Assembly: GCA_024690605.1 (NCBI GenBank)
Contig: JAILOV010000053.1
Span: 1-64,000, forward strand
Source: Lachnospiraceae bacterium
GTDB lineage: Bacteria > Bacillota > Clostridia > Lachnospirales > Lachnospiraceae
Direction of reading: 5' to 3'
Length of the DNA stretch: 64,000 nucleotides
Part shown: piece after piece, positions 1-64,000 of the stretch
Layout of the letters: each line of letters opens with the position of its first letter
Numbering within the stretch: position 1 is the stretch's first letter
The notes under the pieces: generated by a model
Seen by the model: the letters and a program-made list of their open reading frames with translations, nothing else
The model's database searches: none
What the model was told of the DNA's origin: nothing
Made by a program: the position numbers and the translations under genes

Positions 1-2
1 CT

Positions 3-41
3 ACAAAGGATGACCTTCAGAAGAAGGCGTCTGGCTGTTAA
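3..41 (+). CDS. Possible 3' end of a CDS entering from the left (reads ...TKDDLQKKASGC*)
   Basis: Open frame 3 to TAA at 39-41, immediately followed by an intrinsic terminator; too short to identify. Confidence 0.25.
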   Translation, partial: TKDDLQKKASGC

Positions 42-50
42 GGATAGCAC

Positions 51-112
51 AGAGCCTGCAAAACGGAGTGAACACCTATATTAGGTGATCTGTTTTGCAG
101 GCTCTTTTTTTG
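51..112 (+). terminator. Intrinsic terminator
   Basis: Perfect 14-bp inverted repeat AGAGCCTGCAAAAC (51-64)/GTTTTGCAGGCTCT (92-105), inner CACCTA/TAGGTG (73-78/82-87), then a T-run. Confidence 0.85.
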
Positions 113-269
113 TTCCTCCGTTTTGCGGCTCTTCCGAGGAAGTTGGAAGAGGCGTTGTACAGAGAATTTTATTTATAACTCATTTTTCCATATTTACCTC
201 GGAAAAGTTTTTCCGGAGTTCCGGATTAGGGCGAATTGTGCCCCACAACCCAGTAGGAGGTAAAGAAAA

Positions 270-1298
270 ATGAGAAAACAGTTTATTTTTGATCCACAGA
301 AGGAGACAGCAACAGCTTATCTTACAAGGATGTCTCCGGTTCTTGGCGCTTTAAGAAATGATGGCGCTTCTATTGCAAATCCGCAGTTGATTTCATCCGT
401 AGGACTAGAAGAAAAGGTAGAAATCGAGAACGAAGTGTGCAAGGCTTTTGAAAAAACCATCAGCACAGAAACGAGACGTGTTATTAAGATGACACCGGGT
501 AAGCTTGACGATTATGAGGACGATTATAAGAATGAGCTTAGACTTGCAATTCTTAAAGATATCCATAAGTTCAATAATCCTGCTTATTTGAAGGGAAGTC
601 AGACTTTCTCGATAGATGCCTTTGTAAGAGCGCGCGTGCCTGGTGTAACCAAGAAGGTTATCGGTATGAAGCGTGGCCGCAAGGAATATGAGATGAAGCG
701 AGAGAGCCATGTTAAAAAGGTTATGGCAGCCCTTCTTGCTGCAAAGGGTTCAGCTGTGATAACGGTGGATGACATTTGGAGGAATCAGCACTTGGCAAAC
801 GATTCCATGACACTTTCAAAAGACCAGATTTGGGATGTCATGGCAGCAATGGAAGATGCGTCATATCTTGAAGATTTAACAGAGTGTGAAGCAGATTACA
901 AAGAATCTAAGTACGGTTCGGTTGAGCAGCAGGGCATAATTGATGATTTTATGAAGGACATGTCCATTTATCCTGAATATGAGATGTACATTTACTTGCA
1001 GTCGCTTCGGCTTAGATTGGATGAAACCACAAACAAAGAGATAGCCTGCGATAAAAGGCTGATTGACTTATGCAAGGCATCACCGGAAGCAAGGGACAAG
1101 GTGATCTACGAAAGAATTGTCATCGAAAGACCTAAGAGCGGTATTGCTCCAAATTCTGAGTTCGATGAATATGTTTCTACCACTTACATAGAAACCACCT
1201 ACAGGAGAATCGACAGAAATGTGAAAGCTTCTTTTATAAAGAAGAATCTCGAAGAGACAGATATGTTGGCGATTCTTAATCACTTAATTAATATGTAA
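270..1298 (+). CDS. Hypothetical protein, divergent sigma-70-like (region 2/3-like segments)
   Basis: 342-aa ORF preceded by GGAGG; segment NELRLAILKDIHKFN...FSIDAFVRARVPGVTKKV resembles sigma region 2; following helical segment resembles region 3. Confidence 0.6.
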   Translation: MRKQFIFDPQKETATAYLTRMSPVLGALRNDGASIANPQLISSVGLEEKVEIENEVCKAFEKTISTETRRVIKMTPGKLDDYEDDYKNELRLAILKDIHKFNNPAYLKGSQTFSIDAFVRARVPGVTKKVIGMKRGRKEYEMKRESHVKKVMAALLAAKGSAVITVDDIWRNQHLANDSMTLSKDQIWDVMAAMEDASYLEDLTECEADYKESKYGSVEQQGIIDDFMKDMSIYPEYEMYIYLQSLRLRLDETTNKEIACDKRLIDLCKASPEARDKVIYERIVIERPKSGIAPNSEFDEYVSTTYIETTYRRIDRNVKASFIKKNLEETDMLAILNHLINM

Positions 1299-1307
1299 TG
1301 GTTTACG

Positions 1308-1337
1308 AAGCCTCGACTTAAACGGTCGGGGCTTTTT
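1308..1337 (+). terminator. Intrinsic terminator
   Basis: AAGCCTCGAC (1308-1317)/GTCGGGGCTT (1325-1334) stem with one G-U pair, then TTTTT. Confidence 0.8.
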
Positions 1338-1472
1338 GACGTCAAAACGACGTCACAATGATAATAAACGTGACGTCAGATTGACGTTTTGACCCAGTTT
1401 TGAGGACTGTAAACACACTGTGGATACTGCCAAAGGCATTGAATTTACTGGATTCAAGCCACCTCGCCACAA

Positions 1473-1589
1473 ATGTTTGTGGTGCTGATCGGTCTGGTGA
1501 TCGTTTTCAAAGAGCAGATCAGCGGGATCGTCGAGAGTGTGTTCGAGACGATCAATAATGAAAAGGACGCGGTCACAGGTGGTTACTAA
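1473..1589 (+). pseudogene. 5'-truncated Flp1-family type IVb pilin remnant (MFVVLIGLVIVFKEQISGIVESVFETINNEKDAVTGGY)
   Basis: Open frame with in-frame stop upstream at 1440-1442; hydrophobic VVLIGLVIVFKEQI motif typical of Flp1-type pilin C-termini; lies directly before DUF5702/TadE genes. Confidence 0.6.
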
Positions 1590-3017
1590 ATGAGAAAAGG
1601 ATCCTTGACGGTATTTTTGTCTCTGACGATCGCGATCATGCTGTCGCTTATCCTGGCACTTTTGCAGAATGCACGGATCGGTGCGGTCAGGATGAAGACG
1701 GAGTGTGCGACGGATATCTCGATGAATTCCGTGCTGGCGGAATACAACCGTGCGCTGTATGAACAGTATGATCTGCTTTTGACGGATCTCTCTTATCAGA
1801 CGGATTCCCCGTCTGTCGCCAACGCAGAGGAGCATCTTCGCTATTTTCTGCAGGGAAATTTTGACAGATCCGTGATCGGCAGGCTGACCGGAACAAGAAC
1901 CATGACCGCGACGGAGTGTGAGGATGTCACGATCTCCGCATATTCCGTGGCAACGGACAACGGAGGAGCCGTTCTGAGAAGGCAGATCCTTGCCTATATG
2001 GAGGGAGAGCCGGTGATGGACGCGATCGCGGAAGCGGGAGCCAATCTCGGTGTTCTTTCATCGCACGGCTTTGACACACGAGATGTCGAGGCCGAAGCGG
2101 CGGAGAACCGGGCGCAGCTGGAGGCGATCGAGATACCGACGCAGATCGATGAGGAGGGCAATGAATATCAGCCGATCCTGGACAATCCTGCGGATGCGGT
2201 CGAATCACAGAAGGGGGTCGGGATCGTCAATCTGGCGGTCCCCGATCCGTCCTCCATTTCCACGGTTTCCGTTGATCTGAGCCGGTATGTGTCCCATCGC
2301 GAGAAAAACCGCGGAACGGGCCTGGATGAGGAGGAATCCCTGAGTGTCATCGACCGCATGCTGATCAATCAGTATATGGTTGAAAAGACCGGCTGTTTCA
2401 CGAGACCGAAAGAGGGGTCGTTACTGAAATATCAGCTGGAATATCTCATCGCCGGTCAGAACAGTGATTTTGAAAACCTGGAAAGCTGTGCACGGGCCAT
2501 CATGTTCTGGCGGGAAGCCACGAACCTTGTCTGTCTTCTTTCGGACAACAGCAAGGTTGCCATGGTGGAAGCGCTGGCGGGCGTTCTATCCGCGCTGGTC
2601 TTTGTGCCGGAATTACAGGAACCGCTGAAATGGTCAATGATCTTTGCGTGGTCCTTTGCCGAATCGGTCAGCGATATGCGGATCCTCTATGAGGGCGGGC
2701 GGGTTCCGCTCGTCAAGACGCAGGATACCTGGCGTCTGTCTTTCACGAACCTCGCCTTTTTCAGGGATCATCTGGGCGGCGGCGGAGACAGCGGACTGGA
2801 ATACGCGGATTATCTGCGCATGCTCCTGCTCCTGCAGGGGATGGACGAAAAAACCGACCGGCTGGCGGATCTGATGGAGATGGATGTGCGGCAGACGCCG
2901 GGCAACGCGAATTTTATGCTGGATTGGTGCATGGATGTTTTTCAGGCCGAGATGCTGATCACCAGTCGCGTGGGATTTTCCATGAGGATCGTGAGAATCT
3001 ATGGATATGAGAAGTAG
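1590..3017 (+). CDS. DUF5702-like Tad-locus protein
   Basis: N-terminal MRKGSLTVFLSLTIAIMLSLILALLQNARIGAVRMKTE followed by SVLAEYNRALYEQYDLLL; gene context. Confidence 0.75.
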   Translation: MRKGSLTVFLSLTIAIMLSLILALLQNARIGAVRMKTECATDISMNSVLAEYNRALYEQYDLLLTDLSYQTDSPSVANAEEHLRYFLQGNFDRSVIGRLTGTRTMTATECEDVTISAYSVATDNGGAVLRRQILAYMEGEPVMDAIAEAGANLGVLSSHGFDTRDVEAEAAENRAQLEAIEIPTQIDEEGNEYQPILDNPADAVESQKGVGIVNLAVPDPSSISTVSVDLSRYVSHREKNRGTGLDEEESLSVIDRMLINQYMVEKTGCFTRPKEGSLLKYQLEYLIAGQNSDFENLESCARAIMFWREATNLVCLLSDNSKVAMVEALAGVLSALVFVPELQEPLKWSMIFAWSFAESVSDMRILYEGGRVPLVKTQDTWRLSFTNLAFFRDHLGGGGDSGLEYADYLRMLLLLQGMDEKTDRLADLMEMDVRQTPGNANFMLDWCMDVFQAEMLITSRVGFSMRIVRIYGYEK

Positions 3018-4032
3018 AAACGAAGAAAGGCGGAAACGGCGGCAGACAGGGACGGGTCTTCTGTCCGGACAGACAAACAGGAAGAAGCCGCTCCGGGCAC
3101 ATGATCGGGCTGCGGCAGAAGGGGCGTCCCTGTGTGCTGCCGTTAAGAGTGTTTTGATGCGGGCGGAAAAACCATTTGCGAGAGCCCGCAGAGGAAGTGT
3201 GACCGTCGAGGCGTCGATCGCGCTTCCGCTGTATCTGTTCTTTTTTGTCAACATCCTTACGGCGTTCGATATCCTGCGGATCCAGGATGATCTGACCGCG
3301 GCGCTTCATCAGACCGGGAATCACATCGCTTTTCACGCTTTTGACATGAAATATGCCGATGAAGCGATCGACTATCTTACCGGGACGGAGGCGGGAGATG
3401 CGACGGGGAGCGTGTTTGCCGAGGTCGGGACAACAATTTATTCGGCCTTCTATGTCAAAGACCGTGTCGTGGATTATCTGGGGAGTGAATATCTTGCGCA
3501 CAGTCCGGTGGAAGACGGTGAGGACGGAATCAGCTTCCTGCGTTCGCGGATCATGCTGCAGGGAGATGAGATCGATCTGGTCGCTTCCTACCGGGTCCAA
3601 CCATTTTTTCCGGGACTGATCGCCTTTCGCGACTATCCGGCGGAAGCCAGATATTTCGGCCATGCCTGGACGGGGTATGAACCCGGAGGTGCCGGGACCT
3701 CACAGGAGACAGAGGAGGATCCGATCGTCTACATCACGGAAACGGGGACGGTTTATCACCGGAATCTGAACTGCACGCATCTGAAGCACGCGGTGCGGTC
3801 CGTTTCCGTAGCCGAGGCACTGGAGGCGGAGAACAGGAGCGGGGAACGCTATACGCCCTGTGAGATCTGCGGCGGATACACCAACGGACAGGGAACCGCG
3901 TATATCGCAGAGGGAGGGGACCGGATCCACAGTACGGTCAATTGCCCCGGTCTGAAGAGGACAATTTATTATGTACATCTCTCGGAAGTCGACGGTCGGC
4001 CGCCGTGCTCTCTGTGCGGGATGGGCAACTGA
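3001..4032 (+). CDS. TadE-like pseudopilin with two C-terminal Cys-containing (Ada/MBD-like) motifs
   Basis: RGSVTVEASIALPLYLFFFVNIL pseudopilin segment; C-terminal YHRNLNCTHLK...YTPCEICG and IHSTVNCPGLK...PPCSLCG. Confidence 0.75.
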   Translation: MDMRSRNEERRKRRQTGTGLLSGQTNRKKPLRAHDRAAAEGASLCAAVKSVLMRAEKPFARARRGSVTVEASIALPLYLFFFVNILTAFDILRIQDDLTAALHQTGNHIAFHAFDMKYADEAIDYLTGTEAGDATGSVFAEVGTTIYSAFYVKDRVVDYLGSEYLAHSPVEDGEDGISFLRSRIMLQGDEIDLVASYRVQPFFPGLIAFRDYPAEARYFGHAWTGYEPGGAGTSQETEEDPIVYITETGTVYHRNLNCTHLKHAVRSVSVAEALEAENRSGERYTPCEICGGYTNGQGTAYIAEGGDRIHSTVNCPGLKRTIYYVHLSEVDGRPPCSLCGMGN

Positions 4033-4049
4033 TCGGAAGGAGGAAAGAT

Positions 4050-4490
4050 ATGCTGATCATGACGGCAGCGACCGGCCTGATGCTTGTGACATCGATCCGG
4101 GATATCAGAAAACGGGAGATCGCGCGGTGGATGTTTGCCGCGGCAGGCGTTCTGTCAACGGCAGCAGTGATCATCGAAATTGCCGGATCGGCGGACACCG
4201 GATTGACAGCCGGCAGGACGATCCTGTCTTTGTTACCCGGAATAATACTTCTTGCGCTCGGGTTTCTTTCGAAGGGCGGGATCGGATACGGAGACGGGAT
4301 CTTTGCGCTGCTTCTGGGTCCGGTCTTTGGATTGGAGAGGATGGCGACCGGGATCTGTCTGGCATTTTTTCTGAGTGCCGTTTTCTCCGTGATCCTTCTG
4401 GTGCGAAAACGGGTCGGGCGGGACAGCAGCCTGCCGTTTATTCCTTTTTTTGCCGCTGCTATGGGGGTGATGCTCTGTGTGTTTCGATAA
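4050..4490 (+). CDS. Prepilin peptidase (A24-like)
   Basis: SIRDIRKREIARW and GYGDGIFALLLGPVFG motifs; RBS GGAAGGAGG before ATG 4050. Confidence 0.75.
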   Translation: MLIMTAATGLMLVTSIRDIRKREIARWMFAAAGVLSTAAVIIEIAGSADTGLTAGRTILSLLPGIILLALGFLSKGGIGYGDGIFALLLGPVFGLERMATGICLAFFLSAVFSVILLVRKRVGRDSSLPFIPFFAAAMGVMLCVFR

Positions 4491-4980
4491 ATGGAAAGGA
4501 CGGAACGGTCATCCTCTCCGATCGGCATATTTTACGGTGGAGATGTCTCTGGTTTTTCCGATCGTGCTGTTTGTCATGGTGCTGCTGATCCATTTTCTGT
4601 TTTATCTGTACGGAAGATGCATTCTGTCACAGGATGTTTATCTCCTTGCTTTCCGCACCAGCATGCTGAACGAAGAAGAAGCGGGAACCGACAGAAAAGC
4701 CTATCTGCAGGGGATCGCGGATGCACAGTTCGGAAGGAAATACTTTGGCAACCGGCGGCCGGTTCTCGATCTGGAAGTGACGGCGGACGAGGTTCATCTG
4801 CACGCAGAGACGGAGGCATCGCACAGGGCGATGAACTGGATGGATCTCATGCCTGTCGGATCCTGGGTACACGGTGCCGGCGCGCGTGCGGAGATCGTCG
4901 ACCCGGCGGCGCGGATCCGGAGGATCGACCGGATCGGGGATGTCGCCAGAGGTGTTTATGAATCGATCAGTAACAGGTGA
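4477..4980 (+). CDS. TadE-like pseudopilin
   Basis: SAYFTVEMSLVFPIVLFVMVLLIHFLFYLYGRCILSQDVYLLAFR. Confidence 0.65.
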   Translation: MCFDKWKGRNGHPLRSAYFTVEMSLVFPIVLFVMVLLIHFLFYLYGRCILSQDVYLLAFRTSMLNEEEAGTDRKAYLQGIADAQFGRKYFGNRRPVLDLEVTADEVHLHAETEASHRAMNWMDLMPVGSWVHGAGARAEIVDPAARIRRIDRIGDVARGVYESISNR

Positions 4981-4990
4981 GGGGGTAAGA

Positions 4991-6352
4991 ATGGAGATCA
5001 GATTTGACCGTGATCTGCGGCACAACTACATGGTGCTTTGCGGATTGCAAACAACAGAGGACTACAGACTTCGGATGCTTGCCGAAAACTGTCCCGAAGG
5101 ACTTTTGAAATGCAGCCTGCGCAATATCAACGGGACAGGATTTCTCTACTATGAGATCGATTCGAAGCAGCCGCTGAGAAACCGATATACGGGCGGCAGC
5201 ATGCGGGCGGAGGATCTGCGACGACTTCTGCAGGCGATCGACCGGCTGCGGGAGACGCTTGAGGATTACCTCCTGGATGCGGAGCATGTGTTGTTTTCGG
5301 CAGACTGCGTCTACACGGACATGCGTAGAGGGGATTTCTATTTTGTATACTGTCCGTTCTCCGAAGGGGACGCATCTCCCGGATCCGCCGGATTTTCTAC
5401 ATTTGCGGAAGAGCTGCTCTCCTTTCTGGATCCCGGGGATGAGGAAGCGGCACGGATCGCCTATGAGCTTTGTGAGATGGCCGGAGGAGGAGAAATGCTG
5501 CTTTCGGACATGATCCGCGTGGTTCTTACGGAGACGGATCCCAAGGAAGAGGAACCCGACCCGTTTTTTCATCCCCGGGCGGCGAGAACGGAGGTAACGG
5601 AGGAGACAGTGAGCGGGATAGCGGAGCAGGCGGAAGAGACACCTGCGGATTCGGCGGAAAAGCGGCGTGAGGTCTGGCCATGGGTGCTGGCAGTTCTCTT
5701 TGTCACGGTCTTCGCAGCCAATCTGATCATCCGCAGACGGTTCTGGCTAAATGAGAGAGAGAATCTCCTCTCGCTGGCGACGGCGATCCTCAGCGCGCTA
5801 ATGACGCTGGTTAGCCTTGTGCTCGGAATACGGGGAGAATCGCGAGCTTCAAAGAAAGCGGATGCGGATCTGCCCGCATCGGAAGACGGCTGGATGCGAA
5901 CGCAGTGGGAGGAAGCGGAACTCTTCGGAGAGACGGCACCGAAGGGCGGCGGAGGAACCGGTCGCACGGAGCGAAAGAAGCGGGTGCCGGAGGAGGCATT
6001 CTCCGCGGATGAGGACGAGGAGACCACCGTGCTGGGAGAGGAGGATTGCTTGTGCACACGAAAACTCTACGGGCGCAGCGGCAGGGAAACGATCAACATC
6101 TCTCTGGAACATCTGCCGCTCACGGTCGGCAAACTCTCCGGCTGTGCGGATTTTGTTATCAGGGATCCCTCGATCAGCAGGATGCACACCCGGTTTCTGG
6201 GGGATCCCGCTTCGGATTCGGTGCAGATGAAGGATCTGAACTCAACGAACGGCACCTTTTTAAACGGCAGAAGGCTTCGCCCCAACGAAAGTGTGTCGAT
6301 CCGCCCCGGGGATGAGATCGGGATCGGTCGTCTCCTGTTCGAGATGCGTTAA
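4991..6352 (+). CDS. DUF6382-like/FHA domain protein of the Tad locus
   Basis: N-term MEIRFDRDLRHNYMVL; C-term FHA core VIRDPSISRMHTRFLGD...LNSTNGTFLNGRRL. Confidence 0.85.
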   Translation: MEIRFDRDLRHNYMVLCGLQTTEDYRLRMLAENCPEGLLKCSLRNINGTGFLYYEIDSKQPLRNRYTGGSMRAEDLRRLLQAIDRLRETLEDYLLDAEHVLFSADCVYTDMRRGDFYFVYCPFSEGDASPGSAGFSTFAEELLSFLDPGDEEAARIAYELCEMAGGGEMLLSDMIRVVLTETDPKEEEPDPFFHPRAARTEVTEETVSGIAEQAEETPADSAEKRREVWPWVLAVLFVTVFAANLIIRRRFWLNERENLLSLATAILSALMTLVSLVLGIRGESRASKKADADLPASEDGWMRTQWEEAELFGETAPKGGGGTGRTERKKRVPEEAFSADEDEETTVLGEEDCLCTRKLYGRSGRETINISLEHLPLTVGKLSGCADFVIRDPSISRMHTRFLGDPASDSVQMKDLNSTNGTFLNGRRLRPNESVSIRPGDEIGIGRLLFEMR

Positions 6353-6431
6353 AAGAGCATTTCGCGCCTTTGGAATTCGTGGTATAATCATACGATAGAT
6401 CACGAGAATAGCGTCATCAACGGAGGCGGAA

Positions 6432-7439
6432 GTGAAGATCAATATCTATTACGGCGGCAGGGGCATGATCGATGATCCGACACTCAGCGTGCTGTCCATG
6501 ATCACCGGCGTGCTCAAGGAGCTGAATGTCCAGGTGGAGCAGTTCAATCTCTATGAGGACAGAAATAACATCACGGCATTGCCGGGAACCCTGAAGGAGG
6601 CGGACGGGATCATCCTCGCCAGCACGGTGGAGTGGTACGGTATCGGCGGCTATCTGATGCAGTTTCTCGATGCTTGCTGGCTCTACGGTGACAAGGAAAA
6701 GATCAGCGAGCTCTATATGGCGCCGGTGGTCATGTCGACGACCTATGGCGAGCGCGAAGGCAAGATGACGCTGGAGAGCGCCTGGGAGATCCTCGGTGGT
6801 CTCGTCTGCGGCGGCATGTGCGGCTATATCGCCGACACCTCCGTTCTGGAGAGCAGCACCGAATACCGGAAACTGATCGAGAAGAGGACCGAGAACATCT
6901 ACCGCACGATCAGCCAGAAATTCTCCTGCCTGCCGGCGAGCAACCAGGCGGTGAAGCAGAAGATCTCGATCCCGCGCAGCGCGGATCTGACACCGCAGGA
7001 GTCCGAGCAGCTGGCGCACTATGTCTCCGATGATCACTATGTCCGGACACAGAAGGAGGACATCCGGGAGCTGACGGATCTCTTCCGCGGCATGATGGAC
7101 AAGGATCAGCGATCCGATGAGCCGGATGAGCTGCTCTCGCAGTTCAAGAGCAGATTCCGTCCCGTTCCGGGTGTCAGGGCAAAATATCGCATCGTTGTGA
7201 CGGACAACCCCCAGACCAGTCCGGTGCTCATTTCCGTTGAGGGTGCCAAATGCGAGTGCACCAATGACGCCGACACGCCGTGCGATGCGACCTTGTCTCT
7301 CACCGCGGACCGGCTGAAGGAGATCATGGGTGGGCGCGTGACGTTCCAGCGTTCCTTTATGGAGGGAAGCGTCAAGATGAAGGGCGACTTCACGCTGTTG
7401 CGCAATCTGGATCAGATCTTCACCTTTATGGAACAGTAA
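6432..7439 (+). CDS. Flavodoxin-fold protein with C-terminal SCP2-like domain
   Basis: N-terminal flavodoxin/NADPH-FMN-reductase-like strand pattern; C-terminal ATLSLTADRLKEIMGGRVTFQRSFMEGSVKMKGDFTLLRNLDQIF. Confidence 0.65.
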   Translation: MKINIYYGGRGMIDDPTLSVLSMITGVLKELNVQVEQFNLYEDRNNITALPGTLKEADGIILASTVEWYGIGGYLMQFLDACWLYGDKEKISELYMAPVVMSTTYGEREGKMTLESAWEILGGLVCGGMCGYIADTSVLESSTEYRKLIEKRTENIYRTISQKFSCLPASNQAVKQKISIPRSADLTPQESEQLAHYVSDDHYVRTQKEDIRELTDLFRGMMDKDQRSDEPDELLSQFKSRFRPVPGVRAKYRIVVTDNPQTSPVLISVEGAKCECTNDADTPCDATLSLTADRLKEIMGGRVTFQRSFMEGSVKMKGDFTLLRNLDQIFTFMEQ

Positions 7440-7457
7440 ACAAAGGGAGAGCGGACA

Positions 7458-7871
7458 ATGAAAAAGGAAGATTGTATTTTCTGTAAGATAGCGAACGGAG
7501 AGATCCCCACCAACACGGTCTATGAGGACGACCGCTTCCGCGCGATCCTCGATAACGGACCGGCGACGAAGGGTCACACCCTGATCCTGCCGAAGGAGCA
7601 CTATGCGGATCTTTATGAACTCCCGGAAGATACGGCCGGTGCCGCGATCGCGCTGGCTAAAAAGCTTGCCGCACGAATGCGGGAGAAGCTTCACTGTGAC
7701 GGCGTCAATCTGGTGCAGAACAACGGCGCGGCGGCCGGTCAGACGGTGCTGCATTTCCATCTCCATGTGATCCCGCGCTACGAGGATGACGGACAGAAGA
7801 TCCTGTGGGATCCGACAAAGCCCTCCGATGAGGAATTAAAGGCGGTTTGCGGGGAGCTGGCAGGCGAATAA
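7458..7871 (+). CDS. HIT family protein
   Basis: IFCKIANGEIP start and HFHLHVIPR histidine-triad motif. Confidence 0.93.
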   Translation: MKKEDCIFCKIANGEIPTNTVYEDDRFRAILDNGPATKGHTLILPKEHYADLYELPEDTAGAAIALAKKLAARMREKLHCDGVNLVQNNGAAAGQTVLHFHLHVIPRYEDDGQKILWDPTKPSDEELKAVCGELAGE

Positions 7872-7874
7872 CGC

Positions 7875-7903
7875 TTGCACCGGTGCGAAAACTGTGATAG
7901 ATT
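7875..7903 (+). promoter_or_regulatory. Candidate promoter TTGCAC-17-TAGATT with extended -10 (TGTGATAGATT)
   Basis: Spacing 17 nt, extended -10, intergenic. Confidence 0.45.
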
Positions 7904-7950
7904 AAAGATGGAGTAACGGCTGTTTTCCGACGGGAAGGGAGGTGTTCCCT

Positions 7951-8787
7951 ATGGCAAATATCAATCCGTTGATGAGTGCAAATGCAGCAAATCCTGCGCT
8001 CAATGCACCTCGCCCGGCCGAACAGATCCAGAAGACACCGGTCAGGGTTGAGGCGGAAAAACAGGATGTCCGGCAGCAGACAGAGACCGAGAAGCCGGAG
8101 GCCCAGGAACGCGAGCTCGATCATGTGATCGCGGTCTCCAAAGACGGTGATACGGTGCAGGCCAGCGATGAAGCTGTGCGGGAGCTCAACGAGGAGGAGA
8201 CGATCGGCAGGGTGATCGGTGATCCCGAGAATGAGCGGATCCGGCGCGAGCAGGAGGGAGAGGATTCCAGGACCAGGGAAGAACTTCTCCGGTTGGAGCT
8301 GGAGCGCAGCGAGGCGATCCGCGAGGCGCAGATGGAGGCTGTGCGCGAAGAGCAGGAAGAGCGCATGGAGGAAACCGCCGAGGCGGAACCGAACAAGGTG
8401 CTCGCAGACGAAAAGGAGACGATCGCCTCCGAGGGACAGATCAATTCCTTCATCGGCTATTCCGACGCCGAGCTGGAGCGGATGTACCTGCAGGGCAACA
8501 TCAGCAAGTTCGACTATGACAAGGAAATGGAGAGCCGGACGGCAGAGGAGGAAGCCCGCAGAGAGGAGCTGACGGATTTCGCGCTGGAGACGACGGATCA
8601 GGCCGCACAGCTGGAGAGGAGCGAACGGCAGGGCGAGGAGATCGAGCGCGCGTTCTCCGATAATGCCAATGAGAAACTCGATGCGGCGGAGCGGGTACAG
8701 ATCCTGCAGGTCATGCAGAGGACCGCTCAGACCGAGAACAGCGATCCGAATCAGATCGCACCGCTTGCGAATTTTGCACTGAGCTAA
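7951..8787 (+). CDS. Hypothetical Glu-rich coiled-coil protein
   Basis: RBS GGGAGGTG upstream of ATG 7951; long charged helical sequence. Confidence 0.7.
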   Translation: MANINPLMSANAANPALNAPRPAEQIQKTPVRVEAEKQDVRQQTETEKPEAQERELDHVIAVSKDGDTVQASDEAVRELNEEETIGRVIGDPENERIRREQEGEDSRTREELLRLELERSEAIREAQMEAVREEQEERMEETAEAEPNKVLADEKETIASEGQINSFIGYSDAELERMYLQGNISKFDYDKEMESRTAEEEARREELTDFALETTDQAAQLERSERQGEEIERAFSDNANEKLDAAERVQILQVMQRTAQTENSDPNQIAPLANFALS

Positions 8788-8800
8788 ATCACAGAAAGAC

Positions 8801-8830
8801 TTGCAATAAAGCCTCCGTCTGTGATAAAAT
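8801..8830 (+). promoter_or_regulatory. Candidate promoter TTGCAA-18-TAAAAT with extended -10 (TGTGATAAAAT)
   Basis: Upstream of the GH25 gene; the -10 sits in the left arm of an inverted repeat. Confidence 0.5.
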
Positions 8831-8880
8831 AACACGGATTATTTTTATGCTGTGTGATTTTATCGCAGACGGAGGTTTTT
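8812..8880 (+). terminator. 19-bp stem intrinsic terminator-like hairpin whose right arm contains the RBS of the next gene
   Basis: CCTCCGTCTGTGATAAAAT (8812-8830) pairs with ATTTTATCGCAGACGGAGG (8857-8875) with a single G-U, followed by TTTTTGTTTT. Confidence 0.7.
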
Positions 8881-8883
8881 GTT

Positions 8884-11784
8884 TTGCAGAAAAAACACCT
8901 GAAAAAAAGGAAAAAACGGCAGATCAGTTCTTATGATACGATGCGCTTTGATGAAGAGGATCTTCTGGAGCTGGACGAGGAACAGGAATTCATGCGGGAA
9001 GATGCCGATCTGGTCGATGACGAGGACGAGGAAGACGAGGAAGAGGAGGAGCCGATCGAGGATCTGGCCGAGAGTCTGGATGGAGACACCTGGGATTGTG
9101 CGGGCAGTGAGGTGACGCTGACGGAGGAGCCCGCGGAGAGCGACGAATCGGCGGAGGAAGAGGATCTTCTCTCCGATGAACAGGTCCGGGATTTCACGCA
9201 GGAGTTTGAGAAGATCCCCGAAGATATCGCCGATCTGGAGGCGGGAGAGCCTGCCCCCAAAGAATTCGACGCCTACGAGGACGATGACGATTTCTATGAT
9301 GAAGAGGACGATGAGCCCGAACCCCGGGCGGCACATGACAGACCCGTCAAGAGAGAGAAGCAGAGGGAGCCGCAGGATAAGGAAAAGGCTCCGAAGAAAA
9401 AACCCCGCCGCGGTGTAAAGGGACGTGCGCGGAAGGGAAAAGCCGGAAAACCGGTAAAGAAAGAATCTCCGAAAGCTCCCAAAGAGAAGAAGCCCATCCG
9501 GCTGACGGCCTTTGAGTGGATCGCTGTCGCGACGAGCGGTCTGCTGGTCGTTGCGGCCGTATCGCTGGGACTCATGTTCACGCGGCTGCAGAAAGCGAAC
9601 GCGCAGGCGGCGGCTTTCTCGGAGATCGGAGCGGATCTGGCGGATCTGAAGATCATCGGAGAGAGCGGCCTGATCGCCATGCGGGATGCTTCCGCCCTTC
9701 GTCTGGCGCAGTCTTCCATGGAGGAGATCGGCGAAGACGGCGAATTCCTTGACGAGGAAGAGGCGGAAGAGATACCGAAGACCGTCGAGATCTCCGTGAA
9801 CCTGACCTCGATCAAGAGCGATCTGAAGATCAAATTTGTTAATTCGGCGACCGGAAAGCTGGTCGCCAATGTGCCGTTCACGGTAACGGTCAAGTCGCCG
9901 GGAGGCGAAGAGAGCGTCTGGAACGATCATGACACGGACGGCATCATCTACAAGTCCGGTGTGGCGGCCGGGACCTGGAGCGTCACGCCGCAGGCGCTTG
10001 ATGAGAAATACAGCGAACAGTATATCCTGAGCACCAAGGGCAAGACGATTTCGGTCAAGGACAAGATCGAGTATAAAAAGGTCGATGTGACCGATGAGAT
10101 CAAAAAGGAATCGCAGGTCAATGTCGCCGTGGAGGATACGGAACCCAAGGAGGCGACAGCGGTCGAATCCGTCAATGTCGACACGGTGGAATGGGTAGAA
10201 TCCTCCAAAGAGGAAGTCGGCTCCGGAGACGGGACCTATTCCTGGCAGGAGGTACAGAAGGCGGACATCGCGGCACCGAGTGTCGGTGCGGGCTGGTCGT
10301 TAAAACGGATCATGAAGCTCAGCGCAACGGAGGGCACCAGTATCGCCGGTGAAGGCGGCGGACAGGAAGGCACGGGAGCGGGGGATCCGACCACCGGAGC
10401 CACCGCGTCGGAGAGCGGAACCGGTGCCAGTGCCGTGACAGACGCATCGACGGCAGCATCGGCCGCCGAATCCGCTTCCTCAACGCAGACTTCTGCGGAA
10501 GCGGCATCAACGGCTTCCGTGGCGGGCAGTACGGCTGCGGCGGGAGACAGCAGCTCGGCAGCCGGCACTGCAGGAAGCACAGCAGCCGGCACCGCGGGCA
10601 GTACGGCGGGTACCGCGGGCAGCACGGCGGGTACCGCGGGCAGCACGGCCGGCACGGGAGACAGCACGAAGAGAACCCTCACGCTCACGCCGGCAACCGT
10701 GGCGCTGTTCGTGGGCGGCAATGCTTCGATCTCACCGAAACAGAGCGGTTTTACCAATCCGACGTACACCTACAGATCCTCGGACGCTGCGGTAGCCACC
10801 GTCAGCGATGCCGGTGTTGTGAAGGGTGTTAAGAAGGGGAAGGCGACGATCACCGTGACCGCTAAAGAAGGTGATCGTGAGGTTTCGGCGACCTGTGAGA
10901 TCACGGTCGGCGAGGGCGGCACGCTGAAGACAAAGAGCGGTGAGACCGTCTTTGTGAAAGAAGGAGACAGATATCGCGAAGCGACAGCCTCGGATTATGC
11001 GACCGCATCCACCTTCTATCTGCGGTCGGAGACAAAGAGATATGTCTACCACGGCTGGCAGACGATCGACGGACACACCTATTACTTTGACAAGAACGGA
11101 AATTATGTGACGGGCGATCAGGTGATCCTCGGCGTCAAATATCATTTCGGTTCCGATGGTGTGCTTTCCAGCGGATCCGGCGCGCTGGGTGTTGACGTCT
11201 CCAAGTGGAACGGCAAGATCAACTGGAACGCCGTGAAGAATTCCGGCGTCTCCTATGCGATCATCCGCTGCGGTTACCGCGGCACCTCGACGGGCGTTCT
11301 GGTCGAGGATTCCAGCTTCCGCACCAACATGCAGGGAGCGCTGAATGCCGGTCTCAAGGTGGGTGTTTACTTCTATTCGGCGGCGGTCAATGATGTGGAG
11401 GCCGTGGAAGAGGCATCGATGGCGGCGGCTCTGTGCAGCGGTTATCGCCTCACCTACCCGATCTTCCTGGATGTCGAGCGCTCCAGCTCGGGCGGCGGCC
11501 GTTCGGACAACATCGGGACTGCCGCGCGGACGGCGGTCATCAAGGCGTTCTGCGCGACGGTGGCCAATTCCGGTTATAAGGCGGGTCTCTACGCAAACAA
11601 GAACTGGATGGAGGGGATGATCGACACGCCTTCGTTAACGAACTACAAGCTGTGGCTCGCGCAGTATGCCGCGGCACCGACTTATACCCGCACCCGCTAT
11701 GACATGTGGCAGTACACCTCCAAGGGTTCCATCGGCGGGATCTCGGGCAGCGTGGATCTGAATGTCTCGTATCTTGGCTATTGA
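8884..11784 (+). CDS. Large surface protein: acidic N-term, TM segment, Ser/Thr/Ala/Gly linker, BIG2-like domain, choline-binding-like repeat, C-terminal GH25 lysozyme domain
   Basis: GVDVSKWNGKINWNAVKNSGVSYAIIRCGYRG (GH25); RSSDAAVATVSDAGVVKGVKKGKATITVTA (BIG2); GWQTIDGHTYYFDKNGNYVTGDQ; TTG start 8 nt after GGAGG (ORF track starts at GTG 8854). Confidence 0.88.
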   Translation: MQKKHLKKRKKRQISSYDTMRFDEEDLLELDEEQEFMREDADLVDDEDEEDEEEEEPIEDLAESLDGDTWDCAGSEVTLTEEPAESDESAEEEDLLSDEQVRDFTQEFEKIPEDIADLEAGEPAPKEFDAYEDDDDFYDEEDDEPEPRAAHDRPVKREKQREPQDKEKAPKKKPRRGVKGRARKGKAGKPVKKESPKAPKEKKPIRLTAFEWIAVATSGLLVVAAVSLGLMFTRLQKANAQAAAFSEIGADLADLKIIGESGLIAMRDASALRLAQSSMEEIGEDGEFLDEEEAEEIPKTVEISVNLTSIKSDLKIKFVNSATGKLVANVPFTVTVKSPGGEESVWNDHDTDGIIYKSGVAAGTWSVTPQALDEKYSEQYILSTKGKTISVKDKIEYKKVDVTDEIKKESQVNVAVEDTEPKEATAVESVNVDTVEWVESSKEEVGSGDGTYSWQEVQKADIAAPSVGAGWSLKRIMKLSATEGTSIAGEGGGQEGTGAGDPTTGATASESGTGASAVTDASTAASAAESASSTQTSAEAASTASVAGSTAAAGDSSSAAGTAGSTAAGTAGSTAGTAGSTAGTAGSTAGTGDSTKRTLTLTPATVALFVGGNASISPKQSGFTNPTYTYRSSDAAVATVSDAGVVKGVKKGKATITVTAKEGDREVSATCEITVGEGGTLKTKSGETVFVKEGDRYREATASDYATASTFYLRSETKRYVYHGWQTIDGHTYYFDKNGNYVTGDQVILGVKYHFGSDGVLSSGSGALGVDVSKWNGKINWNAVKNSGVSYAIIRCGYRGTSTGVLVEDSSFRTNMQGALNAGLKVGVYFYSAAVNDVEAVEEASMAAALCSGYRLTYPIFLDVERSSSGGGRSDNIGTAARTAVIKAFCATVANSGYKAGLYANKNWMEGMIDTPSLTNYKLWLAQYAAAPTYTRTRYDMWQYTSKGSIGGISGSVDLNVSYLGY
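10573..10659 (+). repeat. In-frame 21-bp tandem repeat (encodes GSTAGTA units)
   Basis: GGCAG(T/C)ACGGCGGGTACCGCG at 10597 and 10618, degenerate copies flanking. Confidence 0.8.
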
Positions 11785-11803
11785 TAAATAAGGGAGAAAA
11801 AGC

Positions 11804-12889
11804 ATGAGAACTTATCTGGTAACAGGCGGCGCCGGTTTCATCGGGTCCAATTACATCCACTACATGTTCCGGAAATACGGGGATGAGATCCGCATCATCA
11901 ACGTGGATGTCCTGACCTATGCCGGGAATCTGGAGAACCTGCGGGCTGTTGAGGGACGTGATAACTACACCTTTGTCCGCGCGAACATCTGCGACCGCGA
12001 GGCGATCGAAAAGATCTTTGCCGACAACGAGATCGACCGGGTCGTGCATTTCGCGGCGGAGAGCCACGTGGACCGTTCGATCGTCAACCCGGGTGTCTTC
12101 GTGGAGACCAATGTGCTGGGTACCGCGACGATGCTCAATGCCGCGAGAAAAGCCTGGGAGCGGCCGGACGGCACCTATCCCGAGGGAAAGAAATTCCTGC
12201 ATGTCTCCACGGACGAGGTCTACGGATCACTGCCGGACGATGACAACGCGTTCTTTTATGAGACCACGCCCTATCAGCCCCACAGTCCCTATTCCGCAAG
12301 CAAGGCGGGGTCGGACATGTTGGTGAAGGCCTACATGGACACCTATCATTTCCCCGCGAACATCACCAACTGCTCCAACAACTACGGACCCTATCAGTTC
12401 CCGGAGAAGATGATCCCGCTCATGATCCACAATGCGCTGGAGGGAAAGAAGCTTCCGGTGTACGGTGACGGAATGAATGTCCGCGACTGGCTCTATGTCG
12501 AGGATCATGCCAAGGCGATCGATCTGGTGCAGGAGAAGGGACGGCTGTTCGAAACCTACAATATCGGCGGGCATAACGAAAAGCGCAACATTGAGATCGT
12601 GAAGATCATCCTGGCGACGCTGCGCGAGGTGCTGCCGGAGAATGATCCGCGCAGGGCGCATGTCAACGAGGATCTCATCACCTTCGTGGAGGACCGCAAG
12701 GGGCATGACAGGCGCTACGCCATCGCACCCGACAAGATCAAGGCGGAGCTTGGCTGGGAGCCGGAGACGATGTTTGCCGAGGGGATAAAGAAGACGATCC
12801 GCTGGTATTTCGAGAGTGAGGAGTGGATGGCGCACGCGACGAGCGGTGCCTATCAGGAATACTATGAAAAGATGTATGCCGGCAGATGA
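11804..12889 (+). CDS. rmlB: dTDP-glucose 4,6-dehydratase
   Basis: GGAGFIGSNYIHYM, STDEVYGSL, YSASKAGSDMLVKAY, NNYGPYQFPEKMIPL. Confidence 0.95.
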   Translation: MRTYLVTGGAGFIGSNYIHYMFRKYGDEIRIINVDVLTYAGNLENLRAVEGRDNYTFVRANICDREAIEKIFADNEIDRVVHFAAESHVDRSIVNPGVFVETNVLGTATMLNAARKAWERPDGTYPEGKKFLHVSTDEVYGSLPDDDNAFFYETTPYQPHSPYSASKAGSDMLVKAYMDTYHFPANITNCSNNYGPYQFPEKMIPLMIHNALEGKKLPVYGDGMNVRDWLYVEDHAKAIDLVQEKGRLFETYNIGGHNEKRNIEIVKIILATLREVLPENDPRRAHVNEDLITFVEDRKGHDRRYAIAPDKIKAELGWEPETMFAEGIKKTIRWYFESEEWMAHATSGAYQEYYEKMYAGR

Positions 12890-12936
12890 GTGACACCCGA
12901 AAAAGTGCGCGCGGCATGGTCTCGAGGCGGAAATTG

Positions 12937-12945
12937 TGATACAAT
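12937..12945 (+). promoter_or_regulatory. Candidate extended -10 (TGATACAAT)
   Basis: Intergenic, upstream of rmlA. Confidence 0.35.
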
Positions 12946-12971
12946 AAAATATTATATTTTGAGGTGGTGTA

Positions 12972-13841
12972 ATGAAAGGAATCATTCTGGCCGGAGGCAG
13001 CGGCACCAGGCTGTATCCTCTGACAAAGGCGGTATCCAAGCAGATCCTGCCGGTCTATGATAAACCGATGATCTATTATCCCTTATCCACGCTGATGCTT
13101 GCGGGGATCAGGGATATTCTCATTATTTCGACCCCCAGGGACCTCCCCATTTTTGAGGCGCTTTTCGGGACCGGCGAGCAGCTGGGACTCTCCTTCAGTT
13201 ATGCAAAGCAGGAGACCCCGCGCGGTCTGGCGGACGCGTTCATCATCGGCAGGGAGTTTATCGGCAATGACCGGGTGGCGCTGGTCTTGGGAGACAACAT
13301 CTTCTACGGGCAGAGTTTTTCCAAACTTCTTCAGGCGGTGGCGGCCAGAGAAGAGGGGGCGACCATTTTCGGCTATTACGTGCGGGATCCCCGGGAATAC
13401 GGTGTGGTGGAGTTCGACGAAAACGGCAGAGCGCTGTCGATCGAAGAAAAACCGGAAAAACCGAAGAGCAATTATGCGGTTCCGGGACTTTATTTCTATG
13501 ACAACGACGTGGTGAACATCGCCGCCGAGGTCAAGCCCTCGGCACGCGGCGAGATTGAGATCACCAGTATCAACAACGAATATCTGCGCAGAGGCACCCT
13601 GCGGGTGGAGACGATGGGGCGCGGTTTTGCCTGGCTGGATACGGGGAATCATGATTCCCTGCTCGATGCGGCCGATTTTGTCGCGGCGTTCCAGAAGCGG
13701 CAGGGCCTCTATATTTCCTGTATAGAGGAGATCGCCTACAAACGGGGGTTCATTTCCCGCGAGCAGCTCCTGCAGCTGGCGGAGCCGCTGTTAAAGACGG
13801 ATTACGGGAAATACCTCACGGAGGTTGCCGGTGGACTCTAA
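12972..13841 (+). CDS. rmlA: Glucose-1-phosphate thymidylyltransferase
   Basis: [46 protein letters not shown]. Confidence 0.97.
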
Positions 13842-14619
13842 GGCTCTGCGGATGGCGATCCTGCTGTCCTGCACGGCACTGGTTCTGATCCTGTTAGTTG
13901 TCTATGCGGCAAATGTCGGAAAAAAGTGGAACAGGGGACAAGCGGACGCACAGGGCACCGAGGCGGTCTCCGGAGCGTCCGGTGCGGAAGACGAAGGACC
14001 GGTTGCGGACGAGGCCTATCTGACCGAGATCGGAAACAGTTTCCGCGCTTTCGGCGAGCAGATCGGATCACAGCCCAAAGCGTTTCTTTATGACGAAAGC
14101 TTTTTTGATCCGATGCGAGATGTCGGGCGTGGGATCAGCGAGGGCAATGAGGAAGTGCTCTCCCTGCAGGCGGCGGTTCAGGAGGATGTGATCCACGTGT
14201 CGATCCTGAATTCCCGCGGCGGTCTGGAATCCGGTGTGGCATTTCAGGTGCTCGCGGAGCAGGTCCAGACGGGGAAGGAGAAGACCTGGACCGATACGGA
14301 TCGTGACGGACAGATCGATCTGACCGGTCAGGCAAACGGGAATTATCGTCTGCACCTGCTGGAGGTGCAGGGCTATGAGATCCCGACAGCGGCGGTGGTC
14401 GTCAAGGTGGAGGCGGCGGTGAAACCGGCGACGGGAGCATCTTCGGAAACGGGTGCGACAGGAAGCGGAGCATCCGCGTCGACGGCTGATACGGCCGACA
14501 GCGGAGCGACGACCGCGGATACCGGAAGCACGGAATCCGCGACAACGGGAGGTACAGACACGGCAGGCGCGGGCGCCTCCGGCACAGGAAGCACGGACAT
14601 GGGTGCAGACAGGTGGTGA
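13825..14619 (+). CDS. Secreted/membrane-anchored protein with Ala/Thr/Gly/Ser-rich tail; shares a domain with the GH25 surface protein
   Basis: N-terminal hydrophobic segment; [27 protein letters not shown] resembles VWNDHDTDGIIYKSGVAAGTWSVTPQ in the 8884 gene; TTG start overlapping rmlA end. Confidence 0.65.
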
Positions 14620-14623
14620 AGAC

Positions 14624-15187
14624 ATGAAGATTCAGGTAGAAGACAACTGCGGTGGGATCAGCGGGCTCAAGGTCATTACCCCCAAAGTGTTCGGTGACGC
14701 GCGGGGATATTTCATGGAGACCTGGAACGAAAAGGAATTCAACGAGGCGGGGATCACCGACCGCTTTGTTCAGGATAACCAGTCCTTTTCTTCACGCGGC
14801 GTGCTCCGCGGTCTTCATTTTCAGAAGCAGTTTTCGCAGGCCAAACTGGTCCGCGTGCTGTCCGGTGAGGTGTTTGATGTAGCGGTGGACATCCGGAACG
14901 GATCGCCGACTTTCGGGAAATATTTTGGCGTCCTGCTCTCCGCGGAGAACAAAAAGCAGTTCTTCATCCCAAAGAATTTTGCGCACGGATTTCTCGTGGT
15001 CTCCGAAACCGCGGAATTTGCATATAAATGCACGGAATTCTATCATCCTGAGGATGAATCGGGAATCCTCTGGAATGATCCCCGGATTGGTATCGACTGG
15101 CCGATCCCCGAGGGTACCGAGCCTGTTCTTTCCGACAGAGACCGGCTCTGGAAGGGGATCGAGAGTCTTGCGGTTCACGGAAACTGA
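14624..15187 (+). CDS. rmlC: dTDP-4-dehydrorhamnose 3,5-epimerase
   Basis: GDARGYFMETWNEKEF, QDNQSFSSRGVLRGLHFQ, IPKNFAHGFLVVSETAEFAYKCTEFY. Confidence 0.95.
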   Translation: MKIQVEDNCGGISGLKVITPKVFGDARGYFMETWNEKEFNEAGITDRFVQDNQSFSSRGVLRGLHFQKQFSQAKLVRVLSGEVFDVAVDIRNGSPTFGKYFGVLLSAENKKQFFIPKNFAHGFLVVSETAEFAYKCTEFYHPEDESGILWNDPRIGIDWPIPEGTEPVLSDRDRLWKGIESLAVHGN

Positions 15188-15189
15188 AA

Positions 15190-16194
15190 ATGAACGAGCA
15201 GGCGCCCGGCTTTCGATATAAAAAGCTCATCCTGGGATGTTTCTGTGCGGCAGCGGTCGCGCTTGCGCTCACGGTCGTGCTGCACAACAATCCGCTGGCG
15301 GATCCCGAAACGGAGCGCCTGAAAAAGATCTGTGCCTGTGTGCTGCTCGCCCTTGCGACGCTGGTGTTCACGATCTTTTATGACCGGTGGATGGTCCTAC
15401 CGGTGGAACTGTTTCATTCCAGACGGCTGATCGCGCGCCTGGCGGTCAATGATTTTAAAAAGCGTTATGCCGGTTCCTACATGGGGGTTGTGTGGGCGCT
15501 GCTGCAACCCGTGGTGACCGTGGCCATGTATTGGTTCGTGTTCGACAGGATCTTCCGTGCGCGATCCGAGATAGCGGCGGGCGGTGTCGATGTGCCTTAT
15601 GTGCTGTTTCTGACAGCGGGCCTTGTTCCCTGGTTCTACTTCCAGGAAGCGCTGATGAACGGGACGACCGCGCTCCTGGAATACAACTACCTGGTGAAAA
15701 AGGTGCTGTTCAAGATCAGCATTCTGCCGCTCATCAAGATCATTGCCGCGACCTTTATCCATGTATTCTTCGCCGCCGTGTGCCTGATCGTGGCGGCGAT
15801 GTACGGATACTATCCGACGCTTTACACGCTGCAGCTGTTTTATTACGGCTTTTGCGAGTTCTTTCTGGTGCTGGCGATCAGTTACACAACCTGCGCGGTG
15901 GTGGTGTTTTTCCGTGATCTGACACAGATCATTTCGATCGCGCTGCAGCTGGGAACCTGGGCGACACCGATCCTGTGGAATATCGGCATGCTCGATGATC
16001 AGTTCAAGTGGATCATCAAGCTGAACCCGATGACCTATATCGTGGAGGGCTATCGCATGTCCATCTACGGGAGCGGCTGGTTCTGGGAGCATTTTTATTC
16101 GTCGACCTATTTCTGGATCTTTGCGGTTTCCGTGTTCCTGTTCGGATCGCTGGTCTTCAAGCGTAGCAAGATCCATTTTGCCGATGTACTGTAA
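15190..16194 (+). CDS. ABC transporter permease for polysaccharide export (Wzm/TagG type)
   Basis: FKKRYAGSYMGVVWALLQPVVTVAMYWFVF; KLNPMTYIVEGYR. Confidence 0.9.
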   Translation: MNEQAPGFRYKKLILGCFCAAAVALALTVVLHNNPLADPETERLKKICACVLLALATLVFTIFYDRWMVLPVELFHSRRLIARLAVNDFKKRYAGSYMGVVWALLQPVVTVAMYWFVFDRIFRARSEIAAGGVDVPYVLFLTAGLVPWFYFQEALMNGTTALLEYNYLVKKVLFKISILPLIKIIAATFIHVFFAAVCLIVAAMYGYYPTLYTLQLFYYGFCEFFLVLAISYTTCAVVVFFRDLTQIISIALQLGTWATPILWNIGMLDDQFKWIIKLNPMTYIVEGYRMSIYGSGWFWEHFYSSTYFWIFAVSVFLFGSLVFKRSKIHFADVL

Positions 16195-16211
16195 ACTGCC
16201 GGGGGAAAGAC

Positions 16212-17528
16212 ATGCAGGATGAACAGCGAGAGGCGATCATCGTCTCCGATGTTTCAAAGAAATACAAACTCTACGGCAAGCCGTCGGACAGGCTCCGGGA
16301 CGCTCTGCACCTGACGGGCAGAAGTCTCTACACCGAACATCTGGCGCTGGATCATGTGGATCTGACGGTAGGTCGCGGAGAGACGGTCGGGCTCATCGGG
16401 ACCAACGGTTCCGGCAAATCGACGATCTTAAAGATCATCACCGGGGTTCTGGCGCCGACGGGAGGGACCGTAGAGGTAAACGGCCGGATCTCCGCTCTTT
16501 TGGAACTGGGCGCCGGCTTCAATATGGAATACAACGGGATCGACAACATCTTCCTGAACGGGATGATGATCGGCTTCTCCGAGGAGGAGATCAAAGAGAG
16601 GATGGACGATATCCTGTCATTTGCGGATATCGGCGAATACATCTACCAGCCGGTGAGAACCTATTCCAGCGGTATGTTCGTCCGTCTGGCGTTTGCCGTC
16701 GCGATCAACATCGATCCCGAGATCCTGATCGTGGATGAGGCACTCTCGGTCGGGGATGTGTTTTTCCAGGCCAAGTGCTATCATAAATTCGAGGAGTTCA
16801 AGGAGCAGGGCAAGACGATCCTGTTCGTGTCGCATGACCTGTCGAGCATCAGCAAATACTGTGACCGTGCGGTGCTCCTGCACAGGGGAAAGAAACTCGG
16901 TGAGGGCACACCGAAGAAGATGATCGACATCTACAAGCAGGTGCTGGTCGGCCAGGTGCCGGTACAGGCGGCGGATCATGCGGCCGACACGAATCTGCTG
17001 GACGATGAGGAGATCCGTGCCAGAGCAAAGGAGGCGGTGGAGGGTCGCAAAGATCCGAAGAGCCCGGCGGAGGACACGGAGGAACTGAAGTACGGGAACG
17101 GAGGGGCAAAGATCACCGGACTCTCCTTAAAGGACGATCAGGGAAGAGAGACCTCTGCGATCATCAAGGGCAGTGTCTGTGAGATCTCGATGGACGTTGC
17201 GATCCTGCGCGATATCGAGAAGCCGATCTTTGCGTTCACGATCAAAAACGTGCTGGGGATCGAGATCACGGGCACGAACACGATGGCGGAAAAGGCGTTC
17301 CTCGAACCGGTCAGGGCGGGAGAGAAGCGAAGGATCACCTTCCGTCAGAGGATCGATCTGCAGGGCGGTGATTATCTGCTCTCCTTTGGCGTGACAGGTT
17401 TTGAGGGAGATGATTTTACTGTTTATGAGAGACGCTATGACGCGCTGTCCATGACAGTGATATCGGATAAGAATACAGTCGGTTACTATGACATGAATTC
17501 GACGGTTACGGTGGAAACGGTCGGCTAA
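16212..17528 (+). CDS. Polysaccharide ABC transporter ATP-binding protein with C-terminal Wzt-type domain
   Basis: GTNGSGKSTILKIITGVLAPTGG, YSSGMFVRLAFAVAI, DEALSVGD; C-terminal beta domain. Confidence 0.92.
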   Translation: MQDEQREAIIVSDVSKKYKLYGKPSDRLRDALHLTGRSLYTEHLALDHVDLTVGRGETVGLIGTNGSGKSTILKIITGVLAPTGGTVEVNGRISALLELGAGFNMEYNGIDNIFLNGMMIGFSEEEIKERMDDILSFADIGEYIYQPVRTYSSGMFVRLAFAVAINIDPEILIVDEALSVGDVFFQAKCYHKFEEFKEQGKTILFVSHDLSSISKYCDRAVLLHRGKKLGEGTPKKMIDIYKQVLVGQVPVQAADHAADTNLLDDEEIRARAKEAVEGRKDPKSPAEDTEELKYGNGGAKITGLSLKDDQGRETSAIIKGSVCEISMDVAILRDIEKPIFAFTIKNVLGIEITGTNTMAEKAFLEPVRAGEKRRITFRQRIDLQGGDYLLSFGVTGFEGDDFTVYERRYDALSMTVISDKNTVGYYDMNSTVTVETVG

Positions 17529-17547
17529 TCGGAACGGGAACGGGAAC

Positions 17548-19695
17548 ATGCAGCAGGAAATCTACAAGATCGGCGATGTCACATTGAATTTCCGTCATTA
17601 CACGGGAATGGATCTCTACAGTGACGGTGATGTGGAAGACGAGCTTCTGGGGATCGTCCGGAATCATCGGCCCGAGGAGTATCAGACGATCATCGAGCAG
17701 GAAAAGAGCTGGCCGATCTTTTATCATCTTTCCAGAGAGCGGAGCAACATCATCGAATGGATCCCGATGCAGGGGACGGAGCGGGTGCTGGAGGTCGGCT
17801 CGGGATGCGGAGCGATCACCGGGATGCTCGCGAAGAAAGCGGCCGAGGTCACCTGTGTCGACCTGTCAAGGAAACGCAGTGAGATCAATGCCGTGCGCAA
17901 TAACACCTGCAGCAACGTGACGATCCATGTCGGAAATTTCCGCGATATCGAGCCGGATCTGCCGGCGAATTATGATTTCATCTTTCTGATCGGCGTCTTT
18001 GAATATGCCCAGGGATATATCGGCACGGAACAGCCGTACGAGAACTTCCTGAAGATGCTGTTCCGGCATCTTTCGCCGGGCGGACGGATCGTCATAGCGA
18101 TCGAGAACCGTCTGGGACTCAAATATTTTGCGGGATGTGCGGAGGATCATCTGGGAACCTGGTTCTCCGGGATCGAGGGCTATCACGCGGACTCCGTGGC
18201 GACCACCTTTTCACGCAGCGGACTGATCCGGATCCTGAAGAGCCTGGGGATCAGAAATTACCATTTCTACTATCCCTATCCGGACTACAAGTTTATGAAC
18301 CTGCTCTACTCCGATCAGTATCTGCCGCGTGCAAGCGACCTTCTCGATAATGTCTACAATTTTGACATGGACCGACTGGTCCTGTTTAACGAAAAGCACG
18401 CCTATGAAGGACTGATCCGGGACGGCCTCTATCCGACCTTTGCCAATTCCTTTGAGCTGGTGATCGGCCCGGGATTTCCCACGATCTTTTCCAAGTATTC
18501 CGGGGACCGTGCGGAGGAATTCCGCATCCGCACCGACATCACGATCAACGCAGCAGGCCGCCGCATGATCGAAAAGCATCCGCTCACGGAGGCGGCGGTG
18601 GAGCATGTAAAAGGCATGCAGTCGGCCTATACCGCACTTTCCAACCGCTTCCGCGGCGGAGATCTCGAGATCAACGCCTGTCAGCTTGACAGCACCGGAA
18701 CGGTCGCGAATTTCCCGTTTGTTCAGGGGATCCCGCTCTCGGAACTGCTGGACTACTGTCTCTTCAAGGATGACATGGACAACTTCCGCCGTCTTTTTTC
18801 TGAATATCTGCGCCGCATCCGGTACGGCGAGGAGGAAGCGGTCGCGGACTTTGACCTGATCTTCTCCAATATCATGGTGAACGGTCCGATCTGGACGGTC
18901 ATCGACTATGAATGGACATGGGGCAAGCGCATTCCGGCGAGAGATATCGCTTTCCGTGCGATCTATTGTTACCGGCTGGAAGACAAAAAGCGGCGCGTGC
19001 TGGATCCGCGACCTTTCTATGAAGATCTGGAGCTGACGAAGAGTGATGTGGACCGGTTGGTCGCCGAGGAGGCGAATTTCCAGAAATATGTGACCGGAGA
19101 GCGGGAGAGCCTTGTCGAGATCTGGAAGGGGATCGGCAGGAGCGCTTCCGTCCCCAAAGAACTGCAGGTGGAAACACAGACGTTGCAGGAGAGAGATCCG
19201 CTCACAGTTCAGATCTACAGTGATATCGGCGAAGGGTTTTCCGAGGAGAATTCCTGCTTTGCGGAAGAACACTACAACCGGCATCATGCGATCACTCTGG
19301 AGATCGATCTGCTTCCCGGAACGCGTGCACTCCGTATCGATCCCGCCTATGTTCCGTGTATCGTCACCCTGCAGCGGGTCGCGTGGAACGGCGTGTCGGT
19401 CAGTGAACGCGCGCCGGTGGTGACTATTCATCCGAACGGTCGCTGGATCGGATCGGACAGCATCCTGTTCTCCATGGACGATCCGGGGATAGAATTTGGC
19501 ATCGCCGTCGCGGAAAGAGAAAAGAAAAACCACCTTTCCGTCACGATGACGACGGCACTCCTGCCCGCGGAGGTGGCGGTGTCCGTTGCAGACGGACTCG
19601 ACGAGGAAGAAGGTCTGAGCCGTTATGAAGAAATGCCGCCGGAGCGGGGCGGATTGCTGTCCAGACTCAGGAAGCGCGGAAGAGATGATGCTTGA
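17548..19695 (+). CDS. Class I SAM-dependent methyltransferase with C-terminal extension
   Basis: VLEVGSGCGAITGMLAKKAAEVTCVDLSRKRSEIN; FLIGVFEYAQGYI. Confidence 0.8.
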   Translation: MQQEIYKIGDVTLNFRHYTGMDLYSDGDVEDELLGIVRNHRPEEYQTIIEQEKSWPIFYHLSRERSNIIEWIPMQGTERVLEVGSGCGAITGMLAKKAAEVTCVDLSRKRSEINAVRNNTCSNVTIHVGNFRDIEPDLPANYDFIFLIGVFEYAQGYIGTEQPYENFLKMLFRHLSPGGRIVIAIENRLGLKYFAGCAEDHLGTWFSGIEGYHADSVATTFSRSGLIRILKSLGIRNYHFYYPYPDYKFMNLLYSDQYLPRASDLLDNVYNFDMDRLVLFNEKHAYEGLIRDGLYPTFANSFELVIGPGFPTIFSKYSGDRAEEFRIRTDITINAAGRRMIEKHPLTEAAVEHVKGMQSAYTALSNRFRGGDLEINACQLDSTGTVANFPFVQGIPLSELLDYCLFKDDMDNFRRLFSEYLRRIRYGEEEAVADFDLIFSNIMVNGPIWTVIDYEWTWGKRIPARDIAFRAIYCYRLEDKKRRVLDPRPFYEDLELTKSDVDRLVAEEANFQKYVTGERESLVEIWKGIGRSASVPKELQVETQTLQERDPLTVQIYSDIGEGFSEENSCFAEEHYNRHHAITLEIDLLPGTRALRIDPAYVPCIVTLQRVAWNGVSVSERAPVVTIHPNGRWIGSDSILFSMDDPGIEFGIAVAEREKKNHLSVTMTTALLPAEVAVSVADGLDEEEGLSRYEEMPPERGGLLSRLRKRGRDDA

Positions 19696-19709
19696 CGGGG
19701 AGAAGAGCA

Positions 19710-21965
19710 GTGACAATCAAGGATAAAGTGAGAAATGTCCTGATCGGCAGACAGGACAGACTGTATGAAAAAAGACTGGAAGAACTCCGGCTCACCCATG
19801 ACCAGTGGGAAAAGAAGCGGGAGCTCGCGATCGGCCTGACGGCCGGCTGCACAGTGCGGTATTTCGGCGAGGCAGTGCCGTCCGCGGAAGAAACGCAGGA
19901 GACGGATGCGCCCGAAACGGCGGCAGAGATCACGGAGGAACTGCCCGGTCTGTTCTGTGTGCTCTATTCGGATATTGAGAAGTTTATCGAGAGCGGCGAG
20001 CTGCTGAAATGTGAGGACAGCGAGATCGTTGTTTTTGCCCGCAAGGAGGGGCGGCTTTCCCCCGCCGCGGCACCGCTGATCGCAAGATGGTTTTCCGAGC
20101 ATCCGACCGGAAAACTGGTCTATGGAGATGAGGACAGACTGCTTGCCGACGGCCGCTATGATGATCCGTATTTTAAGCCTGACTGGTCGCCGGAGACCTA
20201 TCAGACCTCTTTCTACATCGGCAGCTGCTATGCGGTGCGCGGGAGTGTCCTAAAAAACGCGCTGTTGCATGCGCCGGCGGAGGATCTGGACGAGGTCCGC
20301 AAAAAGCAGAGAGGCAGGCTGCTGGGCGGACTGGCGGATGCGCTGTTCCTCAAGGTGGCGACGGCGGTCGGCGGATTCAGAAAAAGGCACGGAGACGAGT
20401 TCCCCGTCGGACACATTGCCGAGATCCTCTTTCATCTGGAAGAGGGGCAGGATCTGTTCCTTGGCAGGAGTTTTCCGGTAACGCCCACGGTACCCATGGA
20501 CAGTTTTTTCCTGCCGGTCGCGGGCGAGGAGACCGGAGCGGATCAGGATCTGGTCACGATCATCATTCCCACCAAGGATCATCCGGACATCCTGCGGGCT
20601 TGTGTCAGTTCCATCCGCGAAACCTGCGGAGCCGAATGCCCGTTTGAGATCCTGATCGTGGACAACGGCAGCACCGGCTACAACAAGCTTCTGATCGCGA
20701 ATTTCATCGCCAAATTCGAGCGGACGGGCGGGCTCGCCGGGATCCGTTACATTCACAAACCCATGCCGTTCAATTTTTCACGTATGTGCAATCTGGGCGC
20801 TTCCGAGGCGAAGGGAAATCTGCTCCTGTTCCTGAATGACGATATCACGGCAAAGACCAGAGGGTGGCTTAAGGAGATGGCCGTTCTGGCTAAGAGAGCA
20901 CATGTCGGCGCGGTCGGGGCAAAACTCCTGTACCCCCCGAAGGAGGAGAGAGCGCAGACGGGTCAAGAGGAGGAGACACCGGTCGATCCCCGGGACGGCG
21001 GTGAGGTGCCGAACAAGCTCCAGCATGCCGGCGTCACCAATGTCCGCCTGGGGCCGATGCACAAGCTGCAGTACATGACCGACAATCATGCCCATTATTT
21101 CGGGTTTAACCGTGGGGTTCGCGATCTGCTCGCGGTGACGGGCGCCTGCCTGATGATCGAAAAGAAGAAATATGAAGAGGCAGGCGGGCTGCCGGAGGAT
21201 ATGGCGGTGGCATTCAACGATGTCGATCTCTGCTATACCCTTTTTGAACAGGGATATTACAACGTGCAGTGCAATCATGTGCTGTTGTGGCATCATGAAT
21301 CTCTTTCGCGAGGATTGGACACACTGGATCTGCAGAAGATGGAGCGGCTCGCCGGCGAGCACAGGGTCCTGATGGGAAGACACGGTCAGCTTTATCATGT
21401 CGATCCGTTCTACTCACCGCATCTTGTGGAGGATGAGCACATCAGCGAGATCCGGCCGCTGTACGAAGTGATGATGCCGGAGGAGATCCCGTTCGGCAAT
21501 CTCTCCCATCACACGGAAGGTCTGACGGACATCCCGGTGGACGCGGTGGTGCGGATCGGCGTGGAATACGCGGACACGCTGGAATACTGGCAGACGGGGA
21601 AGCACGGGGATGCCGCGGACGGCTACTACATCAAAGGCTATTCCTTCGTGATCGGGGCGGACAACGCGTGCTATGACAGGCGTGTCCTGCTACGCCGCGT
21701 AACGGAGCAGACGACAGCGGACGGCAAGGACCGGGTGATGATGCCGGAGACGGATGTGTGGTCGCTTCCCGCCAATGACTGGTACCGGCCGGATATCATG
21801 GAAAAACTGAGTGATCAGATCCATGTAGATCTGACGGGATACCGGGTGCGGATCGGAAAGGGCGATCTCCCGGCCGGGAGTTATCAGATCGGTATGCTGG
21901 TCCTTGACCGAACATCGAGGCAGCGACTGGTGAACTGGGTGGAGAACCGGATCGAGATCGTGTAG
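19710..21965 (+). CDS. Family 2 glycosyltransferase
   Basis: LVTIIIPTKDHPDILRACVSSI, ILIVDNGST, LLFLNDDITAKTRGWLKEM; GTG start with GGGGAG RBS. Confidence 0.87.
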   Translation: MTIKDKVRNVLIGRQDRLYEKRLEELRLTHDQWEKKRELAIGLTAGCTVRYFGEAVPSAEETQETDAPETAAEITEELPGLFCVLYSDIEKFIESGELLKCEDSEIVVFARKEGRLSPAAAPLIARWFSEHPTGKLVYGDEDRLLADGRYDDPYFKPDWSPETYQTSFYIGSCYAVRGSVLKNALLHAPAEDLDEVRKKQRGRLLGGLADALFLKVATAVGGFRKRHGDEFPVGHIAEILFHLEEGQDLFLGRSFPVTPTVPMDSFFLPVAGEETGADQDLVTIIIPTKDHPDILRACVSSIRETCGAECPFEILIVDNGSTGYNKLLIANFIAKFERTGGLAGIRYIHKPMPFNFSRMCNLGASEAKGNLLLFLNDDITAKTRGWLKEMAVLAKRAHVGAVGAKLLYPPKEERAQTGQEEETPVDPRDGGEVPNKLQHAGVTNVRLGPMHKLQYMTDNHAHYFGFNRGVRDLLAVTGACLMIEKKKYEEAGGLPEDMAVAFNDVDLCYTLFEQGYYNVQCNHVLLWHHESLSRGLDTLDLQKMERLAGEHRVLMGRHGQLYHVDPFYSPHLVEDEHISEIRPLYEVMMPEEIPFGNLSHHTEGLTDIPVDAVVRIGVEYADTLEYWQTGKHGDAADGYYIKGYSFVIGADNACYDRRVLLRRVTEQTTADGKDRVMMPETDVWSLPANDWYRPDIMEKLSDQIHVDLTGYRVRIGKGDLPAGSYQIGMLVLDRTSRQRLVNWVENRIEIV

Positions 21966-21975
21966 AGGAAATCAC

Positions 21976-24012
21976 ATGGATGATGACAGAAGAGTCGCCA
22001 CGAGAGAGTTTGACGCACTGGCGAGAGAAAAACTCAAGAGCGCGGCATTGGCGGAGCGCGTGGCGGTTCTGGAAAACGAAAAAAGAGAACTGGAGTTTTC
22101 TCTGAACCGGATCAAGAGCAATCCGCTCTGGAAGGCGTCCGCGCCTGCCCGCGCCGTGATGCACTGGTGCATCCGGCAGATCGATCGCGTGCGGAATCAG
22201 GGAAGCCTGCGGGGGGTCATCGCAAGGATCCGGTATAAGAAAAAAGAGAGGCAGGCGTTCACCTATTACGGAACGGCGAGCTTTCCGGATGAAGAGGAGC
22301 GGAAGCGCGAGATGCAGGAGAAGTTCCCCTCCATGGTGAAGATCAGTATCCTTACGCCGCTCTATAACACGCCGGAAAAATACCTGCGGGAGATGATCGA
22401 ATCCGTGCAGGCACAGACCTATCAGAACTGGGAGCTCTGCCTCGCGGACGGCTCCGACAAGGATCACGCGGCTGTCGGCCTGATCGCCAGAGAGTATGCC
22501 GACAATGACGAGAGGATCATCTACAGACATCTCCCCGAGAACAAAGGGATCTCCGGCAACACCAACGCGTGCCTGACGCTGGCCGAGGGGGATTACATCG
22601 CACTCCTGGATCATGATGACGTGCTGCACCCGTCGGTCCTCTATGACTATGTCAGAGAGATCAACGAGCAGGGAGCGGATTATCTGTACTGCGACGAGGC
22701 GACGTTTAAGGGTGATGACATCAACCGGATGATCACCATGCATTTCAAACCGGACTACGCGATCGACAATCTGCGTGCCAATAACTATATCTGTCATTTC
22801 TCGATGTTCCGGCGGTCACTCCTGGAAGGCGGGGAAGTAGAGGAACCGATGGAGCTTTTCCGCCCGCAGTATGACGGGAGCCAGGATCATGACATGATCC
22901 TGCGACTCACCGATCGGGCAAAGAAGATCGTGCATGTCCCGAAGCTTCTTTACTACTGGCGATCCCATGCCGGATCAACGGCATCCAATATCGAAGCCAA
23001 GCACTATGCGATCGAAGCGGCGAGAGGCGCGGTGGCCGATCATCTGCGACGCCACGGCTACGAGCATTTCCAGATCAGCAGCACACGTGCGTTTGAGACG
23101 ATCTTCAAGATCAGCTATGAGATCCAGGGAGAACCGCTGATCTCGATCATCATCCCGAACAGTGATCATGCAAAGGATCTCAAGCGTCTGGTGGATTCGA
23201 TCTACACCCGTTCTACATGGGATCATTACGAGATCATCGTTGTGGAAAACGGATCGAAGACGCAGGAGATCACCAACCTCTATGAATCTTTTGAGGACGG
23301 CCCCATGCGCGACCGCATCCGCGTGCTTGATTTCCACCGTGCCGAGGATGAGCCGTTCAATTTCTCGTCGGTCATCAACTTCGGTGTCCGGCAGGCCCGC
23401 GGGCAGTATGTGCTCCTCATGAACAACGATATGGAAGTGATCACCATCAACTGGATGGAAGAGATGCTCATGTACGCGCAGCGCGCCGATGTCGGTGCAG
23501 TCGGCGCCAAGCTCTATTTCCCCGATCGGAAGATCCAGCACGCGGGGGTTGTTTTGGGACTCGGTGCCCATCGGACGGCAGGGCATGTGCATTATAGGCA
23601 GGCCGGACAGAATCTCGGCTACATGGGGCGGCTCTGCTATGCGCAGGACATGTCCGCGGTGACGGCCGCCTGTCTGCTGGTGGAACGCAAAAAATATGAT
23701 GAGGTCGGCGGTTTCGACGAGCGGCTGGCGGTTTCCCTGAACGATGTTGATTTCTGTCTGAAACTCAGACAGAAGGGTTATCTCAATGTGTTCACACCGT
23801 TCGCCGAGCTGACGCATTTTGAATCCGCCTCACGCGGCGGCGATCTGGAAGGAGCCAACGCGGCACGCTACGAGAAAGAATGTGAGCGTTTCCGCGATCG
23901 CTGGAACAAGGAGCTGGAAGCGGGTGATCCTTATTACAATCCAAACTTTTCACTGGATCGCTCGGATTTTTCCCTGCGCGTGGAAGGGTATTCTTCGCTG
24001 CGGGTACAGTAA
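21976..24012 (+). CDS. Tandem-domain family 2 glycosyltransferase
   Basis: KISILTPLYNTPEKYLREMIESVQAQTYQNWELCLADGSD and second domain ISIIIPNSDHAKDLKRLVDSI...NNDMEVI. Confidence 0.9.
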   Translation: MDDDRRVATREFDALAREKLKSAALAERVAVLENEKRELEFSLNRIKSNPLWKASAPARAVMHWCIRQIDRVRNQGSLRGVIARIRYKKKERQAFTYYGTASFPDEEERKREMQEKFPSMVKISILTPLYNTPEKYLREMIESVQAQTYQNWELCLADGSDKDHAAVGLIAREYADNDERIIYRHLPENKGISGNTNACLTLAEGDYIALLDHDDVLHPSVLYDYVREINEQGADYLYCDEATFKGDDINRMITMHFKPDYAIDNLRANNYICHFSMFRRSLLEGGEVEEPMELFRPQYDGSQDHDMILRLTDRAKKIVHVPKLLYYWRSHAGSTASNIEAKHYAIEAARGAVADHLRRHGYEHFQISSTRAFETIFKISYEIQGEPLISIIIPNSDHAKDLKRLVDSIYTRSTWDHYEIIVVENGSKTQEITNLYESFEDGPMRDRIRVLDFHRAEDEPFNFSSVINFGVRQARGQYVLLMNNDMEVITINWMEEMLMYAQRADVGAVGAKLYFPDRKIQHAGVVLGLGAHRTAGHVHYRQAGQNLGYMGRLCYAQDMSAVTAACLLVERKKYDEVGGFDERLAVSLNDVDFCLKLRQKGYLNVFTPFAELTHFESASRGGDLEGANAARYEKECERFRDRWNKELEAGDPYYNPNFSLDRSDFSLRVEGYSSLRVQ

Positions 24013-24033
24013 CGGACAAGGGAGAGGATAACG

Positions 24034-25350
24034 ATGAGTCTGTATGAAAAGCTGGTGAACAAAGAGGAAGCACTTTCGCTTGTGGGGCTGGGCTATGTCG
24101 GGATGCCGATCGCGCATGCCTTTGCCGGCAAGATCCGTGTGATCGGCTACGATAACAGCGAAAAGAAGATCGAACTCTACAAAAGCGGCATCGATCCGAC
24201 CAAAGAAGTCGGTGACGAGGAGATCAAAAAAACGAACGTCGAATTTACCGCGGATCCCGCGCGGCTTAAGGAAGCCAAATTCCATATCGTCGCCGTGCCG
24301 ACACCGGTCAATGACGACCATACGCCGGATCTGACGCCGGTGATGGGAGCGAGCACAGTCCTCGGCCGGAATCTGACCAGGGGATCGATCGTGGTCTATG
24401 AGTCCACGGTATACCCGGGCGTCACGGAAGAGATCTGCGTGCCGATCCTGGAAAAGGAGTCGGGCCTCACCTGCGGCGTTGATTTCAAAGTCGGCTATTC
24501 TCCGGAACGCATCAATCCGGGAGACAAGGTGCACCGGCTCTCCACCATCACGAAGATCGTCTCCGGCATGGATGAGGAGACACTTGACGAGGTGGCGCAT
24601 GTCTATGAGATGGTGGCCCTGGCGGGTGTGTACCGCGCACAGTCGATCAAGGTCGCGGAGGCGGCCAAGGTGATCGAGAACAGCCAGCGGGATATCAATA
24701 TCGCGTTTATGAACGAGCTCTCCATGATCTTCCACCGGATGGGGATCGACACAAAAGAGGTGCTTGCCGCGGCGGGGACCAAGTGGAATTTCCTGCCCTT
24801 TGCGCCCGGGCTGGTCGGCGGCCACTGCATCGGCGTCGATCCGTATTATCTCACTTATAAAGCGGAGGAGCTGGGTTATCACTCGCAGATCATTCTGTCC
24901 GGCCGCCGGATCAACGACGATATGGGCAAGTATATCGCGGAATCTCTGGTGAAGAGGCTGATCGCGGCGGATATCCCGGTCAAGCAGGCCCGTGTCGGGA
25001 TCCTCGGGTTCACCTTCAAGGAGAACTGTCCGGATACCAGAAACACCAGGGTGATCGATATTGTGCGGGAACTTGGAGAATACGGCATCACGCCGGTTGT
25101 TTCCGATGAAGCGGCGGACAGCGAGGAGGCAAAGCGGCTCTACGGGCTCACGCTGGCAAAACCGTCCGAGGTGCATGATATGGATGCCGTTGTCGTTGCT
25201 GTCGCGCACACCTATCTGGCCAAGCTGGACAAGTCCGCGATCCGGGCGATGTTCAACGGAAAGAACAGGAAAAAGGTGCTCTTCGACATCAAGGGGATCT
25301 ATGACCGGTCGCTGTTCGCGGATGATGACGAAGACTACTGGAGGCTCTGA
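24034..25350 (+). CDS. Nucleotide sugar dehydrogenase (UDP-HexNAc C6-dehydrogenase, TviB/WbpO-like)
   Basis: GLGYVGMPIAHAFA, ESTVYPGVTEEICVPILE, GGHCIGVDPYYLTYKAEELGYH. Confidence 0.9.
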   Translation: MSLYEKLVNKEEALSLVGLGYVGMPIAHAFAGKIRVIGYDNSEKKIELYKSGIDPTKEVGDEEIKKTNVEFTADPARLKEAKFHIVAVPTPVNDDHTPDLTPVMGASTVLGRNLTRGSIVVYESTVYPGVTEEICVPILEKESGLTCGVDFKVGYSPERINPGDKVHRLSTITKIVSGMDEETLDEVAHVYEMVALAGVYRAQSIKVAEAAKVIENSQRDINIAFMNELSMIFHRMGIDTKEVLAAAGTKWNFLPFAPGLVGGHCIGVDPYYLTYKAEELGYHSQIILSGRRINDDMGKYIAESLVKRLIAADIPVKQARVGILGFTFKENCPDTRNTRVIDIVRELGEYGITPVVSDEAADSEEAKRLYGLTLAKPSEVHDMDAVVVAVAHTYLAKLDKSAIRAMFNGKNRKKVLFDIKGIYDRSLFADDDEDYWRL

Positions 25351-25353
25351 TCC

Positions 25354-26106
25354 GTGCGTCTTGCGGTCCGACTGGATGATATCGCGCCGGTCATGCACTG
25401 GGAAAACTTCGAGCGCATGATCCGCTTGCTTGATGCGGTACAGGCGAAACCGCTCCTTGGCGTGATCCCCGAATGCAGGGATGAGAAGATCCTCCACGCG
25501 GACGGTGTGACCGGTGTAACGGATGAGGAATTTCGGGAACGCCTGCAGACGCTTCGCCGGGACGGCGCCCGGATCGCGATGCACGGGGTCTATCATGTTT
25601 ACACGACAGAAGAGGGAGGCATCTTCCCTCTGAACCGGAAATCGGAATTTGCGGGACTCCCGGAGGAGGAACAGAAAAAGCTTCTGGAGACGGGCGCGGA
25701 ACGCATGAAAGAGATGGGACTGGAGACGGATATCTTCATGGCGCCCTCTCACAGCTATGATGCAGGCACATTGAAAGCGCTGACTGCCTGCGGATTCAAA
25801 CGGGTGACAGACGGATTCGGTTACCGGCCGTACCGGTTTCATGAACTGACTTTCTATCCGATCGCGATCGCAAAGAAACGCGCGGCCGTGTCAAAAAAGC
25901 CGGGGACCGTGACGATCGTCTATCACGTAAACACCATGACAGACAATGAGTTCAAAGCGGCAGAGGCGCTGTTTGACAAAGCGGAGATGATCTCCTGGTC
26001 GACGCTTCTTTATGAACCGACATCCCGGCGGTCAGATCTGGAGCAGCGTGCGGAGAGGCTCCTTGCGCAGGGCAAACGGTTTCTGTCGGGAAAAAGAAGG
26101 AAATAG
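25354..26106 (+). CDS. DUF2334-type polysaccharide deacetylase-like protein
   Basis: RLAVRLDDIAPVMHWENFERM; RIAMHGVYHVY; FMAPSHSYD. Confidence 0.7.
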   Translation: MRLAVRLDDIAPVMHWENFERMIRLLDAVQAKPLLGVIPECRDEKILHADGVTGVTDEEFRERLQTLRRDGARIAMHGVYHVYTTEEGGIFPLNRKSEFAGLPEEEQKKLLETGAERMKEMGLETDIFMAPSHSYDAGTLKALTACGFKRVTDGFGYRPYRFHELTFYPIAIAKKRAAVSKKPGTVTIVYHVNTMTDNEFKAAEALFDKAEMISWSTLLYEPTSRRSDLEQRAERLLAQGKRFLSGKRRK

Positions 26107-26116
26107 GGAGACTGCT

Positions 26117-27382
26117 TTGAACGAACCGGTACGCGTGCTTCATGTTTTCGGCCGTACGGGCCGGGGCGGCGCGGAAAGCCGTATGATGGATCTGTATCGC
26201 GCGATCGACAGAGAGCGTATTCAGTTTGATTTTCTGGTGCATGCTTCCGCATCGGGAACGGGCAGGACCGCGCCGTCCAGTGACGAGCTGATGGCCGTCC
26301 GTCCCGCGGATGATTTTGACGCGGAGATCCGCGCGCTTGGCGGGCATATCTATGCGCTTCCGCGCATGTCTTTTTCCCCGGGAAAAACCGGTATCATCGC
26401 TTATCAAAATGCCTGTGAAAAGTTCTTCCGGGAACACGAGGGGATCTGGCGTGTGGTGCAGGGACATATGACCAGCACGGCGGCTCTCTACCTGGCATCG
26501 GCCAAACGGAGCGGTGTCCCGGTGACGATCGCGCATGCCCGGAGTGCCGGCAGGGACCCCGGGATCAAGGGTGTGCTGACAGGGATCCTGCGGCGTCCGC
26601 TCGGGGATGAGAGCAGGATCGTGCGTCTGTCCGGCGGCGGCCGGGCACCGCTGGTGGATCATCGCTTTGCGTGCTCGCGGGAAGCCGGTGAAGCGGTGTT
26701 CGGAAAGGCCGGAGCAAGGGTCATTCCCAACGCGATCCCGGTGGAGGCATTCCGTTTCCGCGCCGACATGCGCGAGCGGATGCGAAGTGAACTGCATCTG
26801 GAAAACTGTCGCGTGATCGGACATGTGGGCAGTTTTCGCTACGCAAAGAATCATGGTTTTCTGCTCCGCAGTTTTCAAAAACTGCAGGAACGGACGGGGG
26901 ATAAAAGCCTGCGGCTTCTCCTGGTGGGAAACGGGGAACTGTATGAACAGACGCAGGCGGATGCCTGTGCACTCGGCATACGGGAGCAGGTTGTGTTTAC
27001 CGGCAGCCGCGGGAATGTGAATGATCTGTATCAGGCCATGGATCTTTTTGCTTTTCCTTCCCGTTATGAGGGTGTGCCGGGAAGTGTGATCGAAGCGCAG
27101 GCGGCGGCGCTTCCCTGCATCGTTTCCGACAGGATCACGCCGGACGTTGACGTTACGGAACTCGTCCATCGCGAGGCGATCGGAGATACGGTGACCGGGA
27201 TCACGCAGGCACAGCAGCGCTGGGCGGACCGGATGGAGGAACTGCTCGCATCAAACGGAGACGCCGGGGAACGGACGCGGCTTTCCGACAGGGTCGGCAG
27301 TTCGCTGGCAGAGGCGGGCTATGATGCCGTGGCGCTGGCACGGAGGATGGAACGATTCTATCTGACGGGAGAACTGTCATGA
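26117..27382 (+). CDS. Family 4 glycosyltransferase
   Basis: VLHVFGRTGRGGAESRMMDLYRAI; FPSRYEGVPGSVIEAQAAALPCIVSD. Confidence 0.87.
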   Translation: MNEPVRVLHVFGRTGRGGAESRMMDLYRAIDRERIQFDFLVHASASGTGRTAPSSDELMAVRPADDFDAEIRALGGHIYALPRMSFSPGKTGIIAYQNACEKFFREHEGIWRVVQGHMTSTAALYLASAKRSGVPVTIAHARSAGRDPGIKGVLTGILRRPLGDESRIVRLSGGGRAPLVDHRFACSREAGEAVFGKAGARVIPNAIPVEAFRFRADMRERMRSELHLENCRVIGHVGSFRYAKNHGFLLRSFQKLQERTGDKSLRLLLVGNGELYEQTQADACALGIREQVVFTGSRGNVNDLYQAMDLFAFPSRYEGVPGSVIEAQAAALPCIVSDRITPDVDVTELVHREAIGDTVTGITQAQQRWADRMEELLASNGDAGERTRLSDRVGSSLAEAGYDAVALARRMERFYLTGELS

Positions 27383-28557
27383 AGAAAAAACTTCTTCTCA
27401 TGCTGCCGATGCTCCATCAGGGGGGGTTTGAGCGCGTTGCGGTCGCAACGGCCCGACTCCTTGCGAACGACTTTGATGTCGCCCTCTGCATCTTCAGTGA
27501 CAAAAATATTCATTATGATGTGAGCGGTCTGGAGATCATCAATCTGAATGTGCCCAGTAAAAAGAGCAGGCTTCGCAAGGTATGCAACGTGATCCTTCGC
27601 GCGTATCGCGCGGCGCGCGTCAAGAAGACCCGTGCGATCGACATCACCTATTCCTTTGGCAATACGGCCAATCTGGTCAACATCTTTTCCCGCGGCGGGG
27701 ACAGGATCGTCACGGGATTCCGCTGTGCGACGGATCTGGAGAATCCGTGGCTCGTTAGGCAGTGCATCCGCCGGTCGGATCTGGTGATCTCCTGTTCCGA
27801 GGAGATCCGGGCGCTTCTGAAAAGGGATTTTGCCTGTGAGCACGCGGCTGTGGTGGAGAATCCGCTGGATGTGGCGGATATCCGCAAAAAGGCCGGCGAA
27901 GGGGAGATCCTGCGTAAAGACGGCACCTTTGTCCTGGTGACCATGGGAAGGGACGACGCGATCAAATCGCACTGGCACATGATCAAGGCTTTTTCTCTGG
28001 TCCTGAAGACACATCCGGAGGCCCGTCTCAAGATCATCGGTGCGGGCAGTTATGAGAACTATCACAGACTTGCGGACGATCTGGGGGTCGCGGATCGGAT
28101 CGAGTTCACCGGAAACCTCAAAAATCCGTTCCCGGAGGTCAGCGCGGCGGATCTCTATGTGCTGCCCTCCAACCGGGAGGGTTTTCCCAATGCGATGATC
28201 GAGGCAATGGCACTCGGCAGGCCTGTGATCGCCGCGGACTGTCGCACGGGTCCGCGTGAGATCGCACTCTCCGACAGCGAACAGGCAGCGCTCTATGAGA
28301 CGGTATCTCCGGGCTGTTCGATCCCCGAAACGATCGAGGGCACCTATGCCGTTCTGGTCCCCGACATGTCCGCGGTCATTGATCTGGACCCGCAGCATAT
28401 CGAGGACGGCGAGCGGGTGCTGGCGGAGGAGATCGTGAAAATGATCGAGAATGATGCGCGCAGGGAACACTACGGAAGACAGTCACTGCTGCGGGCGGAG
28501 AGTTTCTCGCCCGAAGCCTATCTGCAGAAGCTGAGGCGGGAGCTGGAAGAACGATGA
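27379..28557 (+). CDS. Family 4 glycosyltransferase
   Basis: LPMLHQGGFERVAVATARLL; VLPSNREGFPNAMIEAMALGRPVIAADCRTGPREI. Confidence 0.9.
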   Translation: MKKKLLLMLPMLHQGGFERVAVATARLLANDFDVALCIFSDKNIHYDVSGLEIINLNVPSKKSRLRKVCNVILRAYRAARVKKTRAIDITYSFGNTANLVNIFSRGGDRIVTGFRCATDLENPWLVRQCIRRSDLVISCSEEIRALLKRDFACEHAAVVENPLDVADIRKKAGEGEILRKDGTFVLVTMGRDDAIKSHWHMIKAFSLVLKTHPEARLKIIGAGSYENYHRLADDLGVADRIEFTGNLKNPFPEVSAADLYVLPSNREGFPNAMIEAMALGRPVIAADCRTGPREIALSDSEQAALYETVSPGCSIPETIEGTYAVLVPDMSAVIDLDPQHIEDGERVLAEEIVKMIENDARREHYGRQSLLRAESFSPEAYLQKLRRELEER

Positions 28558-29264
28558 GTCCGGAAGTGTCCGACAACAGGAATTACCGGCATGAGTACAA
28601 GTATATCGTCAGTGCGGCACAGGAAAAGCTTCTCTCGATGAAGGCCCGCGCGCTGCTGATGCGGGATGCGCATGCGGATGCGGACGGGTGTTATCGGATC
28701 GCGAGTCTCTATTTTGACGATGCGGCGGACCGGTGTTACCACGAAAAAGAGGACGGAGAAGCCCTGCGGGCAAAATACCGCATCCGCAGATACGGAGACG
28801 ACCGGTCGCTGTTGCGGCTTGAAAAAAAGGGAAAAAACGGCGATCTGACCTGGAAGGAATCCTGCGTGATCTCCGAGGAACAGTGCCGGGAAATGATGCG
28901 GGGACGGATACCGGAGCATGAGCGGGAGAGCCAGGTCCGGCTGCTGGAGGAGATGCGTCTTCTCAGCCTTCTTCCGCGCGTGATCGTCGCCTATGAACGC
29001 GAACCGTGGATCTATCCCGCGGGGAATGTGCGGATCACATTTGACCGGAGCATCACATCCTCAGTCGATGTGGACGGATTTCTGGATGACACCTGCCTGA
29101 AGCGGCCGATCCTGCGACAGGGCATGTCGATCATGGAGATCAAGTGGGATGATCTTCTGCCTGCGCATATCCGGCGCGGCATGCAGACGGCGGATCTGAG
29201 CAGGAGCGCCTTTTCCAAGTACTGTTACGCGAGAAAGTTTTCCCCGGGCGGAGAGCTGCGATGA
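28554..29264 (+). CDS. VTC-domain protein (polyphosphate polymerase family)
   Basis: RHEYKYIVS...IASLYFDDAADRCYHEKEDGEALRAKYRIRRYGDD...LRLEKKGKNGDLTWK; C-term IKWDDLLPAHIRRGMQ. Confidence 0.88.
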   Translation: MSPEVSDNRNYRHEYKYIVSAAQEKLLSMKARALLMRDAHADADGCYRIASLYFDDAADRCYHEKEDGEALRAKYRIRRYGDDRSLLRLEKKGKNGDLTWKESCVISEEQCREMMRGRIPEHERESQVRLLEEMRLLSLLPRVIVAYEREPWIYPAGNVRITFDRSITSSVDVDGFLDDTCLKRPILRQGMSIMEIKWDDLLPAHIRRGMQTADLSRSAFSKYCYARKFSPGGELR

Positions 29265-31393
29265 TCGGCGGCAGAATGCTTTCTTACTATGATCTGTTGC
29301 GGATCGGCGCAGCGATCCTTGCGGTCATCGTCCTGGCTGCCGGGATCCATGCGCTTGTGCAGTCTCTGCGGGAACGGAGACTGATCCTGCCATGGACCGG
29401 CCGTTGGTCCTATGCTCTTCTGGCAGGGGTGTTTGTCTTCGGTGCGGGCATTGCCCTGATGTCACACGCGGAGAGCGAGATCCGGCTGAATGAGGTCTCC
29501 AGGAATGAGGCACGATATCTTTTCCGGCATGAAGCTTATGCGTCCGATTATATCGAGATCTGCAATCTGGGGCATTTTACGAATCTCCTGAGCGGCTATT
29601 ATCTCTCCGATGATGAGGATGATCTGAAGAAACTCCCGCTGTCGGGTTATGCGATCGAGCCCGGCGGCTTCTATGTGTTTCCGTTCGGCGGAGTGCCGTT
29701 CGGGATCAGCGGAAAGGGGGAGACGATCTATCTCTCCAATGAGCAGGGAAAGATCCTGGACCGGGTCGCGTTTCCTGCAATCCCGAAGGGGCATGCCTAT
29801 GCCAGGGAGACGGACGGTGTCGGAGATTGGGTCGAGACGGCGCAGACACCGGGCGTGAGCAATCAGAGCGCAGCACCGGCGCCGACATTGCAGGAGCCTG
29901 TTTTTTCCGCGGAGAGCGGATTCTACAGGAAAGCATTTGAACTGATGATGCAGGCGCAGGAGGGCGAAGAGATTTTCTACACGACGGACGGGAGCGTCCC
30001 CGATCGGGATTCCCTCCGCTATGAGGGACCGATCACTGTTGAGGACCGGTCCGGGGAACCCAATCGATGGCGGTCCGTCCGGCAGGTCGTCCCTGACTGG
30101 AAGAACTATGAACCCGATGAAACACCGGTGAAGAAAGCGACGATCATCCGCGCGGTCGCCGTGAAGGAAGACGGCGCCGTGAGTCCCGTGAGGACGGAGA
30201 GCTTCTGGGTGGGAGACGCGGATCTCGAAAAGGGAACCGTCGTTTCCCTGGTGGCGGATCCCGAGGATCTGTTCGGCGAGGACGGGATCTATGTGACCGG
30301 GAAGGCTTATGATGAATGGTATCAGCGCGAAGATCCGGCGGAGACAGCACCGTTGCCGAATTTTCAGCAGGAGGGGCGAGCATGGGAGATCCTTGCCCGT
30401 TTCAGTGTTTTTGAGGACGGAGAGCCGGTCCTGGATGAACCGGCGGGGCTTCGTATTCAGGGCAGCAGCACCAGAGAGGATGCGCAGAAAAGATTTTCCG
30501 TTTTCGCGAGAAAAGAATACGGCGGCGATGACAGTTTTTCCGCGGATCTGTTCGGAGACGGGATCGGGACACATGCGGTGATGACAAAAGCATGTTTTTT
30601 CGATGCCATCGTGCCGCGGTTAGTCGGCTCGCGGGATGTGGCGGGTCAGAAGGCACGACCGGTCAGCGTTTTTCTGAACGGGGAATTCTGGTATGACACT
30701 TTTCTGCTGGAGAAATATAATGAGGAAATGATCGCCGCCCGTTACGGGATACCGGAGGGGGATGTGATCCTGCTTAAGGGCGGTGAGGAGGATACCAACA
30801 GGGAGTTTCCGGATCCCCTCTACGACTGGCTCTCGGAGCATGATCTGGAAAATGCCGATAACTACGCAGAGCTGGGTCGCATGATCGATATCCAAAGCTA
30901 CATAGATTTCTGGTGCACCAATATCTACATTGCCAATATGGACGTCTCGGAGGCGTGGAACGTGTACTACTGGAAGAGCGCCGACGGCGGCGGCGACGGA
31001 TACGCGGACGGCAGGTGGAGATGGGGGCTCTTTGATCTGGACTATGCCGGCTATGTGGGTGACACCGGCGCCGACCCTGTGCAGATCAACACGTTCCGAC
31101 AGAAGATGCCCTATGTCCTCTCGCTTCCGCTGGATGAGCGCCCTCTCTGGAAGGCACTGATCCGCAGCCCGTTGTTCAGGGAGCAGTTTGTTTCCTCCTT
31201 TACGGAGATCATGAAGTCCTGTTTTACGGAAGAGATGTACGCTGCCGCGACCGCGGATACAGATGCGGACTGGGAGCGGGAGATCAACTATCTCAGACAG
31301 CGCAGGGAACCGGTTATCCGGGATCTTGCGGCCGAATTCGGACTGTCGGAGGAAGTGATCCGGACGGCGGTTCAGACGGACGAGAAGGAGTAG
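29261..31393 (+). CDS. CotH-family protein with lamin-tail-like and chitobiase/CBM-like N-terminal domains
   Basis: GLRIQGSSTREDAQKRFSVFARKEYGG; FLNGEFWYDTFLLEKYNEEMIAARYGIPEGDVILLKGG; WRWGLFDLDYAG. Confidence 0.87.
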   Translation: MIGGRMLSYYDLLRIGAAILAVIVLAAGIHALVQSLRERRLILPWTGRWSYALLAGVFVFGAGIALMSHAESEIRLNEVSRNEARYLFRHEAYASDYIEICNLGHFTNLLSGYYLSDDEDDLKKLPLSGYAIEPGGFYVFPFGGVPFGISGKGETIYLSNEQGKILDRVAFPAIPKGHAYARETDGVGDWVETAQTPGVSNQSAAPAPTLQEPVFSAESGFYRKAFELMMQAQEGEEIFYTTDGSVPDRDSLRYEGPITVEDRSGEPNRWRSVRQVVPDWKNYEPDETPVKKATIIRAVAVKEDGAVSPVRTESFWVGDADLEKGTVVSLVADPEDLFGEDGIYVTGKAYDEWYQREDPAETAPLPNFQQEGRAWEILARFSVFEDGEPVLDEPAGLRIQGSSTREDAQKRFSVFARKEYGGDDSFSADLFGDGIGTHAVMTKACFFDAIVPRLVGSRDVAGQKARPVSVFLNGEFWYDTFLLEKYNEEMIAARYGIPEGDVILLKGGEEDTNREFPDPLYDWLSEHDLENADNYAELGRMIDIQSYIDFWCTNIYIANMDVSEAWNVYYWKSADGGGDGYADGRWRWGLFDLDYAGYVGDTGADPVQINTFRQKMPYVLSLPLDERPLWKALIRSPLFREQFVSSFTEIMKSCFTEEMYAAATADTDADWEREINYLRQRREPVIRDLAAEFGLSEEVIRTAVQTDEKE

Positions 31394-31400
31394 AAAAACG

Positions 31401-32228
31401 ATGGATATGCGGAGAGTTTTGGCCGGAATATCGGGACTGGCTGTTGCCGGCGCACTTCTGATGGGGGGATGTGCATCGGAAGCATCCGTACCGGCGGGAA
31501 GTCAGGGGACGGAAACGAAGAGGATGACCTTTTCTTCGGCGGATCTGGAAACCGGTTTTGAGGAGGCGCAGGAGATCGATCTGGCAGAGGAGACGGAGAT
31601 CCGCGCAGGCGGCGCTTACCGGCTGACAGGCAGTACGGACAGGACGGTGGTGGTCGAAGCGGAGGATCAGATCGTGCGTCTCCTGCTCGATCAGGTGACG
31701 ATCCATGCACAGGACGGGCCGGGACTGGAGATCCGTTCGGCGGGCAAGGTGATCATCACCCGTCTGGAGGGAACCGAGAACACGATCTCGGACGGTCCGC
31801 GTTACACGGATAAGAGCAATGCAAATGCCGCGCTGTTTTCACAGTGCGATCTCACGATCAACGGCGAAGGGGCGCTTACCGTTGAGGGCTACTATAAAGA
31901 TGCCATTCATACGAAGGATGTATTTCGGCTGCATGGCGGAAAACTGACAGTGAAAGCAAAGCGGACGGGCATACGGGGCAATGACGGGATGTTGCTCGCC
32001 GACGGCACCGTGCAGATCGAGGCGGAAGGAAACGGCCTCCAGACGGTCAAGGTCAACGATCACGGAAAGGGACAGATGAACGTGGAAAATATCGACGGGA
32101 GCATTATCGCCGGAGCATACGGAATGAATGCGGCCGCCGGACTGTATCTTTCGGATAACCGGATCACGATGCAGACCGTGCGCGGAGATTATCAGGCAGA
32201 CGGCGGGATCGAGGGTCAGACCGGATGA
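31401..32228 (+). CDS. Lipoprotein with carbohydrate-binding-like beta-helix domain (DUF4353-like)
   Basis: Lipobox LLMGGC; ALFSQCDLTINGEGALTVEGYYKDAIHTKDVFRLHGGKLTVKAKRTGIRGND. Confidence 0.75.
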   Translation: MDMRRVLAGISGLAVAGALLMGGCASEASVPAGSQGTETKRMTFSSADLETGFEEAQEIDLAEETEIRAGGAYRLTGSTDRTVVVEAEDQIVRLLLDQVTIHAQDGPGLEIRSAGKVIITRLEGTENTISDGPRYTDKSNANAALFSQCDLTINGEGALTVEGYYKDAIHTKDVFRLHGGKLTVKAKRTGIRGNDGMLLADGTVQIEAEGNGLQTVKVNDHGKGQMNVENIDGSIIAGAYGMNAAAGLYLSDNRITMQTVRGDYQADGGIEGQTG

Positions 32229-32260
32229 ACGTCGCCCGTTTGCGGGAGTGCGGTCACGGG

Positions 32261-32269
32261 TGCTATAAT
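32261..32269 (+). promoter_or_regulatory. Candidate extended -10 promoter (TGCTATAAT)
   Basis: Intergenic, upstream of the DUF4956 gene. Confidence 0.5.
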
Positions 32270-32297
32270 AAAGTGTTTTTCTGATACGGAGGCAGTT

Positions 32298-32972
32298 ATG
32301 AGTGTGTTTCAGTTTTTCAGACCGATCTTTGTTGAAGGCTATGCATCAGCGGAAAAAAGTGTGCTGACGATGGCGGCATGCCTGTTTCTGGCACTTTTTC
32401 TCGGATCTTATACCAGTTGCATCTACAGACGGGTGAGAAGACAGGCATTTTACAGCCGGGGCTTTCAGTTGTCCCTGGCGGTGCTGGCGGTGATCACCGC
32501 AGCGATCATCCTCACGATCCAGTCCAATATCGTTGTCTCTCTGGGTATGGTGGGTGCGCTGTCGATCGTCCGTTTCCGGACGGCGGTCAAGGATTCGCTG
32601 GATCTGATCTTTCTGTTCTGGTCGATCAGCACGGGCATCATCTGCGGTGCGGGCTATGCGATGATCGCGATCCTGCTGGCATTGATCGTCACGGCGGCCG
32701 TTCTTCTCTATGACCGGATCAGGGAACCGGAGAGCGGAATGATGCTGCTTGTGGTCAATGCGGGGAGTGTGGACGACGAGGAGACGGTCATGGAGATCGT
32801 CAGGCAGAACACGACGTATCTGAGGGTGCAGGCGAAGAGCGCCTCGAAAAAGGATCTGAACCTGACGATCGAAGTGAAGCTCAAGGAACCGGATATCCTG
32901 AAGAAACTGCTGGAGAGGCCGGAGGTTGTGACGGCATCGCTGGTGCGGCATGATGGCGAGGTCACTGTCTGA
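32298..32972 (+). CDS. DUF4956 membrane protein
   Basis: Multi-TM N-term; NIVVSLGMVGALSIVRFRTAVKDSLDLIFLFWSISTGIICGAG. Confidence 0.88.
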   Translation: MSVFQFFRPIFVEGYASAEKSVLTMAACLFLALFLGSYTSCIYRRVRRQAFYSRGFQLSLAVLAVITAAIILTIQSNIVVSLGMVGALSIVRFRTAVKDSLDLIFLFWSISTGIICGAGYAMIAILLALIVTAAVLLYDRIREPESGMMLLVVNAGSVDDEETVMEIVRQNTTYLRVQAKSASKKDLNLTIEVKLKEPDILKKLLERPEVVTASLVRHDGEVTV

Positions 32973-32987
32973 AAATAAGGAGGGAGC

Positions 32988-33962
32988 ATGGGTTTTAGAG
33001 AACTGACTTTTCCGGATAACAGTGTTTTTCTGGTGACGGGAGGCGCGGGCTTTATCGGTTCGAACCTCTGTGAGGCGCTGCTGCAGAAGGGATGCACGGT
33101 GCGCTGTCTCGATAATCTCTCCACGGGGCACAAAGAGAACATCGAGCCTTTTCTCACTGATCCGAAGTTTACGTTCTATGAGGACGATATCCGGGATCTC
33201 GAAGCTTGTAAAAAAACCACGGAAGGGGTGGATTTTGTGCTGCATCAGGCGGCGTGGGGGAGTGTGCCGCGGAGCATCGAGATGCCGCTCCTCTATGAGG
33301 AGATCAACATCCGCGGAACGCTCAACATGATGGAAGCGTCGCGTCAGAACGGCGTAAAGAAATTTGTGTATGCCTCCTCGTCCTCGGTCTACGGGGACTC
33401 GACCGTGCTGCCCAAAAAAGAGGGCGGCGAGGGGAAGCTCCTTTCCCCCTATGCGCTGACAAAACGGACGGATGAGGAATACGGAAGCCTGTATCACAAG
33501 CTGTATCACCTTGATACCTATGGTCTCCGCTATTTCAATGTGTTCGGCAGGAGACAGGATCCGAACGGTGCCTATGCGGCGGTCATCCCGAAGTTTCTCC
33601 GGCAGCTTCTCGGCGGCGAACAGCCGACGATCAACGGAGACGGACGGCAGAGCAGGGATTTTACCTATGTCGACAATGTGATCGAGGCCAATCTGCGCGC
33701 GTGTCTGGCACCGTCCTCTGCGGCGGGCGAGGCGTACAATATCGGCGCCGGCGGCAGGGAATATCTGATCGATGTGTATCACAACCTCTGTGAGGCACTG
33801 GGGATCGATGTGGAACCGATCTTCGGACCGCCGCGTGCGGGGGACATCCGGGATTCCAACGCGGACATTTCCAAGGCGAGAGAGATGCTCTCCTATGATC
33901 CTTCCTATGATTTTCAGGCCGGGATCCGTCTGGCGATCGGCTGGTACAAAGAGAATCTATGA
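32988..33962 (+). CDS. NAD-dependent epimerase, UDP-GlcNAc(A) 4-epimerase type (WbpP/TviC-like)
   Basis: VTGGAGFIGSNLCEALL; HQAAWGSVPRSIEMPLLYEEINIRGTLNMMEAS; SPYALTKRTDEEYG; FNVFGRRQDPNGAYAAVIPKF. Confidence 0.92.
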   Translation: MGFRELTFPDNSVFLVTGGAGFIGSNLCEALLQKGCTVRCLDNLSTGHKENIEPFLTDPKFTFYEDDIRDLEACKKTTEGVDFVLHQAAWGSVPRSIEMPLLYEEINIRGTLNMMEASRQNGVKKFVYASSSSVYGDSTVLPKKEGGEGKLLSPYALTKRTDEEYGSLYHKLYHLDTYGLRYFNVFGRRQDPNGAYAAVIPKFLRQLLGGEQPTINGDGRQSRDFTYVDNVIEANLRACLAPSSAAGEAYNIGAGGREYLIDVYHNLCEALGIDVEPIFGPPRAGDIRDSNADISKAREMLSYDPSYDFQAGIRLAIGWYKENL

Positions 33963-35062
33963 GATCGGTGGCCTTCCATCTGAATTGTCTGACGCATGGC
34001 GGGACCGAGCGCGTCGTGTCCAATCTGGCCAACCGGTTTGCCGGAGAAGGCTATCAGGTCTATGTCGCGACCGAATGGGAGGATGAGGATGAGTTTCCGC
34101 TCGATCCGCGGATCAAGCGTGTCCATGTGGGGCTTCGTGAGGGGGATGAGAGGAAGAGCCGCGTCACACAGTTCCTGCTGCGCATCCGATACCTCCGGGC
34201 ATTTCTGCGGGAATACCGCCCCGATGTGATCGTCGCATTTATGCGGCGTGCCAATTACCGTGCACTGATGGCGACCCGGCGTATCCGCATTCCGGCAGTC
34301 ATCTCCGTGCGGATCGATCCGGCAGTGAGCTATGTTTCCTTTTCTGACAGGGTGCAGATCCGATGGCTTTTTCCGAAGGCGGCGGGCGCCGTTTTTCAGA
34401 CCGGAGAGCAGCAGCGTTTCTTTGAGCCCTGGCTTCCGAAGAATGCCCGGGTGATCCTGAACCCGATCCATGAGAAATACACCGATGCGCCGGAGACGAC
34501 GGTGCGGGAGCGGGCTGTGGTGCATGCGGCAAGACTGGTGGATTTCAAGGACCAGCCTACGCTCATCCGCGCGTTTTTGCAGGTCCATGAGAAACATCCC
34601 GATGTGCAGCTCAGAATGTACGGGCCGGATTCGGGTGACGGAACAAAGGAGATCTGTGAGGGTCTGATCCGGGAATATCACGCGGAGGACTGGATCCTTC
34701 TGTGCGGAAGCTCGGATAAGCTGGAGATCGATCTGCCGAAGGGACTCTGTTTTGTCTCCTCCTCCCTGTTTGAGGGACTTCCCAACGCGGTGCTCGAAGC
34801 CATGGCGCTGGGGCTTCCCGTCATATCCACGGATTGTCCGTGCGGCGGACCGGCCGAGGTGATCCGGGACGGAGAGAACGGTCTGCTGGTACCGGTCGGC
34901 GATGCGGCGGCCATGGCGGCGGCGATGAACCGCCTGATCGAGGATCGCGATCTCGCAGAGAGACTGGGCAGGGAGGCGCGCCGGATCCGGGAGACAGCCG
35001 GTATGCAGGCGGTTTTTTCGGAGTGGAGAGATTATCTGGAAAAGATCGTGGCGGAGTATTAG
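33959..35062 (+). CDS. Family 4 glycosyltransferase
   Basis: HLNCLTHGGTERVVSNLANRFAGEGYQV; SLFEGLPNAVLEAMALGLPVISTDCPCGGPAEVIRDGENGLLVP. Confidence 0.92.
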   Translation: MRSVAFHLNCLTHGGTERVVSNLANRFAGEGYQVYVATEWEDEDEFPLDPRIKRVHVGLREGDERKSRVTQFLLRIRYLRAFLREYRPDVIVAFMRRANYRALMATRRIRIPAVISVRIDPAVSYVSFSDRVQIRWLFPKAAGAVFQTGEQQRFFEPWLPKNARVILNPIHEKYTDAPETTVRERAVVHAARLVDFKDQPTLIRAFLQVHEKHPDVQLRMYGPDSGDGTKEICEGLIREYHAEDWILLCGSSDKLEIDLPKGLCFVSSSLFEGLPNAVLEAMALGLPVISTDCPCGGPAEVIRDGENGLLVPVGDAAAMAAAMNRLIEDRDLAERLGREARRIRETAGMQAVFSEWRDYLEKIVAEY

Positions 35063-35068
35063 ACGGAA

Positions 35069-36529
35069 ATGCAGTTTTCATCGATCTACTTTATTCTTTT
35101 CTTTTTGCCGGTATCGCTTATCGGATATCATCTGGCGGACAGGAAAAGCCCCCGGCGGGCGAGACTGTTTCTGCTCGCATGCTCCCTGTTTTTCTGCGGT
35201 CTGACGGACCTGTGGTCACTGCTCATCCTGATCGCGGAGGCACTGATCGGCTGGTCCTTCTCGCGGATCATTTTCCGTACGGGGACGCAGACGAAAAAGG
35301 CCGGACGGGCGGCTGCCGCGGGGATCGCGCTGCAGATCCTCGCACTTGTTTTTTTCAAGTACACGGGATTCCTGATCGGCAATATCGGTGTGCTGTTTCA
35401 TGAGGATTTTGTCTGGCACAGTCTGATCCTTCCGCTGGGGATCAGTTACACGACCTTTACGCAGATCGCCTATCTCGCGGATTGCTGCCGGGGAAGGATC
35501 AAAAAGCCGATGGATCCGGCTTCCTATGCGCTTTATCTCTCTTTTTTCCCGAAGCTCTCGCAGGGTCCGATCGCCACGGGCACGGTCCTGGCGGAAGAGA
35601 TCGCCGGGGAGAAGGGCGGGCATGTCACGGCCGACGGTCTGGCGGACGGGATCATACTGTTTGTGCTGGGTCTGTCCAAGAAGCTGCTGATCGCGGACAT
35701 CTTCGGACGGGCTGTGGATATGGGGCTTTCACAGAATCCCTACCTCACGGCGACGGATATCGCGATCATCGCGCTGTCCTATACCTTTCAGATCTACTTC
35801 GATTTCAGCGGCTATTCGGATATGGCGATCGGTCTGGCCCGCATGTTCGGCTACACCCTGCCGGTCAACTTTGATTCTCCGTACCGCGCGCGATCGATCA
35901 CGGATTTCTGGCGCAGATGGCACATGTCCCTGACCGGATTCTTCCGGGAATATGTGTATTTTCCCCTTGGCGGGAGCAGAAAGGGAACGGTGCGGACCTG
36001 CGTTAACATCATGATCGTGTTTCTTCTGAGCGGCCTGTGGCACGGAGCCAACTGGACCTTTGTTCTGTGGGGGTTCTTCCACGGCGCTTTGCAGGTGATC
36101 GAGAGACTGGGCGGTCGCGTGCTGGACCGCATTCCGGGATGGATCCGCGGGACGGTGACTTTTGTCCTGGTATCGGTCCTGTGGCTGCTGTTCCGCTGTT
36201 CTTCCGTGGCGGAGTTCAGGGGTCTTCTTTATCTCGCGGCAGATCAGCTGTATCCGTATATCAATGATGACATGCTGGAGATCTTCCGGCTGCCGGCTTC
36301 CCGGAGCGTTTTACAGCTGATGGGACTTTCCGTTTCCGACACGCTGCTGGAAACGATGTCGCTTTTCCTGTGGATGGCCTTATCCTTTGTCATCTGCCTG
36401 CAGCCGCGGAACAACACGTCCGGGCGTTATCGGCGGAACGGGTGGACGCTTATCCTCACGGCAGCGCTGTTTGTCCTGTGTGTTCTGTCGACGAGCAGGA
36501 TCTCGACGTTTATCTACACGAGTTTTTGA
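35069..36529 (+). CDS. MBOAT family O-acyltransferase
   Basis: FDFSGYSDMAIGLARMFGYTLPVNFDSPYRARSITDFWRRWHMSLTGFFREYVYFPLGG; GLWHGANWTF. Confidence 0.94.
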   Translation: MQFSSIYFILFFLPVSLIGYHLADRKSPRRARLFLLACSLFFCGLTDLWSLLILIAEALIGWSFSRIIFRTGTQTKKAGRAAAAGIALQILALVFFKYTGFLIGNIGVLFHEDFVWHSLILPLGISYTTFTQIAYLADCCRGRIKKPMDPASYALYLSFFPKLSQGPIATGTVLAEEIAGEKGGHVTADGLADGIILFVLGLSKKLLIADIFGRAVDMGLSQNPYLTATDIAIIALSYTFQIYFDFSGYSDMAIGLARMFGYTLPVNFDSPYRARSITDFWRRWHMSLTGFFREYVYFPLGGSRKGTVRTCVNIMIVFLLSGLWHGANWTFVLWGFFHGALQVIERLGGRVLDRIPGWIRGTVTFVLVSVLWLLFRCSSVAEFRGLLYLAADQLYPYINDDMLEIFRLPASRSVLQLMGLSVSDTLLETMSLFLWMALSFVICLQPRNNTSGRYRRNGWTLILTAALFVLCVLSTSRISTFIYTSF

Positions 36530-36536
36530 GGCAGTG

Positions 36537-37631
36537 ATGGGAGAGAAAAAGGAAAAAAGAGAATATCCCGCATCGATCTGGGTGAAGCGCTTTCTCGTGT
36601 CCACGGCAGTCGTGCTCGCTGTTGTCTGCGCGGCAACGGCGATCCTTGATCCGTTCTTTCATTATCACGCGCCGCTGAACGGATTTTTCTACACACTGTC
36701 CGATCAGAGGTGCCAGAATGACGGGATCACGAAGCACTTTTCCTATGATGCCGTCATCACTGGGACGAGCATGGCGGAAAACTTCAGGGCCAGTGAGTTT
36801 GACGGACTGTTTCGGACCACATCGATCAAAGTCCCTTATCCCGGCGGGACATTCCGCGAGATCGGGGACAATCTGCGGACCGCTTTCCGGACACATGACG
36901 GGATCCGCTATGTGCTGCGCGGACTGGACTATTCCCATCTGACCGAGGACCCGATGCTCCTGCGAACGGACATGGGAGAGTATCCTTCCTATCTCTACGA
37001 TCGGAACCCGTTTAATGACGTGGAATACCTGTGCAACCGCAGCGCTTTTCTGGAGTATATCCTGCCGATGCTCGCGCGCAGGATGCGGGGCGTTGCCGGT
37101 GGCGTCACGGATTTTGACAGCTACAGCTACAGCGGTGCATCCGCCTATGGTGCGGAGATCGCCCTGGGAGACAGGCGTTCGTTTTCACCGGACAGAAACG
37201 AGCATTCCGGTCTGACGGATGAGGAGCGGGAAACGGTGCGGGAGAATATCCGCAGAAACGTGACATCGATCGCCGAAGAGAATCCCGATACTTCGTTTTT
37301 GTACTTTTTTACGCCGTACAGCGTGATCTGGTACGGCGCTCTTCTGGAGGAGGGACGGTTCGGGAAACAGCTGGAAGCCGAGCGGATCGCAGCGGAGGAA
37401 ATGTTTGCCCTGCCAAATATCCGGGTCTTTTCGTTCAGCGCGGACGCCTCGGTCACAACGGATCTGTCGCATTACAAGGATCCCGGTCATTATTCCCCCG
37501 AGATCAGCAGTCTGATCCTGAACCGGATCGCTGCGGGCGAAAATGAACTTACGCCGCAGGATCTGGAGGATTATCTGACGGCCGAGGATTCTCTGTACCG
37601 GTCTTTTGACTACGATTCCTTAATACCATGA
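36537..37631 (+). CDS. Membrane-anchored SGNH/DltD/AlgX-like protein, partner of the MBOAT protein
   Basis: Single N-terminal TM; ITGTSMAENFRASEFD (GxS block); DLSHYKDPGHYSPEISSLILN. Confidence 0.7.
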   Translation: MGEKKEKREYPASIWVKRFLVSTAVVLAVVCAATAILDPFFHYHAPLNGFFYTLSDQRCQNDGITKHFSYDAVITGTSMAENFRASEFDGLFRTTSIKVPYPGGTFREIGDNLRTAFRTHDGIRYVLRGLDYSHLTEDPMLLRTDMGEYPSYLYDRNPFNDVEYLCNRSAFLEYILPMLARRMRGVAGGVTDFDSYSYSGASAYGAEIALGDRRSFSPDRNEHSGLTDEERETVRENIRRNVTSIAEENPDTSFLYFFTPYSVIWYGALLEEGRFGKQLEAERIAAEEMFALPNIRVFSFSADASVTTDLSHYKDPGHYSPEISSLILNRIAAGENELTPQDLEDYLTAEDSLYRSFDYDSLIP

Positions 37632-39843
37632 TAAGAAGCAGGATCCATCCTGTGAGAGAACAGAATTCCGCCGCACGCCACAGGACCGGCTCCGAGAATC
37701 CGACCGTCACGGTTCCGTCGAAACCTGCCGGAAGCGTGACGCGCACCCGGAAATCGTCGCCGGTGGTGACCGGCAGGGCGCCGTCGGCCCCTTTTGCGTG
37801 ATATCCTCTGTAATTCTGGAGCGGGAGCTCCACCCATCCTTCTTTCCCCGCGCTGTTTATGACCGAGAGAGAAAACTTTGTCCGTTTCCGCTGAACATCG
37901 CGAAGCGTAACGGAATCATCGCTGACGCGCGTGATCTGATCGCGCAGACGGTCGACATCCGATCCCTGAAACCGGTACATGGAGTCGTTGTCTATGAGCG
38001 GAGCGGAGATCTGATCCACATTCATCGGGCGGATGATATAGCTGTTCGTCGCGTTTCGTTCCGAGATAAAGGATACGGCGGACCAGACGCAGAGGATCGC
38101 GAGGGACACGATGAATGCGGATGACCGTCGGGCGGAGCTGTCCTTTCGCAGCTTTGCCGCGATCAGCACCGCACACAAAGAGAGCAGGATCGTTGCGATC
38201 GTCAGATAGCGCCACGGGTACTGCACGCGGTTGAGAAGGCGGGAAAGCGGGGGGACGGACAGGACCAGCCGGTCGTAGGGGAAATAGCAGGTGGACATCC
38301 ACAGCGCCAGCAGACTGAACAAGCCGAGGGACAGAAGCTTCTTTCGCAGCTCTCTGCCGGTGTCCGACAGCAGCAGGGAAAAAACGGCAAACAGCACGAG
38401 TAGCAGGGGAAGACCGAGACCGAGGGGCATTTCCCCGGACATGGCAAAGGATTCCGTCAGCGGCACGGCACCGGCCGTCATGTCCCCTCTCACGGAAAAG
38501 ATCTGTGCCGGCCAGGCGCCCTCTGCCTGGATCATGCTGTTCTGATGTTCCACCATGAGATCATGGGAGAGATAGTAGTCCGCAAACGGGACGAGGAAAC
38601 CGAGATTCAGGATGACTGTCGCGGCAGCGGCAGTGAAGAGCGTGCACCAGCGTCTGCCCTGCAGGAGATTCCGGATGAAGACCGCACAGAACAGGAAGGC
38701 GAAAACGGAGACCATGATGCTGCTCAAAAGATGGGTCTGCAGCAGCCCGGTATAACCGATCACAAGGCAGAGAAACGCCTTTTTCCTGGCAGCGCGTTCC
38801 CCGTCTTCGCCGCGGGAGCCTCCGCTCAGCAGCAGGAAAAAACCGAGTGCGATGAGCGGAAGAAAGGCCATGGCCGTATATTCCCCCGCTGCGGCGCGGA
38901 TGTAGAGATCCGTCAGACGCCACATGGAAAGGGAGTACAGGGCGCTTCCGAACAGGCCGGCGTCCGGATCGCCGGAGATCTCCGAGAAGGCGTACCAGGC
39001 AAGAACGGCTGTGAGTGCGTTGATAAGGAGCACGTAGAACGTGTAGCATTTCCAAAGCGGACAGCCCAGCAGATGCAGGATGGCGGCCGGATAAAGAAAC
39101 GCATCGCCGTAGAGGACCCCCAGAGGATAACCCTGATCGTTCAGGAAAAAGGAATACAGACGCACGGGAAATTCGCCGCCAGCGATCCCGTCAGCGATCC
39201 CGGCGATGCGGGCGATGTGGAAATCCGCGTCCTGACCGCCGGGGATGTGACTCATCAGAAAACCCAGACTGCCGAGCAGCACGATCCCGACCAGACCGAT
39301 GAGGCAGCGTCTCTTCTGCGGGGAGGTACTACGGGCCCTGCGGACAAAAACAACAATGACCCAGAGGAACATCAGGACCCCGAAGAACCGCAGCGCTGTA
39401 TAAGCGGCGGAAAGACCCCTTCTGCGCAGGATGTCCACGGAAAGGATCTGCAGGTTTCCCTCGGCTTCCACGGATCCGACCAGACCGGAGAAGGTGACAC
39501 CGGTGCCCGCGATGTAGATGAGGGAGGAGATATGATCGGCATAGGGAGGCAGGAGCGTGTTGTTTGTCTGCACGGACCAGACCGGCAGATCGTGTCCGGG
39601 AAAGATCTGCAGCATACCGTAGGCGTCGGTTCTGTATCGGATGGCGACGGAATAGATGCCGCTCTCTGCGGTCAGCTCCGGGATGTTGACGGCATCCACG
39701 GCTTCCACGCCGGCGTCGGAAACATCACAGGACCAGAGCGGCTCCCGGGAGGGATTTCCCAGGTAGGAAGTGAGAAAAATCAGAACGGAAAGGAGCAGCG
39801 CGACAGCGGGGAACAGCGGAAGCAGCAGGCGGATTTGTTTCAT
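37549..39843 (-). CDS. Polytopic membrane protein (YfhO / PTPS-related type)
   Basis: Many TM segments; RVQYPWRYLTIATILLSLCAV and large extracytoplasmic loop pattern. Confidence 0.65.
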   Translation of the reverse strand: MKQIRLLLPLFPAVALLLSVLIFLTSYLGNPSREPLWSCDVSDAGVEAVDAVNIPELTAESGIYSVAIRYRTDAYGMLQIFPGHDLPVWSVQTNNTLLPPYADHISSLIYIAGTGVTFSGLVGSVEAEGNLQILSVDILRRRGLSAAYTALRFFGVLMFLWVIVVFVRRARSTSPQKRRCLIGLVGIVLLGSLGFLMSHIPGGQDADFHIARIAGIADGIAGGEFPVRLYSFFLNDQGYPLGVLYGDAFLYPAAILHLLGCPLWKCYTFYVLLINALTAVLAWYAFSEISGDPDAGLFGSALYSLSMWRLTDLYIRAAAGEYTAMAFLPLIALGFFLLLSGGSRGEDGERAARKKAFLCLVIGYTGLLQTHLLSSIMVSVFAFLFCAVFIRNLLQGRRWCTLFTAAAATVILNLGFLVPFADYYLSHDLMVEHQNSMIQAEGAWPAQIFSVRGDMTAGAVPLTESFAMSGEMPLGLGLPLLLVLFAVFSLLLSDTGRELRKKLLSLGLFSLLALWMSTCYFPYDRLVLSVPPLSRLLNRVQYPWRYLTIATILLSLCAVLIAAKLRKDSSARRSSAFIVSLAILCVWSAVSFISERNATNSYIIRPMNVDQISAPLIDNDSMYRFQGSDVDRLRDQITRVSDDSVTLRDVQRKRTKFSLSVINSAGKEGWVELPLQNYRGYHAKGADGALPVTTGDDFRVRVTLPAGFDGTVTVGFSEPVLWRAAEFCSLTGWILLLIMVLRNRSQKTGTENPRPSDNPPDPAA

Positions 39844-41336
39844 TTTTTTTTCCTCTCTGGCAGGACGGCAACCGTCATGATAAGGAGCATCTCATAGAAA
39901 AGTCCCATGCTGTAGATCATGTAGCGGGACTGCGCGAACATGATAAGGCTCACGGCAGCTACATTGATGAGCATACCGCCGAGCACGATCTCCGCGGCCA
40001 GAACGACCGGCAGGTCGTGCTTCCGGATAACGAGCAGATAGAGCAGCAGGTAGACAGCATAGATGATGACGGTGTAGAGCTGCAGCTGCGGCATGGTGCG
40101 GGCGACAGAGTTCATCAGGCCGTCCAGCAGATTCGCTCCGAGCGTGACGGGAGAGATCGGCGGCATGCGTCTGCGCAGAGCCGCGTTGATGATGCCGATG
40201 ATCCTGTCATAGACAAGTGCATGCATCGGTTCGGTCAGGATGAGGGTGCCGTTTTCGTCCGCGGAGAGGTAGGGCGTGAGATCCACGCCGCATCCCGTGT
40301 ATTCTCCGGGTGCAGCTCCGTTGCAGATGGCGAGCCGTGCGTCGATATAGTCGTCGACCGTGTTCAGTGTCGCGTCGAAACCGATATCGTCGTAGCTCCA
40401 CGAGAAATGATCGGCGAGCGTGATCCAGTCGGCGTTCTCCGGTGCATAGGAAATGGGGAGCTCCTCGCGCTCGCAGTTGTCCAGGATCTTCAGAAAAAGT
40501 GTCCGTTCATCGGCGTTGGTATCCGGATCGAACAGATCCGCGTCCGCCCTGGTCGCGGTGTACATGGCTGTGCAGTAAAAGGCTTTATTTCCGAACGTGT
40601 GACGGATGGCGGCACCGTGCAGCAGGTAATTGTATGCGCATTCGCCGGCGGCGGACAGCAGATAAGCGGAAGCGCAGACGAGTAGGGCGGCAAGGAAACG
40701 CCGAAAACGTCTGTTTTTGCCGAGTACATCGTGAAGAAGGGACATGCAGATGACCAGCGCGGGCGCTACGAGCATCTGAGAACGGAGAGACAGCATCAGG
40801 AAGATGCAGATACCGACGGCAGCCAGATGTCTCTTTCTGTCATAGCGCATCCAGAGCCACAGATCGATGCAGAAAAGAATGTAGAGCGGCATGGCCAGAC
40901 TCTCGCTCAGGATGCTCTCCGCATACATGGAGCTGCGTTTTGCGGCGAAGCGGTTCAGGAGAGAGACAGCAAGCTGAAGCAGAACGGCCGCAGTGCCGAG
41001 CAGTCGGGGGAATGGTCTCGCTGCCTGCCGCAGCTGTTTTTCTACAACAAAACCGATCCGCCAGGCGGCATAACCGTTCAGGACGGCGGCACCCAGTATG
41101 GAACAGAACAGGTAACAGGGCTGATCATAGAGAAGAGGGTCGCTCCCGAAGACGGTTCGGAAAAACAGAAGCCATAGCGGATAGAGCGGAGGCCGGGAAA
41201 GATCCATGGTGACATAACTCTCGGAATCGACACACCAGACCGGGCCGTCGATCACCGCGAAGATCAGGTAAAAGGCGATACAGCCGATGAGGGAAAGAGC
41301 CGGAAGGAGTCTGATTTTGCGTGTGCCGTTCTGCAT
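39840..41336 (-). CDS. Polytopic membrane protein, GT-C-like
   Basis: Many TM segments; 4-nt overlap with downstream gene; conservative start at MQNGTRK. Confidence 0.6.
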   Translation of the reverse strand: MQNGTRKIRLLPALSLIGCIAFYLIFAVIDGPVWCVDSESYVTMDLSRPPLYPLWLLFFRTVFGSDPLLYDQPCYLFCSILGAAVLNGYAAWRIGFVVEKQLRQAARPFPRLLGTAAVLLQLAVSLLNRFAAKRSSMYAESILSESLAMPLYILFCIDLWLWMRYDRKRHLAAVGICIFLMLSLRSQMLVAPALVICMSLLHDVLGKNRRFRRFLAALLVCASAYLLSAAGECAYNYLLHGAAIRHTFGNKAFYCTAMYTATRADADLFDPDTNADERTLFLKILDNCEREELPISYAPENADWITLADHFSWSYDDIGFDATLNTVDDYIDARLAICNGAAPGEYTGCGVDLTPYLSADENGTLILTEPMHALVYDRIIGIINAALRRRMPPISPVTLGANLLDGLMNSVARTMPQLQLYTVIIYAVYLLLYLLVIRKHDLPVVLAAEIVLGGMLINVAAVSLIMFAQSRYMIYSMGLFYEMLLIMTVAVLPERKKK

Positions 41337-41364
41337 GGGGAAATCGTAAAACAAATGCGGATGG

Positions 41365-41393
41365 ATGTCAAATCGCGGGCGGTGTGATATAAT
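41365..41393 (+). promoter_or_regulatory. Candidate promoter ATGTCA-17-TATAAT with extended -10 (TGTGATATAAT)
   Basis: Divergent intergenic region before the UDPGP gene. Confidence 0.55.
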
Positions 41394-41462
41394 AAAAACA
41401 CTTTTGACCTGATTATCATGATGGAATCAAACACAACCAAACAGAAATAAAAAGGAGACAGC

Positions 41463-42689
41463 ATGACGCTTTCACAGGCACGGGAAAAGTTGGAAAAGTT
41501 CGGGCAGTCCCATGTGCTGCAATACTGGGACGAATTAAATGAGGAGCAGCAAGAGGCGCTTCTTGCGCAGATCGATCGGACGGACTTTGCCGTTCTCGAG
41601 AACTGTGCGAAGCGCGGACATACCTACCCGCGGGGTGAATTTGCGCCGATGAAGACGATGGAACTACCGGAGATCGCATCGAAGCGGGAGGAGTTTGCGG
41701 AAACCGGCAGGGAAGCGATCCGGAACGGCAAGGTGGCGGCGGTGCTTCTCGCGGGCGGCATGGGAACACGTCTTGGCTCGGACAATCCCAAGGGCATGTA
41801 TGACATCGGGCTGACAAAGCATGTGTATATCTTCCAGAGGCTGATCGAAAATCTGCTGGATGTCGTGAAGGAAACAGAGGCCTATCCCCGTCTGTTCATC
41901 ATGACAAGCGAGAAGAACCACGACGCGACAACGGCGTTTCTTAAGGAGCACGACTATTTCGGATACCGGTCGGACCGCGTCACCTTTTTCATGCAGGATA
42001 TGGCACCCGCATCCGATTATGACGGCAGGGTCTACATGGACAGCAAGTGGCAGATCTCAACCTCGCCGAACGGAAATGCCGGATGGTTTTCCTCTCTGAT
42101 CAAGGCGGGACTTCTGCCGCTCGTTAAAGAAGAGGGGATCGAGTGGATGAACATCTTTGCTGTGGACAATGTCCTGCAGAGGATCGCGGATCCTGTCTTC
42201 GTCGGCGCGACGATCCGGGCCGGCGTTGAGGCGGGAGAAAAGGTTGTGCGCAAGAATGCGCCGGATGAGCGTGTCGGCGTGGTGTGTCTCGAGGACGGGC
42301 GCCCTTCGATCGTGGAATATTATGAACTGTCGCAGGAGATGATGGATGCCAGAGACGATAAGGGTGAGCCGGCTTATAATTTCGGTGTTATCCTGAACTA
42401 TCTGTTCCGCATGGACGCTCTGGAACGCATCGCCAAAGATACGCTGCCTCTGCATGTTGTGGAGAAGAAGATCCCGCACATGGATGAGAACGGACAGACG
42501 GTGAAGCCCGCGGAGCCGAACGGATGCAAGTTTGAGCAGCTGGTCCTGGATATGATCCATCAGTTCTCCGATTGTCTTCCGTTTGAGGTTGAGCGCGAGC
42601 GGGAATTCGCCCCCATCAAGAATCCCACAGGTGTGGACTCGGTGGAGAGCGCGAGGGAACTGTGTAAAAAGAACGGCATTGAGCTGTAA
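41463..42689 (+). CDS. UTP-sugar-1-phosphate uridylyltransferase (UDPGP/UAP1-like)
   Basis: LLAGGMGTRLGSDNPKGMYDIGL; KWQISTSPNGNAGWFSSL. Confidence 0.88.
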   Translation: MTLSQAREKLEKFGQSHVLQYWDELNEEQQEALLAQIDRTDFAVLENCAKRGHTYPRGEFAPMKTMELPEIASKREEFAETGREAIRNGKVAAVLLAGGMGTRLGSDNPKGMYDIGLTKHVYIFQRLIENLLDVVKETEAYPRLFIMTSEKNHDATTAFLKEHDYFGYRSDRVTFFMQDMAPASDYDGRVYMDSKWQISTSPNGNAGWFSSLIKAGLLPLVKEEGIEWMNIFAVDNVLQRIADPVFVGATIRAGVEAGEKVVRKNAPDERVGVVCLEDGRPSIVEYYELSQEMMDARDDKGEPAYNFGVILNYLFRMDALERIAKDTLPLHVVEKKIPHMDENGQTVKPAEPNGCKFEQLVLDMIHQFSDCLPFEVEREREFAPIKNPTGVDSVESARELCKKNGIEL

Positions 42690-42706
42690 AGAAAGGCGGC
42701 ATTAAT

Positions 42707-43723
42707 ATGGCAATACTGGTGACGGGAGGTGCTGGCTATATCGGCAGCCATACGGTGGTGGAGCTGCAGCAGGCGGGACATGAGGTGGTGATCCTGGACA
42801 ATCTGAGCAACGCGGACGAGCGCGTGCTGCAGCGTCTGCAGGCGATCACCGGGAAAGCGGCGACCTTTTACCGGGCGGATATACGGGACCGAAAGGCGCT
42901 GTCTGAGGTCTTTGAAAAGGAAAAGATCGAGAGCGTGATCCATTTCGCGGGACTCAAGGCCGTCGGAGAGTCGGTGGAAAAGCCGTGGGAATACTATGAC
43001 AACAACATCACCGGCACGCTGACACTGGTTGATGAGATGCGTCGGCATGGTGTGAAGAACATCATCTTCTCCTCTTCTTCAACGGTTTACGGAGAGCCGG
43101 ACGCGGTTCCGGTGACGGAGGAATCTCCGAAAAAAGCATGCACCAACCCCTATGGCTGGACGAAATCCATGCTGGAGCAGATCCTGTCCGACATGCAGGC
43201 AGCCGATCATGAGTGGAATGTGGTGCTGTTGCGCTATTTCAATCCCATCGGCGCGCACCGATCGGGCACGATCGGAGAGAACCCGAACGGCATTCCGAAC
43301 AATCTGATGCCCTATATCACACAGGTCGCAGTCGGCAAGCTTAAGGAACTCAACGTGTTCGGCGATGATTATCCGACGAAGGACGGTACGGGTGTGCGCG
43401 ACTATATCCATGTGGTCGATCTGGCAAAGGGTCATGTGAAGGCGCTCGCAAAACTGACGCCCGGAAGCGGGCTGAACATCTACAATCTCGGCACGGGAAC
43501 CGGCTACAGCGTACTGGAGATCGTGAAGAATTTTGAGGAGGCGAGCGGTGTGAAGATCCCTTATGTCATACGCCCGCGCCGCGCAGGCGATATCGCCTGC
43601 AACTATGCCAGCGCGGAAAAGGCAAAACGGGAGCTCGGCTGGGTTGCGGAGAACGGCATCCGGGAGATGTGTGAGGATTCCTGGCGCTGGCAGAAGAACA
43701 ACCCGAACGGTTACGCCGATTAA
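42707..43723 (+). CDS. galE: UDP-glucose 4-epimerase
   Basis: MAILVTGGAGYIGSHTVVELQQAGHEVVILDNLSN; YGWTKSMLEQIL; RYFNPIGAHRSGTIGENPNGIPNNLMPYI. Confidence 0.96.
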   Translation: MAILVTGGAGYIGSHTVVELQQAGHEVVILDNLSNADERVLQRLQAITGKAATFYRADIRDRKALSEVFEKEKIESVIHFAGLKAVGESVEKPWEYYDNNITGTLTLVDEMRRHGVKNIIFSSSSTVYGEPDAVPVTEESPKKACTNPYGWTKSMLEQILSDMQAADHEWNVVLLRYFNPIGAHRSGTIGENPNGIPNNLMPYITQVAVGKLKELNVFGDDYPTKDGTGVRDYIHVVDLAKGHVKALAKLTPGSGLNIYNLGTGTGYSVLEIVKNFEEASGVKIPYVIRPRRAGDIACNYASAEKAKRELGWVAENGIREMCEDSWRWQKNNPNGYAD

Positions 43724-43743
43724 GCCGCAGACGGTGTGAAGCG

Positions 43744-44007
43744 ATGTTTCGACTGTGGGTGAAACTGATCGCGGACAACCACCTGCTCCGGGATATGGTG
43801 GTGGAGGACGACGGACCGGAGAACCGCACGAAAAAGATCAAAAACGCCATCGATCGGGCATGCACAGGCTTTGACCTGCCGCGGCCGATCTGGCTGGCTT
43901 CGACGGTTGAGGAGTTCAGGATGCACGACAAGTGCCGGTTCACCAGGGACGCGTTCATCGAGAGCGTCCCCTTTGACTATATGGAAATTCAGGTGTTGGA
44001 ATCATAA
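43744..44007 (+). CDS. Small hypothetical protein
   Basis: 87-aa ORF in tight intergenic spacing between galE and the PucR-type gene. Confidence 0.65.
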   Translation: MFRLWVKLIADNHLLRDMVVEDDGPENRTKKIKNAIDRACTGFDLPRPIWLASTVEEFRMHDKCRFTRDAFIESVPFDYMEIQVLES

Positions 44008-44017
44008 GGAAGGGATC

Positions 44018-45052
44018 ATGATCACGAAACAGACGATCAGGCACAGCATCGAGGAACTGGCGTCGATCACGGGGACCGCGATCACGGTTTATGACCTCAA
44101 GGACGAGATCATCGCCCGGGCGGGGGAGACCGGAAACAAAAAAGGCAGGGATTCCGAAAAGCGGCCGGTCGAGGATGACGAACAGGTGCGCTACTTCCTG
44201 TCCGTTTCCGGAAAGAATGCCGAAATGGTCGCGCAGATCGCCGTTTCCCAGCTGCATGAGCTTCTGATCGCCTATCAGGACCGCTTTGACAGGAACAATT
44301 TCTTCCAGAATCTTCTGTTGGACAACCTGCTTCTCGTCGACATCTACAATCGGGCAAAAAAGCTCCGTATCGAAGATGTCGTGCGGCGGGTCATCTATCT
44401 GATCGAGGTCGGGTCCGTCGAGGATACCGCAGCCATCGATTATCTGAACGGCATGTTTACGCCGGGCAGCGGGGACTATGTTACGGCTGTCGATGAGACG
44501 AGCGCCATCGTGGTGAAGGCGCTTGCCGAGGACGATACGGAAGCGGATATGGAGGCCGTCGCGGAATCCATCGTCGCCATGCTCAATACCGAGGCGATGA
44601 TCCCGGCCCGCGTCGCTTACGGGACGCCGGTGAACGAACTGAAGGACCTCAGCAAATCCTATAAGGAAGCGATGCTGGCGCTGGAGGTCGGCAGGATCTT
44701 CTATGCGGAGAGCACGGTCAATGCCTATAACACACTGGGGATCGGACGCCTGATCTATCAGCTGCCGGCGAACCTCTGCAGAATGTTCATCAACGAGGTG
44801 TTCGGGGACAGACTGCCGCTGGAGCTGGATGAGGAAACGCGGATCACGATCGACCAGTTTTTCGAGAACGATCTGAACGTGTCGGAGACGGCAAGAAAGC
44901 TGTTTGTGCACAGGAACACGCTGGTCTACCGCATCGACAGACTGCAAAAGGAGATCGGACTGGATATCCGGGATTTCGATGACGCGCTGACGTTGAAGAT
45001 CTCGCTGATGGTGGACAGTTACCTGAAATACCTGGATGGTAAGGGCTTCTAG
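44018..45052 (+). CDS. PucR/CdaR-type transcriptional regulator
   Basis: C-terminal NDLNVSETARKLFVHRNTLVYRIDRLQKEIGLDIRDFDDALTLKI. Confidence 0.87.
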   Translation: MITKQTIRHSIEELASITGTAITVYDLKDEIIARAGETGNKKGRDSEKRPVEDDEQVRYFLSVSGKNAEMVAQIAVSQLHELLIAYQDRFDRNNFFQNLLLDNLLLVDIYNRAKKLRIEDVVRRVIYLIEVGSVEDTAAIDYLNGMFTPGSGDYVTAVDETSAIVVKALAEDDTEADMEAVAESIVAMLNTEAMIPARVAYGTPVNELKDLSKSYKEAMLALEVGRIFYAESTVNAYNTLGIGRLIYQLPANLCRMFINEVFGDRLPLELDEETRITIDQFFENDLNVSETARKLFVHRNTLVYRIDRLQKEIGLDIRDFDDALTLKISLMVDSYLKYLDGKGF

Positions 45053-45055
45053 GTT

Positions 45056-45100
45056 GAGGTGGTCATGAGGACTCCGACAGCTGCGCTGCCACCTCATGAC
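45056..45100. terminator. Candidate terminator/IR between the PucR-type gene and ffs
   Basis: GTCATGAGG (45062-45070)/CCTCATGAC (45092-45100); alternative GAGGTGG (45056-45062)/CCACCTC (45089-45095); no strong T-tract. Confidence 0.4.
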
Positions 45101-45103
45101 GAT

Positions 45104-45205
45104 GGCTACCGGCACCCCGCAACACAGGCGGAAATCCGCTTAGTGCTGCTTCGTTCCCGACCTGACACGGTTCGCGGGCCCTCCTTGCGCGGGACCGGTA
45201 ACCGC
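45104..45205 (-). ncRNA. ffs: Bacterial small signal recognition particle RNA (4.5S-like)
   Basis: Minus strand GTGTCAGGTCGGGAACGAAGCAGCACTAAGCGG; closing helix GGTTACCGG.../...CCGGTAGCC. Confidence 0.88.
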
Positions 45206-45246
45206 AAACATCGTAGCGGATGATATGGAAAATGTCAATACGGGAG

Positions 45247-45681
45247 TCAGATGGAGTAGTCGTAGCCGGCGGCACCACCCTGATCCAGCAGGTCCTGGAG
45301 GGTGTAACTGTCGACATAGTCGGTAATGGCCCTGTCGAGACCCCGCCAGAACGGCAGCGTGATGCAGGTCTCCATGCGGGGACAGTCGGCTACATCAAGG
45401 GCGACACAATCGATGGGGTGGAGATTTCCCTCCATGGTGCGCAGGATATCGCCGATCCGGTAGTCGGCAGGTTTTCTGGAAAGCCGGTGGCCGCCGCTGT
45501 TCCCGCGCATGCTGCGCAGGAAACCGGCTTTGTTCAGCGCAGATACGATCTGCTCCAGGTATTTGACCGGTATGCCCTGACGATCGGAAATGTCCTTCAA
45601 TGCCGTGTAGCCGCCGTTATCGTGCTGCGCCAGGTCGAGCATGACGCGTATCGCATAGCGGCCCTTAGTTGAAATCTTCAT
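45247..45681 (-). CDS. Rrf2 family transcriptional regulator
   Basis: MKISTKGRYAIRVMLDLAQHD; IPVKYLEQIVSALNKAGFLRSMRGNSGGHRLSR. Confidence 0.92.
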   Translation of the reverse strand: MKISTKGRYAIRVMLDLAQHDNGGYTALKDISDRQGIPVKYLEQIVSALNKAGFLRSMRGNSGGHRLSRKPADYRIGDILRTMEGNLHPIDCVALDVADCPRMETCITLPFWRGLDRAITDYVDSYTLQDLLDQGGAAGYDYSI

Positions 45682-45764
45682 CGCTCTTTGCTCCGGAAGC
45701 TCCCGGGAGGGAGCTGTCTGTGAAACAGAGGGATTATAGCACAGAAACACGATGAAATCCAGTC

Positions 45765-46322
45765 GTGCGAGATCAAAGGGAAGACAGGAAAGTGTCGAGA
45801 GAAGAAGCGGATCGCAGCGGGGATGACGGAAAATTCATGCGCAAGGCACTGGCGCAGGCGAGGCTTGCGATGCGCCTCGGCGAGGTGCCGATCGGCTGCG
45901 TGATCGTGCGGGACGGTGAGATCATCGGTAAGGGCTACAATCGTCGCAACACGGATCGGACTTCCCTCGCGCATGCCGAGATGACGGCGATCCGACGAGC
46001 GAACAAAAGCATCGGAGACTGGCGGTTGGAGGACTGTACACTCTATGTTACCCTGGAACCGTGCCAGATGTGCGCGGGCGCGATCATTCAGGCGCGCATT
46101 CCGCGTGTGGTGATCGGCGCGGACAGTGATAAGGCAGGATGCGGCGGTTCGATCATCAACATCCTGCAGAATCCGGAATTCATGCATCAGGCGCAGGTCG
46201 TGCGCGGCGTGATGGAAGAGGAGTGCAGCGCGATGCTCAAGACCTTTTTCCGGGAGCTTCGCCGGAGATCGCGGGAGGAAAAGGCCGGATGCGCGGGAGC
46301 GGAGACATCTTCCGATGCATGA
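45765..46322 (+). CDS. tadA: tRNA adenosine(34) deaminase
   Basis: HAEMTAI and PCQMCAGAI zinc deaminase motifs. Confidence 0.93.
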   Translation: MRDQREDRKVSREEADRSGDDGKFMRKALAQARLAMRLGEVPIGCVIVRDGEIIGKGYNRRNTDRTSLAHAEMTAIRRANKSIGDWRLEDCTLYVTLEPCQMCAGAIIQARIPRVVIGADSDKAGCGGSIINILQNPEFMHQAQVVRGVMEEECSAMLKTFFRELRRRSREEKAGCAGAETSSDA

Positions 46323-46683
46323 GCTGCCCTTCGTCATGAAACTGCTTGGCGAAACCGACGCGGTCGCTTCACAGCAGGGATTTCAAAGGATCGGCCGCAT
46401 CCGTATCGAGGTGGGAGCTCTTTCCGGTATTGAGCCGGAATGTGTGCGGCTTTATTTTGAGACGGCGGGCGAAGGCCATGCCGCGGAGGGGGCCGAACTG
46501 GAATTCGTTGTTGATCCTGCGATGCTCATCTGTGAGACGTGCGGCAATGAATTTGCGCACGAACCGGAACGGGCCCGCGCGGAGGGAGAGGATCCGTTCA
46601 TCTGTCCGCGCTGCGGCAGAGACGGGAGACTGAAAAAGGGAACGGGATCGGGGGCACGACTGCTTTCCGTAGAGGGACAATAA
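46315..46683 (+). CDS. hypA: Hydrogenase nickel metallochaperone HypA
   Basis: MHELPFV N-terminus, CETCGNEF...CPRCG zinc site. Confidence 0.88.
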   Translation: MHELPFVMKLLGETDAVASQQGFQRIGRIRIEVGALSGIEPECVRLYFETAGEGHAAEGAELEFVVDPAMLICETCGNEFAHEPERARAEGEDPFICPRCGRDGRLKKGTGSGARLLSVEGQ

Positions 46684-46694
46684 AGGAGAAAAGT

Positions 46695-48146
46695 ATGGAC
46701 AGACAGAATCTGACACTGCTGACGGATCTTTACGAACTCACCATGATGCAGGGGTATTACCGGAACCGCAATCAGAATCAGACGGTGATCTTTGACATGT
46801 TTTACCGCAGCAATCCGTTCGAGGGCGGATTTGCGATCATGGCGGGTGTCGAGCAGCTGATCAGCTATGTGAAGGAGTTGCGTTTCGAGGGAGAGGATAT
46901 CGATTATCTGCGGAGCACGGGCAACTTCGGCGATGACTTCCTTGAATTTCTGCGGGACTTCCATTTCAGCGGATCCATTTACTCGATCCCCGAGGGCACG
47001 ATCGTGTTTCCGAGAGAGCCGGTCGTTAAGGTCATCGCACCGATCCTGGAAGCGCAGCTCATGGAAACGGCGATCCTCAATATCATCAATCATCAGACGC
47101 TGATCGCGACAAAGGCGGCGCGGGTCTGTTATGCCGCTAAAGGCGACGGTGTCATGGAATTCGGACTCCGCCGGGCACAGGGACCGGATGCCGGTATTTA
47201 CGGTGCACGCGCGGCAGTGATCGGCGGCTGTATCGCCACGAGCAATGTCCTCACCGGCCAGCTCTTTGATGTGCCGGTCAGGGGCACGCACGCGCACAGC
47301 TGGATCATGAGTTTCCCGGATGAATACAGTGCATTCAAATCCTATGCGGAACTCTATCCGAATTCCTGCATCCTCCTGACAGACACCTATGATACCTTGA
47401 AATCCGGCGTTCCGAATGCGATCCGCGTGTTCAGGGAAATGCGGGAAGCGGGCGTGGAACTGAAGAACTACGGGATCCGTCTGGACAGCGGAGATCTTGC
47501 CTATCTCTCCAAAGAAGCCAGGCGGATGCTGGATGAGGCGGGCTTTACGGATGCGATCATCACCGCATCCAACGATCTGGATGAGGTTCTGATCTCGTCC
47601 CTGAAGGCGCAGGGAGCCACGATCACCTCGTGGGGTGTGGGCACGCATCTCATCACGGCCAGAGACAACCCGTCGCTCGGCGGTGTCTACAAGCTGGCCG
47701 CGATCATGGGGGAGGACGGCGTGTTCCAGCCGAAGATCAAGCTTTCCGAGAACTCGGAAAAGGTGACCAATCCCGGTGACAAGAAGATCGTCCGCGTCTA
47801 TGACGAGGACGGCAAGATCCGTGCGGATCTGATCTGTCTGACCGAGGAGCACTATTCCGAACAGGAGGAACTGTCTCTGTTCGATCCGCAGGAACCGTGG
47901 AAAAAGATGGTGTTAAAGCCCGGCGAGTTCACGCTCAGGGAACTGATCGTGCCGATCTTCGAGAACGGAAAATGTGTCTACACCTCTCCGGCGACAATGG
48001 ATATCCGCGAATACTGCCTGAAGGAACAGGACACGCTGTGGGAGGGGACCAGACGACTGTTCAATCCGAACCAGGTGCACGTCGATCTCTCGAAGAAGCT
48101 GTATGACATGAAGATGAATCTGCTTTATGACAACAGCGGTTTCTGA
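46695..48146 (+). CDS. pncB: Nicotinate phosphoribosyltransferase
   Basis: LLTDLYELTMMQGYYRN; EFGLRRAQGPDAG; GTHAHSWIMSF. Confidence 0.95.
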   Translation: MDRQNLTLLTDLYELTMMQGYYRNRNQNQTVIFDMFYRSNPFEGGFAIMAGVEQLISYVKELRFEGEDIDYLRSTGNFGDDFLEFLRDFHFSGSIYSIPEGTIVFPREPVVKVIAPILEAQLMETAILNIINHQTLIATKAARVCYAAKGDGVMEFGLRRAQGPDAGIYGARAAVIGGCIATSNVLTGQLFDVPVRGTHAHSWIMSFPDEYSAFKSYAELYPNSCILLTDTYDTLKSGVPNAIRVFREMREAGVELKNYGIRLDSGDLAYLSKEARRMLDEAGFTDAIITASNDLDEVLISSLKAQGATITSWGVGTHLITARDNPSLGGVYKLAAIMGEDGVFQPKIKLSENSEKVTNPGDKKIVRVYDEDGKIRADLICLTEEHYSEQEELSLFDPQEPWKKMVLKPGEFTLRELIVPIFENGKCVYTSPATMDIREYCLKEQDTLWEGTRRLFNPNQVHVDLSKKLYDMKMNLLYDNSGF

Positions 48147-48155
48147 GGACAGAGG

Positions 48156-48725
48156 ATGAAGATCGCGGTATACTGCGGCGCGGCACAGGGGCGCAACCCC
48201 GCCTATCTTCAGGCAGCGAAGCGCCTCGGAGAGTGGATCGCCGCGAACGGCCACGAACTGGTCTATGGCGCGGGCAAGGTGGGTATGATGGGCATGATCG
48301 CCGACACGGTGCTTCATGCCGGCGGACGCGTGACGGGCGTCATCCCCGATTTCATGGTGGAACTGGGCTGGTGTCATGAACATCTGACGCAGTGTATCGT
48401 CGAGGAAAGCATGTCTGCCAGAAAGAAAAGGATGTGCGAGATGTCGGATGCGATGATCGCGCTCCCCGGCGGCGCCGGCACGCTCGAAGAGATCACGGAG
48501 GTGATCTCCTGGCAGAGGCTCGGATTGAACGATCGTCCCTGCATCCTCTTTAATGTGAACGGTTTCTATGAACCGCTGCGCGCCATGTATCTGCGCACAG
48601 CGGAAGAAGATTTTCTCGAACGGGAGGCGCTGGACAGTGTTCTGTTTTCCGACGATCCCGATGAGATCGGGCGGTTTATCACCGGGTTTAAAAAGCGCGG
48701 ACGAACGGCCGCCGGAGGATACTGA
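48156..48725 (+). CDS. LOG family protein (TIGR00730-type)
   Basis: MIALPGGAGTLEEITEVISWQRLG. Confidence 0.93.
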   Translation: MKIAVYCGAAQGRNPAYLQAAKRLGEWIAANGHELVYGAGKVGMMGMIADTVLHAGGRVTGVIPDFMVELGWCHEHLTQCIVEESMSARKKRMCEMSDAMIALPGGAGTLEEITEVISWQRLGLNDRPCILFNVNGFYEPLRAMYLRTAEEDFLEREALDSVLFSDDPDEIGRFITGFKKRGRTAAGGY

Positions 48726-48727
48726 GT

Positions 48728-49498
48728 TTACAGCACCTTTCCCAGAAAGTTTTTGAGTCGCTCGCTCTTCGGATGCGCGAAGAATTCCGCGGGCGCACCC
48801 TCTTCGACGAAATCACCGCCGTCCAGGAACATCACACGGTTTGCCACTTCCCGCGCGAAGCCCATCTCGTGCGTCACGACCACCATGGTCATTTTTTCGG
48901 CGGCGAGATCCTTCATAACACTCAGCACTTCCCCGACCATTTCGGGATCCAGCGCGCTGGTCGGCTCATCGAAGAGCATGACCTCTGGTTTCATGCAGAG
49001 CGCGCGAACAATGGCGATCCGCTGCTGCTGACCGCCGGAGAGCTCGCCGGGATAGGCGTCCCGCCTGTCTGCAAGTCCCACGCGTTCCAGAAGCTCTGTA
49101 GCGTAAGCCTCGGCCTCCCGCTGTGACACATTCTGCAGTTTCATCGGGGCAAGCGTGAGATTTCGCATGATCGTCATGTGGGGGAACAGATTGAACTGCT
49201 GGAATACCATGCCCATCTTCTGCCGGTGCCTGTCAATGTCCGTCGTCGGATCGCAGATATCGATGCCGTCCATGTAGATATGCCCGCCGGTGGGTTCTTC
49301 CAGACGGTTCAGGCACCGAAGAAAGGTGGACTTTCCGGATCCGGACGGACCGATGACACAGACCACATCTCCCCGGTCGATCTCGACCGAGATATCCTGC
49401 AGCACGACATGATCGCCGAAATGCTTTTCCAGATGATCGACGCGGATCAGCGCCTCCTTCTGACCGGTGACCTGCGTATTATCTTGTGCCACGGGCAA
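48728..49498 (-). CDS. Polar amino-acid ABC transporter ATP-binding protein
   Basis: [49 protein letters not shown]. Confidence 0.95.
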
Positions 49499-50180
49499 GC
49501 CTCCTTTCCAGAAGAGAGACCAGTCTGGTGAGCACCAGCACCATGATGAGGTAAATGAGAGCCACCGCGATGAGCGGCATGAACGCGGAATAGGTGCGGC
49601 TTCGGATGATGTCGCCTCCCTTGGTCAGATCCTCGAGCGCGATATAACCGGCGACGGAGGTCTCCTTGAGGAGCGTGATATATTCGTTGCAGAGCGTCGG
49701 CACGCAGACGCGCAATGCCTGCGGCATGATGATATGCAGCATGGTCTGTGCGTAGTTGAAGCCGAGGCTCCGGCCGGCCTCAAACTGGCCGCGCGGCACC
49801 GACTGGATACCGGACCGGAAGATCTCCGCCTGATAGGCACCGGAATTGATACCGAACGCGATGATCGCGGTGAACGTCTTGTCGATGCGGACGCTGGCGA
49901 AGATGACGAAATAGATGATCATCAGCTGCACGACGACCGGCGTCCCGCGGATGACCGTGAGATAGAGATTGCAGATCGCGTTCAGGATCTTCAGACGGCC
50001 GGTGTTCTCGCAGGTGCTGCGCACGATCGCGACGAAAAAGCCGAGGATAATGCCCATCAGTGCCGCGAACAGCGTCACGATGAGCGTTACCTTCAGACCG
50101 TTCGTCAGATACTGCCAGCGGTCGTCCTTGACAAAGTTCAGATACAGATCAGACCGGAATTGCTGCCACATGACTGTCAT
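49479..50180 (-). CDS. Amino-acid ABC transporter permease
   Basis: [50 protein letters not shown]. Confidence 0.95.
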
Positions 50181-50935
50181 TCCGCCGCGATGTACTTTGC
50201 GACGATCTTATCCAACGTGCCGTCCGCCTTCAGTTCCTCCAGCGCCTTGTTCACGTTATCCAGAAGCACCGTGTTCCCTTTGCGGATCGCAGCGGCATAT
50301 TCCTCGTTCGTGTAGTTCTCCTTGAGGACCATGAGGCCGGGATTCTCGGAGACAAATACCTTGGCGGGCTCGGAATCGATGACAACGGCATCGATCTTGC
50401 CCTGCGTGAGCGCCTGTACGGCCTCCATTCCCTTGTTGTAGCGCTCGACGGTGCCGATGCTGTCGTCATCCGAGCAATAGATGTCGCCGGTCGTGCCGGT
50501 CTGCACACCGACGATCGAATCGGCGCCAAGATCGCTCAGCGATGAGATGCCGGAATTTTCGGGGACGATGACCACCTGGCTCGAGGTGGCATAGGATTCC
50601 GAGAAATCCACGCTCTGCTTCCGGTCCTCTGTCACGGTCATGCCGGCGAGGCCGATATCCGCCTTTCCAGACGATACTTCGGGAATGATGGAATCAAACG
50701 CGATATCCTCGATGCGCAGCTCGCAGCCCATCTTTTTGGCGATCGCCTCCGCGATCTCCGCGTCAATGCCGACGATGCTGTCGCCGTCATGATATTCGTA
50801 AGGCGGGAACTCCGCGTTGGTCGCCATGACAAGCACGCCCTTTGTCGCGGTGCCTTCCGGGTTGCCGGACGAACCGCAGGCAGCCAGAGACAGGCTCATG
50901 GCAAGAACAAGTGCGACTGAGATCAGCTTTTTCAT
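50177..50935 (-). CDS. Amino-acid ABC transporter substrate-binding lipoprotein
   Basis: MKKLISVALVLAMSLSLAACG; FPPYEYHDGDSIVGIDAEIAEAIAKKMG. Confidence 0.94.
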   Translation of the reverse strand: MKKLISVALVLAMSLSLAACGSSGNPEGTATKGVLVMATNAEFPPYEYHDGDSIVGIDAEIAEAIAKKMGCELRIEDIAFDSIIPEVSSGKADIGLAGMTVTEDRKQSVDFSESYATSSQVVIVPENSGISSLSDLGADSIVGVQTGTTGDIYCSDDDSIGTVERYNKGMEAVQALTQGKIDAVVIDSEPAKVFVSENPGLMVLKENYTNEEYAAAIRKGNTVLLDNVNKALEELKADGTLDKIVAKYIAAE

Positions 50936-51017
50936 AATCCTCCTCCTTCTTACTGAACGATAAAAACCCACATACTTTTTTATCACTTCGAACGACAGGA
51001 TGCAATATGAATCATCA

Positions 51018-51046
51018 TTGATTTTGTTACGGTTTTCGTGTAAAAT
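51018..51046 (+). promoter_or_regulatory. Promoter TTGATT-17-TAAAAT for the A/V-ATPase operon
   Basis: Near-consensus boxes, 17-nt spacing, upstream of first ATPase gene. Confidence 0.65.
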
Positions 51047-51084
51047 ATTCTCGTTGCTTTGTTGCCTTGAAAAGGAGATGTCCA

Positions 51085-51396
51085 GTGGCAAAAAATACGA
51101 TCGAGGCGATCCGCGAGGCGGAGTTGGCCTCACAGGAAAAGGAAAAAGAGGCAAAGATCAAAGCTGCACAGCTTGTCGATGAGGCACGCGCCGCAGCGAA
51201 AACCCTGGTTTCCGAGAAACTTGCCGGTCTGAAAGCCGATGATGCGGCCAGGGAAGAGGAGGCGGAACGGGAGAGCGTCTCACTTCTGGAACAGGCGGAA
51301 CGGGAGGTGGCATCGGAGATCGAATCTCTCAGAGAACGAGCAGAGAAGAATGAGGCAGCGGCGATCGATGCGGTACTGAAAAAGCTGATCGCGTGA
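51085..51396 (+). CDS. V/A-type ATPase subunit G/H-like
   Basis: Charged coiled-coil ORF at operon start; GTG 51085 with GGAGATG upstream. Confidence 0.78.
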   Translation: MAKNTIEAIREAELASQEKEKEAKIKAAQLVDEARAAAKTLVSEKLAGLKADDAAREEEAERESVSLLEQAEREVASEIESLRERAEKNEAAAIDAVLKKLIA

Positions 51397-51419
51397 AACA
51401 GACAGAATAGGAGCGATTC

Positions 51420-53944
<2,525 letters not shown>

Positions 53945-53963
53945 GAATAAGCGGAGGACAATC

Positions 53964-54554
53964 ATGGCGGGATTAGATAAGATCCTCGGCGAGATCAACG
54001 CGCAGACTGACAAAAGCGTAGAGGAGATCCTCGGCGAAGCCAGAAAGGAAGCGGACGGGATCCGGGCCGAAGCCGAAAAGGAGGCCGGTGAGACCGCGGA
54101 GCGTTTTGAGCGGGAGGCGGAGAAGCGCGCAGGCGACCGCAAGTCACGCGCGGTTTCTGCGGCAGCGCTGAAGAAGCGCCAGCTTCTGCTCGCTGAAAAG
54201 CAGAAACTGATCCGCGAGGTGCTCGAAAAGGCGAAGGCGACACTTCTGGCACTGCCGGACGCGGAATATTTTGACGCGATGCTCGGGCTCATCGAGAAGA
54301 ACGCACTGACGCAATCGGGACAGATCCGTTTCAACGAACGGGATCTGAACCGTCTGCCCAAAGATTTTGCGACAAAGATCGAAAGCACGGCTTTCAATCT
54401 CGGCGGTAGACTGACGCTCTCCAAGGAGACGGCGCCGATCGACGGCGGATTTCTGCTGCTCTACGACGGCATTGAACAGAACTGCTCGGTGTCTTCCTTG
54501 TTTGAAACGAGCGCCGAAGAACTTTCGGATGAGATACAGAGACTCTTGTTCTGA
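53964..54554 (+). CDS. ntpE: V-type ATP synthase subunit E
   Basis: Charged N-terminal helix; GGRLTLSKETAPIDGGFLL; operon position. Confidence 0.88.
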   Translation: MAGLDKILGEINAQTDKSVEEILGEARKEADGIRAEAEKEAGETAERFEREAEKRAGDRKSRAVSAAALKKRQLLLAEKQKLIREVLEKAKATLLALPDAEYFDAMLGLIEKNALTQSGQIRFNERDLNRLPKDFATKIESTAFNLGGRLTLSKETAPIDGGFLLLYDGIEQNCSVSSLFETSAEELSDEIQRLLF

Positions 54555-54571
54555 AATGGGGGCTAAGACGA

Positions 54572-55543
54572 ATGCCTGAAGAATATATCTATGCGGTCGC
54601 GCGTGTGCGCGGCAAAGAGCAGAAGCTTCTTTCGGCGCCGGTGATGGATTCCCTCGTTTCGGCACCGGGAGTCAATGAAGCGCTCCGCATTCTGGCTGAC
54701 CACGGATGGGGCGACGGCGAGAACACGGAGATCGACGGGATGCTCACCGCGGAGCGGGAAAAGACATGGGCCTTTATCAAGGAACTGGTTCCGGACATGT
54801 CTGTTTTCGATGTTTTTCTTTATGCGAATGATTATCACAATCTGAAGGCCGCCGTCAAGGAAACGGCGAGGATGGAGACGCAGGACAGCGTCTTTATCGG
54901 CAGGAACGAGACGACCGTCGACGCGGAGCTGATCCGCCGGGCGGTGAGAGATCGTGATTTCGGTGCTCTTCCGGAGGAGATGCAGGAGATTGCCAAAGAG
55001 GCACTGGATGCGCTTCTGCACACCGGCGACGGGCAGATGTCCGATATCCTGATCGATCGGGCGGCGCTTGTACGCATCCTGGAGGCCGGAAAGAGATCCG
55101 ACAATGAGATCATCCGCATGTACGGAGAACTCACCGTGGCGAGTGCGGACATCAAAACAGCGATCCGCGCCTGTCTGATGAAAAAAGACCGTGCGTTTCT
55201 GGAGCGTGCGCTGGCGCCCTGCGACTCGCTGGATGTGAACGATCTGGCTCAGGCTGCTTCCGAATCGATCGACGCGGTCTATGAATATCTTGACCGGACG
55301 ACCTATGCCGACGCGATCTCGGAGATCAGGAAATCACCGTCCGCCTTTGAGCGCTGGTGCGACAACCTGATGATCGAGAAGATCCGTCCGGAGATCCATC
55401 ATCCGTTCACGATCGGACCTTTGGCGGCTTACATTCTGGCGCGTGAAAACGAGATCAAGTGTGTCCGCATGATCCTGTCAGGCAAGACAAACGATCTGTC
55501 GGTCGAATCCATCAGAGAGAGGGTGAGGGAAACCTATGTATAG
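54572..55543 (+). CDS. ntpC: V-type ATP synthase subunit C
   Basis: YAVARVRGKEQKLLS; operon position. Confidence 0.88.
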   Translation: MPEEYIYAVARVRGKEQKLLSAPVMDSLVSAPGVNEALRILADHGWGDGENTEIDGMLTAEREKTWAFIKELVPDMSVFDVFLYANDYHNLKAAVKETARMETQDSVFIGRNETTVDAELIRRAVRDRDFGALPEEMQEIAKEALDALLHTGDGQMSDILIDRAALVRILEAGKRSDNEIIRMYGELTVASADIKTAIRACLMKKDRAFLERALAPCDSLDVNDLAQAASESIDAVYEYLDRTTYADAISEIRKSPSAFERWCDNLMIEKIRPEIHHPFTIGPLAAYILARENEIKCVRMILSGKTNDLSVESIRERVRETYV

Positions 55544-55856
55544 AATGGCGGTCCTTGGGGACAAAGACAGCATTTACGGTTACGCCGCCCTCGGCATGGA
55601 GGTCTGTCCGGTCACGGACGACGCCTCTGCGGTGCATAAGCTCAGGGAACTTGCCGAAGGGGATTTCGCGGTCATCTATGTCACGGAGGCACTGGCGGAA
55701 CGGATCCCCGGCGAGATCAACCGTTACAGGGAGCAGATGCTTCCGGCGGTCATCCTGATCCCCGGCGTTTACGGCAACACCGGTGCGGGAATCGCAAATG
55801 TCAAGAAATCGGTAGAACAGGCCGTTGGGTCTGACATCATCTTTGGAAACAATTAA
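55536..55856 (+). CDS. ntpF: V-type ATP synthase subunit F
   Basis: [20 protein letters not shown]...[12 protein letters not shown]. Confidence 0.9.
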
Positions 55857-55869
55857 AAGGAGCGAACGC

Positions 55870-57642
55870 ATGAGTACAGGAACGATCAAAAAAGTCGCAG
55901 GACCTCTGGTCATCGCCAGGGGCATGGGCGAGGCCAACATGTTTGACGTCGTCCGCGTGAGTGATGAGCGCCTGATCGGCGAGATCATCGAAATGCACGG
56001 TGACGAGGCGTCCATTCAGGTCTATGAGGAGACCTCGGGCTTAAAGCCCGGCGCACCGGTGGAGTCCACCGGACAGCCCATGAGCGTGGAACTGGGCCCC
56101 GGTCTTATCGGCAGTATCTATGACGGTATCCAGCGTCCGCTTGACGATATCATGAAGGTGACGGGCGGCAACCTGTTAAAGCGCGGTGTTGAGGTTCCGT
56201 CCCTGAAGCGTGACAAATCCTGGCATTTTGTCCCGGTCAAGAAGGCCGGTGACACGGTGTCCGAGGGAGATATCCTCGGAACGGTCCAAGAGTCCCCGAT
56301 CGTCGTGCAGAAGATCCTGGTGCCGATCGGCGTGAACGGTACGATCGAAAAGATCACCGAAGGCGACTATACGGTCACCGATACGGTCGCCGTGATCAAG
56401 ACCGAAGACGGCAAGAGCACGGATGTCGGTCTGATGCAGAAATGGCCGGTCCGTCGCGGGCGTCCCTACAGACAGAAGCAGTCGCCCGACACGCCCCTGA
56501 TCACCGGACAGCGCGTCATCGACACGCTCTTCCCGATCGCCAAGGGCGGTGTCGCCGCGGTTCCCGGTCCGTTCGGCTCCGGCAAGACCGTCGTGCAGCA
56601 CCAGCTGGCCAAGTGGGCCGAGGCTGATATCGTTGTCTACATCGGCTGCGGTGAGCGCGGCAATGAGATGACCGACGTGTTGAACGAGTTCCCGGAATTA
56701 AAGGATCCCAAGACCGGACATTCCCTGATGGAGCGGACGGTGCTGATCGCCAATACCTCGGACATGCCGGTGGCGGCGCGTGAAGCGAGTATCTACACCG
56801 GTATCACGATCGCCGAGTATTTCCGCGACATGGGCTACTCCGTCGCTCTGATGGCGGATTCGACGTCCCGCTGGGCAGAGGCGCTGCGTGAGATGTCCGG
56901 CCGTCTGGAGGAGATGCCCGGTGAAGAAGGTTATCCCGCCTATCTGGGTTCGCGTCTGGCGCAGTTCTATGAGCGCGCGGGCCGCGTGATCACGCTGGGC
57001 GAGGGCGAGCGCGAAGGATCGTTGTCGGTCATCGGCGCTGTCTCCCCTGCGGGCGGTGACATTTCCGAGCCGGTCACGCAGGCGACGCTGCGTATCGTCA
57101 AGGTGTTCTGGCGTCTGGATTCGGATCTGGCTTACAAGCGTCACTTCCCCGCGATCAACTGGCTGGAATCCTATTCTCTCTATGACAAGCTGGACGGCTG
57201 GTTCGACAAGAACGTTTCCGAGGAATGGTCCGCGTTGAAGGGCCGCGTGATGTTCCTGCTGCAGGAGGAATCGGCATTGCAGGAGATGGTCCGTCTGGTC
57301 GGCGAGGATGCCCTGTCGGCACCCGACCGCCTGAAGATGGAAGCGGCACGTTCCATTCGAGAGGATCTGCTGCAGCAGAACGCGTTCATGGAAGAGGATA
57401 CCTACACCTCACCGCACAAGCAGTTCATGCTGATGAAGCTGGTCATGGCCTTCTATGATGTCTGCGGCGAAGCGCTGAACAAGGGAGCGGATATCAACAA
57501 GATCGTGGACATGGAGGTGCGTGAAGCGATCGGCCGTTTCAAGTATACGGCAGAGGATCAGGTCGACGCACGGTTCGCGGAGATCGAGAAGAAACTGAAT
57601 CAGGAAGCGGATGAGATCGCCCAGGCAAAGGAGGAATTCTGA
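55870..57642 (+). CDS. ntpA: V-type ATP synthase subunit A
   Basis: [39 protein letters not shown]. Confidence 0.97.
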
Positions 57643-57643
57643 G

Positions 57644-59014
57644 ATGTCCAAAGAATACAAGACAATACAGGAAGTAGCGGGACCTCTGATGCTCGTTCGG
57701 GGCGTGGAAGGGATCGCCTATGATGAACTCGGCGAGATCGAGCTTTCCAGCGGAGAGAAGCGTCGCTGCAAGGTACTGGAGATTGATGACGGTAACGCCT
57801 TGGTGCAGCTGTTCGAAAATTCGACCGGTATCAATCTGGAGTCCTCCAAGGTCCGTTTTCTCGGACGAAGCATGGAACTCGGTGTTTCCGAGGATATGCT
57901 CTCCCGCGTCTTTGACGGTCTGGGACGTCCGATCGACGGCGGCCCGGAGATCCTGCCCGAGGAACGCAGGGATATCAACGGTCTGCCCATGAATCCGGCC
58001 GCCAGAGACTACCCGTCCGAATTCATCCAGACCGGTGTCTCCGCGATCGACGGTCTGAACACGCTGGTCCGCGGACAGAAGCTCCCGATCTTCTCGGCGT
58101 CCGGTCTGCCGCATGCGCAGCTTGCCGCGCAGATCGCGCGTCAGGCCAAGGTGGTCGGAACCGATGAGCCTTTCGCCGTTGTGTTCGCTGCAATGGGTAT
58201 CACCTTTGAAGAGTCCAACTTCTTTGTCGAGAGCTTTCAGGAGACCGGTGCGATCGACCGGGCGGTCCTGTTCATGAACCTGGCCAACGACCCCGCGGTT
58301 GAGCGTATCGCGACCCCTCGTATGGCGCTGACCGCCGCCGAGTATCTCGCATTTGAGAAGGGCATGCATGTTCTGGTCATTCTGACGGACATCACCAACT
58401 ACGCGGACGCGCTGCGTGAGGTTTCCGCTGCGCGTAAGGAAGTTCCGGGACGCCGCGGTTATCCCGGCTACATGTACACCGACCTGGCGACCCTCTATGA
58501 GCGCGCCGGCCGTCAGCGCGGCAGGAACGGTTCGATCACGATGATCCCGATCCTGTCGATGCCGGAAGATGACAAGACGCACCCGATCCCCGACCTTACG
58601 GGATACATCACGGAGGGACAGATCATCCTGTCACGTGACCTCTACCGCAAGGGTGTGCAGCCGCCGATCGACGTGCTGCCGTCCCTGTCCCGTCTGAAGG
58701 ACAAGGGTATCGGTACCGGCAAGACGCGTGAGGATCACGCGAACACGATGAACCAGCTGTTCGCCGCCTATGCGCGCGGCAAGGACGCCAAGGAACTCAT
58801 GGTCATTCTAGGCGAGGCCGCTCTGACCGAGATCGACAAGCTCTACGCGAAATTCGCCGATGAGTTTGAATCCCGCTATGTGTCGCAGGGCTACCGCACC
58901 GACCGCTCCATCGAGGAGACGCTCGACCTCGGCTGGGATCTTCTCCGGATCCTTCCCAGAACGGAACTTAAGCGTATCCGTGACGAATATTTGGATAAGT
59001 ATTACGATAAGTAA
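57644..59014 (+). CDS. ntpB: V-type ATP synthase subunit B
   Basis: [45 protein letters not shown]. Confidence 0.97.
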
Positions 59015-59104
59015 AAGGTTGACAGCTTAGTACCGTTGCGAGAGGCACGGAGCTGGAGCGCCCGACAAAGGGTGTGACCTCCTGCCGACGGAGGAAAACG
59101 AAAG

Positions 59105-59776
59105 ATGCCTACAGTCAATCCTACAAGAATGGAGCTTACCCGTCTGAAGGGCAAGCTTGCGACCGCCACCCGCGGCCACAAACTCCTGAAGGACAAGCGC
59201 GACGAGTTGATGCGCCAGTTCCTTGATCTGGTCCGCGTGAACAAATCTCTGCGTGAGCGCGTGGAGGAGGGTCTGAAGACCGCGAACAAGAATTTCGCAC
59301 TTGCCCGTGCGGCAATGAGTGACGAGACCGTGGAGGTCGCGTTCATGGCCTCCAAGCAGGAGATCGAGGTCGAAGTGACGCCGAAGAACGTGATGAGCGT
59401 CAACATCCCGCAGTTCACCGTAAAGACGCGCACCAGTGACGAGAGCGACATCTATTCCTATGGTTTTGCTTTCACATCTGGTGATCTGGACGATGCCGTG
59501 CACTCGCTCGCCGAGGTACAGGCGGACATGGTGAAGCTTGCCGAGGTGGAAAAGGCCTGTCAGCTCATGGCGGCGGAGATCGAGAAGACCAGACGCCGCG
59601 TGAATGCGCTGGAACACATCATGATCCCGCAGTATCAGAGGAACATCAAGTACATCTCCATGAAACTCGATGAGAATGAGCGTAGCACGCAGATCCGCCT
59701 GATGAAGGTCAAGGATATGATGCTCGAGGAAGCTCATCACTACAAGGAAAAGGAAGAGGCGAAGGCCGCAGGTTGA
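59105..59776 (+). CDS. ntpD: V-type ATP synthase subunit D
   Basis: VNPTRMELTRLKGKLATATRGHKLLKDKRDELMRQF. Confidence 0.95.
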   Translation: MPTVNPTRMELTRLKGKLATATRGHKLLKDKRDELMRQFLDLVRVNKSLRERVEEGLKTANKNFALARAAMSDETVEVAFMASKQEIEVEVTPKNVMSVNIPQFTVKTRTSDESDIYSYGFAFTSGDLDDAVHSLAEVQADMVKLAEVEKACQLMAAEIEKTRRRVNALEHIMIPQYQRNIKYISMKLDENERSTQIRLMKVKDMMLEEAHHYKEKEEAKAAG

Positions 59777-59778
59777 CG

Positions 59779-60756
59779 ATGAGAAGACCGAATGAAAGAA
59801 AACCGCTGGTAACCAACATCTACACGGCCGATCCGTCCGCGCATGTATTTAACGGGAAGATCTATATCTATCCTTCCCACGACGTGGAGCGGGATGTGCC
59901 GGATGATGATGACGGCGAACAGTACATGATGGAGGACTATCACATCCTGTCCATGGACAGCCTGGATGCACCCTGCGTCGATAACGGATTGGCGCTCCAT
60001 CAGGACGATGTGCCCTGGGTGGGCCGTCAGATGTGGGCGCCGGACGCCATCTTCAAGAACGGGAAGTATTATCTCATTTTCCCCGCCAAGGACAAAGAAG
60101 GCGTGTTTCATCTGGGTGTCGCGGAATCGGATTCACCGGTGGGTCCCTTCAGGCCGCAGGAAAACTATATCCCCGGAAGCTACAGCATCGATCCTGCCGT
60201 CCTCGTGGATGATGACGGGCGCACCTATTGCTATTACGGCGGTCTCTGGGGAGGACAGCTGGAGATGTGGCAGTCGGGACATTTCAATCCGGAGGAGCCG
60301 CGTCCCGCGGGTGATGACCCGGCACTCGGACCGATGTTCGCCGAGTTTTCCGATGACATGACGCACTTTGTAACGGAGCCGAAGCATCTGCAGATCCTGG
60401 ATGAAAAGGGCGAGCCGTTAAAGGCTTCCGATGAGGAAAGACGGTACTTTGAGGGACCGTGGATGCACAAGTATCACGGAAAATACTATCTGTCCTATTC
60501 CACCGGGACGACGCATTACATCTGCTACGCGGAGGGAGACCGCCCCGACGGACCCTTTACCTATAAGGGCAGGATCATGGAACCGGTTCTGGGGTGGACG
60601 ACCCATCATTCCGTCGTGCAGATCGACGGCGAGTGGTATCTGTTCTACCATGACTGCGAACTGTCCGGCGGTGTGACGCACGAGCGCTGTGTGAAATACA
60701 CGAAGCTCGAGATCGCGGCGGACGGGACGATCACAACGATCCATCCCTACGAATGA
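59779..60756 (+). CDS. Glycoside hydrolase family 43 protein
   Basis: YTADPSAHVFNGKIYIYPSHD; MWAPDAIFKNGKYYLIFPAKD; SIDPAVLVDDDGRTYCYYGG; EGPWMHKYHGKYYLSYSTG. Confidence 0.92.
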   Translation: MRRPNERKPLVTNIYTADPSAHVFNGKIYIYPSHDVERDVPDDDDGEQYMMEDYHILSMDSLDAPCVDNGLALHQDDVPWVGRQMWAPDAIFKNGKYYLIFPAKDKEGVFHLGVAESDSPVGPFRPQENYIPGSYSIDPAVLVDDDGRTYCYYGGLWGGQLEMWQSGHFNPEEPRPAGDDPALGPMFAEFSDDMTHFVTEPKHLQILDEKGEPLKASDEERRYFEGPWMHKYHGKYYLSYSTGTTHYICYAEGDRPDGPFTYKGRIMEPVLGWTTHHSVVQIDGEWYLFYHDCELSGGVTHERCVKYTKLEIAADGTITTIHPYE

Positions 60757-60788
60757 GGGAAGGGCGACAGGTAAAGAAATACAGGGAA

Positions 60789-60825
60789 GGGGCAGCTGGT
60801 CACGGGGGAAACAGCGCCCCTTTTT
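60789..60825 (+). terminator. Intrinsic terminator after GH43
   Basis: GGGGC-a-GCTG/CAGCGCCCC stem followed by TTTTT. Confidence 0.75.
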
Positions 60826-60878
60826 CTACATAAGGGATCCGGGACAGAGTACGGCAGAGAAAAGGAAAGGTGCGGATC

Positions 60879-62123
60879 ATGAAGGGAAGACAAAACAGAA
60901 GGATAAAGATCCGGCATCCGGTCAGCAGGGTGCTTCTTATGATGACGACCCTGATCCTGGCTGTCTTCTTTTCGGTGACTCCGGCGATGGCGGTAAAGGC
61001 CGCGGAGCCTTTCCGTGTGACCGAGCTCAAGCCCTACACAACGCACACGACAACAAGACTGAACATCCGGAAGGGCCCCGGGATCAAATGGGAGTGGATC
61101 GTGACGCTGGACGAGGGGGCTGAGGTCACGGTGACAGGCATCGCCTCCACGGGATGGTTGCGCATCAAAACCGCTGACTATCCCGTTGCCTATACCTCGG
61201 CACGCTATTATCCGGAGTGGATCATGGGCAAAAAGCCGCGGGTCGAGGACGTTGATGACTGGGAAAATGCAGAGACCGGGAAAGAAGCGGAAACCGGAAA
61301 GACAACGAAAAACAGCGTAGAAAACAAATCGGCAGACAGCGGAAAAGCTGACGGAAAAGACACAGATAAAAAAGACGAAAAAAAGGACAGCAAGGATAAC
61401 AAGAGTACAGACAGTAAGAGTACAGACAGTAAGAGTACAGACAGTAAGAGTGCAGATAGTAAGAGCGCAGATAATACGAGTACGGGAAGTTCCAAGTCGG
61501 ATAAGCAGAGTTCGGAAAACAAAACATCAGAGGATGGAAATGCAGAAAAAGTGAAGTCGGATAACGGCAGCACCTCCGCAGACACCGGCAAGGAAGAAAA
61601 GAAGGAAGACGAAAAAGACGGATCCGCGTCAGACGGATCAGATGCCGGAGACAAAGCGGTAGCTGAAACCAATACAACAGGGGCCGATACGACGGATAAC
61701 GGCGCGGCAGAGACGAAGGATCAGGCAAATGCATCGGATGGAAATGCGATTTCCGAGGTATCGGCCCGGGAACTGCTCCCGCCGGCAGCGGATCACGAAC
61801 ATGTGTACACGGCAGAGGTGACAAAGGAGGCGACCTGCTCCTCGGTCGGCGAGATCGTCCACACCTGCACGGTCTGCGGCGGTTCCTATCGGGAGATCGT
61901 GGACAGGAAACCGCACACAGCGGGCGGATGGGAAACGGTGCGGGAAGCGACCTGGACAAAGGAAGGTCTGAAGTATCAGAACTGTTCCGTCTGCGGACGG
62001 ACGCTGAATTCCGCGGAGATCCCCAAACACACACTGTCCTTTATCCTGTTCCTGACGGGGATTGGCGGTGTTCTGGTGATCCTTCTTGTCCTTCTCATTC
62101 ATTTTTCGGGAAGAAAAAAGTAG
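60879..62123 (+). CDS. Secreted, C-terminally membrane-anchored protein with SH3-like domain, low-complexity Ser/Lys/Asp repeat linker and Cys-pair C-terminal modules
   Basis: Signal-like N-term; TRLNIRKGPGIKWEWIVTLDEGAEVTVTGIASTGWLRIKT; HTCTVCGGSY and NCSVCGRTL; C-terminal TM then KK. Confidence 0.82.
   Translation: MKGRQNRRIKIRHPVSRVLLMMTTLILAVFFSVTPAMAVKAAEPFRVTELKPYTTHTTTRLNIRKGPGIKWEWIVTLDEGAEVTVTGIASTGWLRIKTADYPVAYTSARYYPEWIMGKKPRVEDVDDWENAETGKEAETGKTTKNSVENKSADSGKADGKDTDKKDEKKDSKDNKSTDSKSTDSKSTDSKSADSKSADNTSTGSSKSDKQSSENKTSEDGNAEKVKSDNGSTSADTGKEEKKEDEKDGSASDGSDAGDKAVAETNTTGADTTDNGAAETKDQANASDGNAISEVSARELLPPAADHEHVYTAEVTKEATCSSVGEIVHTCTVCGGSYREIVDRKPHTAGGWETVREATWTKEGLKYQNCSVCGRTLNSAEIPKHTLSFILFLTGIGGVLVILLVLLIHFSGRKK
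61404..61478 (+). repeat. 15-bp in-frame tandem repeat (AGTACAGACAGTAAG x3 plus two degenerate copies; encodes STDSK)
   Basis: Perfect copies at 61404, 61419, 61434; degenerate at 61449 and 61464. Confidence 0.92.
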
Positions 62124-62284
62124 AAGAGAGATTGAAGAGGTCAAAGAAAGGGAGATCAGATGGATCATCGGGATCAACTACTCCTATCTGATGAAGGGCT
62201 TTGCAGTCAACGTTGGAGAGCGTACTGTCAGAAGCTTCGGCCGGTTAGTTATAATCTGAACTTATAACCAGCCATAGAAAAAGC

Positions 62285-62323
62285 AAGCCCCTAATCCTAT
62301 TGACAAGGTGGGATTAGGGGCTT
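62285..62323. terminator. Strong 13-bp hairpin (terminator-like; better T-tract on minus strand)
   Basis: AAGCCCCTAATCC (62285-62297)/GGATTAGGGGCTT (62311-62323). Confidence 0.65.
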
Positions 62324-62329
62324 TACAAT
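62300..62329 (+). promoter_or_regulatory. Promoter TTGACA-18-TACAAT nested in the hairpin
   Basis: Consensus -35 (62300-62305) in the hairpin loop region; TACAAT (62324-62329) directly after the right arm. Confidence 0.65.
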
Positions 62330-62381
62330 AGGCACCATGAAAAGCGGACGGCAGGTTCATCCGCGGAACAGGAGGAAGAAG

Positions 62382-62465
62382 ATGAGAAACATGATGTGTT
62401 GTTGTCGAATGTCAAAGGAATGGGCGTGTTGCATGGACGGACGCTGTCAGATGCGAATGTGCTGA
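62382..62465 (+). CDS. Candidate leader peptide MRNMMCCCRMSKEWACCMDGRCQMRMC (7 Cys, 7 Met of 27 aa)
   Basis: ATG preceded by GGAGGAAGAAG; stop TGA 62463-62465; not in ORF track owing to size; between promoter and terminator upstream of a binding-protein gene. Confidence 0.7.
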   Translation: MRNMMCCCRMSKEWACCMDGRCQMRMC

Positions 62466-62499
62466 CACAGGTCTGTCAGAGAAACTGAGCAAAGACGCG

Positions 62500-62534
62500 C
62501 CCGGGATTTCCTCATGCGGAACACCGGGTTTTTT
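62500..62534 (+). terminator. Intrinsic terminator between leader ORF and structural gene (attenuator)
   Basis: CCCGG (62500-62504)/CCGGG (62524-62528), inner TTCC (62508-62511)/GGAA (62518-62521), TTTTTT 62529-62534. Confidence 0.7.
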
Positions 62535-62576
62535 GTTGCCAATTTTGGATCATTCGATAAGAGGAGGAAGAAGATC

Positions 62577-64000
62577 ATGAAAAGAGCAAAGTTTTGGGCA
62601 TTACCTTTGATCGCCGCACTGGGACTGTCACTCACGGCCTGCGGCGCAGCCGATGCGGGGTCGAGCGCACAGGCAGCGGAGACGACGGAGAACAAGGAGA
62701 GCGGCGCGGTCTACCGCACGCTGGATGAGATCAAGGCCGACGGCACCGTGAACATCGGCGTGTTCTCCGACAAGAACCCCTTCGGCTATGTTGATGAAAA
62801 CGGCGCGTATCAGGGCTACGATGTGTACTTCGCCGAGCGGATCGGCCAGGATCTCGGCGTGAAGATCAACTACGTGTCCACCGAGGCGGCAAACCGCGTG
62901 GAATATCTGGAGACCGGCAAGGTCGACATCATCCTCGCAAACTTCACCGTCACCGAGGAGCGCGCGCAGAAGGTCGACTTCGCACTTCCCTACATGAATG
63001 TGGCGCTGGGCGTTGTCTCCCCCGATAGCAGGGTGATCAGCGATCTGTCCGAGATCAAGGCGGAGGACGAGGTGATCGTCATCTCCGGAACGACGGCGGA
63101 GACCTATCTTGCGGAGAACAATCCGGAGATCAAACTGCAGAAGTATGACACCTATGCGAACGCCAAGAATGCTATCGAGAACGGCAACGGGGTCGCGTGG
63201 GCCAATGACAACACCGAGGTCATCGCGTTCGCTCTGCAGAATCCGGGCTACACGGTGGGCATCCCGTCGCTGGGATCGCAGGACACCATCGCACCGGCGG
63301 TCTCCAAGGGCAACACGACGCTGTTGAACTGGATCAACGATGAGATCAAAGCGCTCGCTTCCGAAAACTTCTTCCATAAGGATTATGAAGCAACGTTGGT
63401 CGATACCTATGGTCTGGATTATGAGGAGAGCCTTGTGGTTGAGGGCGGCGTGCCCGCAACGGGTGCGGCATCCGCAGACGCGGCACCGGCAGCAGGCAGC
63501 TCCGATATCCCGCAGGGGAACGGTGCAAAGATCACGATCGCGGCATCTCCGGTCCCGCACGCCGAGATCCTCGCAGAGGCGGGCAAGGTGCTTTCGGAGA
63601 ACGGCTGGACCCTGGAGGTCACGGAGTTTGAGGATTATGTGCAGCCCAACCTCGTCGTGGAATCCGGTGATTTTGATGCCAACTATTTCCAGCACATTCC
63701 GTATCTTGACAACTTCAATGCCGAGCAGGGCACTCATCTCGTGAACGCGGGCGGCATCCACTATGAGCCCTTCGGGATCTATCCCGGCACGAAAAAGGAT
63801 CTTGCGGAGCTGACGGACGGTGATGAGATCGCGGTTCCCAATGACACGACCAACGAGGCGAGAGCACTTCTCCTGCTGGAGGCGAACGGTGTGATCAAGT
63901 TAAAGAGCGGCGCCGGTCTCACAGCGACGACCAAGGACATTGAGGAGAATCCGAAGAACGTGAAGATCGTTGAGCTCGAAGCAGCACAGGTGCCGCGTGT
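62577..64000 (+). CDS. Substrate-binding lipoprotein fusing an SBP_bac_3 (polar amino-acid) domain and an NlpA/MetQ-like domain; partial, runs off window
   Basis: Not in ORF track (no stop in window). MKRAKFWALPLIAALGLSLTACG lipobox; TVNIGVFSDKNPFGYVDENGAYQGYDVYFAERIGQDLGV (SBP3); ITIAASPVPHAEILAEAGKVLSENGWTLEVTEFEDYVQPNLVVESGDFDANYFQHIPYLDNFN...GGIHYEPFGIYPGTKKDLAEL (NlpA/MetQ). Confidence 0.88.
   Translation, partial: MKRAKFWALPLIAALGLSLTACGAADAGSSAQAAETTENKESGAVYRTLDEIKADGTVNIGVFSDKNPFGYVDENGAYQGYDVYFAERIGQDLGVKINYVSTEAANRVEYLETGKVDIILANFTVTEERAQKVDFALPYMNVALGVVSPDSRVISDLSEIKAEDEVIVISGTTAETYLAENNPEIKLQKYDTYANAKNAIENGNGVAWANDNTEVIAFALQNPGYTVGIPSLGSQDTIAPAVSKGNTTLLNWINDEIKALASENFFHKDYEATLVDTYGLDYEESLVVEGGVPATGAASADAAPAAGSSDIPQGNGAKITIAASPVPHAEILAEAGKVLSENGWTLEVTEFEDYVQPNLVVESGDFDANYFQHIPYLDNFNAEQGTHLVNAGGIHYEPFGIYPGTKKDLAELTDGDEIAVPNDTTNEARALLLLEANGVIKLKSGAGLTATTKDIEENPKNVKIVELEAAQVPR

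Follow-up and report, generated by a model that had tools for sequence, protein, structure and literature searches.

A cysteine-rich leader peptide as a predicted transcription attenuator before sulfur-amino-acid genes of Lachnospiraceae and further Clostridia

Leader-peptide attenuators are usually viewed as one-operon devices, found mostly in Proteobacteria, whereas Firmicutes are associated with T-boxes and riboswitches. Within the Firmicutes, leader peptides have been noted for hisS and hisZ of Bacilli (PMC2965389). As far as cysteine is concerned, the uORFC-8-2 motif found before cysS in Rhodobacterales represents a predicted class of Cys uORFs with terminators, with 145 examples (PMC8632094). 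Cys leaders have also been predicted in Actinobacteria, without conserved terminator hairpins and with the Cys run placed near the stop codon (PMC1262725), and in mycobacteria, going by the title of Canestrari 2020 as cited in PMC13236596, polycysteine ORFs are attenuators that respond to cysteine. In Clostridium perfringens, cysKE, cysP1 and cysP2 carry cysteine-specific T-boxes (PMC2940859).

The window analysed here is the whole 64-kb stretch (64,000 nucleotides) of a Lachnospiraceae contig, and the locus of interest lies close to its end (Table 1). We propose that a ribosome-mediated transcription attenuator, sensing Cys-tRNA and possibly Met-tRNA too, governs a cyst(e)ine/methionine-type uptake operon at this site, and give this reading a probability of about 0.88. 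It is built on computed features, namely the ORF, the conservation of its control codons, the spacing, the covariation, the terminators and the downstream genes.

Table 1. Leader, promoter and downstream gene; coordinates are positions in the window
Feature	Position	Strand	Basis
Rrf2/CymR-like operator candidate, CCTA-N9-TGGG, overlapping the -35 box	62296-62312	+	motif enrichment in leader promoters
Sigma-70 type promoter, TTGACA-18-TACAAT, 11/12 consensus	62300-62329	+	same promoter at orthologous leaders
Shine-Dalgarno AGGAGG of leader ORF	62370-62375	+	sequence; 6-nt spacer to start
Leader ORF, 27 codons, MRNMMCCCRMSKEWACCMDGRCQMRMC	62382-62465	+	sequence; about 114 distinct leaders keep the peptide core
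Control codons Cys-Cys-Cys (TGT TGT TGT), 5' of Arg-Met codons	62397-62405	+	Cys precedes Arg in 95/114 leaders
Predicted antiterminator strand A, GGGCGTGTTGC, within leader ORF	62422-62432	+	homologous to S-R/Q-A codons; folding, duplex energy, covariation
Intervening hairpin over ORF 3' end and stop codon, inside antiterminator	62436-62477	+	folding of this locus
Predicted antiterminator strand B, GCAAAGACGCGCCC, overlapping terminator 5' arm	62489-62502	+	folding, RNAalifold
Intrinsic terminator, stem 62499-62529 then T5-6	62499-62534	+	folding, -14.8 to -15.4 kcal/mol
Predicted regulated gene, fused SBP_bac_3 + MetQ/NlpA lipoprotein, 558 aa	62577-64000, CDS continues past 64000	+	Pfam, NCBIfam

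A reading made from the sequence only had described a 27-codon ORF with a strong RBS and 14 Cys or Met residues, a terminator at 62500-62534 and, from 62577, a binding protein with polar amino-acid and methionine-type domains. All three are present, the terminator coordinates differing by one base, and Pfam and NCBIfam identify the protein as a fusion of SBP_bac_3 and NlpA/MetQ. The leader peptide comprises 7 Cys and 7 Met among its 27 residues. Its frame is open back to an ATG at 62337, a start at which an RBS is absent. The Cys+Met share of this frame is the highest among the 517 ORFs of 20 to 60 aa in the window, and none of 167,660 random open 26-codon frames with the local dinucleotide content contained at least 13 Cys+Met or at least 7 Cys. 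The composition of the leader ORF is far outside chance.

In the receptor, residues 59-264 form the SBP_bac_3 domain and residues 319-556 the NlpA/MetQ domain. The solved structures nearest to the N-terminal half are 2yjp (E = 4.5e-69) and 1xt8 (1.4e-63), named in the search output as amino-acid binding proteins only, which we take to be the L-cysteine receptors of Neisseria gonorrhoeae and Campylobacter jejuni. The C-terminal half has the MetQ fold, with 4ib2 as best PDB match. Beyond position 64000, the 67.9-kb contig continues the operon with genes for a MetN-type ATPase, a MetI permease (above the NCBIfam cut-off), two HisM-type permeases and a GlnQ/TcyN-type ATPase. Given these receptor and transporter assignments, a cysteine/methionine-type transporter fits the control codons, and the operon fits a cyst(e)ine/methionine-type uptake system as its predicted function. 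A single receptor here joins polar-amino-acid and MetQ domains amid parts of both MetN/MetI-type and HisM/GlnQ-type transporters.

Is the leader conserved? The orthologue set consisted of 80 loci obtained by scanning named genomes, mostly Lachnospiraceae MAGs, with isolates such as XBB2008, YSD2013 and Butyrivibrio NC2002. A Cys-rich leader with an RBS before it and a terminator after it was found upstream of 57 of the 80 orthologues (duplicates with the loci of the genus included), for example MRTGIRTWINYTEMCCCMCCRMLCSQASNKAGCLARLSCARI (L099) and MRSLYMNGCCMMCMCRMLFSRADVRLRRVWLPCHAHC (L143); it is absent from about 20 of them, including that of Butyrivibrio NC2002 (L144). The terminator, present downstream of 59 leaders, usually lies 20 to 40 nt past the leader stop. 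Across the orthologues, ORF frame, Cys/Met bias and terminator are co-conserved, and those refuting conditions of the sequence-only reading that can be computed came out in favour of the attenuator. The present locus forms a divergent leader subtype with three close relatives (G048, G057 and G062).

The DNA-similarity search retrieves the closest leaders only. With a covariance model (R1), the element was detected in 47 of 397 genomes of the family (43 of 334 genera), at most four times per genome. Within the genus, 15 of 79 genomes carry it. It also reaches other families, with 20 positive genomes among 295 of the order and 10 among 291 of the class. A second model (R2), built from 65 leaders found with R1, matched a single genome besides our own among 300 of the phylum, upstream of an OAH-sulfhydrylase-like gene. 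The present locus scores 55.9 bits with R1 and a weak 28.8 bits with R2. These searches scored the best candidates of each genome and have limited sensitivity, so that the prevalence is a lower bound; most genomes bearing the leader are MAGs.

The great majority of the genes behind the leaders belong to sulfur-amino-acid metabolism or uptake. BLAST classes assigned downstream of 126 leaders were the fused receptor (59), O-acetylhomoserine sulfhydrylase (28), MetQ alone (9), SBP_bac_3 or fused (4), cystine-symporter-like (3, with matches to general DctA/GltP-type HMMs only, below cut-off), other PLP transsulfuration-type enzymes (5), MetN (2), cysteine synthase (2) and unclassified (14). HMMs support the assignments of OAH sulfhydrylase, CysK and metK. 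By eye only, HisM-type permeases were recognized after four leaders (L201, L212, L213 and L223) and a glutamate-cysteine-ligase-like gene after L222. Homologous leaders very probably control a set of sulfur-amino-acid genes, that is, a regulon, in Lachnospiraceae and other Clostridia, and the probability given above covers this prediction together with the attenuator as a whole. The sequence-only reading had remarked on a dual Cys+Met sensor matched to the dual-domain receptor; the leader is not confined to genes of such receptors, and homologous leaders also stand upstream of many other sulfur genes. In the genome of the window, none of the three OAH-sulfhydrylase-like genes has such a leader.

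One leader (L170) lies upstream of a glycyl-radical enzyme which is closest, by HMM, to (2S)-3-sulfopropanediol dehydratase (truncated, below cut-off); its position suggests that the use of organosulfonates may be under the control of cysteine. In a relative from the same bacterial family, a Cys/Met-rich leader (L218) is found upstream of metK, a SAM riboswitch preceding the metK-like gene in our genome.

Nearly all RBS-preceded Cys-rich leaders share the core (C/M)n-C-R-M-x-x-S-(R/Q)-A. Among 114 leaders, Cys occupies the position immediately 5' of Arg in 95 and Met in 5, and over the six codons before Arg, Cys accounts for 275 of 668 (41%) and Met for 168 (25%). Cys codons are TGT in 256 cases and TGC in 47 and, since both are used, what is kept is the amino acid and not a particular codon. 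The Arg codon is CGA in 103 of the 114 leaders, and this near constancy suggests that it may be under an extra constraint at the RNA level. Many leaders of O-acetylhomoserine sulfhydrylase and MetQ genes (for example L196, L194, L225 and L226) possess a second conserved Cys codon directly before the stop, CGATGTTGA (Arg-Cys-stop).

The sequence-only reading left the choice between Cys and Met sensing open. Cys stands as the principal control codon; Met is enriched at the same positions, yet a dual role is only plausible. If Met were also a true control codon, starvation for either amino acid would open the operon. The share of Met before Arg is in line with this, as are the leader of the same type upstream of metK, the MetQ-type half of the receptor, and the composition of the eight codons before Arg, where the two MetN-type leaders have a mean of 4 Met and 1 Cys against 4 Cys and 1 Met for CysK. 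However, the residue adjoining Arg is overwhelmingly Cys, the numbers of Met in the MetN, CysK and metK leaders are tiny, and Met codons may be retained for the RNA sequence or as a proxy of sulfur status. We regard dual sensing as a serious but somewhat doubtful possibility.

A second conserved trait is the Ser-Arg/Gln-Ala segment. Its codons, TCCCRGGCA, have the same sequence as the terminator 3' arm and are complementary to the 5' arm, TGCCYGGGA. ORF:terminator-arm duplexes are more stable than those of codon-shuffled ORFs (mean z -3.8, n=59), and RNAalifold, unguided, returned this A:B pairing as the consensus structure. At this locus the antiterminator region 62415-62505 folds better than shuffles (z -2.9); the folding of the whole leader, no better than shuffles (z -1.1), is uninformative. 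The ORF strand and the terminator 5' arm also covary. A CGG codon goes with C in the terminator arm and a CAG codon with T, so that the base of the Arg/Gln codon and the 5' arm combine as 23 A-T, 17 G-C, 1 G-T and 0 A-C (Fisher p = 1e-10, a value that overstates independence, since only two independent covarying pairs fall on well-supported branches of the receptor tree). On the receptor-protein tree, 8 changes were counted at the ORF site and 7 at the terminator site. Because the terminator 3' arm mostly remains CCCGGG, tolerating G-U, the covariation belongs to the A:B pairing. The model also found, and served to align, 65 further leaders; in these, 96.4% of the A:B helix is paired, and the structure contains 12 doubly changed pairs, compared to 6.8 +/- 1.2 in shuffled data. 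From folding and covariation, the conserved S-R/Q-A codons are predicted to pair with the terminator 5' arm as an antiterminator, mutually exclusive with the terminator. The peptide sequence S-R/Q-A would then be conserved because its codons copy a terminator arm.

All complementarities named in the sequence-only reading exist, and folding with covariation confirmed as consensus the antiterminator it had put forward. GGGCGT (62422) with GCGCCC (62497) is the conserved antiterminator, which extends to GGGCGTGTTGC and GCAAAGACGCGCCC; the TGTCAG/CTGACA pairing is not part of it, and TGTCAG (62445) with CTGACA (62462) makes up the core of the intervening hairpin. A hairpin equivalent to the latter (GGGTGT...GCACCC) occurs in about 20 of 35 orthologues. 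Folding of the orthologous leaders did not reveal a common or conserved hairpin sequestering strand A (a 1:2 protector). A sequestor pairing TGTCGAATG with CATTTGTCA was set aside because in most leaders folding gives a hairpin within the 3' part of the ORF instead.

These data bear on three other explanations of the locus. A Cys-rich nascent peptide might bind a ligand (metal, thiol or heme) and stall the ribosome by itself; Cys clusters can bind metals, and the CRM core is highly conserved. However, the number and order of Cys and Met vary freely (CCC, CMCMC, MCCRCC), the conserved R-M and S-R/Q-A are placed 3' of the Cys codons, with RNA pairing accounting for S-R/Q-A, and the targets are sulfur-amino-acid genes, so we hold such a peptide to be very improbable. 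Translational control, in which translation of the leader would alter access to the RBS upstream of 62577 or be coupled to that of the gene, as in mycobacteria, must contend with the conserved intrinsic terminator and its T run between leader and gene in 59 leaders, and with the alternative pairing of its 5' arm with a conserved strand of the ORF; we give it very little credence. Lastly, the upstream gene might simply end in an ordinary terminator accompanied by a chance ORF, and the inverted repeat at 62285-62323 could be cited in its favour, but ORF, spacing and A:B covariation are kept across dozens of genera and the leader has its own promoter, which leaves this explanation next to no weight.

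Returning to ribosome-mediated attenuation, we infer that the ribosome stalls, which way the operon responds and what the ligand is. With ample Cys-tRNA, the ribosome would pass the Cys codons and cover strand A, leaving strand B free, so that the terminator could form and transcription would end before the operon. Under a shortage of Cys-tRNA, the ribosome would halt at the Cys codons, its leading edge just short of strand A; A would pair with B once the latter is transcribed, the terminator would be blocked and the operon transcribed. The co-conservation of ORF, bias and terminator, together with the covariation of the antiterminator, supports the starvation-stall scheme already suggested by the sequence-only reading.

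The geometry is consistent with this scheme. In 90 of 95 leaders, exactly 9 nt separate the Arg codon from TCCC, so that strand A starts 12 nt past the last Cys codon; the present locus has 15 nt, versus 12 in most leaders. Given the footprint of ribosomes, one whose A site holds a Cys codon would extend to about the edge of strand A. In four leaders (L076, L083, L084 and L087), an extra Cys codon is found just 3 nt from strand A. When strand A was masked in folding, the terminator reached a probability above 0.9 in 47 of 49 leaders, and with a ribosome parked at the last Cys codon, before synthesis of the terminator 3' arm, the antiterminator exceeded 0.9 in 43 of 49. With the complete terminator present, equilibrium folding gives no uniform answer, the antiterminator being favoured in 28 of 49. 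For this locus, once the whole terminator is transcribed, equilibrium favours the terminator despite a stalled ribosome (antiterminator 0.11 to 0.34), so the switch would have to be kinetic, that is, co-transcriptional. Substantial antitermination is predicted by folding for its untranslated RNA.

The promoter region of the leaders holds a further conserved element. The exact CCTATTGACA is present in 81 of 126 leaders (0.04 expected), for instance L113 and L226, and an inverted repeat CCTA-N9-TAGG lies over the -35 box in 63 of 126 (0.36 expected). This repeat looks like an operator of the Rrf2/CymR type, which would be the family of the binding protein; such an operator would imply a combined control by repressor and attenuator. 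Our locus also carries a perfect 13-bp inverted repeat, AAGCCCCTAATCC / GGATTAGGGGCTT, flanking the -35 box. In the same genome, an Rrf2-family regulator gene (PF02082) is located on another contig (C37, 2748-3274), divergent from a PLP-dependent transsulfuration-type gene, the upstream region of which contains CCTATTGACATAGTAG and lacks a Cys leader. A broader scenario would have one homologous attenuator family make up a genome-wide sulfur-amino-acid regulon of Clostridia, filling there the role that Cys T-boxes have elsewhere and tuned for each gene by the Cys:Met ratio of its control codons; an Rrf2/CymR-type operator, merged into the -35 box of the same promoters, would form a layer of control above it. 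We put this forward tentatively, at somewhat less than even odds.

Known RNA regulators were searched for at the locus. The leader element is absent from Rfam, no model matching here, and 11 leader loci match nothing but a tRNA; the sole Rfam match in the window is a bacterial small SRP RNA (RF00169, 45103-45201, minus strand). A Cys T-box was rejected, the Rfam T-box model having no match at this locus; the only T-box candidate of the genome scores below cut-off and sits at another place, before a 366-aa ORF and an ORF that by eye resembles pheS. A SAM riboswitch (RF00162) was likewise rejected for want of a match here, and the single one of the genome is upstream of the metK-like ORF. In the open-access literature, no earlier description of a Cys leader in Clostridia was found.

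Members of one homologous leader family stand before eight or more kinds of sulfur gene, across dozens of Clostridia genera. The family allows cysteine control to be predicted readily for abundant bacteria of gut and rumen, and the leaders can aid in assigning substrates to uncharacterised transporters and enzymes.

How does this family relate to the systems described before? It resembles uORFC-8-2 in combining a uORF with tandem Cys codons, RNA stems and an intrinsic terminator, for which ribosome-mediated attenuation by Cys-tRNA was also proposed (PMC8632094). However, uORFC-8-2 serves one gene, cysS, in one alphaproteobacterial order and has its Cys codons within the first stem, whereas, judged against that published description, the Clostridia leaders precede many gene types, have another leader core and place strand A downstream of the Cys codons. 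Actinobacterial and mycobacterial polycysteine leaders are likewise short ORFs with Cys runs before cysteine genes (PMC1262725), but the mycobacterial ORFs are leaderless, while the Clostridia leader has an internal Cys cluster, a predicted antiterminator and an intrinsic terminator. The Cys T-boxes of C. perfringens end transcription prematurely depending on cysteine, as our leaders are predicted to do, and likewise serve genes of cysteine synthesis and uptake in Clostridia (PMC2940859); unlike leader ORFs, they bind tRNA directly and do not need translation. Closest in mechanism are the trp/his-type attenuators, with a control-codon leader peptide and an antiterminator exclusive of the terminator (PMC2965389). 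Their traits are found here in sequence: a codon-biased ORF with an RBS, a terminator before the gene, a covarying antiterminator and a spacing suited to stalling. The differences lie in the amino acid and the targets, in the 1:2 sequestering hairpin, which is not established in Clostridia leaders, and in the use of one leader family for a whole regulon instead of one or two operons. The proposed mechanism is classical; what is new, as far as Rfam and the open-access literature show, is a predicted multi-operon Cys(/Met) leader-peptide regulon of Clostridia.
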